This document shows positions 1 through 64,000 of a stretch of 64,000 nt of DNA, one piece after another; positions within the stretch are counted from its first letter, which is position 1, and each line of letters starts with the position of its first letter. A model generated the notes under the pieces. That model was given only the letters and a program-made list of their open reading frames with translations. It did not search any database and had not been told where the DNA came from. The stretch comes from Pectinatus haikarae. GTDB lineage: Bacteria > Bacillota > Negativicutes > Selenomonadales > Selenomonadaceae. The position numbers and the translations under genes are program-made. Location: positions 651,001-715,000 of the forward strand of contig NZ_WIQM01000016.1 in the NCBI RefSeq assembly GCF_015732185.1, given 5' to 3'.

Positions 1-435
1 TGAAAATATACCGACAAGTGTTGAATGTACCTTGTGCGTAGTATTTGCTGAAACCTTTTTAAGCAGCTCCTTGTACAGCTGCTGCACGTTGAGCGGAGTA
101 ACTTCCTGTAATTTTAAGCCTGCAAGCGGTTTTAAATAGCCAACAAGGAATTTATAATAGTCATACGTACTTGGCCTTACAGAGTCCTTTTTGTAGGTTT
201 TCAGCCAATCGAGTGCCCAACGCCCGAATAACGCATCAGACGGTGCAACAAAATTATTATTGTTTATGTCATTACGCTGTGCAACCAGAAAAGCCGCTGC
301 GTCTGCTTCGTTGTCAAACCTTTGATAGTGCCTATTTCCCTCATTATCAAAAAAAGCTACTCTGTACTTTTTACGGGATTTTTCGTATGCTATAGATCCC
401 TCCCCACGTTTACGAATTTTTTTATTAGTAGACAT
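1..435 (-). CDS. int: Phage tyrosine integrase, N-terminal part (gene runs off left edge)
   Basis: The 145 codons present read as the start of a tyrosine recombinase of the Firmicute phage type. Residues 1-60 form a basic AP2-like arm-DNA-binding domain (GEGSIAYEKSRKKYRV, then FDNEGNRHYQRF), and from about residue 68 a helical SAM-like core-binding domain begins (WALDWLKTYKKDSVRPSTYDYY). The catalytic R-H-R-Y domain lies outside the window, so activity cannot be judged. The ATG at 435 follows an AGGAGG. The gene would integrate and excise this prophage at the tRNA-Arg 3' end seen at 46739-46783. Its position at the left end, transcribed outward, means attL is beyond position 1. Confidence 0.93.
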   Translation of the reverse strand, partial: MSTNKKIRKRGEGSIAYEKSRKKYRVAFFDNEGNRHYQRFDNEADAAAFLVAQRNDINNNNFVAPSDALFGRWALDWLKTYKKDSVRPSTYDYYKFLVGYLKPLAGLKLQEVTPLNVQQLYKELLKKVSANTTHKVHSTLVGIFS

Positions 436-456
436 AAAAAATAGCCTCCTATTCGT

Positions 457-485
457 TTGAAAAGAAAGCTGATTACTGATATAAT
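457..485 (+). promoter_or_regulatory. Rightward sigma70-type promoter in front of a short terminated transcript
   Basis: TTGAAA (457-462), a 17-nt spacer and TATAAT (480-485) face right, away from the integrase start. A 10-bp inverted repeat, GCTGATTACT (468-477) and AGTAATCAGC (504-513), overlaps the spacer and start region and could be an operator. No rightward gene follows, only a hairpin with a T-run ending near 552. A roughly 60-nt RNA is therefore predicted. Confidence 0.45.
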
Positions 486-516
486 TTAATTGCAATTTGG
501 TTGAGTAATCAGCCAT

Positions 517-552
517 GAGCCGTTTTGGTGTTACAGCACCGGGCGGCTTTTT
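517..552 (+). terminator. Rho-independent terminator, rightward
   Basis: The hairpin GCCGTTTTGGTGT-TACA-GCACCGGGCGGC (one bulge) is followed by TTTTTTATTTT. It is oriented for rightward RNA although it touches the 3' end of the leftward gene ending at 557. It would end the transcript from the promoter at 457-485. A sequence-related hairpin occurs at 1537-1570. Confidence 0.6.
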
Positions 553-556
553 TATT

Positions 557-1342
557 TTAGTATTTAATTTCTCTGAAAATCAGAATTGGAACAATTTTAT
601 ATAACGATTTTGAATATAAAGTACTCATGGCAGAAGCGTAAACATCAATAGCATTTTCAATTGATTCGACTTGTGTGGGGTCCGCTTTAGCAGAAACAGA
701 ACAATCAAGAATACCAAGCGTAAACCAATTATCTGGCAGATTTACACCGTAAGTCCTCATGAGATCATCTTGCCTTATAGATAATCCATTTTCTTTTAAT
801 GTCCCATTTATAATTTCTTCTTTGAAATTTATAGATAGAGAAATGGAATCCGGCATCTGCTGTATCATACCATTCATTAACTTAAAAATATCCTGAGCAT
901 TTTTATTGAATTTAATGCCTAATGCCGACTGATTTTTTATAATTGCAGGTAGTATAGCTTTCATGCTGGCGATATCACGAATAGTGATTGGTGAATGAAT
1001 TAAAGCTAAATCTCCTGCACATGGAAAAGGTAGTTTTGATAAAGATGTAAGGTTTAAATCATTAAGCAGATTTATTAATTGGCTATGATACGGGTCATAC
1101 CGCTCTGCTGCACTGCTATTGTCTTTATTGTCGTTTTCATATGAGCCGTTCATAATACCTGTATTAAGTTTTGCGGATGTAGAAGAACCCTCAGAAGTAC
1201 CAATAGTTTTGGTTACACTTCTCAGGGTTCCATTGCGTATCTGTGATATTAAAGAATCTATCCGTTCTTTATCAACATAGAGAAAATCAATTAGCGAAGA
1301 TTTTTCAGGAAAGTCAGCGTCGGTTCCGTCTTCTTGCCCCAT
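557..1342 (-). CDS. Hypothetical protein, possibly DUF6414-like, in the lysogenic cassette
   Basis: 261 residues, no signal peptide or membrane segment. The segment after a short acidic start, LIDFLYVDKERIDSLISQIRNG, is followed by a polar low-complexity stretch (residues 40-85) and a mixed alpha/beta remainder. From memory the FLYxDxxRIxSLxSQ pattern resembles proteins annotated DUF6414; this was not checked. The ATG at 1342 has a strong AAGGAGG. It lies between integrase and repressor, where prophages keep genes expressed in the lysogen, so a superinfection-exclusion or host-defence role is possible but not shown. The end abuts a rightward-facing terminator. Confidence 0.7.
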   Translation of the reverse strand: MGQEDGTDADFPEKSSLIDFLYVDKERIDSLISQIRNGTLRSVTKTIGTSEGSSTSAKLNTGIMNGSYENDNKDNSSAAERYDPYHSQLINLLNDLNLTSLSKLPFPCAGDLALIHSPITIRDIASMKAILPAIIKNQSALGIKFNKNAQDIFKLMNGMIQQMPDSISLSINFKEEIINGTLKENGLSIRQDDLMRTYGVNLPDNWFTLGILDCSVSAKADPTQVESIENAIDVYASAMSTLYSKSLYKIVPILIFREIKY

Positions 1343-1443
1343 TTGTTTACCTCCTTGGCAATCTCTTTACATTTGGCAGCATGCTTATCATATTGAACTT
1401 TAATGGCATCAACATTAATTGATACGTTGATTTTCTTTTCCAT
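1291..1443 (-). CDS. Small hypothetical protein overlapping the next gene
   Basis: A 50-residue basic reading frame begins MEKKINVSINVDAIKVQYDK and ends in a lysine-rich tail. The ATG at 1443 follows a GGGGGC about 7 nt upstream. Its 3' third overlaps the start of the leftward 557-1342 gene in another frame and contains that gene's ribosome binding site, which suggests translational coupling. No family recognised. It could be a leader ORF rather than a functional protein. Confidence 0.45.
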   Translation of the reverse strand: MEKKINVSINVDAIKVQYDKHAAKCKEIAKEVNKWGKKTEPTLTFLKNLR

Positions 1444-1536
1444 AATGATTGCCCCCTTTTTTCTTAATTATAACAACAATAGGAAGAAGTGTACATATTA
1501 AATTTTTATAGTAAATTGCTATTTATTACCCTCCAT

Positions 1537-1576
1537 GGCGGTCTGGTGCTACAGCACTGGGCAGCTTTTTTCTATT
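1537..1576 (+). terminator. Rightward terminator-like hairpin, related to the one at 517
   Basis: GTCTGGTGC-TACA-GCACTGGGC forms a 9-bp stem with G-T pairs, followed by AGCTTTTTTCTATTTT. Like the copy at 517-552 it abuts the 3' end of a leftward gene (stop at 1572) but is oriented for rightward RNA. The two copies share CCATG before the stem, the GGTG-TACA-GCAC core and the T-tract. Confidence 0.45.
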
Positions 1577-1838
1577 TTATATCGCGTTGACAATGCGGAC
1601 AAACTGTCGCACCCGGTTTTACATATTCCTTACAGTATGGGCATTCGGTATAACCCTGCTTTTCAAAATCTTCTTTTATTTGCTTTGGAGATTTAGGAAT
1701 AACTAACGAATGTATTAATGCTATTATGAAAAGCAACACACCGTAAATATACCATGCAACAAAATCTCTCCCCTTTTGATGTGCTATTGTTGCGGGTATG
1801 ATTCCAAGAATTAAAGCCGTAGTAAGAAGCATCAGCAT
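1572..1838 (-). CDS. Small membrane protein with C-terminal zinc ribbon
   Basis: Two hydrophobic helices (about residues 2-20 and 27-46 of the 88-residue form) are followed by a cytoplasmic tail ending in CPYCKEYVKPGATVCPHC, a four-cysteine zinc ribbon. I place the start at ATG 1838 because AAAGTGAG lies just upstream; a longer form from 1877 adds 13 residues and overlaps the preceding gene. It is co-transcribed with the 1870-2427 gene. Small helix-pair/zinc-ribbon proteins are common beside prophage repressors, and superinfection immunity is a plausible but unproved role. Confidence 0.75.
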   Translation of the reverse strand: MLMLLTTALILGIIPATIAHQKGRDFVAWYIYGVLLFIIALIHSLVIPKSPKQIKEDFEKQGYTECPYCKEYVKPGATVCPHCQRDIK

Positions 1839-1869
1839 AATTAACTCACTTTCTTTCATCAGATATATT

Positions 1870-2427
1870 TTAATCATCTATATTAGGCCCCATAATATGT
1901 CCCCAGCTTGCAACTTCATTACCTGATAATTCATGTATGATTGAAAGGTGAAACGAATCTAGTTTTAAATCAATTTCACGCGAATGCGCCATTGTAGACC
2001 ATGACACAAATGAAGCCTTTATAAAACCCAGTTTTGCATCTTTGGATAAGTATTGCCAATTATCATTTACAGTTACTATTAATGTAGATGCAGCAGGATC
2101 GTAATTTACTCCTGTATACACAGGAGAATATCCATTATTGCTAAATAGATTATTAAACCCATCTAACATTTCATTTAGTTTTCCATGATAATCAGTATAA
2201 TATTTTTGTGCAGTTGCTTTTTCATCTTTAGCCTTTTTATCGGCTATATTATTTGTCTGCCGGTTTTGTTCTTTATCTTGTTCGGCTTGAATCCTTTTTT
2301 GTTGAGCTATGTAATTATTTTCAAATGGTTTAGGAGCATTACTTTCTGAAAATAGCCATATAACGCCAAGAGCACATGCAAATATTGCAAAAATAATAAC
2401 AACTAGGGGACGCTGATTCTTATACAT
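1870..2427 (-). CDS. Membrane-anchored extracytoplasmic hypothetical protein
   Basis: 185 residues. One N-terminal membrane helix (about residues 8-27, VVIIFAIFACALGVIWLF) follows a short basic cytoplasmic tip. A charged Gln/Lys-rich helical stretch (35-75) and a globular domain (80-185) with ITVNDNW-like beta segments lie outside. There is no lipobox. It sits next to the repressor, transcribed leftward with the zinc-ribbon membrane gene. No family recognised. A surface-exposed prophage protein expressed in the lysogen would suit phage exclusion; that is inference. Confidence 0.7.
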   Translation of the reverse strand: MYKNQRPLVVIIFAIFACALGVIWLFSESNAPKPFENNYIAQQKRIQAEQDKEQNRQTNNIADKKAKDEKATAQKYYTDYHGKLNEMLDGFNNLFSNNGYSPVYTGVNYDPAASTLIVTVNDNWQYLSKDAKLGFIKASFVSWSTMAHSREIDLKLDSFHLSIIHELSGNEVASWGHIMGPNIDD

Positions 2428-2497
2428 ATTTCCACCCTCTCAATTTTTGAAATATGTAATATTTCTATAAAACTTTTATAAATTCCTTTGAAAAAGC

Positions 2498-3157
2498 TCA
2501 TCTTACCATTGACTGAAACGCTACTGCTTTACCTAAAATCTTAAATTCCGTGCAATTATCTTTCGTACATATAATAGGTTTGTATTTAGGATTTTCCGGC
2601 ATTAATGTTACGGTGCTGTTATTATGATAAAAACGTTTTAAAGTGGCGCTATCATCAATCAGAACTGCAGCTATTTCTCCATCTTCAACTTCCGGTTGTT
2701 GTTTTATAAAAACTATATCGCCATTATATATTCTGGCGTTTATCATGCTATCGCCTTGTACTTGCAAACAAAAATCGGCATGAATTCCGTCAGCCATATT
2801 TGCGTAGCCTTCTATACTTTCCTGTGCCAGAATAGGTTTTCCCGCAGCTATTTTCCCAATTATTGGCAATTTTGTTAATTCAATAGGTCGAATATTAGAT
2901 GCAGAAGGAATAGTAGGTTGATTGCTAAGCTTTATAGATAATAAATCTGTTCTTTTAATATTAAAATACGTACATAATTTATCGAATTTATCCATTCTAG
3001 GAAGCTTTTTACCTTTTAGCCAATCATTTACCGTTGCTGCGCTGACACCCATATATTCTGCTAATTCTCTTTGAGTTGTTTCTTTTGAATCAAAAATACG
3101 ATTAAGATTATTTTTAAAGTTTTGTCGAAGATTATCGTTTTCTTCCATAATTTCCAC
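2498..3157 (-). CDS. CI-like lysogeny repressor (HTH plus S24/LexA-type peptidase)
   Basis: 219 residues. Residues 8-70 are an HTH_3 domain (TQRELAEYMGVSAATVNDWLKGK). Residues 95-219 are a LexA/CI S24 domain with the alanine-glycine cleavage region (IGKIAAGKPI), the catalytic serine in GDSM, and a lysine in SATLKRF. It should hold the prophage silent and self-cleave when RecA is activated. The frame opens with GTG at 3157; ATG at 3148 is an alternative, neither with a strong Shine-Dalgarno. The promoter in the divergent region (TTGTAA-N17-TATAAT, leftward) has an operator copy in its spacer, implying autoregulation. Confidence 0.93.
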   Translation of the reverse strand: MEIMEENDNLRQNFKNNLNRIFDSKETTQRELAEYMGVSAATVNDWLKGKKLPRMDKFDKLCTYFNIKRTDLLSIKLSNQPTIPSASNIRPIELTKLPIIGKIAAGKPILAQESIEGYANMADGIHADFCLQVQGDSMINARIYNGDIVFIKQQPEVEDGEIAAVLIDDSATLKRFYHNNSTVTLMPENPKYKPIICTKDNCTEFKILGKAVAFQSMVR

Positions 3158-3180
3158 GCTTTCTTTTTTCTATTGACTAT

Positions 3181-3269
3181 ATTATAAAGCTTAAAGCTAA
3201 TATTTACAATACAAAAACATAAAAAAATTAGCTTTTAGTATTGACATAAGCTTAAAGCTAATTTATACT
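3181..3269. promoter_or_regulatory. Divergent repressor/Cro control region with three operators
   Basis: Leftward promoter for the repressor: -35 TTGTAA (complement of 3204-3209), 17-nt spacer, -10 TATAAT (complement of 3181-3186). Rightward early promoter: TTGACA (3241-3246), 17-nt spacer, TATACT (3264-3269). The 14-mer AAGCTTAAAGCTAA fills both spacers (3187-3200 and 3248-3261), and an imperfect inverted copy (TTAGCTTTTAG) lies at 3228-3239. CI and Cro are the expected ligands. Confidence 0.82.
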
Positions 3270-3296
3270 AATAGTAGTGAAGGAGATGAATAATAA

Positions 3297-3497
3297 ATGC
3301 AAATATCATTGAGAGCCGCCCGTGTAAACGCTAATTTAACGCAAAAAGATGTTGCACTGCATTTATGTAAAAATAAGCAGACTATAGTAAATTGGGAGAA
3401 CGGCAAAACCCCAATTGATATGGCAAATTTTGATGCATTGTGCAGATTATATAAGATTAGTGCTAATTATATTTTTTTGCCTAGAAAGTTAGCTTAA
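3297..3497 (+). CDS. Cro-like repressor
   Basis: 66-residue HTH_3 protein (LTQKDVALHLCKNKQTIVNWENGKTP) that is little more than a DNA-binding domain, as in Cro. It is the first rightward gene after the switch region, with AAGGAG ahead of the ATG at 3297. It probably competes with the divergent repressor for the AAGCTTAAAGCTAA operators. A fourth operator-like sequence (TAGCTTAAAGTTAA, 3490-3503) overlaps its stop codon. Confidence 0.88.
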   Translation: MQISLRAARVNANLTQKDVALHLCKNKQTIVNWENGKTPIDMANFDALCRLYKISANYIFLPRKLA

Positions 3498-3553
3498 AGT
3501 TAATAAGAAATAAAATCAAGCCAATCGTGAAATTTAGGAGGAAGGTGAGAAAA

Positions 3554-4018
3554 ATGGAGACAATTAAAAAGAACCCTCAAACTAATGAGGATTCTGAAAT
3601 GGCGCTTAATTATCGAATACAAAATAGATTGAGCATTCTATTAAACCACAAATCTCAGATGACTAATGAATTAAGGCTACCATGCCAAAAGCTAGATAAT
3701 TCATTAAGAGTTCAATACACACTATTTGAAAAAGCGTTTTCAAATTTAATAGCTTGTGAAGGGGAACATTTAAAAAAATTTAATATGGAAAAACTAACAT
3801 TATCAGAACTTCATACTAAATTGCTAAATGCCGACAGTGAAATAAACAAAACAATTATAAAAAAGGATATACAACAAAAAGAAAATGAGATTGTTAAGAA
3901 ATTATTTTTAGTTCTTAATGACGAAGAACTTACAATTACTCAAGCAACCTCATTATTACAGATAGCAAAACAAGAAATACTAGAAACCAGATTACGGAAT
4001 ATTAATCGCAGTTCTTAA
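3554..4018 (+). CDS. Hypothetical helical early protein
   Basis: 154 residues, predicted almost all helical, polar and lysine/glutamate rich, without cysteine motifs or membrane segments. I start at ATG 3554 because AGGAGGAAGGTGAG immediately precedes it; an in-frame ATG at 3527 lacks such a site. It follows cro in the early operon and converges on the small leftward gene at 4002-4238 with a 17-nt overlap. No family recognised. Confidence 0.65.
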   Translation: METIKKNPQTNEDSEMALNYRIQNRLSILLNHKSQMTNELRLPCQKLDNSLRVQYTLFEKAFSNLIACEGEHLKKFNMEKLTLSELHTKLLNADSEINKTIIKKDIQQKENEIVKKLFLVLNDEELTITQATSLLQIAKQEILETRLRNINRSS

Positions 4019-4238
4019 CAATGGCATTCGGATTCATACTATTTAAAATGCGTATTTGCATTTTATCTCCATGACTACAACGATTGCCATTGAAAGCTCC
4101 AGCATAGCACCCAATAAAAACTTTTCCGTATGAAGAACAAATTGGCAGGTTCAAACAATCACAAGAATAAACCTTTTTACCTTCAGTATTTAATTCAATG
4201 TTATCACTTAAGCATTCTGGTTTAATAAAATTATCCAT
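4002..4238 (-). CDS. Small cysteine-rich protein encoded against the early operon
   Basis: 78 residues with eight cysteines (positions 9, 26, 28, 34, 44, 54 and 77 among them), probably metal-binding. The leftward ATG at 4238 has a clear AGAGGTGA about 8 nt upstream, which argues it is real although its neighbours face right. Its 3' end overlaps the 3' end of the preceding rightward gene. No family recognised. Opposite orientation suggests expression from the lysogen or recent acquisition. Confidence 0.6.
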   Translation of the reverse strand: MDNFIKPECLSDNIELNTEGKKVYSCDCLNLPICSSYGKVFIGCYAGAFNGNRCSHGDKMQIRILNSMNPNAIVKNCD

Positions 4239-4290
4239 AAATAATCACCTCTTTTTCTAAGGCGATTATATCACAGAAAGGAGCTGTAAC

Positions 4291-4545
4291 ATGCAAAAAG
4301 CAATGAGTGCATTAAGTTATGCAAAACACTGCGGGTTACCATACCCAATGGTAAAGCAGTATTGCATAGAAGGCATAATCCCGTGCTTCAAGCAAAAGGT
4401 AAGATACTATATTCGCCCGGATATTGCGGATGAAGCACTTGCCAAGTATGAAGCACAAAAATTAGATCCAGAACCTATAAAAGAGGTACACGTATTAAAG
4501 CAACCAAAAGATTTTAATTTTTTTGAGGCCTTAAAAAAGGCGTAA
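4291..4545 (+). CDS. Excisionase/MerR-like DNA-binding protein
   Basis: 84 residues. The N-terminal half, MSALSYAKHCGLPYPMVKQYCIEGIIPCFKQKVRYYIRPD, reads as a winged helix-turn-helix of the excisionase/MerR type in which a short helix-turn-helix leads to a PC/RYYIR wing. An AAAGGAG precedes the ATG at 4291. A role as excisionase or early regulator is plausible given the position in the early operon. It is the only xis-like candidate I see, but the integrase arm sites are far away at the prophage ends. Confidence 0.65.
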   Translation: MQKAMSALSYAKHCGLPYPMVKQYCIEGIIPCFKQKVRYYIRPDIADEALAKYEAQKLDPEPIKEVHVLKQPKDFNFFEALKKA

Positions 4546-4559
4546 GGAAGTTGGTTTAA

Positions 4560-4733
4560 ATGATCCCACATTGTTGGCGCTGCGGGCGAATATTAAAGCC
4601 TCCTAATGTGCAGCAGTTAGTGCTATGGAGCGGGCAGTCGGTTATGGTTTGTGCTGATGACCGGAATTGCCCGGCAGTCGTAAATGGCAGCCGGCGGAAA
4701 TTAAGAGAGCTACAGCGGAAAGGGGTGAGATAG
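4560..4733 (+). CDS. Small zinc-finger-like early protein
   Basis: 57 residues starting MIPHCWRCGRILKPP, with CWRC and a later CADDRNC giving a possible four-cysteine zinc site, then a basic tail. The ATG at 4560 follows AAGGAAG. The stop overlaps the GTG start of the next gene by one base, so they are probably translationally coupled. No specific family recognised. Confidence 0.6.
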   Translation: MIPHCWRCGRILKPPNVQQLVLWSGQSVMVCADDRNCPAVVNGSRRKLRELQRKGVR

Positions 4734-4885
4734 TGAGCGATTTAGTACCGTGCATAGCAAGCTTTACGCTCGGCATCGGCGTGACGCTGATATGGATAGG
4801 ACTTAAATCCGAAGAGCCAGTAGAGGCGAAAGTAGGCTATAAAAACGAATGCATAGGCTATGACGAAAGGGGAAAAGATAAATAA
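4733..4885 (+). CDS. Small single-span membrane protein
   Basis: 50 residues from GTG 4733, preceded by AAAGGGGTGA. Residues 5-22 (VPCIASFTLGIGVTLIWI) form one membrane helix and the rest is a charged tail. Its start overlaps the upstream stop and its own TAA overlaps the next ATG (4885), as expected in a packed phage early operon. No family recognised. Confidence 0.55.
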   Translation: MSDLVPCIASFTLGIGVTLIWIGLKSEEPVEAKVGYKNECIGYDERGKDK

Positions 4886-4995
4886 TGTATAGGTCAACAA
4901 TAATACGAGCTAAGGACCTGCGGGTGCTGGCAAAAATGGAGCTGATAGAAGCATGGCTAAAATCACTGAAACGGTCAAAAAAACTAAAAAAATAA
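4885..4995 (+). CDS. Tiny basic hypothetical protein
   Basis: 36 residues, very basic C-terminus (SLKRSKKLKK), helical. The ATG at 4885 overlaps the preceding stop by one base, so translation would depend on coupling; GGGGAAAAG lies upstream. It overlaps the next small frame by 43 nt. No family recognised, and it may be non-functional. Confidence 0.4.
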   Translation: MYRSTIIRAKDLRVLAKMELIEAWLKSLKRSKKLKK

Positions 4996-5078
4996 TGCGT
5001 CACCGTGTACTGATAGCCGATGCAATATTTATTATCTGTATCATCATGGCCGCGGCTGTTGTGCTGGGGGTGCGATAA
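4953..5078 (+). CDS. Tiny membrane protein
   Basis: 41 residues: a basic N-terminus (KKTKKIMRHR) then one hydrophobic helix (ADAIFIICIIMAAAVVLG). The ATG at 4953 has a GGAG about 10 nt upstream. Its stop is directly followed by the ATG of the Lar-like gene at 5079. No family recognised. Confidence 0.45.
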   Translation: MAKITETVKKTKKIMRHRVLIADAIFIICIIMAAAVVLGVR

Positions 5079-5294
5079 ATGGAAAAACTTAAACCGTGTC
5101 CGTTCTGCGGCAGCAGGCCCTTTATTGAGGATGACAGTCGTCCTAATTCTATAAATGATGGTAACGCTTCATGGCATATATTTTGCCCGAATTGTGGGTG
5201 CTCGCAAAAGCAAAATCAGGATATTAAAATGGTGGTCGAAAACTGGAACATGAGGGCAGAACACAAAAAAGCCGCTCAGGAGTGCAATCCATGA
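5079..5294 (+). CDS. Lar-family restriction alleviation-like zinc protein
   Basis: 71 residues with CPFCGSRP near the start, CPNCGC at 38-43 and ENWNMRA near the end, the layout of Lar-type proteins (two CxxC knuckles then WNxR). In Rac prophage, Lar modulates host type I restriction; many phage homologues carry the name only by similarity. It starts one base after the preceding stop. Restriction alleviation here is inferred from the family. Confidence 0.75.
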   Translation: MEKLKPCPFCGSRPFIEDDSRPNSINDGNASWHIFCPNCGCSQKQNQDIKMVVENWNMRAEHKKAAQECNP

Positions 5295-5353
5295 GCGGTA
5301 TGAGAAAAAACTTATTCTAAATAAATAATACCACAAAAGGAGATAAAAATCAC

Positions 5354-5767
5354 ATGGAAATGCAATTAAATGTAAATATTAGTGCACCTGAACTTGTACA
5401 GGCTATAAATAATCTTGCGGGGGCTTTGGCAGGGAAAATTACGGTGCCAGCTGTCGTCGAAGCACCTAAGTCTACCGAAAAAGAAGAAACGGCAGAAGCG
5501 CCTAAACAGCATAGAAAAAAAGCAGCGAAACCAGCAGCCGTTAAACCGGAGACTGCGCCGTCGGCAGAAGAACCTTCAGAAACAACCAGCACTGAAAAAT
5601 CAGAGGACGAATTAAGGACCGAACTTAAAAAACTGGCTGTTGAAAAGGCAAGAGGTGGTAAAAACGGTGAAGTTAAAGCAATAATTGAGTCTACCGGATC
5701 CGTAAAACTGTCGGGTATAGCGGCAGACCTGCTGCCGGATGTGCTGGAAAAAGTGAGGGCGTTGTGA
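5354..5767 (+). CDS. Replication-module hypothetical protein with Ala/Pro-rich linker
   Basis: 137 residues. An N-terminal strand-helix (MQLNVNISAPELVQAINNLAGAL) is joined through an Ala/Pro/Lys/Glu-rich linker (about 35-85) to a C-terminal helical domain with GGKNGEVKAIIESTG and LSGIAADLLPDVLEKV. This type of gene regularly precedes the DUF2800 and DUF2815 genes in Firmicute phages; its function is unknown to me. AAAGGAG precedes the start. Its TGA overlaps the next ATG (TGATG). Confidence 0.75.
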   Translation: MEMQLNVNISAPELVQAINNLAGALAGKITVPAVVEAPKSTEKEETAEAPKQHRKKAAKPAAVKPETAPSAEEPSETTSTEKSEDELRTELKKLAVEKARGGKNGEVKAIIESTGSVKLSGIAADLLPDVLEKVRAL

Positions 5768-6924
5768 TGCCAGCGCATGCAATATTAAGCGCATCCGGCA
5801 GTAAAAGGTGGCTGGCCTGCCCACCGTCGGCACTTCTGGAAACAAAGTTTCCCGATACTAGTAGCGAAGCCGCAAGGGAAGGTACCTTCGCACATTATGT
5901 AGCAGAAAAGATTTTGTCGAACTATTTATCCAAGGAACCATTAATAGAAAACCAGCTGCTCTCTCCTTTAAGAGGCAGAGAATTTTATAGCGAAGATCTG
6001 ATCGGCTATGTCCGTGAATATACGGATGCGTGCATTGAAAAGATTAATGCCGCTAAGGCTGCCGACACGATGGCAGTTGCTTTCATTGAAGAAAAGTTGG
6101 ATTTTTCAAAATGGGTACCAAAGGGATTCGGGACCGGTGATTGCGTCATTATCTCAGACGGAATTCTTGAAATTATTGACCTAAAATATGGCAAAGGTGT
6201 TCCAGTATCCGCAGAAGGCAACACACAGATGCAGCTCTATGCTCTGGGGGCAATTGACGCATACAACATGCTTTACGATTTTGACCTTGTCCGTATGACT
6301 ATTGTACAGCCACGGAACGGTGGCGTGTCACAGCAGGAAAAGTCAGTGAAAGAATTGCTGGAATGGGCCTGTGACGTAGTACAGCCGACAGCGGCGCGGG
6401 CAATAAAAGGTGAAGGTGAGCTATGCGCTGGTGATCACTGCCAATTCTGCCGGGCAGCTTTAAAATGTAAAACCTACTCAGACTACTGCATGGAAATTGC
6501 AAAGCTCGAATTTAGAGGGGCGAACCTGCTGGACGATGAAGACATCGTTTTAGTTCTGGAGCGTGTTGATCATTTAGTTAGCTACGCTAAAAAAATAAAA
6601 GAATTTGCCTTAGGGGAAGCCCTAAACGGCAAGAAATGGACCGGTTTTAAAATTGTTGAAGGTAAAAGCAGACGAGTATACTCCGATGATAGCAAAGTCG
6701 CTGACACGCTGAAAACTGCCGGTTATAAAACAGACCAGATATTTAAGCCTAAAGAACTGCTGGGGCTCACTGAAATGCAGAAACTTTTAACCAAAAAGAA
6801 ATTTGATACTTTGTTATCAGACCTTATCACAAAACCTGCCGGCAAGCCCGCTTTGGTACCAGCAACCGATAAAAGGCCGGAGTATAACCCGGTCGAAGCT
6901 GATTTTAAAAATTTAATGGAATGA
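5767..6924 (+). CDS. DUF2800 protein (RecB-like PD-(D/E)XK nuclease family)
   Basis: 385 residues, start ATG 5767 overlapping the upstream TGA. The opening SASGSKRWLACPPSA and EGTFAHYVAEKIL, the core IIDLKYGKGVPV (nuclease D-x(n)-E/DxK region) and the cysteine cluster CQFCRAALKCKTYSDYC match the DUF2800 family, related to Cas4/RecB-type nucleases with a likely Fe-S or zinc cluster. It sits directly before the ssDNA-binding-like gene and the polymerase, so a role in phage recombination or DNA end processing is likely. Confidence 0.88.
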   Translation: MPAHAILSASGSKRWLACPPSALLETKFPDTSSEAAREGTFAHYVAEKILSNYLSKEPLIENQLLSPLRGREFYSEDLIGYVREYTDACIEKINAAKAADTMAVAFIEEKLDFSKWVPKGFGTGDCVIISDGILEIIDLKYGKGVPVSAEGNTQMQLYALGAIDAYNMLYDFDLVRMTIVQPRNGGVSQQEKSVKELLEWACDVVQPTAARAIKGEGELCAGDHCQFCRAALKCKTYSDYCMEIAKLEFRGANLLDDEDIVLVLERVDHLVSYAKKIKEFALGEALNGKKWTGFKIVEGKSRRVYSDDSKVADTLKTAGYKTDQIFKPKELLGLTEMQKLLTKKKFDTLLSDLITKPAGKPALVPATDKRPEYNPVEADFKNLME

Positions 6925-6940
6925 AAGAGGTAATTATATT

Positions 6941-7516
6941 ATGAAAGAAACATCAAAAACCAGAACAGTATTACAGAACGTCCGTTTATCCTACGCCCAC
7001 ATTTGGGAACCGGCAGAAGACCTGAACGGTAGTCTCAAATACAGTGTATCACTTATAATCCCGAAGGACGATAAAGCCAATCTGGCACGTATCAAGAAAG
7101 CCATTGAGGCAGCCAAGATCGAGGGTAAATCCAAGCTGGCCAATAAAAAAGGTGTTATCCCATCAAACATAGATTTACCTGTCAGGGATGGTGATGTAGA
7201 CCGTGCGGACGATGAAAACTATGCCGGCTGCTATTACCTAAATGCCAAAGCCAATCCTGATCACGCGCCTAAGATTGTTGACCATAAGTGTGAACCTGTC
7301 ATGGACCAGAGCGAGGTTTATTCCGGCTGCTATGCCCATGTATCGGTAAACTTTTTTGCCTACAACAAAAACGGCAACTCCGGTGTAAGCGTTGGCTTAG
7401 GCAACATCATGAAATATAAAGACGGTGAACCATTATCCGGTGGTGCGTCCGCAGAAGAAGATTTTGCGGATTTGACCAGCGACGAAGATGAATCGGCAGA
7501 CAACTTTTTAAATTAA
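6941..7516 (+). CDS. DUF2815 single-stranded-DNA-binding-like protein
   Basis: 191 residues. VRLSYAHIWEP, KYSVSLIIPKDD, DGDVDRADDENYAGCYYLNAK and YSGCYAHVSVNFFAYNK match the DUF2815 family found with DUF2800 in Firmicute phages and considered OB-fold ssDNA-binding-like. The tail is strongly acidic (SDEDESADNFLN), like SSB tails that recruit partners. GAAAGAGG precedes the ATG. It probably coats ssDNA for the polymerase and nuclease encoded alongside. Confidence 0.86.
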   Translation: MKETSKTRTVLQNVRLSYAHIWEPAEDLNGSLKYSVSLIIPKDDKANLARIKKAIEAAKIEGKSKLANKKGVIPSNIDLPVRDGDVDRADDENYAGCYYLNAKANPDHAPKIVDHKCEPVMDQSEVYSGCYAHVSVNFFAYNKNGNSGVSVGLGNIMKYKDGEPLSGGASAEEDFADLTSDEDESADNFLN

Positions 7517-7536
7517 ACTTTGATCGACAACAGCAA

Positions 7537-7566
7537 AAGCCCGCGTGTTATATGCGGGCTTAAAAA
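7537..7566 (+). terminator. Hairpin between the ssDNA-binding and polymerase genes
   Basis: AAGCCCGC-GTGTTATAT-GCGGGCTT is a perfect 8-bp stem followed by AAAAATT rather than a T-run. It could attenuate transcription, or process or stabilise RNA between the two genes. It also shows that the polymerase frame's upstream codons (7545 onward) are not coding. Confidence 0.4.
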
Positions 7567-7580
7567 TTAGGGATGATGTC

Positions 7581-9530
7581 ATGGATACACTAGCGATAGA
7601 TATTGAAACGTACAGTGACTTAGATATTAAAAAAGTTGGTGGTTATAAATACGCCGAAAACTGCGAAATACTTTTATTTGGCTTTGCTTTTAACGATGAT
7701 CCGGTAGAAGTTATAGATATGACAAAAGATAAGTTGCCCGGCGAATTATGCGAAATATTAAACAATCCGCTTGTCTTAAAAACAGCCTACAATGCCCAAT
7801 TTGAGCGCACAGTGTTAAGTCATTATCTGGAGCGCGCAACATTTTTACCCGCTGCACAGTGGGCCTGCACTATGGTATTATCGCTTACACTCGGGATGCC
7901 GGGAAGCCTAGAACGAGATTCAAAGGTCTTAAATTTATCAGAGGATGAAGCTAAATTGTCAACGGGCAAAAGCCTTATACAGTACTTTTGTAAGCCATGC
8001 AGGCCGACAAAGACAAACGGAGGCAGGGTTAGAAATATGCCGGAACATGCGCCGGATCGCTGGCGGCAGTTTATAGAGTACAACCGCCGGGACGTTGAAA
8101 CAGAGCGCATTATCCGTAAAAAGATGGAACGCTTTAAATTAAAAAAATCCGAACAAAAATTATACGCACTTGACCAGCAGATAAATGATCGCGGTGTAAA
8201 GATTGATATTAACTTAGTCGAAAAAGCCATAAAAGCTGACACGGAGTTTAGCAAAAAGATAAGCAGCGAGGCTGTCAGGATATCAGGCTTGGCAAACCCC
8301 AACAGCGGGGAACAGCTGAAACGCTGGATTGAAAAGCAGGAAGGTTTTTTCCCGGCATCGATAACAAAAAATAATATTGCTGAAGTAAAAGAAAAATGCC
8401 GGAGTTCGGCAGTCAGAAAAATGCTTGACTTGAAAATGCTTTTATCAAAAACCTCCGTAAAAAAATATACGGCTATGGAAATCGCCCGCTGCAACGATGG
8501 TCGGGTGCATGGACTTTTACAGTTTTACGGGGCAAACCGGACTGGCCGTTGGGCCGGCCGGCTCGTGCAGGTGCAGAATTTACCACGTAATTCAATGCCC
8601 GATTTGGACGATGCGAGAACACTTTTAAAGATCGACGGTGAGCTGCTGGAAATGCTTTATGACAATATACCTGATGTCTTGTCGCAGCTTATCAGGACCG
8701 CTTTTATACCAAAGGTTGGATGTACCTTTATAGTAGCCGATTTCTCGGCAATAGAGGCAAGGGTAATAGCATGGCTGTCAAATGAGAAATGGCGGTTAAA
8801 GGTATTCGCTGACGGCGGGGATATTTACTGCGCATCAGCTACGCAAATGTTTAAAGTACCAGTTGTGAAGCATGGGGTCAATGGCGAGTTGCGGCAGAAG
8901 GGCAAGATAGCTGAATTGGCACTTGGCTATCAGGGCTCCGTTGGTGCACTTAAAAAGATGGGTGCTGATAAGATGGGCCTTTCAGATGATGAACTGGTTG
9001 AAATAGTGGCAAAATGGCGTAAAGCCAGTCCAAATATTGTCCGGTTTTGGTACGATATTGAAAATGCTGCCAAAAAGGCAATCAATGAAAAAATGTTTGT
9101 GAAACTGCCAACGCATCATTTGACAATGAGGTATGAAGCAGGAATGCTGCGCATTGAATTACCATCCGGCAGAATAATATCCTACATTCGCCCGCGAATC
9201 GAAAAAAACAGCCAGGGCAGGGATGCAATAACCTATGAAGGTATGGAGCAGGCAAGCAAAAACTGGGGCAGGCTGGAAACCTACGGCGGCAAACTGGTTG
9301 AAAACATTGTACAGGCAACGGCGAGAGATTGTTTAGCCGTTGCAATGCGCAGGCTTGACCAGCATGATTTTAAAATTATCATGCACGTGCATGACGAGGT
9401 GATCATAGAACACGAAGATCCTAATGCATTAAAGGCAGCCTGCGATATCATGGGCCAGCCGATAGACTGGGCGCCAGGACTGCTGTTAAATGCCGACGGA
9501 TATACAACAAATTATTATAAAAAGGACTGA
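7581..9530 (+). CDS. Phage family A DNA polymerase with 3'-5' exonuclease
   Basis: 649 residues from ATG 7581 (AGGGATGA upstream; codons from 7545 lie in a hairpin). The N-terminal exonuclease opens with LAIDIETYSD, carrying the DxE motif. The polymerase domain shows ANRTGRWAGRLVQVQNLPR, motif A DFSAIEARVIAWL, a motif B-like KGKIAELALGYQG and motif C HVHDEVIIE. This is the DNA Pol I-type replicase of many Firmicute siphophages. Together with VapE and the putative clamp gene it suggests substantially self-encoded replication. Confidence 0.95.
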   Translation: MDTLAIDIETYSDLDIKKVGGYKYAENCEILLFGFAFNDDPVEVIDMTKDKLPGELCEILNNPLVLKTAYNAQFERTVLSHYLERATFLPAAQWACTMVLSLTLGMPGSLERDSKVLNLSEDEAKLSTGKSLIQYFCKPCRPTKTNGGRVRNMPEHAPDRWRQFIEYNRRDVETERIIRKKMERFKLKKSEQKLYALDQQINDRGVKIDINLVEKAIKADTEFSKKISSEAVRISGLANPNSGEQLKRWIEKQEGFFPASITKNNIAEVKEKCRSSAVRKMLDLKMLLSKTSVKKYTAMEIARCNDGRVHGLLQFYGANRTGRWAGRLVQVQNLPRNSMPDLDDARTLLKIDGELLEMLYDNIPDVLSQLIRTAFIPKVGCTFIVADFSAIEARVIAWLSNEKWRLKVFADGGDIYCASATQMFKVPVVKHGVNGELRQKGKIAELALGYQGSVGALKKMGADKMGLSDDELVEIVAKWRKASPNIVRFWYDIENAAKKAINEKMFVKLPTHHLTMRYEAGMLRIELPSGRIISYIRPRIEKNSQGRDAITYEGMEQASKNWGRLETYGGKLVENIVQATARDCLAVAMRRLDQHDFKIIMHVHDEVIIEHEDPNALKAACDIMGQPIDWAPGLLLNADGYTTNYYKKD

Positions 9531-9574
9531 TTAAAACGAATATAGCAGCATTTTATAAATGGGCACCAAAACTT

Positions 9575-10282
9575 GTGAATAAAAAGGCGGTCAAATATCT
9601 GGAAAGAGTAGTCTACAGTACAAAAGACTGGCTATATATCTGCAACGATGCTAGGTTTATTGCAATCCGTAATAGCACAAATTTGCCAGAAGGGCCACTC
9701 GAGGCCGCTACTTTACAACCATTAAAAGATGACAACGCACAATATGATGTAACATACAACCGTCGTAAAAGCTTTATAGGTCAATGGTTAAATATGAACA
9801 GTGAAGAAACAGTGTCTATCGTGCCAGCTGATTGGCTATCAGCGGTGAAAATACTCGAGTCAATTATGTGTGCAGTTAGACTGTCCAATAAAAAAGTGGT
9901 ACCTGTACTGATTACTGCGCAAGGAGATAAGGTTAATGCTCAACTACATTTACATGAAGAAACCCATAATTTCGATACCATACGTGGGGCATTGCCATAT
10001 AAAGGTAGTTGGAAAGGTTGGGCAGTTGTAGATGTTAAACTGCTGGCGGAAACAATCAGATTGGCCAAGGCATTAACGGGGGAAGACGAGTCTTTAATTA
10101 TGAGCTTTATACGGTATGAGCGGGATATAGGACAAGCACGGCGTATTAAAAATTTTGAAGAAGGCACGCCAAGTCCTTTTTTAAAATTTACAAGCACTGA
10201 TCTGAAAATAATAATCGCAGGATTTAGGATGCCTCTTAAACCTTATAAGGACCTGAATATATTTGAAACAACGGAGGATTGA
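9575..10282 (+). CDS. Hypothetical replication protein, possibly sliding-clamp-like
   Basis: 235 residues from GTG 9575. The C-terminus, SPFLKFTSTDLKIIIAGFRMP, recalls the end of DNA polymerase III beta clamps, and its length is close to two-domain phage clamps such as T4 gp45, but this resemblance is weak. The gene follows the polymerase. GTG 9575 has no good ribosome site; the open frame continues upstream as NIAAFYKWAPKL to ATT 9530, which overlaps the polymerase TGA and is 3 nt after AAAGGA. Initiation at ATT is therefore possible. Confidence 0.6.
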   Translation: MNKKAVKYLERVVYSTKDWLYICNDARFIAIRNSTNLPEGPLEAATLQPLKDDNAQYDVTYNRRKSFIGQWLNMNSEETVSIVPADWLSAVKILESIMCAVRLSNKKVVPVLITAQGDKVNAQLHLHEETHNFDTIRGALPYKGSWKGWAVVDVKLLAETIRLAKALTGEDESLIMSFIRYERDIGQARRIKNFEEGTPSPFLKFTSTDLKIIIAGFRMPLKPYKDLNIFETTED

Positions 10283-10288
10283 TATTTA

Positions 10289-10801
10289 ATGAATGGCATA
10301 GCTAACCAAATGAAACAACAGTTAGAGGTTTTGGACGATTTGAAAAAATTGCAGGACGAAGCAGAAAAAGAAAAATTGTTTGGCAATTCTACGAATGAAG
10401 AACATAAAATGATACCTTTTGATATTGATAATCCGTTATGCCGTCGCCTGGCCATGCAGTCAGACCGGATAAAATTTTTTCTGCCAGGTACCTCTTTTGA
10501 TTTATACACCGCGGGCAAAAAACTTAAAAACTGTGTGGGGGCATACGTAGACGAGGTTAAAAATAAAGAAACGCAGATAGTTTTGGTATCCGATGATAAA
10601 GGCAAATTAGTTGTATGCATAGAGGTTAAAAATAATAAAGTCGAACAGGCTAAATTATTTGCAAATAAATGCGTGTCTACGGATCCGCTGTTAAACGCAG
10701 AAGTGATTGACTGGGCTGAAAAGGCGAAAATAGACTGGCAAGGCTGCAGCGATATCAAGCAGAGAGATAACTATTTGATGCCTTTACCGGCTGCCGTATG
10801 A
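10289..10801 (+). CDS. PcfJ-like domain protein
   Basis: 170 residues. After a helical N-terminus, residues 60-135 read LYTAGKKLKNCVGAYVDEVKNKETQIVLV, then KLVVCIEVKNNKVEQAKLFANK. This LKNCVGxY...VxxxxxxI motif set is characteristic of PcfJ-type proteins from plasmids and phages, whose biochemical role is unclear. GGAGG precedes the start, and only six bases separate it from the upstream gene. It is probably part of the replication operon. Confidence 0.68.
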   Translation: MNGIANQMKQQLEVLDDLKKLQDEAEKEKLFGNSTNEEHKMIPFDIDNPLCRRLAMQSDRIKFFLPGTSFDLYTAGKKLKNCVGAYVDEVKNKETQIVLVSDDKGKLVVCIEVKNNKVEQAKLFANKCVSTDPLLNAEVIDWAEKAKIDWQGCSDIKQRDNYLMPLPAAV

Positions 10802-10822
10802 CCATGAAGGAAGGTGTACAAC

Positions 10823-13255
10823 ATGCGGGCAAGCGAAAAGCCGGCAGTCTCAACAATAAAACATGACGGTGAAATTAATATCGCCGTTGGTCATAGCCGA
10901 AAATCCAAAGCCTGGAAAAATAAAATGCTGCTCTGGTCAGCGCTTGTCAAGAGGCTTAGTGAGACAAAGCGCACAAATGAAACAGCAGCAATATACCGAA
11001 AATTATCAAAGCTGAAGCAGGATGAAATAAAAGACGTTGGCGGCTTTGTAGGCGGTACCTTAAAAGGTGGCCGCCGTACCGCTGATAATGTTGGCTGGCG
11101 TCAAATAATAACGCTTGACGCCGACTTTGCGGATAGCGACTTTTGGGATAATGTTGCTATCGGGATTGGTGGCTGCGCGGCTCTCGCCTACAGTACACAC
11201 AAGCACACCAAAGATACTCCGCGCTTTAGGCTGGTACTGCCGCTGTCACGAAGCGTAAACCCTGATGAATATCAGGCGATAGCCAGAAAAATTGCAGATA
11301 ATATCGGCATTGATATGTTTGATGATACCACTTATCAGCCGCACAGGCTGATGTATTTTCCGAGCACTCCCGCTGACGGCGAGTTCTATTTCAAGTTTTA
11401 TGACGGTCCGTGGTTTGACGCCGATAAATGCCTGGATACGTATCCAGACTGGACGGACCAAAGCTATTGGCCAACCAGCTCAAGACTTACCGATGCAATA
11501 AAAAAACATGCGGCAAAGCAGGAAGACCCACTGGATAAAAAGGGAATCATTGGCGCTTTTTGCCGGACCTACACAATACAAGAGGCCATATCAAAATTTC
11601 TGCCTGATGTCTATGAACCCTGCGGCGCTGATGACCGGTATACCTATAAGGAAGGCTCGACCAGTGCCGGGGCAATCGTGTATGACAATAAATTTTTATA
11701 CTCGCACCATAGCACAGATCCTATCAGTGAGATGCTGGTAAATGCTTTTGATCTCGTCAGAGTGCACAAGTTCCGCGGTATGGATGAAGACGCATCGGAA
11801 AGCACAAAAACAGTCAGCCTGCCAAGCTACAAAGCTATGCAGCGTTTAGCTGCGGATGATGATAAAACCAAAATTTTAATAGGTCAGGAACGATTAGCAG
11901 AAGCGCAGACTGATTTTAAGAATGTAAAAACCGATAATGGTGAATGGCTGAAAAAGCTTGATATTAACAAGTGGGGTGCATATGAAAATACCCCGAAAAA
12001 CGTAAAAGTGATCTTAGAGAATGATCCCAATCTAAAAAACTGTTTGGGGAGTGATGAATTCGCTCACAGATGGATAATATTAAATAATCTGCCTTGGCAC
12101 GATAAAAGCAAAGGTGTCGTATGGCGTAACGAAGACGATAGTATGCTCAGGAACTATTTAAGCGACGTTTACGACATTTCCGGCAAGGATATCATAAATG
12201 ATGCATTGGTTGAGGTCGTTGACAGACACAGCTTTCATCCAGTTAAGGAATACATCAGAAAACTGCAATGGGATGGCATACCACGACTTGAAACGCTGTT
12301 TATAGACTATCTGGGGGCACAGGATACAACCTTTAATCGCACTGTTTCCCGTAAAACCTTAGTGGCGGCAATAGCAAGGATTCTAAGCCCCGGCTGTAAG
12401 TTTGACTATGTGTTGACCTTTATCGGGGCGCAGGGGATAGGCAAGAGTTACATGCTAAAAAAGCTTGCCGGTAAATGGTGTTCAGACAGCCTGACAACTC
12501 TTTCCGGCAAGGAAGCAATGGAAGCAGTGCAGGGATTCTGGATTATAGAACTCGCCGAATTATCGGCTCTTAGAAAATCGGAACTGGAAGCCACGAAGCA
12601 GTTTATAACCAAACAGGAAGACAGCTTTAGGCCTGCATATGGCAGGCGCACAGAGCAGTATCCAAGGCAATGCATATTTATTGCCACGACAAACGAAAAT
12701 GACTTTATACGGGACCAGACGGGGGGCCGCCGCTGGTGGCCGATGCTGGTAGATAAGGGCAGCGCCAAGCGTACTGTAAAGGATTTGACGCAGGATGAGA
12801 TAGATCAGGTATGGGCTGAAGCCAAGCACTTTTATGATACGGGAGAACAGCTATATCTGCCGGATAACATGGAAATTATAGCAAAAGAACTACAGGAGTC
12901 ACACACAGAATCAAGCCCGCTGGCAGGCATGATAAGCGAATATCTTGATAAGCTGCTTCCAGAGAACTGGGAAAGCATTGATATAGGCGAAAGACGGGCA
13001 TTTATTAATGATGATGGCTTTACATCTGAACTTAAGGGAACTGTACAGCGGGACCGCGTTTGTGCCTTAGAGATATGGATAGAACTACTGAATGGCGATC
13101 CCAAACGGCTTGACAGGTTAAAAGCAAATGAGATAAACGGCATTTTACGCAAAATGCCGGGCTGGGAGGCATCAAGAAATGGGTTAAGATTTGGACGGTT
13201 TTATGGTTTTCAAAGAGGTTTTCAAAGAGGTTTTATTAGAAAGGATGAGAGCTAA
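10823..13255 (+). CDS. VapE-family replicative primase-helicase
   Basis: 810 residues from ATG 10823 (AAGGAAGG upstream). The N-terminal part (about 1-230) is primase-polymerase-like: GTLKGGRRTADN, ITLDADFADSDFW and PRFRLVLPLSR with the DxD acidic pair. The C-terminal half is a VapE/D5-type SF3-like helicase: Walker A GAQGIGKSYMLKKL, Walker B region IIELAELSALRKSE, and FIATTNENDFI with GGRRWWP. It most likely initiates phage replication. The TGATACA repeat cluster begins immediately after its stop, the usual place for an origin recognised by such a protein. Confidence 0.93.
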   Translation: MRASEKPAVSTIKHDGEINIAVGHSRKSKAWKNKMLLWSALVKRLSETKRTNETAAIYRKLSKLKQDEIKDVGGFVGGTLKGGRRTADNVGWRQIITLDADFADSDFWDNVAIGIGGCAALAYSTHKHTKDTPRFRLVLPLSRSVNPDEYQAIARKIADNIGIDMFDDTTYQPHRLMYFPSTPADGEFYFKFYDGPWFDADKCLDTYPDWTDQSYWPTSSRLTDAIKKHAAKQEDPLDKKGIIGAFCRTYTIQEAISKFLPDVYEPCGADDRYTYKEGSTSAGAIVYDNKFLYSHHSTDPISEMLVNAFDLVRVHKFRGMDEDASESTKTVSLPSYKAMQRLAADDDKTKILIGQERLAEAQTDFKNVKTDNGEWLKKLDINKWGAYENTPKNVKVILENDPNLKNCLGSDEFAHRWIILNNLPWHDKSKGVVWRNEDDSMLRNYLSDVYDISGKDIINDALVEVVDRHSFHPVKEYIRKLQWDGIPRLETLFIDYLGAQDTTFNRTVSRKTLVAAIARILSPGCKFDYVLTFIGAQGIGKSYMLKKLAGKWCSDSLTTLSGKEAMEAVQGFWIIELAELSALRKSELEATKQFITKQEDSFRPAYGRRTEQYPRQCIFIATTNENDFIRDQTGGRRWWPMLVDKGSAKRTVKDLTQDEIDQVWAEAKHFYDTGEQLYLPDNMEIIAKELQESHTESSPLAGMISEYLDKLLPENWESIDIGERRAFINDDGFTSELKGTVQRDRVCALEIWIELLNGDPKRLDRLKANEINGILRKMPGWEASRNGLRFGRFYGFQRGFQRGFIRKDES

Positions 13256-13256
13256 A

Positions 13257-13361
13257 ATGGGTGATACAAAGTCTGATACATTGAAAAAGTTTGTATCAGA
13301 AATATTTACAATATTACACTTTTTAGTAAAAACAGCAAGACTTGAAAATGATACAATCTAA
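13257..13361 (+). CDS. Tiny hypothetical protein embedded in the repeat cluster
   Basis: 34 codons from ATG 13257, preceded by AGGATGAGAG, one base after the VapE stop. The peptide (MGDTKSDTLKKFVSEIFTIL) has no known motif. Four TGATACA repeats lie inside it and constrain its sequence, so the DNA may matter more than the peptide. Confidence 0.35.
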   Translation: MGDTKSDTLKKFVSEIFTILHFLVKTARLENDTI

Positions 13362-13539
13362 AAATGTGTATCGGGTTTTGTATCACCTTTTAACGCAGTA
13401 ACCGCAAGGATAATATTCTTCTTGATACATTGATACAAAATATATATAGAGAGTTTGAAAGTTAAAATAATACATACATATGTACATATACGTTTTAACT
13501 TTCGATATACATTACGCGCGAGAAAAAAAGTTTGTATCA
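13262..13539. repeat. TGATACA iteron-like cluster, candidate replication origin
   Basis: Eight exact copies of TGATACA or its complement occur at 13262-13268, 13274-13280, 13292-13298, 13349-13355, 13379-13385, 13423-13429, 13431-13437 and 13533-13539, plus a degenerate copy (TGTATCG) at 13367-13373. Several extend to TTGATACAA. The tandem pair at 13422-13437 is two TTGATACA units. Chance would give far fewer than one in this length. An AT-rich dyad (13457-13503) lies within the cluster. Position between VapE and the VRR-NUC gene fits an initiator-binding origin. Confidence 0.6.
13457..13503. repeat. 11-bp inverted repeat with AT-rich centre
   Basis: GAAAGTTAAAA (13457-13467) is matched by TTTTAACTTTC (13493-13503). 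The 25-nt centre alternates purine and pyrimidine (ACATACATATGTACATATA). It could be the duplex-unwinding part of the origin or an operator for the downstream nuclease-helicase genes. Confidence 0.5.
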
Positions 13540-13551
13540 GGGGGTAAAAAA

Positions 13552-13833
13552 ATGCTTGAAAGAGACCTGGAACATAAATTTAAAAAGGAGGTACAGAAAC
13601 GACTAAATGCGTTTGTCTGGAAATTTGTCAGTCCGGGAATTGCAGGAGTGCCGGACAGATTGGTAATCCTGCCGAATGGCAGATGCATTTTTGCAGAGCT
13701 GAAAAAAGAGGGTGAAACATTACGCCCTTTACAGCTTTACCGCAGGCAGCAGTTACAAAAAATGGGTATGGCTGTCTGGGTTATCGACAGCAATGAAAAA
13801 ATACGGGAGTTTATAAATGCCTATAAAGTATGA
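13552..13833 (+). CDS. VRR-NUC domain nuclease
   Basis: 93 residues from ATG 13552 (GGGGGT upstream). FVWKFVSPGIAGVPDRLVILPNGRCIFAELKKEG carries the VRR-NUC motifs GxPD and the ExK catalytic pair (ELK), followed by LRPLQLYRRQQLQKMG. Stand-alone VRR-NUC proteins are common next to SNF2 helicases in phages and are thought to be Holliday-junction or structure-specific nucleases. The frame stays open upstream through the repeat cluster to 13480, but no good start is there. It overlaps the helicase gene by 17 nt. Confidence 0.9.
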   Translation: MLERDLEHKFKKEVQKRLNAFVWKFVSPGIAGVPDRLVILPNGRCIFAELKKEGETLRPLQLYRRQQLQKMGMAVWVIDSNEKIREFINAYKV

Positions 13834-15193
13834 ACCGCGGAATTATCAGGAGTACTCAAAGAATCGAATAATCGACACGCCGGCCATAGCGTTAATGCTT
13901 GACATGGGGATGGGCAAAACAGTGTCCACATTGTCAGCGGTGGAAGATTTGATGTATGACCGCTTTGATATCAGAAAAGTTTTGGTTATTGCACCGCTGC
14001 GAGTTGCGCAGACAACATGGAACGATGAGTGCGATAAATGGTGGCATACCAGTTATTTAAAAATATCTGTCGTAGTCGGGGATTTAAAAGATCGCACAGC
14101 GGCGTTAAACCAAAAAGCTGATATTTACACGATAAACCGGGAAAACGTGCAATGGCTCGTAAACTATTATGGACGTAACTGGCCATTTGACATGATTGTG
14201 ATTGATGAGTCATCAAGCTTTAAAAATCCACAGGCTAAACGATTTAAAGAGCTAAAAAAAGTCAGGCCACTAGCTAAACGGGTTGTTGAGCTTACCGGGA
14301 CGCCAAGGCCAAACGGGCTGATGGATTTATGGAGTCAGATATATCTTTTGGACCGTGGTGAGCGGTTAGGCCGGACAATAACAGCCTACCGGGATAAATA
14401 TTTCACGCCGGGAAAACGTGACGGCCATATTGTTTACAGCTGGGAGCCGAAGCCGGCAGCAGAAAAAGAAATATATCACCGGATAAGTGATATCTGTATC
14501 AGCCTTAAAAGTGAGGATTATATAAAACTGCCACCCATAATCTATAACGAGGTAAAAATAGATCTGCCGGCTGGTGTAATACAAAAATATGAGGCTATGG
14601 AAAAGGATTTGATCATGGCCATGGGCGATAAGGTTGTAACCGCTAGCAATGCGGCTGCCCTGACAAATAAATTGTTGCAGATGGCCAGCGGTGCAGTTTA
14701 TGACGAGGATAAAAACATAATCCGGCTGCATGATTCAAAAATAAATGCCTTATCCGAAATTGTGGACTGTAACGAAGGGAAAAACATAATGGTGTTCTAT
14801 TACTTCAAACACGATTTAAAACGTCTTAAAAGGGCATTTCCGACAGCGAGAGAGCTATCCACAGTTAACGATATACGTGACTGGAACAACGGAAAAATAA
14901 AAATGGTTTTAGTGCATCCTGCCTCCGCGGGGCATGGATTGAATTTACAGCATGGTGGCAGCATAGTAGTCTGGTTTAGTCTTAACTGGAACCTTGAGCT
15001 ATACCAGCAGGCCAATAAGCGCCTGCATCGTCCGGGGCAGAAAAGTACAGTCGTTATAAACCTGCTGATCGCAAAAGGTACAAAAGATGAGGATGTAATA
15101 AAGGCCTTGCGGTTAAAAGATAAAGGTCAAAAATATATGCTTGAAGCTATAAAAGCAAAAATTGATAAATTTAAAATTGGAGGCGTGAAATGA
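13817..15193 (+). CDS. SNF2-type DEAD/DEAH helicase
   Basis: 458 residues. Motif I DMGMGKTVSTLSA, motif II VIDESSSF (DESS), motif III ELTGTPRPNG, motif V HPASAGHGLNLQ and motif VI QQANKRLHRPGQ are all present, so both RecA-like lobes are intact. Phage SNF2 helicases of this size pair with VRR-NUC proteins, and the genes overlap here. A role in replication fork handling or recombination is likely; direct functional data for this subfamily are sparse. Confidence 0.93.
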   Translation: MPIKYEPRNYQEYSKNRIIDTPAIALMLDMGMGKTVSTLSAVEDLMYDRFDIRKVLVIAPLRVAQTTWNDECDKWWHTSYLKISVVVGDLKDRTAALNQKADIYTINRENVQWLVNYYGRNWPFDMIVIDESSSFKNPQAKRFKELKKVRPLAKRVVELTGTPRPNGLMDLWSQIYLLDRGERLGRTITAYRDKYFTPGKRDGHIVYSWEPKPAAEKEIYHRISDICISLKSEDYIKLPPIIYNEVKIDLPAGVIQKYEAMEKDLIMAMGDKVVTASNAAALTNKLLQMASGAVYDEDKNIIRLHDSKINALSEIVDCNEGKNIMVFYYFKHDLKRLKRAFPTARELSTVNDIRDWNNGKIKMVLVHPASAGHGLNLQHGGSIVVWFSLNWNLELYQQANKRLHRPGQKSTVVINLLIAKGTKDEDVIKALRLKDKGQKYMLEAIKAKIDKFKIGGVK

Positions 15194-15375
15194 ATATTTA
15201 CGCGCTCTATCAAGGCGAAGAATATTCATATACAGGTACCATATACGAAATAGCTGAACACCAGCACATCAAAATATCCAGTCTTTATGGATATGGAACG
15301 CCAGCCCGTAAAAAGCGAATGAAACCGGGTAGCAAGCAGAAAATATTAATAAAATTGGAGAAATATAAAGCATGA
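15190..15375 (+). CDS. Small hypothetical protein
   Basis: 61 residues, starting MNIYALYQGEEYSYTGTIYEIAEHQHIKISSLYGYG and ending in a lysine-rich tail. The N-terminal part looks like a short beta-rich unit followed by a helix-turn-helix-like stretch (IYEIAEHQHIKISSLYGYG), so DNA binding is conceivable. TTGGAGG precedes the start, which overlaps the helicase stop. No family recognised. Confidence 0.7.
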   Translation: MNIYALYQGEEYSYTGTIYEIAEHQHIKISSLYGYGTPARKKRMKPGSKQKILIKLEKYKA

Positions 15376-16067
15376 TAAAAATAGAAAGTCAGAATAAGGG
15401 GATGCCGCTATGGTGTGCAAACTGCAAAAGTGAATATGATGTTAAACTTATAAGCTTACAAAATTCCGAAATTGATAGAAATATAATTCCACTGTGTAGG
15501 GATTGTCGTAAAAATTTGATGGAATTGTTAATGTGTGATTTGGAGAGTGATAACAATATGGAACGCGGGAATTATATGAGTATTGATAGGGTTAAGAGGT
15601 TTTCAGGCATAGTAAATATACCGCCGGAGCAAATTAAATGCCGTGAACCTAAACCACCAGTCAGGCCATCGTGTGTGACAAAACATAAAAATCCTGCTGG
15701 CTTTACACCAAAACCGGTACCCGAGGTAAAACAGGCTGTGAATGAGCTGGTTGAGCCGGTAAATAAAGCATTTCCGCAGGATAATTCACAACCCACAGAT
15801 ACCACAAATAAACAATTTCCGCAAGATAGCGAAGAAAATGAATACAGATACCTTAATGCCGCATGGCTTGATGAAATTGCAACCGGATTAACCGCAGGAA
15901 TTAAAAAACATCCCGGAGAAACATGGCATGATATCCCGGTCAATGAACATCTTGCAAGAGCGTTTAGACATATAAATCTCATGCGTATAGGTGATAGATC
16001 GGATAATCATATAATAAACGCGTCAATGCGGCTGATGATGGCATATGTAGTTGACAGGAATAAATAA
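15372..16067 (+). CDS. DUF5664-like protein with N-terminal zinc motif
   Basis: 231 residues. The N-terminus has CANC and CRDC (residues 15-45), a possible zinc site. The middle (80-155) is Pro/Asn/Gln-rich and disordered. The C-terminus, YLNAAWLDEIATGLTAGIKKHPGETWHDIPVNEHLARAFRHI, resembles DUF5664 (dATP/dGTP diphosphohydrolase N-terminal-like) domains. Four-base overlap with the previous gene. A nucleotide pool role is only suggested by family. Confidence 0.65.
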   Translation: MIKIESQNKGMPLWCANCKSEYDVKLISLQNSEIDRNIIPLCRDCRKNLMELLMCDLESDNNMERGNYMSIDRVKRFSGIVNIPPEQIKCREPKPPVRPSCVTKHKNPAGFTPKPVPEVKQAVNELVEPVNKAFPQDNSQPTDTTNKQFPQDSEENEYRYLNAAWLDEIATGLTAGIKKHPGETWHDIPVNEHLARAFRHINLMRIGDRSDNHIINASMRLMMAYVVDRNK

Positions 16068-16090
16068 ACTTAAACGGAGGAATAAAGAAA

Positions 16091-16357
16091 ATGAAATTAT
16101 TATCACGAACAGAGAATTACACACTTAAAATAGCAGAAGCTATTGCAGCCTGTGCTGATAAGGATACAGATTATTATATTGGTGAACCACTCACAAACGA
16201 TAACCTAACAGATTTTTTTACAGCGTTATTATGTGCCTATATGTTTACCTTAAACAGGGTAACAGGTCAGGAAAATGATCTACTAGATATCATCGCAATA
16301 GCTAATAAATTGGCATTTCAGTATATAAAAACAAGTGATGAGGAGTCTGACGAATGA
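16091..16357 (+). CDS. Small hypothetical protein
   Basis: 88 residues, mostly helical and acidic (ends SDEESDE). CGGAGG precedes the ATG at 16091. It overlaps the next gene by four bases (ATGA), indicating co-translation. No recognisable motif. Confidence 0.68.
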   Translation: MKLLSRTENYTLKIAEAIAACADKDTDYYIGEPLTNDNLTDFFTALLCAYMFTLNRVTGQENDLLDIIAIANKLAFQYIKTSDEESDE

Positions 16358-16569
16358 TAGACGAAATCTTAGAATCGTATGAAATGCGTGCAAAGGCAGC
16401 TGAAGAAAAAGCTCAAAACTATGAAGCAGCGCTAAATCGTGCTATATATGTGATTATAGAAAACGCGAACCACACTTGCAAAGGCTGCCCGCTAAAGGGC
16501 TCTGGGCTGCCACGAAATCAGAATAGCTGCCGAAATAGATTAATCGAATATTTCACAAATCGTGACTAA
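16354..16569 (+). CDS. Small hypothetical protein with four cysteines
   Basis: 71 residues: an N-terminal coiled helix (EMRAKAAEEKAQNYEAALNR) and a C-terminal half with CKGCPLKGSG and a later cysteine, possibly metal-binding. GAGGAG precedes the ATG. Member of the early operon; no family recognised. Confidence 0.65.
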   Translation: MIDEILESYEMRAKAAEEKAQNYEAALNRAIYVIIENANHTCKGCPLKGSGLPRNQNSCRNRLIEYFTNRD

Positions 16570-16610
16570 ATTGTAAGCACCAATGAATAATAACATAAAC
16601 GAGGTAAGCA

Positions 16611-16919
16611 ATGAGTAAAAAAATAATGTGTCCTATTTGCCTTAGTACAAAAGGTGAATACCATGAAATGATATATAAACCAGACGGATATTTTAAATGT
16701 CCGCACTGCAAGTCTGAAGTTTGGCCAAACCAATTACCGCCCGATGAACTTGAAGTATTTTATGGGGAAATGGCTAAGACACACTACTCTACGGATGCAT
16801 TGCCTGCGGGTGAAGCATTGAAAGGTAGAGGAGGCAGCGGAAACGGGAAAAAGCATAAGGCTAAATCTGATAAACCAAGTACGACAAAGCTTTATAAGCA
16901 GCTTTTTAAAGAGACTTGA
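16611..16919 (+). CDS. Zinc-ribbon protein at the end of the early operon
   Basis: 102 residues. CPICLSTKGEYHEMIYKPDGYFKCPHC is a classic zinc ribbon (residues 7-33, key pairs CPIC and CPHC), followed by an acidic middle and a basic, Gly/Lys-rich tail (GNGKKHKAKSDK). It is the last early gene and lies directly upstream of a strong promoter and terminator (16916-17023). Small zinc proteins in this spot include late antiterminators of lambdoid phages, so a Q-like role is possible; nothing else shows it. Confidence 0.68.
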   Translation: MSKKIMCPICLSTKGEYHEMIYKPDGYFKCPHCKSEVWPNQLPPDELEVFYGEMAKTHYSTDALPAGEALKGRGGSGNGKKHKAKSDKPSTTKLYKQLFKET

Positions 16920-16944
16920 CATTTGACAGAAAGTAAATTACAAT
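16916..16944 (+). promoter_or_regulatory. Strong rightward promoter before a short terminated leader
   Basis: TTGACA (16916-16921), 17-nt spacer, TACAAT (16939-16944). The predicted start near 16951 is only about 70 nt before a terminator (16995-17023). The -35 overlaps the stop codon of the zinc-ribbon gene. This promoter-leader-terminator arrangement at the early/late boundary resembles lambda pR'-tR'. Confidence 0.6.
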
Positions 16945-16994
16945 AAAATAGATTTGTATACCTATTTTTAAATCAATAACAATTCAACACATCG

Positions 16995-17024
16995 GGTCGT
17001 CTGAGAAATCAGGCGGCCTTTTAT
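16995..17024 (+). terminator. Rho-independent terminator after the early genes
   Basis: GGTCGTCTGA-GAAA-TCAGGCGGCC forms a 10-bp stem with a GNRA tetraloop, followed by TTTTATTAT. It ends early transcription and any RNA from the 16916 promoter, unless antiterminated. It lies just beyond the 3' end of leftward hicB. Confidence 0.85.
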
Positions 17025-17076
17025 TATGCAAAAAAATAGCGCTATCATATACTGATGGCGCTAGAATACTATTTAT

Positions 17077-17493
17077 TTAACCTATATATGGAGGTTTACG
17101 AATGCCCAAGTGATGCTTTAAAGATTCTTGTAAAATATGTGAGTAATTTACATGATGTTTTTCTGCGGCATCATTGAGCCATTTTGGAATCGTTAAAGTT
17201 TTTTTAACAGATTTATTTGCCATTTCATCTCTGACAAGCGGCATCCAAACCTCAACTAGATTTACGAAGGCATTATCAGGGAGAGTTACCTTATGAGGAG
17301 AGGTAGCGGCAGGAATTTTTTCACCATCTTCTTCTAAACCGTAAAGGTGTAATTCTAAAGCTTCTTTAGCAGCTGATAATGATTCTTCTACAGTTTCACC
17401 GCTGGTAACGATACCGGGTAAATCGGGAAATGTTATGCAATATCCATGCTGTTCACCTGGTTCGAAGATTGCTGGGAATATATATCTATCCAT
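17077..17493 (-). CDS. hicB: HicB antitoxin
   Basis: 138 residues. The N-terminal HicB RNase-H-like fold (YIFPAIFEPGEQHGYCITFPDLPGIVTSGETVEESL) is followed by a C-terminal ribbon-helix-helix stretch (KKTLTIPKWLNDAAEKHHVNYSHILQESL) that should bind the operator. GAAAGGAG precedes the start, 22 nt after hicA. It neutralises HicA and represses the pair. The cassette points against the surrounding phage operons and sits between two terminators, typical of a moron. Confidence 0.95.
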   Translation of the reverse strand: MDRYIFPAIFEPGEQHGYCITFPDLPGIVTSGETVEESLSAAKEALELHLYGLEEDGEKIPAATSPHKVTLPDNAFVNLVEVWMPLVRDEMANKSVKKTLTIPKWLNDAAEKHHVNYSHILQESLKHHLGIRKPPYIG

Positions 17494-17515
17494 TTCAAAC
17501 TCCTTTCAGGGGCTA

Positions 17516-17704
17516 TTAAAGCCCCGCTTGTTTTAATATACTTTTTATTACTTTAGGGTCTAAATCTTTTTTAGGATGTTGTACCGTTACTAATCCTTTT
17601 TTAGTGGGGTGTTTAAGCTGACGATGGTCACCACGAGTTCTTACTATATACCATCCATCCGCAAGTAGTATTTTCAAAATCTCTCTTGATGAATAGCCTT
17701 TCAT
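17516..17704 (-). CDS. hicA: HicA mRNA interferase toxin
   Basis: 62 residues, dsRBD-like fold. The hallmark GDHRQLKHPTKKG contains the catalytic histidine, with SSREILKILLADGW before it and VTVQHPKKDL after it. Free HicA cleaves mRNA. It is the first gene of the leftward hicAB operon. Intact length and active-site histidine suggest it is functional. Confidence 0.95.
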   Translation of the reverse strand: MKGYSSREILKILLADGWYIVRTRGDHRQLKHPTKKGLVTVQHPKKDLDPKVIKSILKQAGL

Positions 17705-17725
17705 GTTTTCCCTCCCTATGTTTAT

Positions 17726-17754
17726 ATTATAGCACGTGTTGTAATACGTGTCAA
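17726..17754 (-). promoter_or_regulatory. hicAB promoter with operator dyad
   Basis: Leftward consensus promoter: TTGACA (complement of 17749-17754), 17-nt spacer, TATAAT (complement of 17726-17731). The spacer contains CACGT-GTTGTAAT-ACGTG, an inverted repeat suited to the HicB ribbon-helix-helix dimer, implying autorepression. Confidence 0.85.
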
Positions 17755-17773
17755 TATAAAGAATAAATATTTT

Positions 17774-17803
17774 AGCGTATCAGCAATGCTGGTGCGCTTT
17801 TTC
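17774..17803 (+). terminator. Rightward terminator upstream of the packaging region
   Basis: AGCGTATCAGC-AAT-GCTGGTGCGCT is an 11-bp stem with G-T pairs followed by TTTTTCTT. With the terminator at 16995 it brackets hicAB. Rightward late transcription starting upstream would have to cross both. Confidence 0.8.
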
Positions 17804-17821
17804 TTATATCTCAGTGTAGAT

Positions 17822-17882
17822 AAGTAATAATTGTTATTTATTACGTAATTAGATAATTAACAATTATTACTTGTTGAATGCT
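17822..17882. repeat. 15-bp inverted repeat, candidate terminase-binding site
   Basis: AAGTAATAATTGTTA (17822-17836) is exactly complementary to TAACAATTATTACTT (17868-17882), with a 31-nt AT-rich centre. It lies about 120 bp before the small terminase start, beside a GC-rich dyad, as expected for cosB-like recognition sequences. Confidence 0.5.
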
Positions 17883-17903
17883 ATTAAGGTACTTCCAGCA
17901 AAT

Positions 17904-17945
17904 CGGCGCGCCGCAAGGGTCGCGAAGCCCCCGGCGCTTTTTTAG
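17904..17945. other. Candidate cos nicking region
   Basis: A 33-nt island of very high GC (CGGCGCGCC, GGGTCGCG, AAGCCC, CCGGCG) with internal dyad symmetry interrupts AT-rich DNA 60-95 bp before the terminase small-subunit gene, followed by a T-run. Lambda cosN is likewise a GC-rich dyad next to Nu1. The T-run means a terminator is an alternative reading. Confidence 0.45.
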
Positions 17946-18000
17946 ATATGAAGTTTTTTTAAGCCTTGTTTGTACACTTGGCTTAAGCGAAGGTGATAAA

Positions 18001-18522
18001 ATGAAAATTTCACGTGATTTAAAAAAATTAACAACTACCCAAACAGAAATGGCAAAAATACTTGGAATTACTCAACAGCGGGTTAGTCAACTCATAAAAG
18101 ATGGGGTAGTAGTTCGCGATAAAACTAACGCTGTCTTGGTAATTGAAACATTGAAGAATTATTACAAGGTGCATAGTGATAGCGAAGCCAGCGAAAAAGA
18201 CATCCAACTTGATCATGAACGTGCGATTCATGAAAGGGTAAAACGTGAAATTTCCGAAATAAAATTAGCTGAAACCAGAAATGAAGTTCACAAAACTGAA
18301 GACATAGAAGTTATGTTTGGCAGCATATTTACAATTTTTAAAAGACGTATGCTTACAATTCCTCATAAATTTGCAAAATTGCTTATTGATAAATCTCCAG
18401 ATGAAATTAACAGTATGCTTGAAAAAGAAGTTAAAGCGGCACTCGTTGAGTTATCATCTGCTGACTTATCTCAAATAGGATCTTATGGTGGTGAGGGTGA
18501 TGATACCGAAGAAGACGGTTGA
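18001..18522 (+). CDS. Terminase small subunit (Nu1-like)
   Basis: 173 residues from ATG 18001, which has GAAGGTGATAA upstream; an open frame back to 17878 crosses the cos-like region and is not coding. The N-terminal helix-turn-helix (TQTEMAKILGITQQRVSQLIKDG) is followed by a coiled helix rich in Glu/Lys (ERAIHERVKREISEIKLAETRNE) and a C-terminal helical domain, the plan of lambda Nu1-type DNA-recognition subunits. It overlaps the large subunit by 38 nt. It should bind the adjacent cos region. Confidence 0.88.
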   Translation: MKISRDLKKLTTTQTEMAKILGITQQRVSQLIKDGVVVRDKTNAVLVIETLKNYYKVHSDSEASEKDIQLDHERAIHERVKREISEIKLAETRNEVHKTEDIEVMFGSIFTIFKRRMLTIPHKFAKLLIDKSPDEINSMLEKEVKAALVELSSADLSQIGSYGGEGDDTEEDG

Positions 18523-20347
18523 TTTATTTCAACGTTTGCTAAAAATGGTGGCACCACCGCCAAGTATGAGTGTGGGGGAATGGGCAGGCTCCTATCGATT
18601 TATACCTGATGAATATGGTGCTGAACCCGGGCCATGGGATTTAAGCCGCGCTTCATACCAAGAACCTATTATGGATTCTTTCACAGATAAAGGTGTCCAT
18701 AAAGTTGTGGCCATGCTTGCGGCACAACTAGGAAAGTCAGAAATTCTTTTTAATGTTCTTGGTAGATACATACATTTGGATCCGTGCCCTATGCTTATGG
18801 TTCAGCCAACAATAGAGGATTCAAGAGATTGGTCAAAAGAACGTTTTACGCCAACAGTTTCGAAAACCCCTGTGCTTGCTCAACGCATCCATGAACAAAA
18901 ATCAAGAAACGGTGAAAATACGATCTTAAAAAAGCTTTTTCCTGGCGGTTATTTGGCGCTGGTTGGTTCAAATGCCCCATCAGGATTGGCAAAACGTTCT
19001 ATCAGGGTTTTACTTTTTGATGAAGTTGACCGTTTTACCAAGTCGGCAGGAACAGAAGGGGATCCTGTTGACCTTGGTATTAAAAGAACATCTAACTTCT
19101 GGAATTATATTATCGGCCTTTTCAGCACCCCTACGGATGCGGCAAGTCGTATATATCGTGAATATATGCTTGGTACACAAGAAGAATGGCGGTATAAATG
19201 TCCTAACTGCGCTGAATGGCATTGGGTAACACTTCACGACATGGATTATAAATATGAATCATTTGAAATTGATGGTAAGAAATCTTACCGTGTTGATGCT
19301 GTGAAATGGCGGTGCCCCGATTGCGGTTTTGAATTTAGCGAAAATGAAATGAAAGCAACTCCACAAAAATATGTCACTCTTAATCCAAACATTACTGATG
19401 TCCGGTCTTTTCATGTGAATGCCTTTTCAAGCCCTTGGCTGTCATGGAATGACATTGTAAAAGAATATCTTATTGCTAAACAAAATGGTCCTGAATCATT
19501 AAAAACTTTTATAAATACTCGTTTGGCTGAATTATATAAACCGATTGGAGAATTAAAAAATATAGATGTGTTGCTTAAACGCAGAGAAGAGTATAAGGCG
19601 CAGCTCCCTGATGGAGTATTAGTTCTTACTGCTGCTGTTGATACGCAAGATAATCGGTTAGAATACGAGATTGCCGGCTGGGGTAAAGGTGAAGAACGCT
19701 GGGGAATAAAAAAAGGTGGCATACTTGGTGTTCCCGATCGGCAATCTACATGGGATGCCCTTGATGAACAACTTGATAGGGAATATGAGTTTGCTGATGG
19801 CAATCGTATTAAAGTTGCCAGGACATTTATTGATTCGCAAGGCCATTATAGTGATGATGTTTATAATTATTGCCAAAAGAATATATATAAACAGCGGTAT
19901 TCGATAAAAGGTGCTTCGCTATATGGCGTGCCGCTTATCGCGAAATACGCTAAGGCTAAGGGGCATCCTGGATTACCGCTTGTTATGTTAGGTACTGATA
20001 ATGGTAAGCAATATGTTTATCAAAGGCTAAAAGAAATAACTGAACCGGGGCCGTCATATATGCATTTTCCAAGTAATGAGGATAATGGATATGATGAACG
20101 GTATTATAAGGGCCTTCTAGCTGAACGACTTGAAGATAAGATGGTAAAAGGTGTTATTAAAAGGGTATGGGTCAATATAGCTTCTGACAAAAGGAATGAA
20201 CCTCTCGACCTTCAAGTTTATAATCTTGCCTGTATAAAAAGTTTGAATCCTGATTGGAATGAGTATGCAAAATTGTTAAAACCGGCTGCGCAGGAAAAAA
20301 AAATCGAAGATGGGCAATATGGTTGTATAAAGAAGGGTGTGATTTAA
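18485..20347 (+). CDS. Terminase large subunit (lambda GpA family)
   Basis: 620 residues. VGEWAGSYRFIPDEYGAEPGPW is the typical GpA opening. The ATPase has a Walker A-like VAMLAAQLGKSEIL, and VLLFDEVDRF as Walker B. A zinc ribbon follows (CPNC and CPDC, residues about 240-280). The nuclease half includes AAVDTQDNRLEYEIAGWGKG and TFIDSQGHYSDDVYNYC. It cuts cos and packages DNA. ATG 18485 has AGGA 4 nt upstream; ATG 18500 is an alternative. Confidence 0.96.
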   Translation: MVVRVMIPKKTVDLFQRLLKMVAPPPSMSVGEWAGSYRFIPDEYGAEPGPWDLSRASYQEPIMDSFTDKGVHKVVAMLAAQLGKSEILFNVLGRYIHLDPCPMLMVQPTIEDSRDWSKERFTPTVSKTPVLAQRIHEQKSRNGENTILKKLFPGGYLALVGSNAPSGLAKRSIRVLLFDEVDRFTKSAGTEGDPVDLGIKRTSNFWNYIIGLFSTPTDAASRIYREYMLGTQEEWRYKCPNCAEWHWVTLHDMDYKYESFEIDGKKSYRVDAVKWRCPDCGFEFSENEMKATPQKYVTLNPNITDVRSFHVNAFSSPWLSWNDIVKEYLIAKQNGPESLKTFINTRLAELYKPIGELKNIDVLLKRREEYKAQLPDGVLVLTAAVDTQDNRLEYEIAGWGKGEERWGIKKGGILGVPDRQSTWDALDEQLDREYEFADGNRIKVARTFIDSQGHYSDDVYNYCQKNIYKQRYSIKGASLYGVPLIAKYAKAKGHPGLPLVMLGTDNGKQYVYQRLKEITEPGPSYMHFPSNEDNGYDERYYKGLLAERLEDKMVKGVIKRVWVNIASDKRNEPLDLQVYNLACIKSLNPDWNEYAKLLKPAAQEKKIEDGQYGCIKKGVI

Positions 20348-20545
20348 ATGGCAGATGATATTCAAGGGCAGCGATTACAGAACTATCTTGATGCTGAACA
20401 AAAAGCCTTAAATGGGCAGGAATGGCAATCTGGTGGAAAAAGAGTCCGCCGCCCTGACCTTAATTCTTTAAATACCGGAATTAATCAGCTGTTGTCAAAT
20501 AATACGGCAGTAAGATCAAAACAAATTATACTGAGGGATTTATAA
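20348..20545 (+). CDS. gpW/DUF6148-like head-tail joining protein
   Basis: 65 residues between terminase and portal, where lambda places gpW. GQRLQNYLDAEQKALNGQEWQSGGKRVRRPDLNSLNTGI matches the pattern of small gpW/DUF6148 proteins (helix, GG-R beta hairpin, helix). gpW plugs the portal before tail joining. It begins on the base after the terminase stop. Confidence 0.8.
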   Translation: MADDIQGQRLQNYLDAEQKALNGQEWQSGGKRVRRPDLNSLNTGINQLLSNNTAVRSKQIILRDL

Positions 20546-22168
20546 ATGTCAAAAAAACGCAGGGCGCGTATGCCAACAAAAGGAAAAATAAATATTGCAA
20601 GACGTACTTTAAAAAATACTGGCTACTCTGAAAATGGTGCAAGCTATGGTAAGGCATCAATGGCTGGCTGGGACGTTGTTCGCAGCAGTCCTACTTCTGA
20701 TATTATTACCAATCTCGGCACTTTAAGAGCAAGGTCAGCCGATCTTACAATGGGCGCTCCAATTGCATCAAGCGCTATCAATACTTCAAGAACAAATGTT
20801 ATAGGCGTTGGATTAAGTGTAAGCCCAAAACCCAAATATAGCGTTCTTGGAATTACAGCAAAAGATGCTGAACAATGGGCAAGGATGGTTAAAAATGAAT
20901 TTGATGTATGGGCATCTTCAAAATTCTGTGATATTTTCAAGAAAAATAATTTCTATGATATGCAGGATATTGCTTATATGTCATATCTTGTTGATGGTGA
21001 TAGTTTTGCTGCTTTTAAATATCGTACACCACAACCTGGAATGCCTTATGCGTTAAGAATTCAATTATTTGAAGGCAGCAGGGTATGCAATCCTGGCACA
21101 CAGGGAGTAATTAGTTCTGTTTCTCCATGGATGGTAATTGTCCAGAATCCTAATAATGGCAACCATATTATTGATGGGGTTGAAGTTGATGTAGACGGTG
21201 CTGTAGTTGCGTATTGGGTATGCAATAAATACTTATATGATCCAACGAACATGACTCAATTACCCGAATGGGTACGCGTAGAATCCTTTAGTCCGCAGAC
21301 TGGACAACCGAATATATTACAAATTGGTCATGATGAACGTCCCGAGCAATATCGGGGCGTTCCGTATTTAGCACCAGTACTTGAAAGTTTAAAGCAAGTC
21401 AGCCGTTATACAAGTGCTGAATTAACAGCAGCGATCATTAAAGCATATTTTACGGTCTTTTTTTCAGAAGAAGTTCCAAATACAGGCGGCGCTTTTCCGC
21501 TCAATGAAGGCATTAAGCCAAGAGATAAAATAACACTTGATCCTGATAAATTCGAACTTGGGCCTGGTTCAATGAATGTGCTGCCGCCTGGCTATAAGGT
21601 TACATCAATGGATCCGCAGAGAAGCTTATCAACATTTGAACCGTTCACGCAGGCTCTAATAAAGGAAATAGGCGCGGCGCTTGAAATACCATATGAAGTA
21701 TTGATTAAATCGTTCAATTCTTCTTATACGGCAAGCAGGGCAGCATTATTGCAGGCGGGTTCAAATTTTAAAATGCGGCGTACATGGTTTGCAAGAGATT
21801 TTTGCCAGCCGGTATTTGAAGCTTGGCTTGCTGAAGCTATTACGATAGGAAGAATAAAAGCACCCGGTTTTTTTGATGATCCGCTTATCCATAATGCATG
21901 GTGTAATACCGATTGGTATGGTCCTGTAATGGGAGTTTTGGATCCAATAAAGGAAGTGCAGGGGGCTGCATTACGTGTTCAATATGGCATTTCTACACGT
22001 GAAAAGGAAACAGCGGAAATGACAGGCACTTCATGGGATGAAAATGTGGAAAGATTAGCGATAGAAAAGCAGACAATGCAAAGGTTAGGCTTGCCACTTG
22101 AAACAGCGGTTGTACCAAGCTCTGATCGTTCAGAAAATGAGCAAAACGGGGAGATGAATAAGACATGA
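20546..22168 (+). CDS. Portal protein (lambda gpB family)
   Basis: 540 residues, close to lambda gpB (533). RSADLTMGAPIASSAINTSRTNVIGVGLSVSP, DGDSFAAFKYR, LAPVLESLKQVSRYTSAELTAAIIKAYFT and LEIPYEVLIKSFNSSYTASRAALLQAG are characteristic. It forms the dodecameric vertex through which DNA enters. The C-terminal tail is acidic and polar. GAGGGAT precedes the start, and its stop overlaps the protease start. Confidence 0.96.
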   Translation: MSKKRRARMPTKGKINIARRTLKNTGYSENGASYGKASMAGWDVVRSSPTSDIITNLGTLRARSADLTMGAPIASSAINTSRTNVIGVGLSVSPKPKYSVLGITAKDAEQWARMVKNEFDVWASSKFCDIFKKNNFYDMQDIAYMSYLVDGDSFAAFKYRTPQPGMPYALRIQLFEGSRVCNPGTQGVISSVSPWMVIVQNPNNGNHIIDGVEVDVDGAVVAYWVCNKYLYDPTNMTQLPEWVRVESFSPQTGQPNILQIGHDERPEQYRGVPYLAPVLESLKQVSRYTSAELTAAIIKAYFTVFFSEEVPNTGGAFPLNEGIKPRDKITLDPDKFELGPGSMNVLPPGYKVTSMDPQRSLSTFEPFTQALIKEIGAALEIPYEVLIKSFNSSYTASRAALLQAGSNFKMRRTWFARDFCQPVFEAWLAEAITIGRIKAPGFFDDPLIHNAWCNTDWYGPVMGVLDPIKEVQGAALRVQYGISTREKETAEMTGTSWDENVERLAIEKQTMQRLGLPLETAVVPSSDRSENEQNGEMNKT

Positions 22169-23289
22169 AGTTTTGGAATTTTAAACCTGTTGATGGTGGT
22201 GCAGAACTCCGGATTGATGGAGATATTGTTGACGATAATGCTATCTGGATGTATGAATGGTTTGGTATTAAAGCTGCTTCACCGAATACTTTTAGGGATG
22301 AACTTAATAAATATTCCGGACAGAATATAACAGTCTGGATAGATTCTTACGGTGGTGATGTCACGGCTGGGGCTGGTATATATAACGCTCTTAAAAGCCA
22401 TAACGGAAAAGTTACGACTGTCATAGATGGTAAGGCAATGTCGGCAGCGTCGGTTATTGCTATGGCTGGTGATACTGTCCAGATGTCGCCTGTTGGTATT
22501 TTGATGATTCACAATCCATGGTCAGAAGTATCAGGAGAAGCGAAGGATATAAGAAAGGTAGCAGATGTACTTGATACCGTAAAAACAACCATTATGAATG
22601 CTTATCAGCAGAAAACAGGTAAATCTGTTGATGAAATAAGCCAGATGATGGATGATGAAACTTATATGGATGCGCAAAAAGCTAAAAATTTAGGCTTTAT
22701 TGATGAAATTTTGTATCAGGACGAAGGACAAAAGCCACCCATTCAAAACTCGCTTATGTTTACTCGTTTTGCTATACAAAACAGCGGAAATGCCGATTCA
22801 TTTAAGAAGTTTATTGAAAAAAATAAGAAAAAATTAATTGAAAATAAGGAGGAATTACCTTTGGAAGAAAATAAAATCAATACGCTGGAGGATTTGCAAA
22901 AAGCTTATCCGGATTTGTATGGACAAATTGCTCAAAACAGTATAGAAAATGAAAGAGGACGCATTTCAGCACTTGAAAAAATGGATGATCCACAAAATGA
23001 AGCGCTTCACGCTATAATAGTGGACGCTAAAAGCTCTGGTAAATCAGAAAAGGACATAAAATATGTAGTAGATATATTAAATAAGTATCCTGCAGCAAAA
23101 GAATCAGAATATCAAAAAAACGATGGCAAGGATTTTATGAAAGATGTCATAGAGGATAATAAAAAATCTGGTGTTGATAATATTGCATCAAACGGTAAAT
23201 CAAAAATTGAAAATGAAGAAACTGAGCGTAAAAATGCGGTTAAATTCATGGTAGAAGCAATTAATAAAAGAAATGGAGTGAAAAAATAA
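22165..23289 (+). CDS. Capsid maturation protease (ClpP-like) fused to scaffold domain
   Basis: 374 residues. The N-terminal 190 residues are a ClpP-fold serine protease: WIDSYGGDVTAGAGIYNAL, the nucleophile serine in GKAMSAASVIAMAG, and the histidine in GILMIHNPW. The C-terminal 142 residues are charged, helical and scaffold-like. A strong internal start at 22861 (AAGGAGG then TTG) would make that part separately, as lambda C and Nu3. The protease then processes the scaffold during head maturation. Confidence 0.94.
   Translation: MKFWNFKPVDGGAELRIDGDIVDDNAIWMYEWFGIKAASPNTFRDELNKYSGQNITVWIDSYGGDVTAGAGIYNALKSHNGKVTTVIDGKAMSAASVIAMAGDTVQMSPVGILMIHNPWSEVSGEAKDIRKVADVLDTVKTTIMNAYQQKTGKSVDEISQMMDDETYMDAQKAKNLGFIDEILYQDEGQKPPIQNSLMFTRFAIQNSGNADSFKKFIEKNKKKLIENKEELPLEENKINTLEDLQKAYPDLYGQIAQNSIENERGRISALEKMDDPQNEALHAIIVDAKSSGKSEKDIKYVVDILNKYPAAKESEYQKNDGKDFMKDVIEDNKKSGVDNIASNGKSKIENEETERKNAVKFMVEAINKRNGVKK
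22861..23289 (+). CDS. Internal-start scaffold protein (Nu3-like)
   Basis: In-frame TTG at codon 233 of the protease gene is preceded by AAGGAGG with 7 nt spacing, a better ribosome site than that of the full gene. The 142-residue product (LEENKINTLEDLQKAYPDLY onward) is hydrophilic and helical, fitting an assembly scaffold. This copies lambda, where Nu3 is nested in C. Translation from 22861 is inferred from the site alone. Confidence 0.75.
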   Translation: MEENKINTLEDLQKAYPDLYGQIAQNSIENERGRISALEKMDDPQNEALHAIIVDAKSSGKSEKDIKYVVDILNKYPAAKESEYQKNDGKDFMKDVIEDNKKSGVDNIASNGKSKIENEETERKNAVKFMVEAINKRNGVKK

Positions 23290-23660
23290 TGAGCGAATTA
23301 GTAAATACAGCAGCAACATTTACTTATGATCCTTTAATCGGTGGCCCGATACCAGCACGATTGACAAAAAACGTAACTATAATCAGCGGGGCAGGGGTTT
23401 TAGCCAGAGGTACAGTCCTTGGAAAGATTACTGCATCAGGTAAATACACGATTGTAAAAAGTACAAATACTGATGGCAGCCAGACTGCTAATTGTGTTTT
23501 GGCTCAAGCAATTGACGCAACAAATGCTGATGTTATAGCCACGGTATATTTACGTGGACGGTTTAACCGCAGCGCCTTGATATTTGGCGGGACTGACACA
23601 GCAGATACGCATGAAGACACCTTGCGTGATCTTGATATTTATCTGACGAACGTACAATAA
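23289..23660 (+). CDS. Head decoration protein (gpD family)
   Basis: 123 residues, near lambda gpD (110). ARGTVLGKITASGKYTIVKS and the following AQAIDATNADVIATVYLRGRFNRSAL are typical of trimeric gpD-like cement proteins that stabilise the expanded capsid. Start overlaps the protease stop by one base; order C-D-E is as in lambda. Confidence 0.92.
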   Translation: MSELVNTAATFTYDPLIGGPIPARLTKNVTIISGAGVLARGTVLGKITASGKYTIVKSTNTDGSQTANCVLAQAIDATNADVIATVYLRGRFNRSALIFGGTDTADTHEDTLRDLDIYLTNVQ

Positions 23661-23676
23661 AAAGGAGATGTAAATA

Positions 23677-24732
23677 ATGGGATTAGATATCAATAGTACT
23701 TACACACTTTTGCAGGCATTAGAAGAAAGTTATCCGCCTCAGACACTTTTCAGGGACACTTTTTTTCCGAATGAAAATACTTTCAATACTCCTACTGTAT
23801 TAATTGATTACAGAAAGGGAAGTCGTGAACTTGCGCCATTCATTGTTAAAAATGGCAGCGGAGTAACTATGCAGCGCACTGGTTTTCAGACAAAACAGTA
23901 TGAGCCACCAATGATGGCACCTCAACGTCCCACTACTATAAAGGATATTGAAAACCGCTCTTTCGGTGAAAATGTATTTTCCGTTCAGACTCCGGCGCAG
24001 CGTGCTCTAGTTTTACGCGCTAAAGATATGGCAGAACTTCAAGACATGAATGTGCGCCGTATTGAATGGATGTGCGCTCAGCTAATGTTATATGGTGAAT
24101 TTAATGTTACTGGCTATGCAGATGACGGAAAAACAGCTTTAGTAGATACTGTAACATTTGCTGACTGGACACAGAAGCTTACTTTATCTGGAACTGATTG
24201 CTGGAGTGCGACTACAGGTACTCCTTATAGTGTTATGCAGGATATGTCCAAAACAATAGCTCGTAATAGTGGTAAAGTACCAGATATCGCTATTTGCAGC
24301 TTTAAAACAGCAGACGCAATCATAGAAAACAGTGAAATGCTTAAGTATTTATCTATTCCAAACAGAGATAATTTAACTCTTATGCAGTTCCAGCCGCGTA
24401 TTACTGCACCTGGTGTAATGTTCTATGGTTTTATTAGTTCTTTAAATCTTCAGATATGGGCTTATGATGGTGTATATGATGATGGCACAGGAACTTTGCA
24501 GCAGTACATTCCTGACGGTTACTTCATTATGGGGGTTCGTGGTCGTGGTTCTCAGCTTTTCGGCGCTGTGACTCAGCTTGAACAGGATAATGTTTATAGA
24601 ACCTATGAAGGCAAGAATGTACCGAAAGTGTGGAGCGAAGTAGGAAAAGATACTCAACTGATACGTGTTGCATCTAAATGCGTGCCAAAACCAGAATTTA
24701 TAGATGACTGGTATACTGTAAAGGCATTTTAA
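23677..24732 (+). CDS. Major capsid protein (gpE family)
   Basis: 351 residues versus 341 in lambda gpE. TLFRDTFFPNENTFNTPTVLIDYRKGSRELAPFI, the RTGFQTKQYEPPMMAPQRP loop and MLYGEFNVTGYADDG are characteristic of the HK97-fold gpE family. AAAGGAGATG precedes the ATG. It forms the icosahedral shell. Confidence 0.96.
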   Translation: MGLDINSTYTLLQALEESYPPQTLFRDTFFPNENTFNTPTVLIDYRKGSRELAPFIVKNGSGVTMQRTGFQTKQYEPPMMAPQRPTTIKDIENRSFGENVFSVQTPAQRALVLRAKDMAELQDMNVRRIEWMCAQLMLYGEFNVTGYADDGKTALVDTVTFADWTQKLTLSGTDCWSATTGTPYSVMQDMSKTIARNSGKVPDIAICSFKTADAIIENSEMLKYLSIPNRDNLTLMQFQPRITAPGVMFYGFISSLNLQIWAYDGVYDDGTGTLQQYIPDGYFIMGVRGRGSQLFGAVTQLEQDNVYRTYEGKNVPKVWSEVGKDTQLIRVASKCVPKPEFIDDWYTVKAF

Positions 24733-24745
24733 GGAGGTCTTATTG

Positions 24746-24961
24746 ATGGATATTTTAGTTAATAAATTTAAAGTAAGGCACAACGGTAGGACTTATAAAA
24801 AAGATGATGTTATTAAAGGAATTTCCGATGATGAGGGCAAAAAATTAGCTGCCGCTAGTAACGGAACCTTAAAAATAATAGCAGGAACTTCTGATGAAGT
24901 AAAAAAAGATACGCAGCTTCCTGATGTTGATCCTAAAAAAACCATGGGTACCAAAAAATGA
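24746..24961 (+). CDS. Small head-completion-region protein (gpFI position)
   Basis: 71 residues from ATG 24746 (AGGAGG 8 nt upstream). FKVRHNGRTYKKDDVIKGISDDEGKKLAAAS followed by an acidic/lysine tail looks like a short SH3-like unit plus disordered tail. It occupies the place of lambda FI between capsid and head-tail joining genes. Specific function not established. Confidence 0.7.
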   Translation: MDILVNKFKVRHNGRTYKKDDVIKGISDDEGKKLAAASNGTLKIIAGTSDEVKKDTQLPDVDPKKTMGTKK

Positions 24962-25311
24962 CATTGAAGGACGATATGCTGGCTGACGTTGACAGTGTTT
25001 TTTTTAATTCTGATGAAATGGCAGAAACAATTACTTATACATCAGATGGCGTTGATAAAAATATCTCAGCACTAATTGAAATTGGCACTTCGTCAGGAGA
25101 AAAACGGAACTTAAAGGAAAAAGACCGTAGCTATGGTGATGCTACTTTTACTATTAAGCAGTCAGATATTCCCAAGCCACATACTGGCGATAAGATTTTA
25201 TACAATGGTAATAAATATACTTTTGATATTATAGAGCAATGTGTGAATGGCATGTATGATTTACGATTTGCATCTAAGGAGTCAGCTGTCAGTATGGGGA
25301 GGTTGTCATAA
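24958..25311 (+). CDS. Head-tail joining protein (gpFII-like)
   Basis: 117 residues, the size of lambda FII. An N-terminal helix (DDMLADVDSVFFNSDEMAETITY) precedes a beta-barrel with DKILYNGNKYTFDIIEQ and MYDLRFASKE, the shape of FII-like adaptor proteins. Overlaps its neighbours by 4 and 1 bases. It would connect the filled head to the tail. Confidence 0.78.
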   Translation: MTLKDDMLADVDSVFFNSDEMAETITYTSDGVDKNISALIEIGTSSGEKRNLKEKDRSYGDATFTIKQSDIPKPHTGDKILYNGNKYTFDIIEQCVNGMYDLRFASKESAVSMGRLS

Positions 25312-25904
25312 TGGAATTACAAATAGAATATGACGATATGGCAGTCCCTTATTTAAAAGATTTGGTTGCTAATAATCCGAAATGGATTGCTAGTGCATTA
25401 AAATCTGCTGCTTATCAGTCACAAAAATTAATAAAGTCTGGCATTCAGTCAGGTGCACCGGGTGACGAATCTTACACGCCCTTAATGCCTGATAAATTGC
25501 GACAGGCGCTAGAAATGGTACTGGGTGGTAATGTTAAATCACATTATCAGATAATGGGCCGCTTGAAACAAGCTGTAGGTTACGATAAGACACGAGCTGA
25601 TGAAGGTGTTGTTACTGTTGGTTGGCTCAGCGGTTCAGCTGTAAATTTAGGCAGCAAGCAGCAGGAAGGTTTTACAACCGAAGTAACTGATAATGTACGT
25701 CGGGCATTTGCGGCAGCGGGCATTAAGCTTGCAAAGGGCAAGACAGAACTGACTATTGCGGCTCGTCCTACATTCCCCCCCATATTACCGGATGTCAATG
25801 TTACTGCTATGCAGACAGTACAGGCTAAGCTTGTATCTTATATCTGCGGTAATGATGTAAGATCTACGGCAAGTAGTGCTCGTATATATAAGGTTTATAA
25901 GTAG
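25311..25904 (+). CDS. Minor tail protein gpZ-like
   Basis: 197 residues versus 192 in lambda gpZ. The N-terminal helices (KWIASALKSAAYQSQKLIKSGIQSG) and the C-terminal RPTFPPILP are typical. gpZ acts at tail completion and head-tail joining. GGGGAGG lies ahead of the start and the gene is in the lambda Z position. Confidence 0.82.
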   Translation: MELQIEYDDMAVPYLKDLVANNPKWIASALKSAAYQSQKLIKSGIQSGAPGDESYTPLMPDKLRQALEMVLGGNVKSHYQIMGRLKQAVGYDKTRADEGVVTVGWLSGSAVNLGSKQQEGFTTEVTDNVRRAFAAAGIKLAKGKTELTIAARPTFPPILPDVNVTAMQTVQAKLVSYICGNDVRSTASSARIYKVYK

Positions 25905-25912
25905 GTGAGTAA

Positions 25913-26422
25913 ATGGAAATGACATTGCCGTTATGGTCAATATGTTCCAAATGGCTGACGGCGCTCGAGCAATCAAATAAAATTCAGGAGTTCTGCCAAG
26001 CTAATTATGGGAGGGCTCCTATTTTTTTAGGCGGCGCAAATCCAAGGCAGGCACCTGATGAAGATTTTTGTCCTTACATTCTTGTAATGCCAGGACGAAA
26101 AGGCGAAGGTTCAGACCCGCTTACTTATACAGTCGGGGTTGCTTGGGTAATCGCACAGCCAAACGTGTTAGTAGATGGCGTTAAAAAACCGTTTAATGAC
26201 TATTCGGAAGCAAAAGAAATTATCATCTCCGGCATGCAGGAATGTGATGAATTTGGACAGATGATTTTTGAAGTATTACAGACCTGTGCGGAAGAAACAG
26301 GCTATCCTATTTCAAAAATTGAGTATGATATTTCTCCGGTCACCGCTTTCCCGCAGTTTGCCGGAGTTATGTTAGCAACAACTAATATTGAACCCGCTAT
26401 GGGTGAGATTTTGACATATTGA
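25913..26422 (+). CDS. Tail terminator-like protein (gpU position)
   Basis: 169 residues. FCPYILVMPGRKGEGSDPLTYTVGVAWVIAQP and the later strand-helix content fit the alpha/beta tail-terminator group, and position between Z-like and tail-tube genes matches lambda U. It would cap the tube and set the head interface. TAGGTGAG precedes the ATG. Confidence 0.75.
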   Translation: MEMTLPLWSICSKWLTALEQSNKIQEFCQANYGRAPIFLGGANPRQAPDEDFCPYILVMPGRKGEGSDPLTYTVGVAWVIAQPNVLVDGVKKPFNDYSEAKEIIISGMQECDEFGQMIFEVLQTCAEETGYPISKIEYDISPVTAFPQFAGVMLATTNIEPAMGEILTY

Positions 26423-26435
26423 AAGGAGATTGACA

Positions 26436-27746
26436 ATGCAAGCAAAGGGCATGAAAAGCATTCTTAATCTAGTATTTGAATCTACATACGGGGTTCTTCC
26501 ATCAACCGGAACAATATATCGTATGCCGTTCAATAAGAATGCTTTAACTTCTAAGCAAAATCAAATAGCATCAAATACGATTACTGGGCGCAGGGATGCT
26601 GTGCAACCTGGTTTAGGACAGATTGATGTATCGGGGCAACTCGATTTACCGCTTGATGTCCGTAATATAGGTCTGGCTTTAAAGGCAGTTATCGGTGTGC
26701 CGACAACCACTTCTTTAAGTACGTCAGGCAACTTAATTTCTAATAGTCCGATTGACGTAACTTTAGAAGACTGGACAAAAATAACCACAGGATCTTTTCA
26801 TATTTCAATTGATGGCACTGCCTCCGATGTAACAGGTATTACGTTCGCATCTGTAGTGTCTATGTCTGCTATTGCCACAGCAATTCAAGCAGCAATACAG
26901 GCGGCTAATACAAAGTTTAGTGCGGTAATAGTATCTTATGATGAAGGCACACAGAAAATCACAATAACATCAGGTACGACTGGTGCAACAAGTTCTGTTA
27001 GTCAAATGACGGCGGCAGCATCGGGAACATATTTAGGTGATTTGCTTAATATGACTAATGGTGTATCAACAACGGGTGCAGCGCTTTATCAGCATGTATT
27101 TAAAGTTGGCGATAGCGTGCCATCTTTGACAATTGAAAAAGGGTTTTCTGATATTGGCAAATATTTTCGGTACCTGGGTGCGAAAGTTAATAAATTTTCG
27201 CTGACTGCCCAAGTTGGAAACAATGAAACAACTTACACAATGGATATGATGGCGGCTAACGAAGTGGAAGCGGCTGTACCTCTTACCGCAGCTCCAAGTT
27301 CTTTAGCATTATTACGGTTTAATAACGTAAATGCCGAAGTAAAAGAAGGTGGCAATACACTTGCTACATGCCGTAAAATACAGCTCGATATTGATAATGG
27401 TTTAGATGGCGATACTTATTGTCTTAACGGTTCTGGTATCCGTCCAGCTATCAATGAAGGTGTTTTAACTCCGTCAGGCTCGGTTGAAGCATTATTTATT
27501 GACACATCTTTGCTCGATAAGGCAATAAATGGTACCGAAACATCTTTGGAATTAATTTACAGCAATGGTCAGTACAGTTTAAGTATTAAATTACCTGAAT
27601 TGCTTTTTGAGCGTGCTACCCCTACTGTAGATGGGCCTAAAGGAGTTACGGCTACATTAAGCTATAAAGGTTATTACAGCAATGATTCGGGCAATTCAGC
27701 GGTTATTGCTACACTTATTAATGATGTATCATCATATGCAGGATAA
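26436..27746 (+). CDS. Major tail tube protein with inserted domain
   Basis: 436 residues from ATG 26436 (AAAGGAG upstream). The N-terminal (1-95) and C-terminal (215-436) parts are tube-like: ITGRRDAVQPGLGQIDVSGQLDLPLD, SLTIEKGFSDIGKYFRYLGAKVNKFSL, and DIDNGLDGDTYCLNGSG. Residues about 100-212 look like an inserted beta module (FHISIDGTASDVTGITFA, then DEGTQKITITSGTTG) resembling repeats seen in Mu-type sheath DUF3383 proteins. The insertion probably decorates the outside of the tail. Confidence 0.88.
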   Translation: MQAKGMKSILNLVFESTYGVLPSTGTIYRMPFNKNALTSKQNQIASNTITGRRDAVQPGLGQIDVSGQLDLPLDVRNIGLALKAVIGVPTTTSLSTSGNLISNSPIDVTLEDWTKITTGSFHISIDGTASDVTGITFASVVSMSAIATAIQAAIQAANTKFSAVIVSYDEGTQKITITSGTTGATSSVSQMTAAASGTYLGDLLNMTNGVSTTGAALYQHVFKVGDSVPSLTIEKGFSDIGKYFRYLGAKVNKFSLTAQVGNNETTYTMDMMAANEVEAAVPLTAAPSSLALLRFNNVNAEVKEGGNTLATCRKIQLDIDNGLDGDTYCLNGSGIRPAINEGVLTPSGSVEALFIDTSLLDKAINGTETSLELIYSNGQYSLSIKLPELLFERATPTVDGPKGVTATLSYKGYYSNDSGNSAVIATLINDVSSYAG

Positions 27747-27761
27747 TTGGAGGTTTCATCA

Positions 27762-28103
27762 ATGACAGATGAAGAAAAAAAGAATCAGGAAAAAGCTAAA
27801 CAGATTTATAAAGAACAGCAGGAATATATTGAAAAGTTGATTACGGAAAAGAAACTGCCAGAACTTAAAGCGCTTACTCGCAAACAACGTAAAGAACTTG
27901 ATGAGTCACATAATAATTATTTAAAAGAGGTATTCACGGATAAACGTAGTCCTCTTGTTGTGCAGGAAGGCTGCTATGACTGGATTTTGGATAATGTCTA
28001 TAAATCTTTTAATTTCTCTGATCTGCCTAATAATGTATGCTTAGCATTTGGACGTATGGTATACGATCTGACCTATGGAGATAAATTGTCCGAAAAAAAC
28101 TAA
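27762..28103 (+). CDS. Tail assembly chaperone gpG-like
   Basis: 113 residues from ATG 27762 (GGAGG upstream). The first half is a charged helix (EEKKNQEKAKQIYKEQQEYIEKLI) and the second is helical (LVVQEGCYDWILDNVYKSFNF). It precedes the tape measure gene. The stop is immediately preceded by the slippery heptamer A-AAA-AAC (28094-28100), so a fraction of ribosomes should continue in the -1 frame to make the gpGT-like fusion, as in lambda. Confidence 0.85.
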   Translation: MTDEEKKNQEKAKQIYKEQQEYIEKLITEKKLPELKALTRKQRKELDESHNNYLKEVFTDKRSPLVVQEGCYDWILDNVYKSFNFSDLPNNVCLAFGRMVYDLTYGDKLSEKN

Positions 28104-28432
28104 TAGATGTCTGGTCATGGACCTATGAATGGGCAGACTATTGCGAATCATGTAAGGCAGCCGGAGAAAATACGGATTGCGAAACTTGTGACGCAAAACA
28201 GACTGAACTAATGCCAATAAATTATGTTACATATAATTTATGGAGTCGTACGCAAACTCAATGGCAGTGGTCAGGTGGAATGGTGCCTGTATTGGCAGGG
28301 CTTAATTACTTGGCCATGTTTGCTATAGCAGAACAGCTTGATATTGATGTTTCACCAGGTATGCTTTTAAAGATCCAAGCGTTGGAAGCTTACACGATAG
28401 AAAAAATCAGGAAGAAAATGGAAAGAAAGTGA
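27762..28432 (+). CDS. Tail assembly chaperone gpGT-like, -1 frameshift product
   Basis: Reading shifts -1 at A-AAA-AAC (28094-28100), one codon before the TAA of the gpG-like frame, and continues CTA ATA GAT to the stop at 28432, giving about 223 residues. The T part opens LIDVWSWTYEWADYCESC and contains two CxxC pairs (CESC, CETC), possibly a zinc site, then LAMFAIAEQLDIDVSPG. No separate ribosome site is seen for the T part. The ratio of the two products guides tape-measure wrapping in lambda. Confidence 0.82.
28094..28103 (+). promoter_or_regulatory. Programmed -1 frameshift site
   Basis: The heptamer A-AAA-AAC (X-XXY-YYZ type) sits directly before the zero-frame TAA, and the -1 frame is open for a further 110 codons with protein-like composition. 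The same element couples lambda G and T. Confidence 0.85.
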
Positions 28433-28436
28433 TATT

Positions 28437-31400
28437 ATGGCTCAAAATGATGTACAAATCAACATTATAGGTAAAGACGATGCGACAGGAGCTTTTCGGT
28501 CCGTATTATCATCCGCTGAAAAAACATCACGTAGCATACAGGGTTTAGGTGGTAATGTAGGCTCGTTAAATTCCACCCTTTCAAATGCCGGCACAAGCAT
28601 AATGTCGCTTAATTCTATTCTTTCCAACACTACAAGTTATGCTTTAGCTATAGCAGGTGTAAATGGACTTGGTGATGCTATGCATTCAACTATCGGGGCG
28701 GCGCTTGAATTTTATACTACAATGCAGACCGGTGCGGTATCTCTTGCGGGGTCTTTAATGTCTATGGGGCAGATCAATGGAGAATCCCTTACATGGAATC
28801 AGTCATTAAGTATGTCTAAAGAACTTATGCAAGAACTTAGTGATCAGGCATTAGTAACGGGGGCCTCAACAAGAGAAATTTCTGACGTTTTCAGGGCAAT
28901 GTTGCCGAACGCCTTGAATGCCGGAATGTCTATTGAACAGACGTTGAAATTAGCGGGTACCCTAACTACAACTGGTAAATCATTAGGCTTAAACGGAAAC
29001 ATTTTAATGCGTGATGCACAGGATCTAATCAGTGGTAAAAATGTTCAGCGTACAAAATTAGGTGCCGTTTTAGGTCTTACTAATGAAGATATTCAGCAGG
29101 CCAAACAATCAGCTAATGGATTATTTAATTTCCTAAGCACCAGACTTCAAGGTGAAATGGAAGCCAATCAAAATTACCTTGAACTACTAGAAGGACGCTG
29201 GAACCATTTAAAGGAAGCGATGGCTCGTGTCGGTGGTTTAGGTGCAACGCCATTACTGAAATCAGTAACCGATGAATTAGCAAATATAGCCAACCAGTTT
29301 GTTAAAATTAACAATCAAACTCGTGAGGTAGAATATGTAAATCCGGATATGATAGAAGGAATTGCATCTGCGGGGCAGGTTTTAATGAACTTTGGCAATC
29401 AGTTTCAAAGATTCGTTACAGATATCAGTGGTGTAGGCGTTCCGGCACTACATGCACTTGGTGCAGGCATTGATTTTGTATCACAGCATGCTGCCATAAT
29501 GGGTGAAGTTTTAATGGTTACGTGGATAGGCCGGGGCATTAATTCTTATATCTTGGATTATAGGAATGTATTAAATGGCGCGACAGAAGCAGAAACCTTC
29601 TTAGGGCGTGCCGCTCTTAAAACAAAAACTCAACTGCAAGCACAAACAGCGGCCATGACGGCGCAAAAGACGGCATATTTAAAAGAAGCACAAACATCAA
29701 TGGCGACTATTGCTGCTACTTCTGCCCCGAAAGTCAGTAAAACAAATATTGCTGCAGAAATAGCTTTAGAAGCACAGTTGGGGCAGGTAGTGACAAATAC
29801 TACTAGCGCTGAAACACGTAAAATGTTAGCCGCTACAACTGCTGCTACTGCTTTTAGAGGTGCAAACGCTGCCCTTTTGGCTGGTGAAAACGAACTTGCT
29901 ATAAAGATACTAGAAACAAATACTTCTTTAGATGCGCAGGGGGTTGCTGCGGGTACAATGTCAGCTCGTGCTGCAAGTGCCATCGAACTTATCCAAATGG
30001 GTGAAACTGAACTTGCTCAAAAAATATTAGAAACTAATGCCGCTTTTGATTGGCAGGGAACAGCTGCAGCGACAGCAGGAGCAAAAGCTGTTGAAGGCGC
30101 AACTGCGGGTACAGCAGCGCAAGCAGCTTTGACGGGTGAAGCTGCTAATACAGCAACTGTTATAGCTGGGGCCGGGGCTACTGCTGAAGTTACGGGCGGC
30201 AAAATGGTTACAGCTGGACGTACGGCGACAACTATTGTAAAAGATTTAGCATCTTCTGTATTTACGTTGGCTGGAGGCTGGGTAACAGTTGCTCTAATGA
30301 CAATGTATGCCACTTCTAAGCTTGATGATTATTTCCAAAAAGAACAAAAATATACTAGAGAACATACGTTTCAAGCACCTAATGGGCAATATTATACTTA
30401 TCAACAAAATGGTGATATAACACCTGCCGCTAATTCAGAAGGGCTGCCAAGTTACGGAATCGATTCATACTCGTCAAAACTATTCGGTCAGTTTGGTATA
30501 GGGATGAGTAGTTCCAATAGCATTGATAATTATAATGATGAAGATATAAGGGAACAGGAAGCCGCTAAAGAACAAGCTGATTATGATGCTGAAATACAAA
30601 AAGAAGCTGATGAAGAAAAATCACAACAAGATCGTTGGCTGGCTATCCAAGAAAAGCTATCACAGGATCCTCACTATTTAGATACCCAAAAAGCAATTAA
30701 AGATTTAATGGGGCAGGTAACAGGTAAATATTCTGGTGACGATAACGATAAGTCGACTCAAAAGGCTGCTCGTCAGCTTGCCCACCAAGAACAGCAGATT
30801 GCTGAAGCCAATAAACAATATTCTGACACTATTAATAAAAATGCGCAGCTTATCAAACAGGCTAACGATAAAATAAATAGTATTTTAGCCAGCCTTGATG
30901 AAAAAATTCTTGATATAAATGGGACGCAGCTGCAAATTGATTTATCAAAAGATAAAAAAGAATGGGCCGATATTGTTAAACAAATTCACGGAGCGGCTGT
31001 TAATTTAAAGACCCTGAGCTATACAACGGCTCAACATACCACTATGGGCGGCGGTTTAGGTGCAGACCTTTATAATATAGCCGCATCAAAAGACGGCATG
31101 CCTTATCAGCTTGGTGGTGATGGTGTTTCTTATACTGATTGTGGCAAATTATTTGTTGATGGCATTGAACAGGCAACAGGAGTGTCTATAGGTAGGACAG
31201 TAGATGCTATTGAACAATATGCATCGGATAATGGCGCTTGGCATCCGGCAGGCGATGGGTATATGCCAAATGTTGGTGACGGTGTTGTTGTATTAGGCGG
31301 TGATCATATTGTTATAAGCAACGGTGAAGGCGGATATGTTGGTGCTAATAGTTCGACAGGTGTGGTTGAAAAAAACAGTGTTGAAGGAGATTTCGGAGCG

Positions 31401-33197
31401 CCAGTTGGTTATGTATCGGTGTCTCAATTATTTCCCGAATATAACGCGCAGCCGGACATTAGTCAATCACAGGCTGCCATTCCACAGACTGATGCAGTTG
31501 GGGTAATTACAGAAGCGGCAAAAGAATTAGGCTTTGATAACGTACCACTTTTGATTGCGCTGGCCATGCGTGAATCTGGTGGTGACGATGTTAATAATAT
31601 CAATGAAGATGCCTATAATCCTGATTCTGATGCTCGTGGCATGTTTCAGATCACGCCGGGGCAAGATGTTGCTAATGATGATGGCAGTCGTTCTAATATT
31701 TCTGCCCTTTATCCAGCTTATGATACGGATCCACTTGAAAATGCTAAAGCCGCAATTACTATATTACAAGATAAGATAAATCAATATGGCGATATATGGG
31801 AAGGCGTTAAGCATTATGGTGAAGGCACAGACGAATATGAAGGACAGGTTCAGGCTGATTATAATAGTTTAGGTGCTGGCGTAAATTTAGCGCCTACTTC
31901 ATTTTCTCGATATACACCGAACGGGACTCAGCTTGCCTTAAGTCAAAATAGCCGATTAAAACAGATATCCGATACCAAGGCTTACCGTGATTGGAGCATA
32001 AGGCGGCGCAAACAGATTGAAGAAACGCTTTATATGAATGATGAGTTAAGTCCTGACCAAACCGCTAGAGGCAGTGCTATTCGTGATAAAGCACAAGCTG
32101 ATATAAATGCCAATAATGACCAATTCAAGGATTTTGTGAAAACATCTGGATTGAATGATAAAGATACACAGGTTGCTCAAAATTATTTAGATGACCTAAA
32201 TAAAAAAGTTAAGACTAAGATGGAATCAGATTTACGTGATTTAGCAAGTACTGAGCATGATGAAATAAAACAACATCTTTCTGATATGAGCTATTTACAA
32301 AATGACTACGAAAGTAATTTAGATATTAAGCAACAAAAGGAATTAGAAAGATATATCAAGGTCCTAAATGAAGAATTAAACCAAACAGATATTTCATACA
32401 AGGATAGGCTCGCATTAACTAAGGAACTTGTTGAAAAACAACAGGAATTAGCTGAAAACAAAGGTAAATATTCAACAAATGATGCTTGGAAGTCCACTAT
32501 GCGTGAAATGAAAAGTTATCAAATGGATGCACAGTCAAGTATGAAAAGTGGATGGAATAGCGTAACCGGTGATATCGAAGGTGTATTTAGTGATCTGCTG
32601 ACAACAAATAAGTCATTTTCAGAACGCATGAAAAACCTGTATATAGATGTTGGTAATACTATTCTTAACACTATGACAAAGATTATTATGCAGGGACTTG
32701 TCATGAACAGTATTATGACCATATTTGGCAGTAATACAGGTGCATATTCGGGTCCATCAAGTGCATATGATATTGCATTTTCCAAAATGCAATCACTTTT
32801 GACTGATTCAACATCATCTGGGGCTGGATATACTTTCGGCAGTGCATATACCTTTGGTAATGTGTCTGCTTACGCCAGTGGGGGTGAAATGGATAGCGGA
32901 TATGCTCTTGTTGGTGAAAATGGTGCAGAACTTATACACACAAATACACCAGGTTATGTTTATAATGCAAGAGAAACAGCAGATATCTTAAATCGCACTG
33001 CAAATAATAATAATGCTGCTGTGCATGGTACTCCATCTGTTCAAATGACTTTAGTAAATAAAACAGGGCAGCAGATAAAAACAACTTCCGGCAACGTAAA
33101 ATTTGACGGTAAAAAATATGTGGTATCCGCTGTATTGGAAGCTGTTGCCAATAATGAGTCTAACATCAGAAATATATTTAAGGGGATGGTAGGATGA
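28437..33197 (+). CDS. Tail tape measure protein with two peptidoglycan-degrading domains
   Basis: 1586 residues, so a tail of roughly 230-240 nm by the usual 0.15 nm per residue rule. The N-terminal third is helical with Ala/Thr-rich repeats, with a hydrophobic stretch near 604-628 (AGGWVTVALMTMYA). Residues about 870-1005 form an NlpC/P60-like peptidase (YQLGGDGVSYTDCGKLF with catalytic cysteine; GGDHIVIS with histidine). Residues about 1020-1150 form a lytic transglycosylase (ALAMRESGG with catalytic Glu; GMFQITPGQD). These should open the cell wall during DNA injection. Confidence 0.94.
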   Translation: MAQNDVQINIIGKDDATGAFRSVLSSAEKTSRSIQGLGGNVGSLNSTLSNAGTSIMSLNSILSNTTSYALAIAGVNGLGDAMHSTIGAALEFYTTMQTGAVSLAGSLMSMGQINGESLTWNQSLSMSKELMQELSDQALVTGASTREISDVFRAMLPNALNAGMSIEQTLKLAGTLTTTGKSLGLNGNILMRDAQDLISGKNVQRTKLGAVLGLTNEDIQQAKQSANGLFNFLSTRLQGEMEANQNYLELLEGRWNHLKEAMARVGGLGATPLLKSVTDELANIANQFVKINNQTREVEYVNPDMIEGIASAGQVLMNFGNQFQRFVTDISGVGVPALHALGAGIDFVSQHAAIMGEVLMVTWIGRGINSYILDYRNVLNGATEAETFLGRAALKTKTQLQAQTAAMTAQKTAYLKEAQTSMATIAATSAPKVSKTNIAAEIALEAQLGQVVTNTTSAETRKMLAATTAATAFRGANAALLAGENELAIKILETNTSLDAQGVAAGTMSARAASAIELIQMGETELAQKILETNAAFDWQGTAAATAGAKAVEGATAGTAAQAALTGEAANTATVIAGAGATAEVTGGKMVTAGRTATTIVKDLASSVFTLAGGWVTVALMTMYATSKLDDYFQKEQKYTREHTFQAPNGQYYTYQQNGDITPAANSEGLPSYGIDSYSSKLFGQFGIGMSSSNSIDNYNDEDIREQEAAKEQADYDAEIQKEADEEKSQQDRWLAIQEKLSQDPHYLDTQKAIKDLMGQVTGKYSGDDNDKSTQKAARQLAHQEQQIAEANKQYSDTINKNAQLIKQANDKINSILASLDEKILDINGTQLQIDLSKDKKEWADIVKQIHGAAVNLKTLSYTTAQHTTMGGGLGADLYNIAASKDGMPYQLGGDGVSYTDCGKLFVDGIEQATGVSIGRTVDAIEQYASDNGAWHPAGDGYMPNVGDGVVVLGGDHIVISNGEGGYVGANSSTGVVEKNSVEGDFGAPVGYVSVSQLFPEYNAQPDISQSQAAIPQTDAVGVITEAAKELGFDNVPLLIALAMRESGGDDVNNINEDAYNPDSDARGMFQITPGQDVANDDGSRSNISALYPAYDTDPLENAKAAITILQDKINQYGDIWEGVKHYGEGTDEYEGQVQADYNSLGAGVNLAPTSFSRYTPNGTQLALSQNSRLKQISDTKAYRDWSIRRRKQIEETLYMNDELSPDQTARGSAIRDKAQADINANNDQFKDFVKTSGLNDKDTQVAQNYLDDLNKKVKTKMESDLRDLASTEHDEIKQHLSDMSYLQNDYESNLDIKQQKELERYIKVLNEELNQTDISYKDRLALTKELVEKQQELAENKGKYSTNDAWKSTMREMKSYQMDAQSSMKSGWNSVTGDIEGVFSDLLTTNKSFSERMKNLYIDVGNTILNTMTKIIMQGLVMNSIMTIFGSNTGAYSGPSSAYDIAFSKMQSLLTDSTSSGAGYTFGSAYTFGNVSAYASGGEMDSGYALVGENGAELIHTNTPGYVYNARETADILNRTANNNNAAVHGTPSVQMTLVNKTGQQIKTTSGNVKFDGKKYVVSAVLEAVANNESNIRNIFKGMVG

Positions 33198-33544
33198 GTG
33201 ATGCAATTGCATTTCCGGGCATTATAAAACCATCCTATGGAACTACTATAGACCCGGAAGATACAAGCCTTTTAACAAAAATGGACGATGGTTCGCAGGT
33301 CGGGCGCCGTAAATTTACGAAAAGCCGTATATCATGGAAATTGAAGTGGGATGCCATCACAAAAAGTGACTATCTAATTTTATCAGATTTCCTGCGGAAT
33401 ACTGTTTATTTTTCAGCGTTAACATTTGAGTGGGTATGTCCTTTGGATAACACAACTTATACCGTAAGGTATACGGCAAAGGAAGAATTCGAGACAAAGG
33501 ATGTTAATACCCTGACAGGTTCTATTACATTAACGGAGGCATAA
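33194..33544 (+). CDS. Minor tail protein gpM-like
   Basis: 116 residues versus 109 in lambda M. FPGIIKPSYGTTIDPED, RKFTKSRISWKLKWDAITKSDYLIL and FEWVCPLDNTTYTVRYT fit the M-like tail-tip family. It directly follows the tape measure gene with overlap, in the lambda order M-L-K-I-J. Confidence 0.84.
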   Translation: MSDAIAFPGIIKPSYGTTIDPEDTSLLTKMDDGSQVGRRKFTKSRISWKLKWDAITKSDYLILSDFLRNTVYFSALTFEWVCPLDNTTYTVRYTAKEEFETKDVNTLTGSITLTEA

Positions 33545-33545
33545 G

Positions 33546-34160
33546 ATGCTAGCATTATCTTCAATTGCAAAAAAAGAAAAAAATAAAATGTCTACCGATT
33601 CCGTTATGCTTATACTTTTAGAATTGCAGGTGCCGATAAGTGGCGTAGACCCTATCAGGGTTTGCTACAATACCGAAGACATCACATGGAATGGTCAGCT
33701 ATGGCAAGCGTTCCCACTTGAAATAGAAGAATGCAAGGAAGATTCAACAGGTTCCTACCCGTCTTTTGCTATTAAGGTAGACAATACAAGTCGCGCACTT
33801 ACTTATTATATTGAAGAATCAAACGGTGCTAATGGTGGTACAGTAGTGCTGCGAGTAGTGAATAGTAAAAATCTTGACAGCGCTACGCCAGAAATTGAAG
33901 AAAAATACGAAGTTACAAAATGCGATGTAGATCAAAATTTTGTGACACTTACCGTTGGTCCGTCTTATTCACCAGACTCAAGACGACCTATTGGCAGGTA
34001 TTTAAAAAACGGCTGTCGGTTCCAATATAAGGATGCACGCTGCGGTTGCACATCAAGTGCCACTTCCTGTAATCATACATTATCTGGTTGCAGGGCAAAT
34101 GGAAACAGCACGCGTTTTGGCGGTTTCCCTGGTATTGATCAGGAGGGTGTATATGTATGA
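33546..34160 (+). CDS. Minor tail protein gpL-like, probable iron-sulfur protein
   Basis: 204 residues. The beta-rich N-terminus (MLILLELQVPISGVDPIRVCYNTEDITWNGQLWQAFP) and the cysteine-rich C-terminus starting at CRFQYKDARCGC, with further cysteines in SCNHTLSGCRANGN, match lambda gpL, whose C-terminal domain binds a [4Fe-4S] cluster. It forms part of the tail tip hub. GGAGG precedes the start; ATG further in (M15) is an alternative. Confidence 0.88.
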   Translation: MLALSSIAKKEKNKMSTDSVMLILLELQVPISGVDPIRVCYNTEDITWNGQLWQAFPLEIEECKEDSTGSYPSFAIKVDNTSRALTYYIEESNGANGGTVVLRVVNSKNLDSATPEIEEKYEVTKCDVDQNFVTLTVGPSYSPDSRRPIGRYLKNGCRFQYKDARCGCTSSATSCNHTLSGCRANGNSTRFGGFPGIDQEGVYV

Positions 34161-34564
34161 TAAAATATGATGATTTAATCGGAGTACCATTTAAAAATAA
34201 TGGCAGGGATATAAAAACCGGAGTTGACTGCTATGGTCTTGCAATGGAAGTTTATAGCAGGTTTGGAATTAAGCTTCCAGAGTTTTTCGCTGATTATAAT
34301 GATAGCGATAAAATCAGCAACATTATTCATGGACAGATGGGTTCAAGTGTATGGCGAGAGGTTAATCCTCCTTATCCGGTACCTTCATTACTTGCAATTC
34401 GGTTTGGTGTTCCATCGCCGATAATTAACCACACTGGGGTTTATATAGGAAATTCACGATTTATTCATATCAGGGGAAAAACAGGAGTTTGCATCGAAAA
34501 TATACACAGCATAGCATGGCGACATGTGATTGCTGGTTTTTTTATTTATAAGGGCCAATTATGA
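34157..34564 (+). CDS. NlpC/P60 tail-tip peptidase, gpK-like
   Basis: 135 residues. Catalytic cysteine in TGVDCYGLAMEVY, histidine in NHTGVYIGNSRFIHI. The N-terminal Mov34 domain of full-length lambda K is missing, so this is the NlpC/P60 half alone. It overlaps the gpL-like and gpJ-like genes. Needed for tip assembly and possibly peptidoglycan cleavage. Confidence 0.9.
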   Translation: MIKYDDLIGVPFKNNGRDIKTGVDCYGLAMEVYSRFGIKLPEFFADYNDSDKISNIIHGQMGSSVWREVNPPYPVPSLLAIRFGVPSPIINHTGVYIGNSRFIHIRGKTGVCIENIHSIAWRHVIAGFFIYKGQL

Positions 34565-37500
34565 TAACACTCATCGTAGTAAAAAATCCTTTTGCGCCTT
34601 ATAAAGGGCGCGAAATACATAAAATTAAATATAAGCCTGATAAAACACTGCTTGCTTATACAAAGCCATACCTTTTCGATAATATAGATGTAGATAATAT
34701 GATATTTGCCGTTAAAGGAAAATTAGTAAATCCTGATAGCAAAATAAATGATGGTGACTTTATTGTTATGTCCCCGTCTATTGGTAAAGGTGGCGGTAAA
34801 AATCCACTACTTGTTGTAGCTACGATTGCTTTATCTGTGGCTGCCATGTCATTAGGTGCAGGGTTTGCAGGTGTATCTGCATTATCACAGGCAACAGGCT
34901 GGGCGGCAATAGGTGGGTATGCTGTTGCTGCTGGAGTTATGTATTTAGGTGGCACACTTATTAATCATGCTTTTGGCACGGCAAAAAAGGAAAGCACATC
35001 AAATCCTACCTATAGCTGGGATGGTATTACTACTACCAGTGGGCAAGGCAACCCTATCCCACTTACCTACGGTACTGTTAAATCCGGTGGGCAGACGCTT
35101 AGTAAATTTATTACAATCAGTAATGATGATCAGTATTTATACTGGCTTATATCTGCTGGCGAAGGACCGTTAAGCTTTAGTGATATAGAAATGAACAGTA
35201 ATCCGATCGGTTATTATAAAGATACCAGCTATGACATAAGAAATGGCACTTTTAACCAATCGGCGATATCTAATTTTAATGATACAGTTTCGACACTGGA
35301 ATTAGATCAGGAATTATTAACTGATTCTTATAGACAATATGATATTGACGGCAACGCTAATCAAGGCTTAATGATTCAGGTGGAATGTTCAAATGGTTTG
35401 TATTATGCAAATGATAATGGCAGCTTAAGTACAGAATGGGTATCAATAAAAGCTGATTATTGTATTACGGGTAGTAATAATTGGATAACGTTTGTTAATG
35501 AAAGTATATCAGCAGCGCAGACAAGTGCAGTACGTAAACAATATAGGGTAGATGGTATAGCGGCTGGTACTTATACCGTGCGTGTTATTTGCACAGGGCG
35601 TGGTGCTGATATAGGGTCCACCAGAGCACAAACTCGGATCTGGTGGACAGCGGTTTCAGGTATAACTTATGATGACTTTTGTTATCCAGGCATCGGACTT
35701 ATTGGAATTAAGGTTCTCGCTACAGATCAGTTGTCCGGATCACCATCTGTTACCTTTTTAAAAACACGTTCAACAGTATTGGTCTATAATCCTGATAAGG
35801 CTGCATATGAACAGCAAGATGCCACCAATCCCGCATGGGCGTCATATGATGCCGTGCACAGGGCAGTTGATTTATATGGCGACGGTAGTGCGGTTGTTGT
35901 TGATGGTGCGCCGGCAGAACTCATGATGTACGATAAATTTGCTGCATGGGCGGCATCATGTACCGCAAAAAGTCTACATGTAAATATTGAGGTCAATACA
36001 GCTGATGAAATGCTGACCGTCATAAATAAAAATATTGCCTGCGTAGGGTACGGAAGAGTACAATTGTTTGGAGTCAAATATGGTTGCACATTCGACGACG
36101 TTGTGGATACGCCTGTTCAGATGTTTACAATGGGAAACATCATACAAGGAAGTTTCCAGGAAGAATTTTTGCAGACTTCCGACAGGGCAAATGCCGTTGA
36201 AATAACTTTTACTAATAAAGATAAAAACTATGAACGTGATACTACAACTGTCTATTCAGATGATTATGATGAAGCAGATCAATATAATACAGTAACATCA
36301 ATTACGATGGATGGCATAACAAGCTATGAACAAGCCTATGCCTATGGCAAGTACCAACTGTACTGTAATAAATGGCTTGTACGTACTTGCGTATTTAATG
36401 CCTCAATTGATGCAATAGCCTGTAATGTCGGCGATGTTGTTGCCCTCTCACACGATGTGCCTGAATGGGCCTGTAGTGGGCGTATCACGGCTGTCAGTGA
36501 AAATACTATTACAATGAATGGCATTTTCGATAATTATGATAGTACAGCAGCTTATCAATTCCAGTATAGAGCGTCAGATACTGATTCCTTATATACTGTT
36601 GAAGTATTATCAATTATTATTTTGTCAGATGGCGTTCAAGCCGTTTTAGCTAGTCTTGGGACTGATGCACCGTCAATAGGAGACATATGCGATATTGCTA
36701 AAGTAAATATAGGCTCCAAATGGTTTACAATTAAAGCCATCACCAGAAGCAATAATGGCGAATTTGAACGTCAAATTACAGCCTTGGAATATAACGCGAA
36801 CGTCTTTAACCAGAACTATACAATCCCACCGCAGAACTATTCTACTGCACAAGCTAACCAGGCACAGAATGTTATCAATATATCAGCAAAGCAAGTACAT
36901 TGGCTGGCATCAGATGGAACAAAACACGCTCATTTATATGCTTCGTGGGAACTTCCATTAGGCGCATATGCGAGTAAGTTTCTTGTTTATGCATCAACTG
37001 ATAATGTAACTTTTAATACGATCGCAGAAGTAAGCACATTTTCAATTGATTTTGATACGCTTCCAGATACCGTTTATTACTTAAAAATAAAAACTATTAC
37101 TAATTTGTCTCAGTCAAATGGAGTTACAATTACTGCTGATGTTGGACAGGATATCCCACCTAACGACGTTACTGGACTTATGGTTACACAGGTTCTATCA
37201 AATGCTACTCAGGTTAAATTAACATGGGCAGCTAATACCGATATAGATCTTAAAGGATATCGTGTCTATGTAAATAATATCCTTGTTTCAAATATTTTAA
37301 CAGACTCAACTTATATTTATACCGCATCTTCAACTGGCTCATATACTTTTGGAGTGGTAGCGGTAGATAATAGCGGAAATGAATCAACAAACCCTGATAC
37401 ACAAACGGTCACGATAACTTGTGAACCCGCAGATGTAGCAGGGTTTTCCTTTGCACAATCCGATGCAGATCGCAGTATTGCAGTGTTCACTTGGAACGCC

Positions 37501-39516
37501 AATACCGAAATAGACCTTAGCTACTACGAAATACGCATGGGCGATACTTGGGACACAGGAACAGTCATCGTTACCAAGACTAAGGCTACGACTGTACGGT
37601 ATACGTTGCCAAGTTCTGGACACTATACATTCTGGGCAAAGGCAGTGAATGCTGAAGGATTTTATTCTGTTACTCCTACAAACCTCACAGAACAGGTCAC
37701 ACTTGAACCGGATGCAGTAACGAACCTTGCAATAGTCCAGTCCACACAGGATAAATCTAAAGCTATATTGTCGTGGACTGCATCGTCGGGCAGCGATATT
37801 TCATATTACGTTGTGAAATACGGCGATGCCTGGACTACAGGGACAGTAGTTGCACAGACCAAGGAAATCACGCTGGAAACTGCACTCCCGGGCAATGGTA
37901 CATTTCATTACATGGTGCAAACCGTGACAGTCGCCGGGTATGTCAGCACAATAGCAAGCATAGATATCGTTGACGTTTCTATCCAGCCGCTCGACGTCAC
38001 AAATTTTAAAGCTACACAAAGCAGCACTGATAAAACGATAGTACGCCTTACTTGGGATGCACCATCAGAAGTTGACATTTCATATTACGTGATAAAGTCA
38101 GGTGCATCTTGGGATACTGGTACGATAATTTCTCCACGTGTCTCCACGACTCTCTATGACGTAGAGTTAACAGACGAATTATCTCATACATGGTTAATCA
38201 AGGCTGTGACCATAGCAGGTAACGAAAGCCAGTACGCAGCGTCTATCTCTGGTAACTATGACCTGCGCCCGTCCGTCGTGCCATCGTTGCAAGCTGCGCA
38301 GAACGTCGATGACAGAAGTATTTTAAATATTCAGTGTGGTGAAGTTGACGATGGCGACCTTAGCGGATATCAAGTCAAGATTGGCTTTGATTGGAATAGC
38401 GGAGAAAGCCTACCATTTACCCGTGAACTTTACTCTACATATACATTGACCACCAGCGGCAATTACAAAGTAATGATAAAAGCTGTGAATAATGCCGGAT
38501 ATTACTCAGACGAATTGTCAATTTCAGTGAATGTGCAGGTTGAACCTTCGGACGTCACTGGCTTTATGGCGTTTCAGAATGGTGATACCGTGGAACTTTA
38601 TTGGAATAAGAGCAGTGATGCTGACGTTACAGGCTATGAAGTTCATGAAGGATATTCGTTTGACCAAGGCAGCACAGTTGCAACAGGAATTACAAATGCT
38701 AATTACACAGTTGATATAGATAATACAAGAACTTATAGGTACTTTGTAAAGGCAATAAACAGCAGTGGTAAATACAGTATCAACGCGGCTAGTGCTTCGG
38801 TTACTGTGTTAAACATTTCCTCTCGGAATGTCATTGAAACTTACGATGAAATAGCGCTGGCGAGTGGAACACACAGTAATACTGCATTCGGTGCATCTGC
38901 CTTGAACTTCCAGACACTCGGTGGCAAATTCAGTGACTATCCAACGACGAAATTTTCCGATGTCGGCGGTGCGTCGGTGCTGAAATTAGCAAAGGATACT
39001 AGCGGTAATTATCCTGTATCCGGCAGTTATCTCTCGGCAGTAATCGACATAGGCAGTGTCATAACTGCAAATGTGACTACACTGTTTACAAGCTCTGTCG
39101 CACTCAAAGGCGGCTTGGCGGCATTGTATATCCGCACTTCACAGGACAACGCCACGTGGTTAGACTGGGAAGTTTTCAAGCCTATTCAACGTACTTTTCG
39201 ATATATTCAATTGCGTGTAGATCTTGCGACTATTGATACTACAAAAACACCGGAAGTCAATCAGTTTATCGTGTCTATTGATGTGCCAGATACCGATATA
39301 CGCAAAACTGTATCTTTGTCTGCCGCAATAAACACGATATCCTACGGGCATACGTTTTACACTAATCCTACAATTATAGGTACTGTGATAGGTTCTGGTC
39401 TGCAATTTGAATTGCTAAGTGTGGATAAGGCTCAATGCACAGGGCAAATTATAGATAAAACTAATAACGATGCTGTTGTTGCGGGCAATGTATGTCTGCA
39501 AATTGGCGGCTACTAA
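34561..39516 (+). CDS. Central tail fibre/host attachment protein, gpI-gpJ fusion
   Basis: 1651 residues. Residues 1-75 are a beta-grasp-like gpI segment, 78-138 are hydrophobic Gly/Ala-rich (as in lambda I), and from about 150 the gpJ body starts (IPLTYGTVKSGGQTLSKFITISNDDQYLYWLISAGEGP). Six fibronectin type III repeats of about 92 residues follow (about 865-1417), each starting like PPNDVTGL, EPADVAGF, EPDAVTNL, QPLDVTNF, RPSVVPSL, EPSDVTGF. A separate C-terminal domain (1418-1651) is the best candidate for receptor binding. Confidence 0.92.
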   Translation: MITLIVVKNPFAPYKGREIHKIKYKPDKTLLAYTKPYLFDNIDVDNMIFAVKGKLVNPDSKINDGDFIVMSPSIGKGGGKNPLLVVATIALSVAAMSLGAGFAGVSALSQATGWAAIGGYAVAAGVMYLGGTLINHAFGTAKKESTSNPTYSWDGITTTSGQGNPIPLTYGTVKSGGQTLSKFITISNDDQYLYWLISAGEGPLSFSDIEMNSNPIGYYKDTSYDIRNGTFNQSAISNFNDTVSTLELDQELLTDSYRQYDIDGNANQGLMIQVECSNGLYYANDNGSLSTEWVSIKADYCITGSNNWITFVNESISAAQTSAVRKQYRVDGIAAGTYTVRVICTGRGADIGSTRAQTRIWWTAVSGITYDDFCYPGIGLIGIKVLATDQLSGSPSVTFLKTRSTVLVYNPDKAAYEQQDATNPAWASYDAVHRAVDLYGDGSAVVVDGAPAELMMYDKFAAWAASCTAKSLHVNIEVNTADEMLTVINKNIACVGYGRVQLFGVKYGCTFDDVVDTPVQMFTMGNIIQGSFQEEFLQTSDRANAVEITFTNKDKNYERDTTTVYSDDYDEADQYNTVTSITMDGITSYEQAYAYGKYQLYCNKWLVRTCVFNASIDAIACNVGDVVALSHDVPEWACSGRITAVSENTITMNGIFDNYDSTAAYQFQYRASDTDSLYTVEVLSIIILSDGVQAVLASLGTDAPSIGDICDIAKVNIGSKWFTIKAITRSNNGEFERQITALEYNANVFNQNYTIPPQNYSTAQANQAQNVINISAKQVHWLASDGTKHAHLYASWELPLGAYASKFLVYASTDNVTFNTIAEVSTFSIDFDTLPDTVYYLKIKTITNLSQSNGVTITADVGQDIPPNDVTGLMVTQVLSNATQVKLTWAANTDIDLKGYRVYVNNILVSNILTDSTYIYTASSTGSYTFGVVAVDNSGNESTNPDTQTVTITCEPADVAGFSFAQSDADRSIAVFTWNANTEIDLSYYEIRMGDTWDTGTVIVTKTKATTVRYTLPSSGHYTFWAKAVNAEGFYSVTPTNLTEQVTLEPDAVTNLAIVQSTQDKSKAILSWTASSGSDISYYVVKYGDAWTTGTVVAQTKEITLETALPGNGTFHYMVQTVTVAGYVSTIASIDIVDVSIQPLDVTNFKATQSSTDKTIVRLTWDAPSEVDISYYVIKSGASWDTGTIISPRVSTTLYDVELTDELSHTWLIKAVTIAGNESQYAASISGNYDLRPSVVPSLQAAQNVDDRSILNIQCGEVDDGDLSGYQVKIGFDWNSGESLPFTRELYSTYTLTTSGNYKVMIKAVNNAGYYSDELSISVNVQVEPSDVTGFMAFQNGDTVELYWNKSSDADVTGYEVHEGYSFDQGSTVATGITNANYTVDIDNTRTYRYFVKAINSSGKYSINAASASVTVLNISSRNVIETYDEIALASGTHSNTAFGASALNFQTLGGKFSDYPTTKFSDVGGASVLKLAKDTSGNYPVSGSYLSAVIDIGSVITANVTTLFTSSVALKGGLAALYIRTSQDNATWLDWEVFKPIQRTFRYIQLRVDLATIDTTKTPEVNQFIVSIDVPDTDIRKTVSLSAAINTISYGHTFYTNPTIIGTVIGSGLQFELLSVDKAQCTGQIIDKTNNDAVVAGNVCLQIGGY

Positions 39517-39529
39517 GGAGATGGTATAG

Positions 39530-40483
39530 ATGTCATATAATGGCGATAATCCTGCTGACACCGAGTATATCAGCGCTGCACCTGCAGAAATCAGGGCAAA
39601 TCAGGAGCAGCTACGTACTGGGCAAATTGTTGATGCAAAAGGCGCGGCGGGGCTTATACCTAGTAATAACACAGGACAGATACCTGTTTCGAATGGTACA
39701 GTTTGCGTAAATCTCAACGCCGACATGGTGGATGGGCATCATGCCAGTGAATTTGCTACGGTGGGTCATGTACATGCGGCTGCCACGGTAAATACAGATG
39801 GCTTTGAGTCTGCCGCAGATAAAACTAAGTTGGATGGCATTGCCTCAGGCGCGGAGGTAAATCAAAACACATTTGCAAATGTCGCAGTCGGCAGCAACAT
39901 AATTCAAGCGGATTCTAAGCAAGACACTTTGACAGTTGTTGCGGGGGCAAATGTAAACATCGCTGCTGATACTACAAACGACAAATTGACCATCGCAGTA
40001 ACTGGGTGTGTGCTAAACAGCGGTGGTGCTATATCCGGTGCACTGAATTTGGCAAATAATATACAGATAAATGGCGTAGACAAAGCAGGTACAGCGTATA
40101 ATTTGGTATTACGTGATGCCAGCAACAATAGTATTCTTGGGTGCACTGCCTATCCTACGGTAATCAATTCTTCTGTTCAGCCTACATGGAGTAATGGCAC
40201 GGCTGCTAAGACGCTGGCTACTACAGATGGCACAGTAGCTAATGCTACTAATGCTGCTGCGGCAATAAAGGCTACACAAGATGCCAGCGGTAATGTCATT
40301 ACTGATACCTATGCACCTTTGGCATCAGCAACATTAACAGGTACGCCTAAGGCACCCACAGCGGCCTCGGGGGATAATACAACACAGATAGCTACAACGG
40401 CTTTTGTAACTGATGCGATAAAGAAAGTAGTTTCTGGTAATACTCTTACATTTGGCAGTGTGACCATAGGAGTTGATAGATAA
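39530..40483 (+). CDS. Tail fibre/side-fibre protein
   Basis: 317 residues. The N-terminus (NGDNPADTEYISAAPAEIRANQEQLRTGQIVDAKGA) attaches to the tip in related phages; VDGHHASEFATVGHVHAAATVNTDGF is a typical collar, TDGFESAADKTKLDGIASGAEVNQN a common fibre repeat, and APTAASGDNTTQIATTAFVTDAI a typical shaft end. AAGGAGATGG precedes the start. Confidence 0.87.
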   Translation: MSYNGDNPADTEYISAAPAEIRANQEQLRTGQIVDAKGAAGLIPSNNTGQIPVSNGTVCVNLNADMVDGHHASEFATVGHVHAAATVNTDGFESAADKTKLDGIASGAEVNQNTFANVAVGSNIIQADSKQDTLTVVAGANVNIAADTTNDKLTIAVTGCVLNSGGAISGALNLANNIQINGVDKAGTAYNLVLRDASNNSILGCTAYPTVINSSVQPTWSNGTAAKTLATTDGTVANATNAAAAIKATQDASGNVITDTYAPLASATLTGTPKAPTAASGDNTTQIATTAFVTDAIKKVVSGNTLTFGSVTIGVDR

Positions 40484-41235
40484 TGAGTGACTTATACTAT
40501 ATTTTTAATGGTATAAAAAACACTATGGAATTGGTCAATTCTAAACGATCTGGTTATGATTATCTCACTGTAGATGGGGCATATGCATTATTACTGCCAG
40601 CATATGAAGCTTCGTATACTACGAAGCTTTGGGTAAGCAGGGACGGTGGAACGACTAAGAAATATATTGCTATTCGTCAGACTTTTAACGTTACTATTTC
40701 TCAATCTGCGAACCAGACAATTACAGTAATATGCAATGGTACCAGCTATACATCATCATTTACTGCCAGATATGGTGATGCTTTCAGCGTTTCTATCATT
40801 GGCAACAACGGCTATACAGCAGGCGGCGTCAATGTATCATCTGGGAATGTTACAGGAGATATAACAGCATATGCAACGAGTGGGGCTACATTAGTTGTTG
40901 CAGGCAGTGTGACATATGCAAGTAATCAAACAGCTTCTGGGCAATTTATTGTACCTGCACATGTTAATGTATTAGCGGTTTATAGTAATGCATGGAGTGG
41001 TTCAAGAAATGTAGCCGTTACTTCTGGTAATCAATATTTAATTAGGGTAAGCACACAACGCAAAATTGGTGTTGACGTCTATAGAGAAACATTCGTATCG
41101 ATTGGTAATGCAGATTTATCAAAACATACATCCGATCCAAATCCACTTACAATAACGATATCATGGTCAGATGCTGTTAATACTTATGGTACTGGGTGTA
41201 GTGCTAATTATCAGTCAGTATGGAATAGCAACTGA
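40483..41235 (+). CDS. Distal tail fibre/adhesin-like protein
   Basis: 250 residues, beta-rich, Ser/Thr/Asn/Gly-rich (SQSANQTITVICNGTSYTSSFTARYGDAFSVSIIGNNGY). The N-terminus is helical (YYIFNGIKNTMELV). It follows the fibre gene with one-base overlap. No family recognised; host recognition is likely from context. Confidence 0.72.
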   Translation: MSDLYYIFNGIKNTMELVNSKRSGYDYLTVDGAYALLLPAYEASYTTKLWVSRDGGTTKKYIAIRQTFNVTISQSANQTITVICNGTSYTSSFTARYGDAFSVSIIGNNGYTAGGVNVSSGNVTGDITAYATSGATLVVAGSVTYASNQTASGQFIVPAHVNVLAVYSNAWSGSRNVAVTSGNQYLIRVSTQRKIGVDVYRETFVSIGNADLSKHTSDPNPLTITISWSDAVNTYGTGCSANYQSVWNSN

Positions 41236-41301
41236 AGCTTGTAATCTAACTGCTGTGACAAGCTATCAAGCCGATAAATCGTGATAAGGTGGTGATTATT
41301 T

Positions 41302-41631
41302 TTGGAAGACAATACTGAATTTCAAAAGGAAACAGTAAGTAGACTGTCAAGTATAGAAGCTCAACTAAAGATGCTCAATGAGTCATGTATCCCATGCCAG
41401 GTAAGGACAAATAACGCTAACGACATAGCAAAAGAAGCTCTATTGTCAGCAAAGTCAGCCCATCATCGGCTTGATGACATGGAAAACTCGCGAAAAGAAC
41501 TTAAAAACGATCTGGGCAATGTTATTGATGATAAAATTGGCAGCATCAATCGTACCGCACGTATAGTCAGTGCGCTTACTGCTGCTTTTATAAGCATTGT
41601 CGGTATATTACTGCAGCATTTTTGGAGGTGA
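41302..41631 (+). CDS. XhlA-like lysis-associated membrane protein
   Basis: 109 residues from TTG 41302 (AAGGTGGTGA upstream). Coiled N-terminus, CIPC pair, then a long helix and one C-terminal membrane helix (VSALTAAFISIVGILLQHF), the arrangement of haemolysin XhlA-type proteins that assist holins in Firmicute phages. First gene of the lysis cassette. Confidence 0.72.
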   Translation: MEDNTEFQKETVSRLSSIEAQLKMLNESCIPCQVRTNNANDIAKEALLSAKSAHHRLDDMENSRKELKNDLGNVIDDKIGSINRTARIVSALTAAFISIVGILLQHFWR

Positions 41632-41668
41632 TCAGTTAAAATCCGCTATCTAAGTAGGAGGTGTGGTA

Positions 41669-41935
41669 TTGATCTTATTGACAAAAATAAAAAATCATAT
41701 AGGCGTTATATGTATGGCATTTGGACTACTCGCAGCGGCGGTAGTCCTTTTTTCATGGGTTTATGGCTACTGGTCTAACGGCCTTTATGGCACAAAGTTC
41801 CAAATTGATAGCTGCTGGCAAGGTATTAGTGCGTGTGGTGTAGGTCTTGTAGGATTATTTAAATGGCTGATAGACAGTACACATAACAGTCCTAAAGACC
41901 AGTTCCCATATATAAAAGGAGAAGATGAGAAATGA
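41669..41935 (+). CDS. Holin-like small membrane protein
   Basis: 88 residues from TTG 41669, spaced 7 nt from AGGAGG. Two membrane helices (IGVICMAFGLLAAAVVLFSWVYGYW and ISACGVGLVGLFKWLI) and a charged tail. It precedes and overlaps the endolysin gene, the usual holin position. Family not certain. Confidence 0.75.
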   Translation: MILLTKIKNHIGVICMAFGLLAAAVVLFSWVYGYWSNGLYGTKFQIDSCWQGISACGVGLVGLFKWLIDSTHNSPKDQFPYIKGEDEK

Positions 41936-42519
41936 AACAAGGCATAGATGTGAGTTTTGCTCAAGCAGGTTTTGATTTTAATGCAGCCGTCAATAATGGC
42001 AAGTCTTTTTGTATTGTTAAGCTTGGCGAACACGATTATATAGATAGTGCTTTTGCGGATAATATCAACGGTGCACTAGATGTAGGAATGGATGCAGGCG
42101 TTTATTTTGTTCCACGTTCAACCGATACAGATGGTATTAAACAGGAAGCGCAGTTCTTCGCTGATTCTATAAAACAGAACATAACCGCTGCATTGAATTG
42201 TGGTATATGGTTGGATATTGAAGAATGTTATTATCAGGGGAAAGTAGACAAGCAAACTCTTACTGACCTTGTCATGACATTTATCAACACAGTTGATGCG
42301 GCCGGTTATGATTGCGGTTTGTATGCAAGTTATAACATGCTGACAAATTATATGGATGTAAGCCAATTACCGGATTATGTACAATTTTGGGAAGCTAACT
42401 ATGGCACCAAGACTTGTGCTTTTAAGGATGAACATCCTGATAAGCAGGTATCTTACTGGCAGTATTCAGATTCTAACGGACAACTTGATTTAGACATTAT
42501 GTATGAAGAAGGAGAATGA
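41932..42519 (+). CDS. GH25 lysozyme endolysin
   Basis: 195 residues, a single glycoside hydrolase 25 domain without wall-binding repeats. GIDVSFAQAGFDFNAAVNNGKSFCIVKLGE (first acidic residue Asp at position 5), GMDAGVYFVPRST, GIWLDIEECYY (catalytic Asp-Glu) and YWQYSDSNGQLDLDIMY are present. It cleaves the glycan beta-1,4 bond of muramic acid at lysis. No signal peptide, so holin-dependent. Confidence 0.95.
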   Translation: MKQGIDVSFAQAGFDFNAAVNNGKSFCIVKLGEHDYIDSAFADNINGALDVGMDAGVYFVPRSTDTDGIKQEAQFFADSIKQNITAALNCGIWLDIEECYYQGKVDKQTLTDLVMTFINTVDAAGYDCGLYASYNMLTNYMDVSQLPDYVQFWEANYGTKTCAFKDEHPDKQVSYWQYSDSNGQLDLDIMYEEGE

Positions 42520-42524
42520 TTAAC

Positions 42525-42854
42525 ATGGCAACAACAGCTGAACAACAGGCTAGTGCTGACGTTACAGCACTTAAAAATGATATATCGACATTAGAAACAG
42601 CTAAGTCAGATTTATTAGCAAAAAGTAAGGATTTGTTTATTGCGGAAATAAATAATATTGATGAAAAAATAGCTTCTAAAACTGCTGAACTTGAATCCAA
42701 AACAAAAACTGTTGTAAATACAGCCGTAAATGATGCAACAACAGTTGTAAAAGAAACTGAGGCAGAAACTACTTCATGGTGGGTAAAATCCCGCTATGAC
42801 GTATATGCTATAGCGGGATTGCTGATGTTAGGGTACTACATTTTTGTAAAATGA
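42525..42854 (+). CDS. Coiled-coil protein with C-terminal membrane anchor
   Basis: 109 residues from ATG 42525 (GGAGA upstream). An Ala/Lys/Glu coiled coil (ADVTALKNDISTLETAKSDLLAKSKDLF onward) ends in one membrane helix (VYAIAGLLMLGYYIFVK). It lies between endolysin and another membrane protein. A role as lysis regulator is plausible; no family recognised. Confidence 0.68.
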   Translation: MATTAEQQASADVTALKNDISTLETAKSDLLAKSKDLFIAEINNIDEKIASKTAELESKTKTVVNTAVNDATTVVKETEAETTSWWVKSRYDVYAIAGLLMLGYYIFVK

Positions 42855-42863
42855 GGTAATTGC

Positions 42864-43475
42864 ATGATAAATTTTATAAAAGGCCATAAAAAGATTATCA
42901 TAGGTGCGCTGGCCATTATTATTTTAGGTATCAGCGCATATTTTATTTACCAACATTTTCATCCAGCTAAAACCGTTACCACTGAAACGCAGATGCAAGC
43001 TGAAACCCCATCCGGTGTAGAAACTGCCGCAGACAATGCGCAGGTGCATATATCCAACGGACAGGCGCAGGAAGCCGCAAGCCAGATAAAAGATATTGTA
43101 TCGTCCAAACAACAGCCGCAATATGTCGTCTATACGACGGCCAGCGAAGCACCGGCGGTAGAGAAAACTGCACAAGAAAAAGCCGGCGCCGATTTTGCAA
43201 TTGTGACGGATCCGTCGAGTCCCACTGAAACGGTAGATACCTCTAAATTACCGCAGGACACGCAAATAAGTCTGAACCAATACAATGTTCAGGCGTACAA
43301 GAAAACATTGCATACAATCAGCTATGCACCAAAATCAATAGATAATACAAGTCCGAAAGAAATTGGTTATTCAATATCACGCAAAATTACTAAAGATGGA
43401 AAATATGTTGGTGTGGGAGTTGATTATAATTTTGACGATAAGGCAACAATGGTAAAACTCGAATATACATGGTAA
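42864..43475 (+). CDS. N-terminally anchored extracytoplasmic protein
   Basis: 203 residues. One N-terminal membrane helix (IIIGALAIIILGISAYFIYQHF), a linker rich in Thr/Glu/Ala/Gln, and a C-terminal beta-rich domain (KEIGYSISRKITKDGKYVGVGVDYNFDDKATMVKLEYTW) that would lie outside. A spanin-like function in a diderm host is possible, since no classical Rz/Rz1 pair is visible. Last gene of the late operon, followed by a terminator. Confidence 0.68.
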   Translation: MINFIKGHKKIIIGALAIIILGISAYFIYQHFHPAKTVTTETQMQAETPSGVETAADNAQVHISNGQAQEAASQIKDIVSSKQQPQYVVYTTASEAPAVEKTAQEKAGADFAIVTDPSSPTETVDTSKLPQDTQISLNQYNVQAYKKTLHTISYAPKSIDNTSPKEIGYSISRKITKDGKYVGVGVDYNFDDKATMVKLEYTW

Positions 43476-43490
43476 TTACGAAAGCCCGGC

Positions 43491-43523
43491 ATTGGCATAA
43501 AACCAGTGTCGGGCTTTTTTATT
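43491..43523 (+). terminator. Late operon terminator
   Basis: AAAGCCCGGCATTGG-CATAAA-CCAGTGTCGGGCTTTTTT forms a stem of about 14 bp with a long T-run. It ends the late transcript 16 nt after the last lysis-region stop. Confidence 0.9.
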
Positions 43524-43797
43524 TTGCTCAGCTTTACTTTTTGCCTTATATATGGTGTTTACTTTACTTTTAGTTACACCAATTTTGCATCATTAAAGTG
43601 TTGTTATTAGTGGGATATAGGCATTTGTGAATAAAAAGGTAAAGTAATTCAAGTTGCTAAAATGTGCTCATATCTGTAAAGTAGTTGCCTCGATTTTTAA
43701 CTGCAACTTTTTACATGTTCAGCATGATACAGGCTGTCAAAATAGGCTGTCATAAATCGTCTGACAGCAATAAAAAAATATCTTAAATATTTCTAAT
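43524..43797. other. Repeat-rich intergenic stretch without genes
   Basis: No coding frame is credible here. GTAAAGTA-type octamers occur near 43639 and 43676 with inverted forms at 43533 and 43558-43570. AGGCTGTCA occurs twice (43731-43739, 43744-43752) with the inverse TGACAGC at 43762-43768. These look like protein-binding sites upstream of the 43925 gene. Confidence 0.4.
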
Positions 43798-43798
43798 T

Positions 43799-43843
43799 TT
43801 ATACGTATAATATATTGACTTTTATACGCATAAATGTTATTAT
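43799..43843 (+). promoter_or_regulatory. Promoter with paired palindromic operators
   Basis: TTGACT (43815-43820), 17-nt spacer, TATTAT (43838-43843). The perfect palindrome TTATACGTATAA (43799-43810) lies just upstream of the -35, and its near-copy TTATACGCATAA (43822-43833) fills the spacer, 23 bp apart centre to centre. A dimeric repressor should control the downstream gene. The leader also has a hairpin (CTTGC-AAA-GCAAG inside CCGG arms, 43883-43908) just before the ribosome site. Confidence 0.72.
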
Positions 43844-43924
43844 ATATACATAGCAAGGGAAACCTACTAAATAAACTTGAGCCCGGTACTTGCAAAGCAA
43901 GGAGCCGGCAAAGGAGACATTAAA

Positions 43925-44416
43925 ATGTTAAACCAAAAACAGATTAAGAATTTAGAAAGCGCAGGATTTGAAAGATGGACAAAAGGACAGGATGACCGCT
44001 TATACATCAATGCTTTTGACGTAGTAGCGAACGATGAAGGATTTCAGGCTCAAATAGGCCGTTCTGGCAGATTTGAACGTGAAATAGAAGCCACGAAAGT
44101 GTATATTGATATCGAAACCGAAGAAATCGTAATTGATTACGGTTTTAAAGGAGCATTTGACCGTAAAGACTTTAAAGCACTTGTGGATGCGCTTGTATCA
44201 GAAGCAGAAGAAGTAAAAATTGAAGATGTGATTGTTGATGATGCCACAATCACATTTGAGGAATCCCCAGAAGTTGTGACGGGGATTGCTACAGATAAAA
44301 GCGGTAGCAAGTATCTAGTCAGGTGGGCAATATTACCCGCTTGGAACGATGACGAAGACGAAATAATAGACGCAGCTGATTGGAAACATCCAATTAGTAT
44401 TGAATTACAAGATTAA
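43925..44416 (+). CDS. Acidic orphan protein under dedicated control
   Basis: 163 residues from ATG 43925 (AAAGGAGA upstream). Strongly acidic with alternating strands (TKVYIDIETEEIVIDYGF, EVKIEDVIVDDATITFEES, PAWNDDEDEIIDAADW) and no cysteines. Two similar halves seem to share beta hairpins followed by charged loops. It has its own operator-controlled promoter and a terminator. Acidic fold and cargo position suggest a DNA-mimic or inhibitor, for example anti-restriction, but no family is recognised. Confidence 0.7.
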   Translation: MLNQKQIKNLESAGFERWTKGQDDRLYINAFDVVANDEGFQAQIGRSGRFEREIEATKVYIDIETEEIVIDYGFKGAFDRKDFKALVDALVSEAEEVKIEDVIVDDATITFEESPEVVTGIATDKSGSKYLVRWAILPAWNDDEDEIIDAADWKHPISIELQD

Positions 44417-44422
44417 TAAATA

Positions 44423-44452
44423 TGGCGGTCGTTGCTGACCGCCTTTAAAAAA
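44423..44452 (+). terminator. Terminator after the acidic orphan gene
   Basis: GGCGGTC-GTTGCT-GACCGCC is a perfect 7-bp stem followed by TTTAAAAAAAG, a weak T-run. Likely ends or attenuates the 43925 transcript. Confidence 0.6.
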
Positions 44453-44555
44453 AGAGGTAATTAAAATGAAATGTTTTCGTCCCCTACAGAGGTTTTTATT
44501 TTGCAGAGGTTAGAAGTTTTTGCAATAAGTTACTATAATTAGGAGAATTTTAAAT

Positions 44556-44903
44556 ATGAAAAAAACTATATACATGTCCGAGCCGCTTGAACGTCTCGCA
44601 GAAGATACCAAAAGTGCCGATCGTAGAAACGGTGGGTTTTCCCGCCGTCTCGGTGAAATCGTTGAAAGATACGATATAATTGGACAACTCACAAAGTTGC
44701 CAGAGTTTACAGAGATAGAAACGCAGATACTAAGCGAAGTAATCTGCGGTAGCATCATAGATACACGTAAAATCCGTGGCTTGCATCTTGACGTACTGGA
44801 TGCAAGCATAGGAAATATTAACGAGCGTAAAGCTCTTGCAGAAAAAATAAAATCCCTACAGGCAGCTCAACGGTTGAAAATTATTGAAGAGTTAGGACAA
44901 TGA
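44556..44903 (+). CDS. Small helical protein, possible ribbon-helix-helix regulator
   Basis: 115 residues. MKKTIYMSEPLERLAED opens with a strand and basic/acidic helix, as in ribbon-helix-helix proteins, then NGGFSRRLGEIVERYDII and a helical rest. AGGAG precedes the ATG. Stop overlaps the next ATG by four bases. No firm family assignment; possibly the regulator of the pair. Confidence 0.65.
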   Translation: MKKTIYMSEPLERLAEDTKSADRRNGGFSRRLGEIVERYDIIGQLTKLPEFTEIETQILSEVICGSIIDTRKIRGLHLDVLDASIGNINERKALAEKIKSLQAAQRLKIIEELGQ

Positions 44904-45766
44904 AAAAAGGGCAAACTACTTTGCGCAAACGTATATGTAAATGTGGCAAAGAGTTTGACGGAGGCCCGCGGGCATTGTATTGCCCTGATTGTCGTGCGGA
45001 AAAACGTAAAGAATATGATAAAAAAGCCAAGCTTAATAAAAAGCTTGGCAAAAATATAAAAATAGGTGTAACAATAAGAAAGTGCGCAGTTTGCGGAGAA
45101 CCTTTTATAATGATGAGTTCTCAACAAAAATATTGTAAAAAATGCGCTTCTGATGCAATTAAAGCAGCTGATCGTGTCCAATCACGAGGCTGGCTGCAAA
45201 GAGCCGTTGATAAATACGGAAAAATTTACACGATTAAAAGAAATACCAAAAGGCGTAGTGAAAAACAAGAAAAAATATGTACTGTGTGCGGTGATAAATT
45301 TATCGCAAAAAATAAAAACAGTAAGACATGTTCTGACCGGTGTCAGCGAATTTATGCGACCTTTTTACACAGTAAAGAAAAATCTTTTGCTATGTGGAAA
45401 AAGAAAGCATTTGCACCGCACAACTATGCAAGAATGTCATGGAATAAAGCACAACAAAAATGGGTAGCGTATTATAAATCAAAATACTTGGGCACATTTG
45501 AGAAAAGAGAGGATGCTACAAATGCTGTGCAAGCCATGCATAAAAAAACTTACAAAAAATACGATTATGAATCAATGCTTGGGAAAAAAATCCAAGGCAG
45601 CCATTTAACCATTTTGAAGATAGACGATGACATGGCATATTGTCATTGTGATTTGTGTGGCAATGACAAATGGATAAGAAAAGTATTTGTCGCGTCAAAA
45701 AAACAAATTTCATGTAATTGTGTCCATAACACAACTGCGAAAACAAACTTCCACTCGAAGTCATAA
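44900..45766 (+). CDS. Multi-zinc-finger protein with AP2-like DNA-binding domain
   Basis: 288 residues. Zinc knuckles: CKCG...CPDC (13-34), CAVCGEPFIMMSSQQKYCKKC (61-82), CTVCGDKF...CSDRC (125-150). Residues about 180-215 are AP2-like (MSWNKAQQKWVAYYKSKYLGTFEKREDATNAV). A last cysteine set (CHCDLCGNDKWI, CNC) follows. Such proteins occur as free-standing phage genes related to homing endonucleases, but no HNH or GIY-YIG catalytic core is visible, so a DNA-binding regulator is equally possible. Confidence 0.75.
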   Translation: MKKGQTTLRKRICKCGKEFDGGPRALYCPDCRAEKRKEYDKKAKLNKKLGKNIKIGVTIRKCAVCGEPFIMMSSQQKYCKKCASDAIKAADRVQSRGWLQRAVDKYGKIYTIKRNTKRRSEKQEKICTVCGDKFIAKNKNSKTCSDRCQRIYATFLHSKEKSFAMWKKKAFAPHNYARMSWNKAQQKWVAYYKSKYLGTFEKREDATNAVQAMHKKTYKKYDYESMLGKKIQGSHLTILKIDDDMAYCHCDLCGNDKWIRKVFVASKKQISCNCVHNTTAKTNFHSKS

Positions 45767-45806
45767 GGTCTTCTATTGTACAATCTAATCATAGGAGGCC
45801 TTTTTA
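45765..45806 (+). terminator. Terminator between the two zinc/AP2 genes
   Basis: AAGGTCTTCTAT (45765-45776) pairs over 12 bp, with G-T pairs, with ATAGGAGGCCTT (45791-45802), followed by TTTTTATC. A second dyad, CAAATGATAC/GTGTCATTTG (45824-45833, 45841-45850), follows and may be an operator for the next gene. Confidence 0.78.
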
Positions 45807-45877
45807 TCATGGCAAAATAAAATCAAATGATACTAGATTAGTGTCATTTGAAATATCAGATGAAGGTGATGAATAGT

Positions 45878-46549
45878 ATGCCCAAAAAACTAAACATAAA
45901 GCCAGGTGACAAATTTGGTTACTGGAGTATACTGACATACCCTGATTACACTGTGCGTCCTCCACGAGCTTGGTGCCGTTGTAAATGTGGTACTGTCAAA
46001 AATGTCAGTATACATGCGTTGAGTGCAGGCCGTACTAAGTCATGTGGATGCCGGCATAATTCACCGAGAGTTTATATACCCAAAGATTACGGTATAAAGC
46101 CCGGGGACAAAATTGGGTATTGGACAGTAATCAGTCAGGTCGGTAAATGCTTTATATGTCAATGTGTCTGCGGTAATGTGCATAAAGTACCTGCTACAAG
46201 ATTACTTAGCAGACGTTCGCTATCATGCGGATGCCGACGCAATGAAAAAAAGGACATGGATAATCTGCAAAAAGGCTGGAGCATAATGCAAAAGCTCAGA
46301 CAATCTGGGACTAGCCCCAATTATAGTTCATCGCGTAAAACAAATAAGAACTCATCGACAAGTATCACTGGCGTTAGTCTTATGAAAAACGGCAAATACA
46401 GGGCCTATATTGTTATTGATCGGCGGCAAATATATCTCGGCACCTTCTTTGACGTCGAAGAAGCTATTATTGCAAGAAAAGTCGCGGAAGAAAAATATTT
46501 TAGGTCACGTGAAAAAATCGCCAAAGAAATTATTAAAAAATGCAAATAG
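45878..46549 (+). CDS. AP2-domain protein with duplicated zinc motif
   Basis: 223 residues from ATG 45878 (AAGGTGATG upstream). Two copies of a module, IKPGDKFGYWSILT...CRCKCG...SCGCR (5-52) and IKPGDKIGYWTVIS...CQCVCG...SCGCR (63-112), are joined by a linker to an AP2 domain (TSITGVSLMKNGKYRAYIVIDRRQIYLGTFFDVEEAIIARKVAE). This arrangement is known from phage HNH/AP2-type homing-endonuclease relatives, but no nuclease core is seen. Last gene before the right attachment site. Confidence 0.8.
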   Translation: MPKKLNIKPGDKFGYWSILTYPDYTVRPPRAWCRCKCGTVKNVSIHALSAGRTKSCGCRHNSPRVYIPKDYGIKPGDKIGYWTVISQVGKCFICQCVCGNVHKVPATRLLSRRSLSCGCRRNEKKDMDNLQKGWSIMQKLRQSGTSPNYSSSRKTNKNSSTSITGVSLMKNGKYRAYIVIDRRQIYLGTFFDVEEAIIARKVAEEKYFRSREKIAKEIIKKCK

Positions 46550-46596
46550 ATATATCGCTCATTGTATAAAATATTTTCAGTAATCAGCCCCAAATC

Positions 46597-46617
46597 TGGG
46601 GAGCAATTGGGGAGTAA
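46597..46617. repeat. Tandem repeat, probable integrase arm-binding sites
   Basis: TGGGGAGCAAT and TGGGGAGTAAC stand in tandem 122 bp before the tRNA fragment. Short TGGGGA direct repeats flank the core in attP arms of several Firmicute prophages; here they mark the phage side of attR. Confidence 0.5.
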
Positions 46618-46738
46618 CAGAAATTATAAACAACCAGCAAATCCCTGATACATCAACATTTTATGATATCATAGCAAAACAAGATAATTTGCCTTAATCC
46701 CTTATATATCAGGCTTTATAGGCCATTTCTAGGGCAAG

Positions 46739-46783
46739 CTTCTAAGCCGTGTGTCGCAGGTTCGAATCCTGCTTGGCGCACCA
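46739..46783 (+). other. Prophage right attachment site: tRNA-Arg 3' fragment
   Basis: The 45 bases are the 3' half of a tRNA: anticodon loop CTTCTAA (anticodon TCT, so Arg), variable loop, T arm GCAGG-TTCGAAT-CCTGC, acceptor strand TTGGCGC, ACCA. The preceding bases cannot form the anticodon stem, so no intact tRNA is here. This is what integration into a tRNA 3' end leaves at the far side of a prophage; the restored tRNA should lie at attL beyond the window. Confidence 0.85.
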
Positions 46784-46796
46784 TAGTAAAATTAAG

Positions 46797-46826
46797 GCTT
46801 CCAGCGTTTTGCTGGAGGCTTTTTTA
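46797..46826 (+). terminator. Terminator downstream of the tRNA fragment
   Basis: GCTTCCAGC-GTTTT-GCTGGAGGC followed by TTTTTTATGC. A diverged copy occurs after the second tRNA fragment at 48417-48447, so the repeated unit includes flanking sequence. Confidence 0.8.
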
Positions 46827-46990
46827 TGCTTTTGGGGGACCGTTGGGAAGATTTTGGAGCAATATAATGAGAACAGTGAGAATAACGAGAACAATGGAAG
46901 CTATAAACTACAAAATAGGGTTATTTATAGTGATTTAGGTTTTAGGCCGTTACTCACAGTCAGTATTGATATATTTTTTTGAGAATAATT
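46827..46990. repeat. Flank copy A, duplicated at 49151-49310
   Basis: After the terminator, TTTTGGGGGACCGTTGGGAAG, GGAAGCTAT, TTTATAGTGATTT and AGGCCGTTACTCACAG recur in the same order at 49151-49310, there separated from the second tRNA fragment by an IS200-like insertion. TGGGGA/TTGGGA units suggest old phage attachment arms. No coding frame is supported in 46784-47058. Confidence 0.6.
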
Positions 46991-47058
46991 GGAATATTGA
47001 GATATATAGTTTAACAATATTATTTGGTTCATTGTTCATTCTACAATGAGCCAATTTA

Positions 47059-47275
47059 ATTTATACAACCAATGCCATTGAAAATTTCAACCGTCAATTA
47101 CGAAAAGTAACTAATACAAAAAATGCCTTTGTTTCGAAGTAACGCTTTAATGAAATTGCTATATTTAACAACAATGAACATTGTCGATAAATGGACAATG
47201 CCAGTTCGTAATTGGGGGATTATACTCGATGACCTCATGATTTATTTTAGTGACCGTGTTAAAATTTCTTTATAA
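47059..47275 (+). pseudogene. IS256-family transposase, C-terminal relic
   Basis: Only the last ~70 residues remain: IYTTNAIENFNRQLRKVTNTKNAFVS in one frame, then after a frameshift near 47145, NALMKLLYLTTMNIVDKWTMPVRNWG to the stop at 47275. YTTNAIEN-xNRxLRKVTKxKxxF is the IS256/MULE-type transposase end. The following GGACTTTACACAAAA (near 47309) looks like the element's terminal repeat. Non-functional. Confidence 0.85.
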
Positions 47276-47358
47276 AACTCAACTTGATTTTATCCTGATA
47301 TTTGGACTTTACACAAAAATCTACGCATTCTCTGGTTCGGCGCCAGATAAAAAGTAGC

Positions 47359-47616
47359 TTATTCATAATGTGTCCAACACCGAACAATACGCACTATTTT
47401 ATTTTTTTCATCAACAGTATATATCATTCTATGCTGGATATTTAACCTTTTGCTATAAGCACCCTGCAAGTCTCCTATCAACTTTTCACGTGGTGGGTTG
47501 TAGGGATTTTCCTTTAATTCATCTATATATTTTTTTATTTTTTTTCTCATTGAACCTGTTATTAATTCTGCATCTTTTATGGCCTTTTTGCTATATTCAA
47601 TAGTATACTTCACCAC
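47359..47616 (-). CDS. yoeB: YoeB/Txe-type ribosome-dependent mRNA interferase
   Basis: 85 residues, RelE/YoeB fold. KAIKDAELITGSMRKKIKKYIDELKENPYNPPREKLIGDL is followed by YSKRLNIQHRMIYTVDE and the C-terminal CWTHYE, which carries the His-Tyr active-site end of YoeB. Overlaps the antitoxin gene by 7 nt. Its complete length and active-site residues suggest function. Confidence 0.9.
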   Translation of the reverse strand: MVKYTIEYSKKAIKDAELITGSMRKKIKKYIDELKENPYNPPREKLIGDLQGAYSKRLNIQHRMIYTVDEKNKIVRIVRCWTHYE

Positions 47617-47864
47617 TCTATAGCATTTTCCGGTACATAATTTTTGCTATCTGGATTAAGTGCATCCTTTACGTCCTCTTTTAAATTAGGAATATTTGTT
47701 TCACAATATAATGTTTCGATCAAGGCATCATAATCTTCTTTGTTAATAATCATTACTGCGCCACCGTCTTTTGTTGTAATTGCTGCTGTTTCATTATATT
47801 TTGTGACTTGATTAAGAGTTTCAAAAAGATTTTTTCTAAAATTTGTAGCGTTTTGGATAATCAT
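47610..47864 (-). CDS. yefM: YefM/Phd-type antitoxin
   Basis: 84 residues. NATNFRKNLFETLNQV, the KDGGAVMIINKEDYDALIETLY segment and a disordered acidic tail are typical of Phd/YefM antitoxins. AGGAGGTGA precedes the ATG at 47864. It binds YoeB and represses the leftward promoter. This addiction pair probably stabilised the older integrated element between the two tRNA fragments. Confidence 0.9.
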   Translation of the reverse strand: MIIQNATNFRKNLFETLNQVTKYNETAAITTKDGGAVMIINKEDYDALIETLYCETNIPNLKEDVKDALNPDSKNYVPENAIEW

Positions 47865-47887
47865 AATATCACCTCCTATTTACGTAC

Positions 47888-47916
47888 ATTATAGCGTACA
47901 CAACTTAAAAAGGCAA
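47888..47916 (-). promoter_or_regulatory. yefM-yoeB promoter
   Basis: Leftward TTGCCT (complement of 47911-47916), 17-nt spacer, TATAAT (complement of 47888-47893). TGTACG occurs on both sides of the -10 on the leftward strand, a likely YefM operator. Confidence 0.7.
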
Positions 47917-47942
47917 GAAAAAATAAAGGAGATAATTAATAT

Positions 47943-48306
47943 ATGTATGGTATAGATGTTTCGGATAATAACGGTAATATTAATTGGTCTGCAATAGCAG
48001 CTTATAATAATAATCCAGATAAGACTATAGAATTTGCAATTGTGGCCTGTAGTTATGGTTCATCTGGTTGACATGATAATTTTCAGTTTAATGTTAATGG
48101 CGCGCCCGTGCGACTGGCCTTAAGTGCGGAGCTTATCATTACAGCTTATGCTATTGTGATCCACCCCATCCAGCCTTAGAAGCCGCTAACTGTAAGAACG
48201 CAATAGATGAATCTGGTGTCTTACTCGAATTGCCTGTTTTCTACGATATGGAAGATGCTGATCATTGGAAGATAAAGACTACAGTCATACGGTTTCTTTT
48301 TTGATA
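47943..48306 (+). pseudogene. GH25 endolysin pseudogene of an older prophage
   Basis: ATG 47943 (AAGGAGATAA upstream) opens MYGIDVSDNNGNINWSAIAAYN, a GH25 start, but a TGA interrupts at 48069. Later frames still carry EAANCKNAIDESGVLLELPVFYDMEDADHW, with the catalytic VFYDMED, before sequence degenerates near 48300. It is unlike the intact endolysin at 41932. Its place just before a tRNA fragment mirrors the lysis-end/attR arrangement of the main prophage. Confidence 0.85.
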
Positions 48307-48358
48307 AATAGGCTTCAAAGCTAACAAAATCAATAGTTAAAGGCGGTTTTATGTCAAA

Positions 48359-48403
48359 CTTCTAAGCCGTGTGTCGCAGGTTCGAATCCTGCTTGGTGCA
48401 CCA
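48359..48403 (+). other. Second tRNA-Arg 3' fragment (old attachment site)
   Basis: Identical to 46739-46783 at 44 of 45 positions (TTGGTGC instead of TTGGCGC in the acceptor strand). The upstream bases again do not form an anticodon stem. It lies 1620 bp from the first copy and ends the older prophage remnant. Confidence 0.85.
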
Positions 48404-48416
48404 TAGTAAAATCAAA

Positions 48417-48447
48417 GCTTCCAGCGTTTTGCTGGGAGATTTTTTTT
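48417..48447 (+). terminator. Terminator after the second tRNA fragment
   Basis: GCTTCCAGC-GTTTT-GCTGGGAGA followed by TTTTTTTT, a diverged copy of 46797-46826. The IS200-like element begins right after its T-run. Confidence 0.75.
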
Positions 48448-49150
48448 GTATAAAAGAAAACCACGCGATAGTCGCGTGGTTCAAAAAAGCTTAAGCGGTG
48501 AGTCCTAATGTGCTAACCTGAAAATAAGCCTGCCAGCTTAAAATACAGATTATACATTAGGAGATGCCACTAAATGCCGAAACAAGAAAATAATGACACA
48601 TATAGTTTAGCACATACGAAGTGGAATTGTAAGTATCACATAGTTTTTGCCCCGAAGTATCGTAGAAAGGTATTTTATAAGGAAAAACGGCAAGAACTGC
48701 GAGATATAATGAGAACTTTATGTGAATGGAAAGATGTAGAAATTATTGAGGGAGAAATATGTCCAGATCATATACATTTGTTAGTTTGTATACCACCAAA
48801 GATAAGTGTTTCAGGATTTATGGGATATCTAAAAGGGAAAAGCAGCTTAATGATCTTTCAAAAATTTGGGAATATGAAATTTGCGTATAGAAACCGCGAA
48901 TTTTGGTGCAAAGGGTACTATGTAGATACAGTTGGAAAAGACACAAAAGCTATAACAGAATATATAGCAAATCAGTTAAAACGAGATAAGGAAGCAGACC
49001 AATTAAGTTTATTTGATCCAAGAGACCCGTTTACGGGTAGCAAATAAAAGTTGCATGGCTGGCAGGCCAATAAAAGGCGCATTTATGCGCAGCCAGTGAA
49101 AAAGGGCTATGCCCGAAAAGGAAAAACCACCCGCTATGCGGGTGGATAAT
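48448..49150 (+). mobile_element. IS200-like insertion sequence
   Basis: A single Y1 transposase gene lies between subterminal hairpins: left AACCACGCGA-TAG-TCGCGTGGTT (48459-48481), right CCACCCGC-TAT-GCGGGTGG (49127-49145). It has no terminal inverted repeats, as usual for IS200/IS605. It separates two blocks contiguous in copy A of the duplicated flank, which locates the insertion. CCTAATGT (48504-48511) pairs with ACATTAGG (48554-48561), hiding the AGGAG of tnpA, a known IS200 control device. Exact ends are estimated. Confidence 0.87.
48574..49047 (+). CDS. tnpA: IS200-family Y1 transposase TnpA
   Basis: 157 residues, full length. HTKWNCKYHIVFAPKYRRKVFY opens the family, the HUH metal site is CPDHIHLLV, and the catalytic tyrosine lies in GYYVDTVGKDTKAITEYIANQ. 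It moves single-stranded IS copies near replication forks. AGGAG at 48559 is sequestered in a stem. No TnpB is present, so the IS200 group. Confidence 0.95.
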   Translation: MPKQENNDTYSLAHTKWNCKYHIVFAPKYRRKVFYKEKRQELRDIMRTLCEWKDVEIIEGEICPDHIHLLVCIPPKISVSGFMGYLKGKSSLMIFQKFGNMKFAYRNREFWCKGYYVDTVGKDTKAITEYIANQLKRDKEADQLSLFDPRDPFTGSK

Positions 49151-49310
49151 TATTGTGCATTTTTGGGGAAAATTGGGAAAAAATAATGGAAGCTATGGAA
49201 TAAAAAATGTAGTATTGATACCGTTTATAGTGATTTGGGCACTTTAGGCCGTTACTCACAGCGATTATTGAAGCTTTTTTTAGAGAATAACGAAAATACT
49301 GAGGATGATG
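49151..49310. repeat. Flank copy B (partner of 46827-46990)
   Basis: TGCATTTTTGGGGAAAATTGGG, GGAAGCTAT, TTTATAGTGATTTGGGC and TTTAGGCCGTTACTCACAG parallel copy A in order and spacing, at lower identity. Directly follows the IS200 right hairpin. The 3' end runs into the IS3 relic. Confidence 0.6.
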
Positions 49311-49345
49311 AGAAATATTATATCGGAGCAGAAATAAAAAAGACA

Positions 49346-49550
49346 ATGGCGAAAATAATATATTATTACGATTTGCAGGAACGAAAGAAAGATGATGAAC
49401 TAACTCAAGCCATTGTGGAGCTTTTCCGCAAAAATAAAAAAATCTACGGGACTCGATAAATGAGGGTTAAGCTCCACAAGCAAGGCTTCCTCGGTTGGGA
49501 TTATACGATTATGTCAAATGGTTTAATAAGCATCAGATTCACGGAGCTCT
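49346..49550 (+). pseudogene. IS3-family transposase relic with internal deletion
   Basis: From 49346 one frame reads MAKIIYYYDLQERKKDDELTQAIVELFRKNKKIYGTR, then, past a stop, MRVKLHKQGF: the OrfB start of IS3-family elements. At 49506-49550 another frame reads YDYVKWFNKHQIHGAL, the OrfB C-terminus. Everything between, including the DDE core, is deleted. Non-functional. Confidence 0.8.
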
Positions 49551-49589
49551 AATCCAATAAATAAATTCAGTATTAGTTTTCATGCAGAC

Positions 49590-49618
49590 TTGCAATTTAT
49601 TTGTCATAGCTTTATAAT
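49590..49618 (+). promoter_or_regulatory. Promoter of the PTS gene
   Basis: TTGCAA (49590-49595), 17-nt spacer, TATAAT (49613-49618). The transcript would start near 49625 and immediately contain the antiterminator target and terminator. Confidence 0.8.
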
Positions 49619-49630
49619 ATGGATATATAT

Positions 49631-49704
49631 TAGTGTGTTACTGGTAAGGCAGGCATTAACTATTCTTCGCTGAAAAAGGCGGAGTATAGTTGATGCTTTT
49701 TTTT
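49631..49704 (+). promoter_or_regulatory. RAT antiterminator target overlapping a terminator
   Basis: TTAGTGTGTTACTGGTAAGGCAGGCA (about 49631-49656; shown in parts: GTGTTACTGG and GGCAGGCA) matches the ribonucleic antiterminator consensus of the BglG/LicT/GlcT family. It overlaps a terminator whose arms are GGCATTAACTATTCTTCGC (49652-49670) and GCGGAGTATAGTTGATGC (49679-49696) with eight Ts. Protein binding to the RAT prevents the terminator and lets the PTS gene be transcribed. Confidence 0.9.
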
Positions 49705-49786
49705 ATAGGCTTTATTTTAGTTTAGCAGATAGAAAAACAATAATTTTAGTTACGTTATCGTAGCACAGAAAGAAAGGATAAGATTT

Positions 49787-51946
49787 ATGAAAGACGAAAT
49801 TTTCAGCGTGCTGCAACGTGTCGGCCGCAGTTTTATGCTGCCGGTTGCCATCCTGCCGATTGCCGGGCTGCTTTTAGGTATCGGCAGTTCGTTTACTAAC
49901 GCCAATACAATTAAGATGTATGGTCTTGAAGGTATTCTGGGAAATGGTACTGTACTTCATGCACTGCTTACTATAATGAGCAGCGCAGGCAATATTATTT
50001 TTGGCAATCTGCCGATTATTTTTGCCGTTGGGGTCGCTATTGGTATGGCGAAAGCCGAAAAAGAGGTTGCGGCTCTTTCTGCCATGATTGCCTTTTTTGT
50101 TATGCATGTTTCCTGCAATGCCGTTCTTCAGCTTACAGGAAAGGTTCTGCCGGACGGTACGGTTGCCCCGGGAGTATTGGAAGGAACCATTGCAAATACC
50201 ACTGGCATTATGTCTCTGCAGATGGGGGTATTCGGCGGAATCATCGTCGGTATCGGTGTAGCCTGGCTGCATAATCGATATCATAAGATAGTACTGCCAG
50301 ACGCACTTTCCTTTTTTGGAGGAGCAAGATTTATTCCGATTATTTCCACAATAGTTTATCTTTTTGTAGGTATTTTAATGTATTTCATTTGGCCGATTGC
50401 CCAGAACGCAATTTTTTCTCTTGGCGGACTTGTCACAGGTACGGGGTATATCGGCACACTCATTTTCGGCATCGTAAAGCGTGCACTTATTCCATTTGGA
50501 CTGCATCATGTTTTTTATCTGCCATTCTGGCAGACAGGCGTCGGCGGCTCTATGATGGTAGATGGCAATCTCATTCAGGGAGGCCAGAATATTTTCTTTG
50601 CTCAGCTTGCCTCGCCTGATGTAACGCATTTCAGTGCTGATGCCACGCGATATTTTTCCGGTGAATTTATTTTCATGATATTCGGGTTGCCTGGTGCCGC
50701 TCTTGCGATGTATCGTTGCGCACGGCCGGAGAAAAAACGCATAGCCAAGGGGTTGCTTCTTTCAGCGGCGCTGACATGTATGCTGACCGGTATTACAGAA
50801 CCAATCGAATTTTCCTTCCTGTTTGTTGCACCGATGCTCTTTTATGTACAAGTCGTACTTGCTGGTGCCGCCTATATGATCGCGCACATGCTGAACATAG
50901 CGGTAGGGCTTACTTTTTCCGGCGGACTGCTTGATCTTTTTATTTTCGGCATTCTGCAGGGGAATGATAAAACAAGCTGGATGTATATCATTCCTGTCGG
51001 CATTGTTTATTTTTTTCTTTATTATTTTATTTTCACTTTTCTCATCAAAAAATTCAATCTTAAAACTCCCGGGCGTGAGGATGATGATCAAGAAACAAAG
51101 CTTTATATGAAAGCCGATGTCAACTCTCGTAAAAATAAAGGCAGTATCAATGCTGCCGATACGGATGAAATGAGCAGTCTTATCGCACGTGCCCTCGGCA
51201 GCAGAGGAAATATCACTTCTGTCGATTGCTGCGCAACTCGGCTGCGCTGCTCAGTTAAGGATTCTTCGCTCGTCGATGAAAAAATGCTCAAGGCCACGGG
51301 TGCAGTCGGAGTGATAGTCAAGGGTACTGGGGTCCAGGTCGTCTATGGACCTAAAGTGACTGTTATCAAAACCAATCTTGATACTTATTTGCAAACGGCT
51401 CCGGAAACAGAACCGGAACTTGACGTAATGACGTCGGCAGGTTCTGCGGTAAAAGTTTCCGAAATGGAAACGAAAACAGCGGTAATCAGACAAAAGCATG
51501 CACTTTATTCCCCGTTTAACGGCACAGTGCATCCGATCACAGAAGCGCCTGATACTGCTTTCTCCAGTAAAATGATGGGTGATGGTTATTTCGTCTATCC
51601 TTCGGACGGCACCGTTGTCGCTCCGGACGATGGAGAGGTAGTTTTTGTTTTTGATACAAAACACGCCATAGGTATGAAAACATCAGACGGAGTGGAATAT
51701 CTGCTGCATATTGGTATAGATACCGTCAACCTGAAAGGACAAGGGTTTGAAGTCTTTGTTGAAAAGGGCCAGCAGGTTAAAAAAGGTGATAAACTCATGC
51801 AATTTGATGCAGCATTTATAAGAGAAAAAGCCGCTTCTGATGCTTGCCTCGTAATTTTCACCGGCCTGCAGGAAAATGAAGAAATTCATATGGAAAAGAT
51901 TGGTGAAATTGAAGCACTTGCTGAAGTTGCCTATTTAGAAAAATAA
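49787..51946 (+). CDS. ptsG: PTS glucose/N-acetylglucosamine-type EIICBA transporter
   Basis: 719 residues, domain order C-B-A like B. subtilis PtsG. EIIC (1-430) has many membrane helices, HHVFYLPFWQTG and the GITEPIEFSFLF signature. EIIB (about 460-540) has the phosphocysteine in VDCCATRLRC. EIIA (about 570-715) has the phosphohistidine in EYLLHIGIDTV. It imports and phosphorylates a hexose, probably glucose; GlcNAc specificity cannot be excluded. AAAGGA precedes the ATG. Expression is controlled by the RAT switch upstream and the antiterminator gene downstream. Confidence 0.93.
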   Translation: MKDEIFSVLQRVGRSFMLPVAILPIAGLLLGIGSSFTNANTIKMYGLEGILGNGTVLHALLTIMSSAGNIIFGNLPIIFAVGVAIGMAKAEKEVAALSAMIAFFVMHVSCNAVLQLTGKVLPDGTVAPGVLEGTIANTTGIMSLQMGVFGGIIVGIGVAWLHNRYHKIVLPDALSFFGGARFIPIISTIVYLFVGILMYFIWPIAQNAIFSLGGLVTGTGYIGTLIFGIVKRALIPFGLHHVFYLPFWQTGVGGSMMVDGNLIQGGQNIFFAQLASPDVTHFSADATRYFSGEFIFMIFGLPGAALAMYRCARPEKKRIAKGLLLSAALTCMLTGITEPIEFSFLFVAPMLFYVQVVLAGAAYMIAHMLNIAVGLTFSGGLLDLFIFGILQGNDKTSWMYIIPVGIVYFFLYYFIFTFLIKKFNLKTPGREDDDQETKLYMKADVNSRKNKGSINAADTDEMSSLIARALGSRGNITSVDCCATRLRCSVKDSSLVDEKMLKATGAVGVIVKGTGVQVVYGPKVTVIKTNLDTYLQTAPETEPELDVMTSAGSAVKVSEMETKTAVIRQKHALYSPFNGTVHPITEAPDTAFSSKMMGDGYFVYPSDGTVVAPDDGEVVFVFDTKHAIGMKTSDGVEYLLHIGIDTVNLKGQGFEVFVEKGQQVKKGDKLMQFDAAFIREKAASDACLVIFTGLQENEEIHMEKIGEIEALAEVAYLEK

Positions 51947-52031
51947 CAGAAAAAATCCTCCTGCAGATGACGAAGTTTCTTGTTATAAGGTATAATAAAT
52001 AATAATTGTTGTCTGCAAGGGGGGAGCTTTT

Positions 52032-52844
52032 ACGTACCGGATTATCAAGGCATTAAATAACAACAGTCTTCTGGCACTTGACAGCGATCATCATGAAGTC
52101 ATTTTGATTGGTAAAGGTTTGGGATTTGGACGTAAGAATGGCGAACGGCTTGAGGATACTCATGATGCTAAAATTTATACACTGACAAACGATGGAAATA
52201 ACAGCGCATTACAGAAAATCAACAGCATTAATCCAATTTTTATTGAAATTGCGGTGCAGATCATCAGTGAGGCAGAAAAAAAATTCCAGGACATCAATAA
52301 AGATATTTTGCTGCCCATGGCCGACCATATTGCCATGGCTGTAAAGCGCGGTCATAATGGGGTATTATTACCCAATCCATTTCACCATGATATTATGTCC
52401 ATGTTCCCGGATGAATACCATATAGCCAAGAAAGGACTGAATGTCATTTATCGTAAAATTGGCATCCATCTGCCAGTCGAAGAAGCTGGGTATCTTTCGC
52501 TGCATATTCACGCTGGGCTTTCGGGTGAAAATGCAGCAGCAAGTCTTGCAGATGCCAAACTTGCTGCCATTCTCATTCACAAGATTGAACTTGCTTTAAA
52601 TCGCAATTTTTCCAAGAATACGCTCAAATATAATCGACTTATGAGTCATGTTTCTTATATGATTTTGCGCATCAAAAAACACGAGCGCATTTCGGTCGAT
52701 ATGAATAAATATGTGCAAACCAGTTTTCCTCAGGCCTACGCACTAGCTGCGGAAATCTGCACTGACATTGTTAGCGAGCTTCAGACAGATGTTTTTCCGG
52801 AAGAAATCAGTTTACTTGCCTTACATATCCAGCGTGTAATCTAA
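52032..52844 (+). CDS. BglG/LicT/GlcT-family transcription antiterminator
   Basis: The N-terminal CAT RNA-binding domain reads YRIIKALNNNSLLALDSDHHEVILIGKGLGFGRKNGE, which requires translation from ACG 52032, placed 5 nt after AAGGGGGGAG; a TTG at 52104 would delete half of this domain. Two PRDs follow, with histidines in ADHIAMAVKRGHNG, YLSLHIHAG and LLALHIQ for PTS control. About 270 residues. It should bind the RAT at 49631 and couple ptsG expression to sugar flux. Whether ACG is a real rare start or a mutated ATG is open. Confidence 0.88.
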   Translation, partial: TYRIIKALNNNSLLALDSDHHEVILIGKGLGFGRKNGERLEDTHDAKIYTLTNDGNNSALQKINSINPIFIEIAVQIISEAEKKFQDINKDILLPMADHIAMAVKRGHNGVLLPNPFHHDIMSMFPDEYHIAKKGLNVIYRKIGIHLPVEEAGYLSLHIHAGLSGENAAASLADAKLAAILIHKIELALNRNFSKNTLKYNRLMSHVSYMILRIKKHERISVDMNKYVQTSFPQAYALAAEICTDIVSELQTDVFPEEISLLALHIQRVI

Positions 52845-52890
52845 ATAACTTGTATTATGATATTATATAAAATAAAATTATAGAGAAATA

Positions 52891-52942
52891 ATGAGGCTGC
52901 TGCATGAGTGATTTTTTACTTATGCAGCAGCCTCATTTTGCG
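52891..52942. terminator. Bidirectional terminator between antiterminator and arginase relic
   Basis: AATGAGGCTGCTGCAT (52891-52906) and ATGCAGCAGCCTCATT (52923-52938) are perfectly complementary over 16 bp, with TTTTGC after it and an A-rich lead before it. It separates convergent genes. Confidence 0.88.
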
Positions 52943-52957
52943 GTTTTTATGGTATGT

Positions 52958-53497
52958 TTATTGTTTGAATATTGGGACAGCAGTCATAAAATTTCGCAGA
53001 TTGAGGGCATCCCAAGGAAGATGCTCTGCTATGGATAATCCTACTACATCTGTTTGCTTGTAGATATCATGAATAAGCCGGGCGATCTGCTGCAATGTCA
53101 TATCTCCGCTGGGAGCGTTAAATGGAGGCTCTCCCGGTTTAGAAAAAAGCAGGGAGCGGAACAGAGAAGGGTTCAAAACATCCAAATCAAAGTGAACCGC
53201 AAGATGCTTTATTTGGTTTTTAGTCAGCCAGTCCAGTACAGGAGCACTAGTTTCTGCTAAGGCTTTCGGACTTGCCCAGCGTAAGCCTAACCGGTTTACT
53301 ATCTTCTTCTCGTTTGGGGTAATTTCCTTCAGACCACCGTACATTACCATGTTAGATTTTATAGGGAATTTTACTTCAGAAGAAAATTCTGGGTCACCCT
53401 CTCCTAATAAATTTCCCAGAACCATAGCATGTTCATGATTGTACATAGCAGGAGTGGATATATCGGGATGGGCGTCCAGCCATAATAAACCAAGCTC
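52958..53497 (-). pseudogene. Arginase/agmatinase-family gene, 5'-truncated
   Basis: The frame carries the metal-binding core: LGLLWLDAHPDIS (before the first ATG), NHEHAMVLG, VHFDLDVLNP and IAEHLPWD near the end, with no internal break. The N-terminal third, including the first histidine motif (GGDHS), is missing: homology stops near 53497 at unrelated sequence and an in-frame stop. The best start inside would be ATG 53446, leaving 162 residues without DAHPD, so it is very probably inactive. Confidence 0.85.
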
Positions 53498-54237
53498 TAT
53501 ACAATGTATTTGTTAATAAAAACAAGTACGCACCTTTTTGACCTGTACTATCTTGGAGGAAAGTGCAATGAGCATGAAATAATATCAAGGAAGGGTGCGT
53601 GTGAATTTTGATTATCATGGTTCATCTCTTAAAAATGCCTGTCAAACTAAAACTGTGTTCACATAACTTCTTATTTATTTTTTGATTTGCAGATAATTTC
53701 ATAATGCTTACTTTTATAGTGGGATTTCATCTCACCGATAAATAATTAATCACCTCAAGTACAGCAGGATATCTCTTGCTGTACTTTGTTTTTTTAGAGC
53801 GAAGATCTATTATCTGTGTTGATTTCATTTGTCTTTTTTAGGGAATGAGTCGTTTTTTTTAGATTTTCATAATGCTTACTTTGAGATGGCAGTTTAGATT
53901 TAATTTTATGCAAATAAAAAGTCAATTGTCGTTTAGATGACTTACAATTAAGAGATTTTGTGATAATATACCAACTAAGATTTTTATACAGAGCCAGCTG
54001 ATCTGATAAACAGAAAGTTGAATATATAGTTATTATGGTTCGGTTCTAATATGTGCGAGTGAATATTGTTCTGCAGTTATACTTGTACGGATATCATAAT
54101 ATCATTATAAGTAAAAATCTGCTTTGGAAAGGTGGCAGTTGAATGCAGGGGAAAATGTTTCGCAAATTATTATTCAGGAGTGTTTGCTAAAACATCTGGT
54201 AATGTCACTATGAGCAGTGTGAACGGACGGTGAGAAT
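53498..54237. other. 740-bp gene-free stretch with hairpins and direct repeats
   Basis: No credible gene. An imperfect inverted pair, ACGCACCTTTTTG (53528-53540) and CAAGGAAGGGTGCGT (53586-53600), borders a ~73-bp segment at the arginase breakpoint, possibly a tiny transposon remnant. TTTCATAATGCTTACTTT occurs twice (53697-53714, 53865-53882). AAGTACAGCA/TGCTGTACTT (53757-53766, 53777-53786) plus a T-run is a rightward terminator. The last 200 bp should hold the GntR promoter, which I cannot place confidently. Confidence 0.5.
53757..53797 (+). terminator. Rho-independent terminator
   Basis: A perfect 10-bp stem, AAGTACAGCA and TGCTGTACTT with a 10-nt loop, is followed by TGTTTTTTT. No intact gene precedes it, so it may be left from sequence lost at the arginase breakpoint. 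Confidence 0.78.
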
Positions 54238-54972
54238 ATGAATCGCTTTGATAGAGATGATGCTGTACCACTGTATTTGCAGGTCGGGACTTTTTTGCGC
54301 AATGAAATTTTAAAGGGATCATATACCGGACGGCTTCCATCCGAACATGAATTGATGGAGTTATTTCAGGTCAGCAGAGCGACTGTAAGGCGGGCTGTCA
54401 GAAAACTTACAGAAGAGGGCGTCCTAGAAACACGGCAGGGATTAGGAACTTTTGTGTCTGTGAGATCAATAGAGGAATGGCTGGGAAATTTGAGCACCTA
54501 TTTTGATATTGTCAATGAAATGGGAATGAAACCCAGTATACAACTGCTGCATCGCGGCGTAGTGGAAGCACCGCAGGATGTTCTGGCAATATTCGGTACA
54601 TATCAGGTATATCAGACGGTGCGTCTGCGCTTGGCAGATGATATGCCGATCGTTATTGAAAAGCAATATTATCCATTGGGAGTCGGTAAGAAATTATTGA
54701 GCTATGATTTGAATGATATTTCCACTTACGATATATTGGAAAATGATCTGGGCGTCACTCTATGGGAAGCCAAGCAAACTATATCGGCTATAATTCCGAC
54801 GGCAGAAGAAAAAAAATTGCTCAAATTATTCAGCAATACACAATGCTGTGCTCTTTTGTCCAAAAGACTGGTGGTCGATGTGCAGGAGCGACCATGGGAA
54901 TATGAAAAAAGTGTATATCGCGCAGATATGTATAAATTTTGCATTAATTTGACACGCAGGAGAAAAAAGTAA
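54238..54972 (+). CDS. GntR-family regulator with UTRA ligand domain
   Basis: 244 residues. The N-terminal winged helix (PLYLQVGTFLRNEILKGSYTGRLPSEHELMELFQVSRATVRRAV and TRQGLGTFV) is a GntR/HutC type. Residues 95-240 form the UTRA sensor (YQVYQTVRLRLADDMPIVIEKQYYP). CGGTGAG precedes the ATG. It directly precedes the taurine genes in the same direction and probably controls them with a taurine-related effector; the ligand is inference. Confidence 0.93.
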   Translation: MNRFDRDDAVPLYLQVGTFLRNEILKGSYTGRLPSEHELMELFQVSRATVRRAVRKLTEEGVLETRQGLGTFVSVRSIEEWLGNLSTYFDIVNEMGMKPSIQLLHRGVVEAPQDVLAIFGTYQVYQTVRLRLADDMPIVIEKQYYPLGVGKKLLSYDLNDISTYDILENDLGVTLWEAKQTISAIIPTAEEKKLLKLFSNTQCCALLSKRLVVDVQERPWEYEKSVYRADMYKFCINLTRRRKK

Positions 54973-55015
54973 GATTCATAATTATATTATTGGATCGGCC
55001 GATTAGAAAACTAAA

Positions 55016-55053
55016 GGCCGGAAAGCAGGATATATCAGCTTTCCGGTCTTTTT
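55016..55053 (+). terminator. Terminator/attenuator between regulator and taurine genes
   Basis: GGCCGGAAAGC (55016-55026) and GCTTTCCGGTC (55038-55048) form an 11-bp stem followed by TTTTTATTTT. It lies 20 nt before the next gene, so either the operon has a separate promoter or reads through. Confidence 0.82.
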
Positions 55054-55073
55054 ATTTTGGGGAGGAATAAATA

Positions 55074-56447
55074 TTGAAAGACATAGAACAGACACAGGAA
55101 CTTATAGATATTGATAAGAAGAATTTATGGCATCATATCACGCAGCATAAAATTTTTGAATATAAGGAGCCGTTCATCATCGCCGAGGGAAAAGGGTGCC
55201 GGATAAAGGATATACACGGCAGAGAATTTTTGGATGCTGTTTCCGGTGGTGTATGGTGTGTCAATGCTGGTTATGGGCAGGAATCGATCGCTAAAGCGGC
55301 ATACAGGCAGCTGGTACGACTGCCATATTATTCCGGCAGTGCCGGAAATCCGCCGGCTATTCTGCTGGCGCAAAAACTTAGCCAGATGATTCCGGAGCTT
55401 AGCCGTGTATATTTTTCAAGCAGTGGCTCAGAAGCCAATGAAAAGGCATTTAAGCTGGCAAGACAATATAACCGCCTTAAATATAAAATGAATAAGTACA
55501 AGATTCTTTACCGCGAGCGGGATTATCATGGAACTACACTGGCGGCGCTCAGTGCGACAGGACAGGCAGAAAGGACAGAGGCTTATGGACCGTTTGTCCC
55601 GGGATTTAAAAGTATCCCGGCGGCATATTGTTATCGCTGTCCTTTCGGTAAAAAATATCCGTCTTGTGATATCCAATGCGCGCATGTGCTGGAAAAAGTC
55701 ATAAGGCAGGAAAATCCCGATACTGTGGGAGCATTGATTCTTGAACCGATTACGGCAGGCGGCGGAATCATTATTCCTGTGGCAGAATATTTTGAAATAA
55801 TCCAGAAAATATGCCGTAAATATGCCGTACTGCTTATCATAGATGAAGTTGTGACAGGTTTTGGACGCACAGGAAAAGCCTTCGGTCATTTCCATTGGGG
55901 CGTCAGACCGGATATAGTGACAACAGCCAAGGGAATAACGAGTTCCTATATGCCGTTGTCCGCTACAATGGCGACTGAAAAGATTTTTAATGAATTTATA
56001 AGTGGATCAGCTGATAAAACAGGTTATTTTCGTGATATCAGTACTTTTGGCGGGAGCGCGGGGGCATGCGCGGCTGCCTTGGAAAATATAAAAATCATGC
56101 AGGAACAGCAATTATTTGTCAACAGTGAAAAAATGGGAGCTTATTTACTGGAGAAGCTGAATGAGTTCAGGGATATGCCGATAATCGGTGATATAAGAGG
56201 CAAAGGATTGTTTGTCGGCATAGAGCTTGTCAGTGACAGGAAGAGTAAAATGCCGATCAATGAAGCCTGCATGGCGGCAATAGTAAATAAAGCAGCTCAA
56301 TGCGGGGTATTGATCGGAAAGATGAATCGCAGTATACCGGGGCAAAATAACGTGTTGGTGCTGGCTCCGGCACTGGTAGTCAATAAAGATGAGATAGATA
56401 AAATCGTTTCAGCTGTTCACAATGCCCTGGCAGAAATAAGAGTTTAA
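55074..56447 (+). CDS. tpa: Taurine-pyruvate aminotransferase (class III)
   Basis: 457 residues from TTG 55074 (GGGGAGG upstream). The opening DIDKKNLWHHITQHKIFEYKEP resembles Tpa of Bilophila. Class III hallmarks: DAVSGGVWCVNAGYG, SSSGSEANEKAFKLAR, YHGTTLAALSATG, LIIDEVVTGFGRTG, and the PLP lysine in TTAKGITSSYMPL. A CYRCPFGKKYPSCDIQC segment is typical of this subgroup. It would convert taurine and pyruvate to sulfoacetaldehyde and alanine. The sulfonate-type ABC genes following support the substrate. Other omega-amino acids remain possible. Confidence 0.85.
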   Translation: MKDIEQTQELIDIDKKNLWHHITQHKIFEYKEPFIIAEGKGCRIKDIHGREFLDAVSGGVWCVNAGYGQESIAKAAYRQLVRLPYYSGSAGNPPAILLAQKLSQMIPELSRVYFSSSGSEANEKAFKLARQYNRLKYKMNKYKILYRERDYHGTTLAALSATGQAERTEAYGPFVPGFKSIPAAYCYRCPFGKKYPSCDIQCAHVLEKVIRQENPDTVGALILEPITAGGGIIIPVAEYFEIIQKICRKYAVLLIIDEVVTGFGRTGKAFGHFHWGVRPDIVTTAKGITSSYMPLSATMATEKIFNEFISGSADKTGYFRDISTFGGSAGACAAALENIKIMQEQQLFVNSEKMGAYLLEKLNEFRDMPIIGDIRGKGLFVGIELVSDRKSKMPINEACMAAIVNKAAQCGVLIGKMNRSIPGQNNVLVLAPALVVNKDEIDKIVSAVHNALAEIRV

Positions 56448-56463
56448 AAGAAAGGACGGTGTT

Positions 56464-57291
56464 ATGTCTTTGGCTGATTCACAAGTGAAAATCAAGAGAA
56501 ATTTTCCCTGCAAACCAAAAATTTGGCTGACAACCGAGCACTTGATCACACTGTCGACAGTGGCTGTTATTTTTATAAGTTGGTATGCAGCAACCGAGTG
56601 GAAACTGTTTTCTGAGGTGATAATACCACCGCCGGGCAAAGTATATAAGACCTTTATTGATATCCTGAGCGAAGGATACAAGGGGGCGGCACTGTCAACG
56701 CATCTTTTTGACAGTATTGAGAGATTATTGGCAGCGTTTGTTTTTGTTTGTCTTACTGCTGTTCCTGCCGGACTTCTGAGCGGTTATAATTCAAAAATAC
56801 GAGCCGTTCTTGAACCGCTGGTAGGTTTTTACCGCCCGCTGCCGCCGCTGGCATATTATACTATGCTGGTCATCTGGATGGGAATAGGCAACAGCTCCAA
56901 AATAATGCTGTTGTATCTTGCCGGATTTGCGCCGGTATATCTTGCCTGTATTTCCGGTGTGATGAAAATCAAACGGGACTATATCTCCGGGGCCTATACG
57001 CTCGGAGCAAATAAATATCAGGTATTTGTTTACGTTGTACTACCGGCCTGTCTGCCAGATATTTTTACAGGCCTGCGGACGGCTCTGGGATTTTCCTACA
57101 CGACTTTGGTAGCAGCCGAGATGGTGGCGGCCGAGACAGGGATAGGCTGGATGGTGCTTGACGCCAGCAAATTTCTCCTCAGTGATGTGATTTTTGTCGG
57201 AATTTTTATTATGGGTATTACCGGAATAATGTTAGATGTGCTGTTGAAATTTATGGAAAATAAGATTATCCCATGGAAGGGAAAAGAATAA
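56464..57291 (+). CDS. tauC: Taurine/sulfonate ABC transporter permease
   Basis: 275 residues with about six membrane helices. PPPGKVYKTFIDIL, FYRPLPPLAYYTMLVIWMGIGNSSKI and the EAA-like loop SGAYTLGANKYQVFVYVVLPACLPDIFTGLRTAL match the TauC/SsuC family. AAAGGACGG precedes the ATG. Forms the membrane channel with the binding lipoprotein and ATPase encoded next. Confidence 0.9.
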   Translation: MSLADSQVKIKRNFPCKPKIWLTTEHLITLSTVAVIFISWYAATEWKLFSEVIIPPPGKVYKTFIDILSEGYKGAALSTHLFDSIERLLAAFVFVCLTAVPAGLLSGYNSKIRAVLEPLVGFYRPLPPLAYYTMLVIWMGIGNSSKIMLLYLAGFAPVYLACISGVMKIKRDYISGAYTLGANKYQVFVYVVLPACLPDIFTGLRTALGFSYTTLVAAEMVAAETGIGWMVLDASKFLLSDVIFVGIFIMGITGIMLDVLLKFMENKIIPWKGKE

Positions 57292-57305
57292 GGGAGAGCA
57301 TAGTG

Positions 57306-58334
57306 ATGAAAAACAAATTGAGTTTAAGTTTTATGGTGCTGGTAATTATGTCTTTATTGTTTGCCGGCTGCGGCAATAATCAGGCTGCTAAAAATGATAC
57401 TGCAAATGAAACACCCGAATCCATTACGATAGGATTGCAGGCCATACCCAATGACGAGCTGGTAGCCAAACAATGGTATGAAAAAGAGCTGGGAGTCAAA
57501 GTCAATTTCAAGCAGTTTGATTCAGGACGTGATGTCAACACGGCTATGACGGCCGGCAGCATTGATATTGCCATACTGGGTTCAACACCGGCTGCTATAG
57601 GTATTGCCAAGGGAATACCTTATGAAGTTTTCTGGATACATGACGTGGAGGGGGATAATGAAGCACTGGCGGTAAAAAATAGCGCCGGAGTAAATTCAAT
57701 AAAAGATTTAAAAGGGAAAAAAATAGCTGTCCCCTCAGGCTCGACTACACATTATAGTTTGCTTAATGCGCTTAAACTTGAAGGAATAAATCAGGGAGAT
57801 GTCAGGATTCTTGATATGCAGCCGCCGGAAATCTTTGCGGCGTGGCAGCGCGGCGATATTGATGCGGCCTATGTATGGCAGCCTACCTTGGGAAAACTGC
57901 TTAATGACGGCAAGCTTTTGGTAACCAGCCGTGAGCTGGCGCAAAAGGGGATCGTAACGGCAGATGTTGGCATTGTAAGAACCGAATTTGCGCAAAAATA
58001 TCCTGATATAGTAAAGAAATATGTACAATTGCAAGAAAAGGCTTTTAAATTATATAGTGACAAACCTGACGAGGCAGCACAGAGCGTAGCATCGGAACTA
58101 AAGATAGATCAGGCTGAAAGTCTTAAGGAAATGAAAGAACTTTTATGGCTTTCAGGAAAAGATCAGCTTACAGAACAGTATCTCGGAACAAGCAGTAAAA
58201 AGGGAGATTTTGTGAAGACATTGAAAGATACAGCAGATTTTCTGGTGGAACAAAAGGCAATTGATTCGGTTCCGGAAATTGCTGTATTTGAAAAAGCAGT
58301 GAATCCGGCTTTTATTGAAGCCGCCACAAAATAA
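57306..58334 (+). CDS. tauA: Taurine-binding lipoprotein
   Basis: 342 residues from ATG 57306 (GGGAGAG upstream; an earlier in-frame ATG at 57273 is inside tauC). The signal peptide ends in the lipobox LFAGC. The mature part is an SsuA/TauA-type type II periplasmic-binding protein: ESITIGLQAIPNDELVAKQWYEKELG, GRDVNTAMTAGSIDIAILGSTPAAIG, and WQRGDIDAAYVWQP. It delivers the substrate to TauC. Confidence 0.92.
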   Translation: MKNKLSLSFMVLVIMSLLFAGCGNNQAAKNDTANETPESITIGLQAIPNDELVAKQWYEKELGVKVNFKQFDSGRDVNTAMTAGSIDIAILGSTPAAIGIAKGIPYEVFWIHDVEGDNEALAVKNSAGVNSIKDLKGKKIAVPSGSTTHYSLLNALKLEGINQGDVRILDMQPPEIFAAWQRGDIDAAYVWQPTLGKLLNDGKLLVTSRELAQKGIVTADVGIVRTEFAQKYPDIVKKYVQLQEKAFKLYSDKPDEAAQSVASELKIDQAESLKEMKELLWLSGKDQLTEQYLGTSSKKGDFVKTLKDTADFLVEQKAIDSVPEIAVFEKAVNPAFIEAATK

Positions 58335-58356
58335 AATTTATTTAGGAGTTATCAGT

Positions 58357-59151
58357 ATGATTTCTGTCAGGCAACAGGAAAATTTAGAGAATATAATAAG
58401 ACTCAGCAATGTATCTCTGGCTTATTCGGCAGATAGTGCGAATGTGCTGGAAAACATTGATCTGAGCCTTAATAAAAAAGAATTCGTATGTGTACTGGGT
58501 CCGTCAGGCTGCGGCAAAAGTACCTTGCTGAAGATTATTGCCGGATTTATATTTCCTTCACAAGGAACAGCTCAATTCGGTACAAAGGCTATAGCAGGTC
58601 CTGATTGGCAGCGTGGTGTGGTTTTTCAGCAGCCACCGCTTTATCCATGGCTGAACGTGGCAGAAAATATAAGATTTGGTTTGAAAATGAGGCATTTTTC
58701 CAAAAAGCAGTCAGAAGATCTGATAACAGATTATCTTGAAAAGGTTGGTTTGCTTGCCTTCAGAAATCATAAACCCTATGAACTATCAGGAGGCATGAAG
58801 CAGAGAGTCGCAATAGCCAGAACGTTGATCAATAATCCGCTTGTTCTGCTGATGGATGAACCGTTCGGTGCACTTGATGCCCTGACTCGGGAACAGATGC
58901 AGGCTATGCTCAGGAAAATATGGCTGGAATTGAACAACACGATTCTATTTATAACACATGATGTAGATGAAGCATTATCATTGGGAACGAGGGTGCTCGT
59001 AATGGCGAAAGGTCCGGGCCGGATAATCAGAGAATATAAAACCTCATTCACTTATTCTGCTGCCCAGGAAAACACAGAAAGTATTTACCATTGTGATGAT
59101 TTTTTGCATATGCGCGGAGAAATCCTGCATCTTATTCGCAGCGCAGTTTAA
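58357..59151 (+). CDS. tauB: Taurine/sulfonate ABC transporter ATPase
   Basis: 264 residues from ATG 58357 (TTAGGAG upstream). Walker A GPSGCGKST, Q-loop VFQQPPLYPWLNV, signature LSGGMKQRVAIARTL, Walker B LLMDEPFGALDALTR and switch THDVDEALSLG are complete. Last gene of the operon; followed by the large palindrome at 59217. No TauD dioxygenase follows, as expected for an anaerobe. Confidence 0.92.
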   Translation: MISVRQQENLENIIRLSNVSLAYSADSANVLENIDLSLNKKEFVCVLGPSGCGKSTLLKIIAGFIFPSQGTAQFGTKAIAGPDWQRGVVFQQPPLYPWLNVAENIRFGLKMRHFSKKQSEDLITDYLEKVGLLAFRNHKPYELSGGMKQRVAIARTLINNPLVLLMDEPFGALDALTREQMQAMLRKIWLELNNTILFITHDVDEALSLGTRVLVMAKGPGRIIREYKTSFTYSAAQENTESIYHCDDFLHMRGEILHLIRSAV

Positions 59152-59216
59152 GCTCAACCGGGTAGCAGGCAATGTTTCTATGCGGCATAAAATATTTTGC
59201 TGAAGGTGAGCATAAA

Positions 59217-59263
59217 GAACAACAATTATCTGCTATTCAATGAATAGCAGATAATTGTTGTTC
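59217..59263. terminator. 23-bp perfect palindrome between convergent genes
   Basis: The arms 59217-59239 and 59241-59263 (starting GAACAACAATTATC and ending GATAATTGTTGTTC) are exactly complementary with a one-base centre. The left arm contains the stop codon of the dynamin gene. There is no strong T-run on either side, so it may work through RNA stability or as a cruciform. Confidence 0.75.
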
Positions 59264-62200
59264 GGCATGGAGTAATTCTGTCAATATTTTCTTATCCTCC
59301 AACGCGGAAATTAATGCCAGATAGAAATCATCAGACTGTTCCAGTATTTTTGCTGCAATAGTGTCTGCTTCACGGCTGAGCAATGCATTATAATGAAGAT
59401 TAAAATTTTCTTTTTGTACAGTAAGATAGCCGTCGGCAAATTTATCGAGTTGTTTTTGCAGTTCGTCACGCATCAATTTATTGTCACCTTTTTCAAAAAA
59501 AGATACGGCATTTTTGAAATACGACATTACCTTGGAAAATTTTTCACGGGGGATATTTGTAAAAGTATTTTCAAAGATAAGCTCTGCATTGTGGGATAGT
59601 TCAAAATCTGTAAAAGTGAGATCGGTATTTATTTCATGAATGGAATGGGCAATCGATTCACTGTATTCGCTGAGTGATTTTTCGGTAAAACGGTCCAAGC
59701 GCAGCATCGTTGCCTGCATCTCTTGTACAAAATCAAAACCCAGCTGTTCGAGAAAATCGTCAAGTGCGTTTTTTAAGACTTTTTTGAGGGCAGGACTGTC
59801 ATCACGCAATATGGCAGGATTGAAAGACTCACGAAAAAATTCATTGAAGCGCAGAAACACACGCTGCTTGACATAATAAAGCAGTTCGGCGGTTTCTTGT
59901 TCAGATTTTCTTTGCAGATTCTCTGCTTCAGTATTAGCTATAATATCATTTACTAAATTTCTCTGCCGGCTTATGCTGCTTTTTTCTGCTTTTTTCTGAA
60001 CATCATTTTTTTGAGCGTTTAGTATAAGCTTTTTTATGAGAGCAATGACTCTTTTGCATTCATTTTCAGAAGAGTCTATTACCATTTCGGATAGGTCGTT
60101 GGTTATGAAGCGGTAAAAAGCTTTTTCAAAAGCAGCCATGCCGGAGGAAATAGAATCTCCCGCGTTCTGTTTTTCCTTGAGAGCCATCAGGCTGGATAAG
60201 GTACTCAGATAAGGGTTTCTGATGCCGTACTTTATGAGCTGCCCGCGAACGTAAGATACGACGGCATCTTTTTCTTCGTCATTAGCCGCCAAATCAATGG
60301 CATTTATAATGAAGAACATTTTATCAAGCTGGAAAGATTCTTTTACGCGCCCGAGCTGGATCAGAAATTCTCTGTCGGCTCTGGAAAAAGCATGATTATA
60401 ATATGTGACAAATAAAATGGCGTCCGCATTTTTAATGAAATCAAAAGCAACTCCGGTATGGCGTGTATTGACCGAATCTGCACCGGGAGTATCAACAAGC
60501 GTTATTCCTCTGCGGGTCAGAGGACAGTCGTAATAAAGATCTATCCATTCCACAAAGCAGGATTTTTCTTCTAATGCCACATAGTCATCAAATTCACTGA
60601 TTCCTGCAGATATAGTCATGCCAAGCTGCTCGGAAAAATTGCTGTAGCCGTGCATAAATGCCTGTAAAAAAGAGTAGCTGGTTTTTTCAACATGATCCTG
60701 CTCTATGCGGCTGCTTGGCGGCAGTGCTTTTATCTTGCTGACAGCATCAGCCAGATCAGTTGTCTGTATGCCAAAGATTTTTAGAGCACCGTTAAGATCG
60801 GTAAGAATGTCAGCTTCTGTTTTTATTTTGACAATAACGCTTTCGTGAGGATGAGTTTTATCCACAGGTCTGATATTATTGATAGCTGCGGTCATGGGAT
60901 TAGGGGATACCGGCAGCACTTTTGCGCCTATCAGTGCATTGGCAAAGGATGATTTACCGGCACTGAAAGCACCGAATAAAGCTACTGTAAAACCTTTTTT
61001 ATCCAGGCGCAGTGCTTTATCCTGCAGTTCTGAGGAGAGTTTTGAAAACCCCGAAAGATCTTTTAGGACAGCAGCTGTTTGCAGCAGCTTTTGCGCAGTT
61101 GTTTTCAATTTTCCGGCTGCAGTTGCAGTGGAAGCCTCTGTGTCACGGATAGCGGGTGAAGCAGTAGCAGAAACTGTAGATACAGAATGTACCGGCGGGA
61201 ATACTTTTTTTTTCAAAGTTTTATTTCCTGCAATTATTTCAAATTCCTGTTTCATTTCTGTAAATAATTCACAATCATCGGGCATTGCCTGCGGCCGATC
61301 TAATAGTGCAGCTAATTGTTTCTGCTGATCCAATATGCTTTCTGTCTGATCTTGAATTCTCTTCAGCGCGCAAATGTATTTTTGCATATCTGCAGATTCC
61401 TGCTTGAGTTTTTCCTGTGATGCCGTTAATTCATGACGAACTGCTGTTAATATTCTGTCCTGCAGAGGAGCAAGTATATTTTTAGTAAAATGTTTTATTT
61501 CAGCGGATACATCATCAGTATAATTTGATACGGATTCATCCGAAAGGCGGGCACCTTCTTTTACCGCCTCCAGAGGCAGACTGATCGGGAATAATATGTC
61601 AAGGGTTTGTATATCGGCTGATATTGAACTGTCATTTATATGATTTTCCTGTACATAATTGCTGAGAAATGTATGTATATGCCATTCGATTTGTGATTTT
61701 GTTTTTTCAAGTATAGCTTTGTAAAAAATATTCAATCTTTTTTCTTTTTCAAGCTGCGTTTTTCTTTTGGCAAAAAATAAGCCTGTTTTAAAACCGGGCT
61801 GCCGGGCTGCCAAATAATTTTTGGCCAGCTCTCTGGTTTCAAAAGGCATAAGATATGCATTATTAAGTATTTTATCTATTTCAGTGACAAAATTGCTTTT
61901 CAGTGCGGTTAAATTTTGTGTCAAATATTCATTTTTTTCACGTAAAGTATTGTAATCAGAATTAAAGCGATTCTTTTCTTCAGGACTGAATTGCGATAAA
62001 AGTTTTCTGAAAGGCTGGAGTTCTGTTTCATTTTTTTCCTTGCGGATAGCAAAATGATCGGCAAGAATTTTCTGCATCGCATGCTGGACAGAATGCAGAA
62101 GCAGGCTGTCCTTGCTGTCCAAACGCTCCTTTAAAAAGGCTTTTAATTCGCTGAACTGATTATGCGGATGATTTTTTTCTGTCAGTGAGGTATAAAAAAT

Positions 62201-62908
62201 TTTGGCGGGTCTCACGCCCCATGCAGCAAAGGATTCGATCACCCCTCTTTTAAAATCAGCAAAGGGAATTTCCTGTTCGGAGTGTTTATCTATTTGATTA
62301 ATGGTCAGATATATTTCTTTGCCTGCCTTGATAAGATTTTGCGTAAACATAAAATTAAGTTCAGATTGAACGTGATTATAGTCCATTATATAAAATATTA
62401 AATCTGCTAAATGGAGTGCAGATTCAGTGGAAATACGATGAGCATCGTCCGCGGAATCTACTCCCGGAGTGTCCATTATCGCTATGCCTGCCGACAAATC
62501 GAGACTGGAATCGTCTATTTCAATTTTTTCGATTTGATCACCGTCCTGGCAGTGTTCTTTTATCATTTCGTAATCGTAAGGAGCAAGATAAAGGCGTGGT
62601 TTTTCTTTTTTGAAGAAGACTCTGGCGCAGTCATCTCCCCATCTTATTTTTACCAGATTGGCACTGGTGGGAATAGGACTGGAGGGAAGCAGATTTTCAC
62701 CGAGCAGTGTATTGATCATTTTTGATTTTCCTGCTGAAAAATGGCCGCAAAAAGCTATTGTGAACTCTCCGCTCATTAATTTTTGAGCCAGTTGTTTCAT
62801 CTTTACGGCGTTTATCATGTCGCTGTTTTCGAGAAGGTATTTATGAGCGCAAAATAACTTTTCTTTTAATATCTGTTTTTCTTTAGTAGTATATTCAGTT
62901 TGAAACAT
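59237..62908 (-). CDS. Tandem bacterial dynamin-like GTPase (DynA type)
   Basis: 1223 residues from ATG 62908 (GGGGAGATA upstream; an earlier ATG at 62971 lacks a site). Two complete dynamin units are fused. Unit 1: GHFSAGKSKMINTLLG, DTPGVDS, NQID. Unit 2 (from about 640): GAFSAGKSSFANALIG, DTPGADS, NAID. Each is followed by long helical stalks with coiled coils (KQESADMQKYICALKRIQDQTESIL). B. subtilis DynA (1193 residues) has this two-in-one design; it mediates membrane fusion and protects membranes from phage and pore-forming agents. No transmembrane helix seen. Confidence 0.92.
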   Translation of the reverse strand: MFQTEYTTKEKQILKEKLFCAHKYLLENSDMINAVKMKQLAQKLMSGEFTIAFCGHFSAGKSKMINTLLGENLLPSSPIPTSANLVKIRWGDDCARVFFKKEKPRLYLAPYDYEMIKEHCQDGDQIEKIEIDDSSLDLSAGIAIMDTPGVDSADDAHRISTESALHLADLIFYIMDYNHVQSELNFMFTQNLIKAGKEIYLTINQIDKHSEQEIPFADFKRGVIESFAAWGVRPAKIFYTSLTEKNHPHNQFSELKAFLKERLDSKDSLLLHSVQHAMQKILADHFAIRKEKNETELQPFRKLLSQFSPEEKNRFNSDYNTLREKNEYLTQNLTALKSNFVTEIDKILNNAYLMPFETRELAKNYLAARQPGFKTGLFFAKRKTQLEKEKRLNIFYKAILEKTKSQIEWHIHTFLSNYVQENHINDSSISADIQTLDILFPISLPLEAVKEGARLSDESVSNYTDDVSAEIKHFTKNILAPLQDRILTAVRHELTASQEKLKQESADMQKYICALKRIQDQTESILDQQKQLAALLDRPQAMPDDCELFTEMKQEFEIIAGNKTLKKKVFPPVHSVSTVSATASPAIRDTEASTATAAGKLKTTAQKLLQTAAVLKDLSGFSKLSSELQDKALRLDKKGFTVALFGAFSAGKSSFANALIGAKVLPVSPNPMTAAINNIRPVDKTHPHESVIVKIKTEADILTDLNGALKIFGIQTTDLADAVSKIKALPPSSRIEQDHVEKTSYSFLQAFMHGYSNFSEQLGMTISAGISEFDDYVALEEKSCFVEWIDLYYDCPLTRRGITLVDTPGADSVNTRHTGVAFDFIKNADAILFVTYYNHAFSRADREFLIQLGRVKESFQLDKMFFIINAIDLAANDEEKDAVVSYVRGQLIKYGIRNPYLSTLSSLMALKEKQNAGDSISSGMAAFEKAFYRFITNDLSEMVIDSSENECKRVIALIKKLILNAQKNDVQKKAEKSSISRQRNLVNDIIANTEAENLQRKSEQETAELLYYVKQRVFLRFNEFFRESFNPAILRDDSPALKKVLKNALDDFLEQLGFDFVQEMQATMLRLDRFTEKSLSEYSESIAHSIHEINTDLTFTDFELSHNAELIFENTFTNIPREKFSKVMSYFKNAVSFFEKGDNKLMRDELQKQLDKFADGYLTVQKENFNLHYNALLSREADTIAAKILEQSDDFYLALISALEDKKILTELLHAEQQLSAIH

Positions 62909-63043
62909 AAGTATCTCCCCGCAGTAAATAAATTGTGTTGGAAAAATAAAAATCATATTATTATGCAGCATATCAGAACATGATATATTTTATACTATAG
63001 GAGCAATAATTGGCAATATTTATATTGCTTGAAGCAAATAATA

Positions 63044-63103
63044 AAAGATGTAAATACAAAAAACTGCCAGCGTATACTGACAGTTTTTTGTATTTACATC
63101 TTT
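63044..63103 (-). terminator. Terminator made of 23-bp perfect arms overlapping a stop codon
   Basis: Arms 63044-63066 (AAAGATGTAAATACAAA...) and 63081-63103 are exactly complementary with a 14-nt loop. On the leftward RNA it is followed by TTATTATTT. The stop codon of the oxidoreductase gene (63094-63096) lies within the arm. It separates that gene from the dynamin gene. Confidence 0.85.
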
Positions 63104-64000
63104 AGCAGGGACATACGTTTTGCCCGTTCTGCAAGACCAGAAGTTTCCTTGCCTTTTTCGGCTATTTCTTCTATAGGAACATTGAGCTCGCGGGCCAATA
63201 GTTTTCGTATGCGCGGTCCGCAAAAGGCGTTTTGGCAGCGACCATAGCTGGCACGTGTGCGGCGTCCTACGGCATCGACAGATTTTACGGGAATGCCTCG
63301 ATGCAGACAATCTACTATTTCTGACTCGGTGACCTGTTCACAGCGGCATATAATATTAAGCTCTGGATCAGGAGAGTCGATCACACCTTTGAAATCGGCG
63401 GTTTTTTTACGTATTATAGGTTTGCGTTCAGCTGTAAAATCAGGATTTTTTTCCAGCTTAAGTTTGGCTTTTTCTAATATATCAATTACTTTCAGCGCTA
63501 TCGCCGGTGAGGATGTAAGTCCCGGTGAATCAATACCTATAAGATTAATGAAGCCATTTATTTTGCTTTCTTCAATTATCCAGTCTTTTTGATTGGCAGC
63601 CGGGCGATTGCCGGCAAATGATTTGAGAGCTTTGCGCATATCTATATCAGGAACAGATTTGCGGGCTGTTTCTGTAATGTGCCGGAGTGTATTTTCATCC
63701 GTACCTACATCTGCCTTATCATCAATTTCTTCGGCATTGGGACCTATCATAAGATTACCATGGTATGTGGCCGTTACCAGTATACCTTTGCCAAGCTTGG
63801 TAGGACACTGGAATATGACTGATTTGACCAGATGGCTTTGTTCCTTGTCTAAAATGACGTATTGTCCGCGTCGAGGTACTATTTTATAACCATCTATGCC
63901 GGCCATCAAGGCAACCGCATCACTGTATATACCGGCAGCATTCACTACGAAGCGGCTTTCAATAGTTTGTTTTTTTGTCTTGACAGAAAAGACATTATCT
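63094..64000 (-). CDS. FAD-dependent oxidoreductase with BFD [2Fe-2S] domain, C-terminal part
   Basis: About 302 codons are visible; the gene starts beyond the right edge. FVVNAAGIYSDAVALMAG, IVPRRGQYVILDK, GNLMIGPNAEE and the later FINLIGIDSPGLTSSPAIA are DAO-type FAD oxidoreductase motifs, as in GlpA/L-2-hydroxyglutarate oxidase relatives. The last 95 residues form a BFD-like domain with CRCEQVTESEIVDCLHRG and GRCQNAFCGPRI, four cysteines for [2Fe-2S]. Such proteins usually oxidise glycerol 3-phosphate or hydroxy acids and are followed by partner subunits upstream in their operons. The substrate cannot be told. Confidence 0.88.
   Translation of the reverse strand, partial: DNVFSVKTKKQTIESRFVVNAAGIYSDAVALMAGIDGYKIVPRRGQYVILDKEQSHLVKSVIFQCPTKLGKGILVTATYHGNLMIGPNAEEIDDKADVGTDENTLRHITETARKSVPDIDMRKALKSFAGNRPAANQKDWIIEESKINGFINLIGIDSPGLTSSPAIALKVIDILEKAKLKLEKNPDFTAERKPIIRKKTADFKGVIDSPDPELNIICRCEQVTESEIVDCLHRGIPVKSVDAVGRRTRASYGRCQNAFCGPRIRKLLARELNVPIEEIAEKGKETSGLAERAKRMSLLKM

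Follow-up and report, generated by a model that had tools for sequence, protein, structure and literature searches.

Short repeats crowded behind a gene for a primase-helicase raise the question whether they form a replication origin and, if so, which protein reads them. In this work we focused on such a locus, the gap at positions 13256-13551 of a 64-kb stretch of DNA (the window), which lies directly after a vapE gene. A sequence-only reading had noted here a dense cluster of TGATACA heptamers and had proposed it as a phage replication origin.

The repeat array and its setting

The gap is bordered on its left by vapE (10814-13255, forward strand), which codes for a VapE primase-helicase of 813 amino acids (PF05272, E = 3.2e-80; phrog_256, E = 0), the proposed replication initiator. 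On its right flank lies a gene for a VRR-NUC-type nuclease (13552-13833, forward strand; phrog_93, E = 6.5e-27), which served as linkage control. Its product had no Pfam match at 1e-3, and the gene at the equivalent position of phage QT1 is annotated VRR-NUC. A SNF2-type helicase gene follows (13817-15193, forward strand; PF00176, phrog_62). On the 5' side of vapE, Pfam matches indicated genes for an A-family DNA polymerase and an Enc34-type ssDNA-binding protein, and on the 3' side lie genes for the terminase large subunit, the portal, a Clp-like protease and the major capsid protein (scan without tail genes). The gap region is the replication region of a prophage. A PICI satellite was ruled out by the element's own terminase, portal, protease and capsid genes, and a lambda-type origin by the position of the iterons outside the initiator gene. 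An initiator of the RepA_N or plasmid iteron type was ruled out as well, no RepA_N or Rep_3 domain having been found among the eight proteins scanned around the gap (Pfam, E ≤ 0.001).

Eight exact TGATACA/TGTATCA copies and one degenerate copy are found within 278 bp (13262-13539), as first reported. All nine are located 3' of the VapE stop codon (13255), the first beginning 7 bp beyond it. By word count, the forward-strand iterons lie at 13262-13268, 13274-13280, 13349-13355, 13423-13429 and 13431-13437, and the reverse-strand ones at 13292-13298, 13379-13385 and 13533-13539. Reading of the sequence added the degenerate CGATACA on the reverse strand (13367-13373; TGTATCG on the forward strand) and the tandem TTGATACA pair at 13422-13437, also described before, whose members are the iterons at 13423 and 13431. 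The array is lopsided, with seven exact iterons and the degenerate copy to the left of the dyad described below and a single exact one (13533-13539) to its right.

In 2000 dinucleotide-preserving shuffles of the gap TGATACA occurred 0.076 times on average and at most twice, in agreement with the earlier estimate of well below one by chance, and the commonest heptamer of any sequence reached a mean of 2.6 and a maximum of 6, compared with the eight copies observed. Elsewhere in the 64 kb scanned, copies were isolated, as had been stated, with at most one per 300-bp window, so that no unrelated region showed an equal density. The whole window contains 23 copies, 9.9 being expected, and 8 of the 23 belong to the cluster.

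Between the tandem pair and the right-hand iteron lies an AT-rich spacer (13438-13530; 25% GC over 13440-13531), which is the proposed melting region. It contains the dyad GAAAGTTAAAA (13457-13467) / TTTTAACTTTC (13493-13503), whose 11-nt arms are 100% complementary and the same in a sibling prophage. The claim of a dyad in AT-rich surroundings was thus borne out, although the array around it is not symmetric. Within the dyad, purines and pyrimidines alternate over 24 nt (13470-13493), the longest such tract in 50 shuffles being 14 nt. A 24-nt unit bearing an iteron pair is also repeated at 13274, 13349 and 13423 (within 13274-13446; 100, 79 and 71% alike), successive starts lying 75 and 74 bp apart, or about seven helical turns.

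Searches for other kinds of signal gave negative results. Rfam returned no match at the gathering score over 10500-16000, so that no known structured RNA was seen there, and 13150-13650 contained neither promoter-like sites (2.2 expected in shuffles) nor terminator-like sites. The GC skew of the window did not change sign at the gap and gave no origin signal in the integrated prophage. A first scan of viral records with a single protein yielded no relative. The DNA of 13150-13560 had no match in phage records, and the protein was therefore used to find relatives. A search for the core that tolerated up to 3 mismatches, run on 60 genomes, namely that of the window and those of 59 relatives, located it only twice, both times in the window's genome.

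Gaps downstream of vapE in related loci

VapE relatives were present in 1022 of 50,697 phage records at E ≤ 1e-5. The 569 loci collected and the window slice (570 sequences) were reduced to 302 distinct loci by removing 10 without a VapE match, 252 duplicates, 3 with short downstream DNA and 3 extra copies of the window or of locus L017. A VRR-NUC gene lies downstream in 284 of the 302, preceded in 268 by a gap of 150-700 bp (median 274.5 bp); the other 34, in which the gene was absent or the gap outside these limits, were set aside. The gap after vapE is also kept in Listeria phage LWP01 and C. difficile phage phiCDKH02, both with the repeated word TGTCAACA, and in two staphylococcal phages, with words of the AGGGACG/AGGCACG type and TGATGCAACA.

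When the 268 gaps were searched for motifs without guidance, 254 yielded a repeat that outscored all 20 shuffles and the remaining 14 did not. After exclusion of 26 motifs that did not exceed the shuffles or scored 24 or less, 242 were aligned. The aligned iterons share a right half, ACA, and vary in their left half, a consensus biased towards ACA by the omission of 41 poorly aligned motifs. Removing 10 further loci without a usable anchored tail (see below) and 35 near-identical ones left 156 loci, among which 40 different words occur at iteron positions 3-6, in a set chosen for alignability and hence favouring ACA.

The gaps share one order: left iterons, an AT-rich stretch with the GC minimum, an alternating purine-pyrimidine tract and right iterons. 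Over the 156 loci the density of sites is two-peaked; it is high on the left, drops from the GC minimum at 60-65% of the gap and climbs again near the right end. The alternating tract is found at about 73% of the gap, with a median length of 16 nt as against 8.7 in shuffles, and exceeds all 50 shuffles in 86 of 156 loci. An initial test of left/right agreement had placed 93 of 99 in the top 10%, but it was circular, one motif having chosen the sites on both sides, and was replaced. When a matrix built from the left-hand DNA only was run against the right-hand DNA of 100 loci, the locus's own DNA had a median rank of 2 (0 being best) and was in the top 10% in 73 of 100; the best match exceeded all 50 shuffles for 57 of 100 own right-hand sequences and for 6 of 100 taken from another locus. 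Therefore, most of these loci carry the same word on both sides of the core.

In 10 of the 302 loci the VRR-NUC gene starts within 7 bp of vapE and leaves no gap. In the three that were read in detail, TGTGAACA/TGTGTACA words form an array, again with an alternating core, some 2 kb further downstream (L139:6350-6740, L297:8115-8420 and L133:8560-8890), with scores of 65.9, 32.7 and 47.1 as compared with shuffle maxima of 21.6, 17.9 and 23.8. According to the open frames listed for L139, its displaced array begins at the end of a helicase gene. The array can therefore shift its place in the module without losing its form. In a coarse 8-mer scan, L134, L135 and L291 showed words of a similar type 2-3 kb downstream, and an iteron-like cluster was not detected in the DNA fetched for L039, L138, L205 and L531. 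L138 and L531 also have unusual VapE tails, which resemble PYGRQRYYERR. A different word, ACCTTCCAC, is repeated at about 15 sites downstream of a distantly related VapE-like gene (locus L022, genome G030); it scores above all 20 shuffles and possibly represents another family of iteron origins.

Joint variation of the VapE tail and the iterons

A second prophage in the same genome (contig C7; L017, the sibling) is 98-99% identical to that of the window over 11.0 of 15.6 kb and differs in one divergent block, which runs from a PcfJ-like gene to the gap. The two vapE genes are 89.8% identical at the DNA level. Up to codon ~785, the preceding ~300 bp of the genes agree at 97-100%. Divergence then sets in over the final ~30 codons and the left iterons, and it ends at the core, which is again 97-100% identical. 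Beyond this unchanged core the two prophages part once more at the right-hand iteron, and they show no difference in the aligned stretch of the VRR-NUC gene. The window combines the word TGATACA with the tail RFGRFYGFQRGFQRGFIRKDES, and the sibling the words TGTCAACA/TGTAAACA with the tail RFGKIYGRQRGFIRK. As delimited by sequence comparisons, the tail that differs together with the iterons comprises residues 785-813 (13166-13252, forward strand).

Upstream, the divergent block takes in 9533-13434 of the window and 5673-10296 of L572 (contig C7, same genome), which are otherwise 98-99% identical. The sibling has a 561-codon frame (5994-7679) whose end matches the PcfJ-like ORF of the window (10289-10801, 170 aa) and which, judging from this overlap, is probably PcfJ-like itself. 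The window instead has an ORF of 235 aa (9575-10282) ahead of the PcfJ-like one, with no Pfam or PHROG match.

Similar switches occurred in other lineages, and 11 clades contain at least one. A C. difficile phage (L002) and two IMG/VR loci (L119 and L120) have VapE bodies that are 99-100% identical and tails that are 59-64% identical, with the words TGTCAACA, TGGTAACA and TGTCTACA, that is three tails with three iterons. The tail and word of L120 recur in a C. difficile genome (L028). L167 and L182, IMG/VR loci akin to staphylococcal phage QT1, have bodies that are 98% identical and carry GTAACA and GGGACG. Locus L327 is a hybrid, in which the left iterons, TGTCAACA, match its tail and the right ones are of the TGTCTACA type with one base different; this looks like a crossover inside the gap. 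Unlike the window and the sibling, two co-resident VapE loci in one Schaedlerella genome (L065 and L076) share one word, GGAACA, which speaks against a strict need for co-resident prophages to differ in their iterons.

The association was quantified on 367 pairs among the 156 loci, at least 70% identical in residues 1-740 (the body), by partial rank correlation with body distance held constant. Iteron distance correlated with the distance between 20-residue tails at a partial rho of 0.519, a value reached in none of 500 within-clade permutations. Other 20-residue windows of VapE gave at most 0.278, the highest lying in residues 676-755, which overlap the modelled C-terminal region, and windows of the VRR-NUC protein on the other flank gave -0.18 to 0.075. 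Identical 20-residue tails were found in none of the 70 pairs with a body identity of at least 75% and clearly different iterons, and in 4 of 182 pairs of intermediate iteron distance.

The tail contains a YG-x-Q pattern, in the window Y797-G798-F799-Q800 (13202-13213, forward strand), x being F799. The residue x differs in 96% of the switched pairs (64 of 67) and in 25% of the 151 conserved pairs; the three switched pairs that share it include L206/L340, the sole switched pair of its clade. The strongest single residue-base association was that of x with iteron position 5 (z = 14.5; 150 permutations, uncorrected for relatedness). One x may go with several words, as R does with TGTCAACA, GGATACA and GGAACA. 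A YG-x-Q-like pattern was required to anchor the tails, which partly accounts for Y, G and Q hardly varying in the pair statistics; independent support comes from the 10-sequence alignment, in which Y797, G798 and Q800 are invariant.

The signal is one of relatives. An all-pairs test of the Mantel type (20,100 pairs), in which the tail was aligned to the columns of the window and deep clades dominated, did not single out the tail. The anchoring on YG-x-Q and the restriction to relatives were chosen after this result, and six identity cut-offs were hence compared. The tail leads at body identities of 90, 80 and 70%. At 60%, x leads with 0.42, followed by the best other window (0.36) and the tail (0.31), and at 50%, x and the best window are level at 0.21 and the tail falls to 0.07. 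Over all pairs regardless of relatedness, the anchored tail gives -0.005, x 0.11 and the best other window 0.13; a universal code linking tail and word is therefore not supported. For loci less than 60% identical in the body, the nearest tail nevertheless came with the same word in 24 of 144 cases, as against 8 of 144 for the nearest body.

Structural models place the tail in the wing of a C-terminal winged helix. AlphaFold2 modelled the whole VapE from 61 sequences with a mean pLDDT of 88.8, and the last 134 residues from 86 sequences with 90 residues at a pLDDT of at least 90. The C-terminus is predicted to be a winged helix (residues 748-805; 13055-13228, forward strand), in which helix 768-780 takes the place of the recognition helix and strands 784-805 form the wing, containing the tail. 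The nearest solved structure to the C-terminal model is 7pds, PriRep1 with dsDNA (Z 12.9 over 114 residues), whose molecule name is 'Similar to D. nodosus vapE'; the next matches, with Z of 5 or less, include several winged-helix proteins. VapE is 34% identical to 7pds in the Foldseek alignment (sequence match E = 2.4e-80), and RYGEGIGKQYGFS, near the C-terminal end of 7pds, is aligned with the VapE tail of the window. Since the helix in the recognition position differs at only one residue between the window and the sibling, the wing appears, from these models of the protein alone, to be the likelier reader of the iterons. The N-terminal domain had originally been suggested as the binding part, to be used in gel shifts; the joint variation and the models predict the C-terminal winged helix instead.

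Interpretation and comparison with known systems

The best explanation of the gap, to which we give a probability of roughly 0.87, is an iteron replication origin read by VapE. What sequence comparison established is that the array exists, that its place and layout are conserved, and that tail and iterons change together among relatives. In the mechanism that we propose, VapE would bind the TGATACA iterons through its C-terminal winged helix, the wing with YG-x-Q setting the sequence preference. Bound on both flanks of the AT-rich alternating core, it would assemble helicase rings, which would melt the core and allow replication to start. VapE has a primase-like N-terminal part of its own, and an A-family DNA polymerase and an ssDNA-binding protein are likewise encoded by the phage. 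Together, tail and iterons act like a single specificity cassette that passes between related phages and leaves the remainder of the replicon where it was.

The main competing account of the joint change is hitch-hiking, in which a single recombination block replaces tail and iterons, the reader being something else or the tail having another role. The left array directly adjoins the tail, the divergent blocks end in conserved flanks and the association fades across deep divergence, all as this account would have it. Yet the VRR-NUC gene, about equally near on the other side, shows no association, and the right-hand iteron of the window differs from that of L017 with the core between them unchanged. 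Moreover, the signal peaks at x rather than spreading evenly along the tail, and the nearest tail predicts the word better than the nearest body among distant loci. We thus consider hitch-hiking improbable.

The repeats might also be the sites of a phage transcription regulator for the genes after VapE, unrelated to replication. Operators typically contain repeated words, and these words do lie between genes, shortly before the start of one. Such an operator cluster, however, would leave the co-change with the VapE tail unexplained, lacks promoter-like and terminator-like sites in its vicinity, and does not fit L139, L297 and L133, where the array stands ~2 kb further on and not ahead of the VRR-NUC gene; it has very little probability in our view. 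Equally improbable is that the iterons merely titrate VapE, as incompatibility or decoy sites of the kind used in phage-encoded resistance, with replication starting elsewhere. Phage origins on plasmids can serve as decoys and plasmid iterons are often used for copy-number control. However, an AT-rich alternating core between two arrays of one word is what an origin needs, and titration and origin functions can coexist.

Starting from an origin read by VapE, a broader reading can be put forward, which we hold to have an even chance of being right. Temperate phages with VapE would carry exchangeable origin-specificity cassettes, made up of the last ~25 VapE residues and the iterons, in which a wing centred on x reads the variable left and middle parts of an iteron with a constant ACA end and the helix occupying the recognition position hardly changes. 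These cassettes would define replication compatibility groups, letting near-identical prophages share a cell or escape interference directed at the origin. Both of these functions, compatibility of sibling prophages and escape from interference, are speculation.

VapE-type primase-helicases are common, and the comparison predicts the location of their origins, the end of VapE that recognises them and the residue that should be tested. It also provides natural swap pairs with otherwise nearly identical proteins, a system in which the specificity of a protein for DNA, and its evolution by cassette exchange, can be directly tested. Among the papers listed by searches of open-access literature, none dealt with the origins of VapE phages.

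Among known systems, the lambda origin (ori-lambda) likewise joins a phage initiator, O, with iterons and an AT-rich stretch. The lambda iterons, however, lie inside the initiator gene, and O, which has no relation to VapE, is not a helicase, whereas the iterons of the window lie past the VapE stop. The satellites of Vibrio cholerae (PLE) resemble the window in another respect: passages of PMC8263062 describe a RepA whose DNA-binding domain co-varies with the origin, the two being apparently exchanged as a module, and report tests in which replication was supported only by cognate pairs. As described there, this initiator is of the RepA_N type, with iterons of ~30 bp and an N-terminal binding domain, and the element is a satellite and not a phage. 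For Cch2 of SCCmec elements, also a helicase, passages of PMC7581432 report that short direct repeats on the 3' side of its gene are bound by the C-terminal domain on its own, and that its closest homologue is the Rep of SaPI5. It resembles VapE in being a helicase with repeats 3' of its gene and in the C-terminal recognition that is predicted for VapE, but Cch2, according to the same passages, has three iterons only and is not in a phage.

The nearest likeness is to the Rep-ori systems of SaPIs and PICIs. In the parts of PMC7581432 that deal with SaPI Rep helicases (citing Ubeda 2007), the C-terminal domain recognises an iteron origin directly downstream of the rep gene, and in those of PMC6092414 that deal with PICI origins, two sets of iterons flank an AT-rich region. 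As far as these descriptions go, the window shares with them a VapE/D5-like (primase-)helicase as initiator, an array directly 3' of its gene and iterons that flank an AT-rich stretch to the left and right; that the C-terminus reads them was demonstrated there and is predicted here. The pair of initiator and iterons is consequently not new in kind, as the sequence-only reading had supposed. Its proposal of an iteron origin served by VapE stands, on the strength of the conserved position and layout and of the co-change; the N-terminal reader and the lack of precedent do not. Our element differs in being a phage with terminase, portal and capsid genes of its own, in the neighbouring genes of the VRR-NUC and SNF2 types, in the alternating tract and in its many iteron words. 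By analogy, the origin of the window probably works like a PICI replicon, yet the element is not a PICI. This kind of initiator-iteron origin was already known; what the present comparison adds is its presence across VapE phages, an extension of the PICI layout to phages, together with the alternating tract, the apparent link of specificity to the last VapE residues and its apparently repeated exchange. The best reading of the locus is thus, by analogy, that of a phage counterpart of the SaPI/PICI Rep-ori system.
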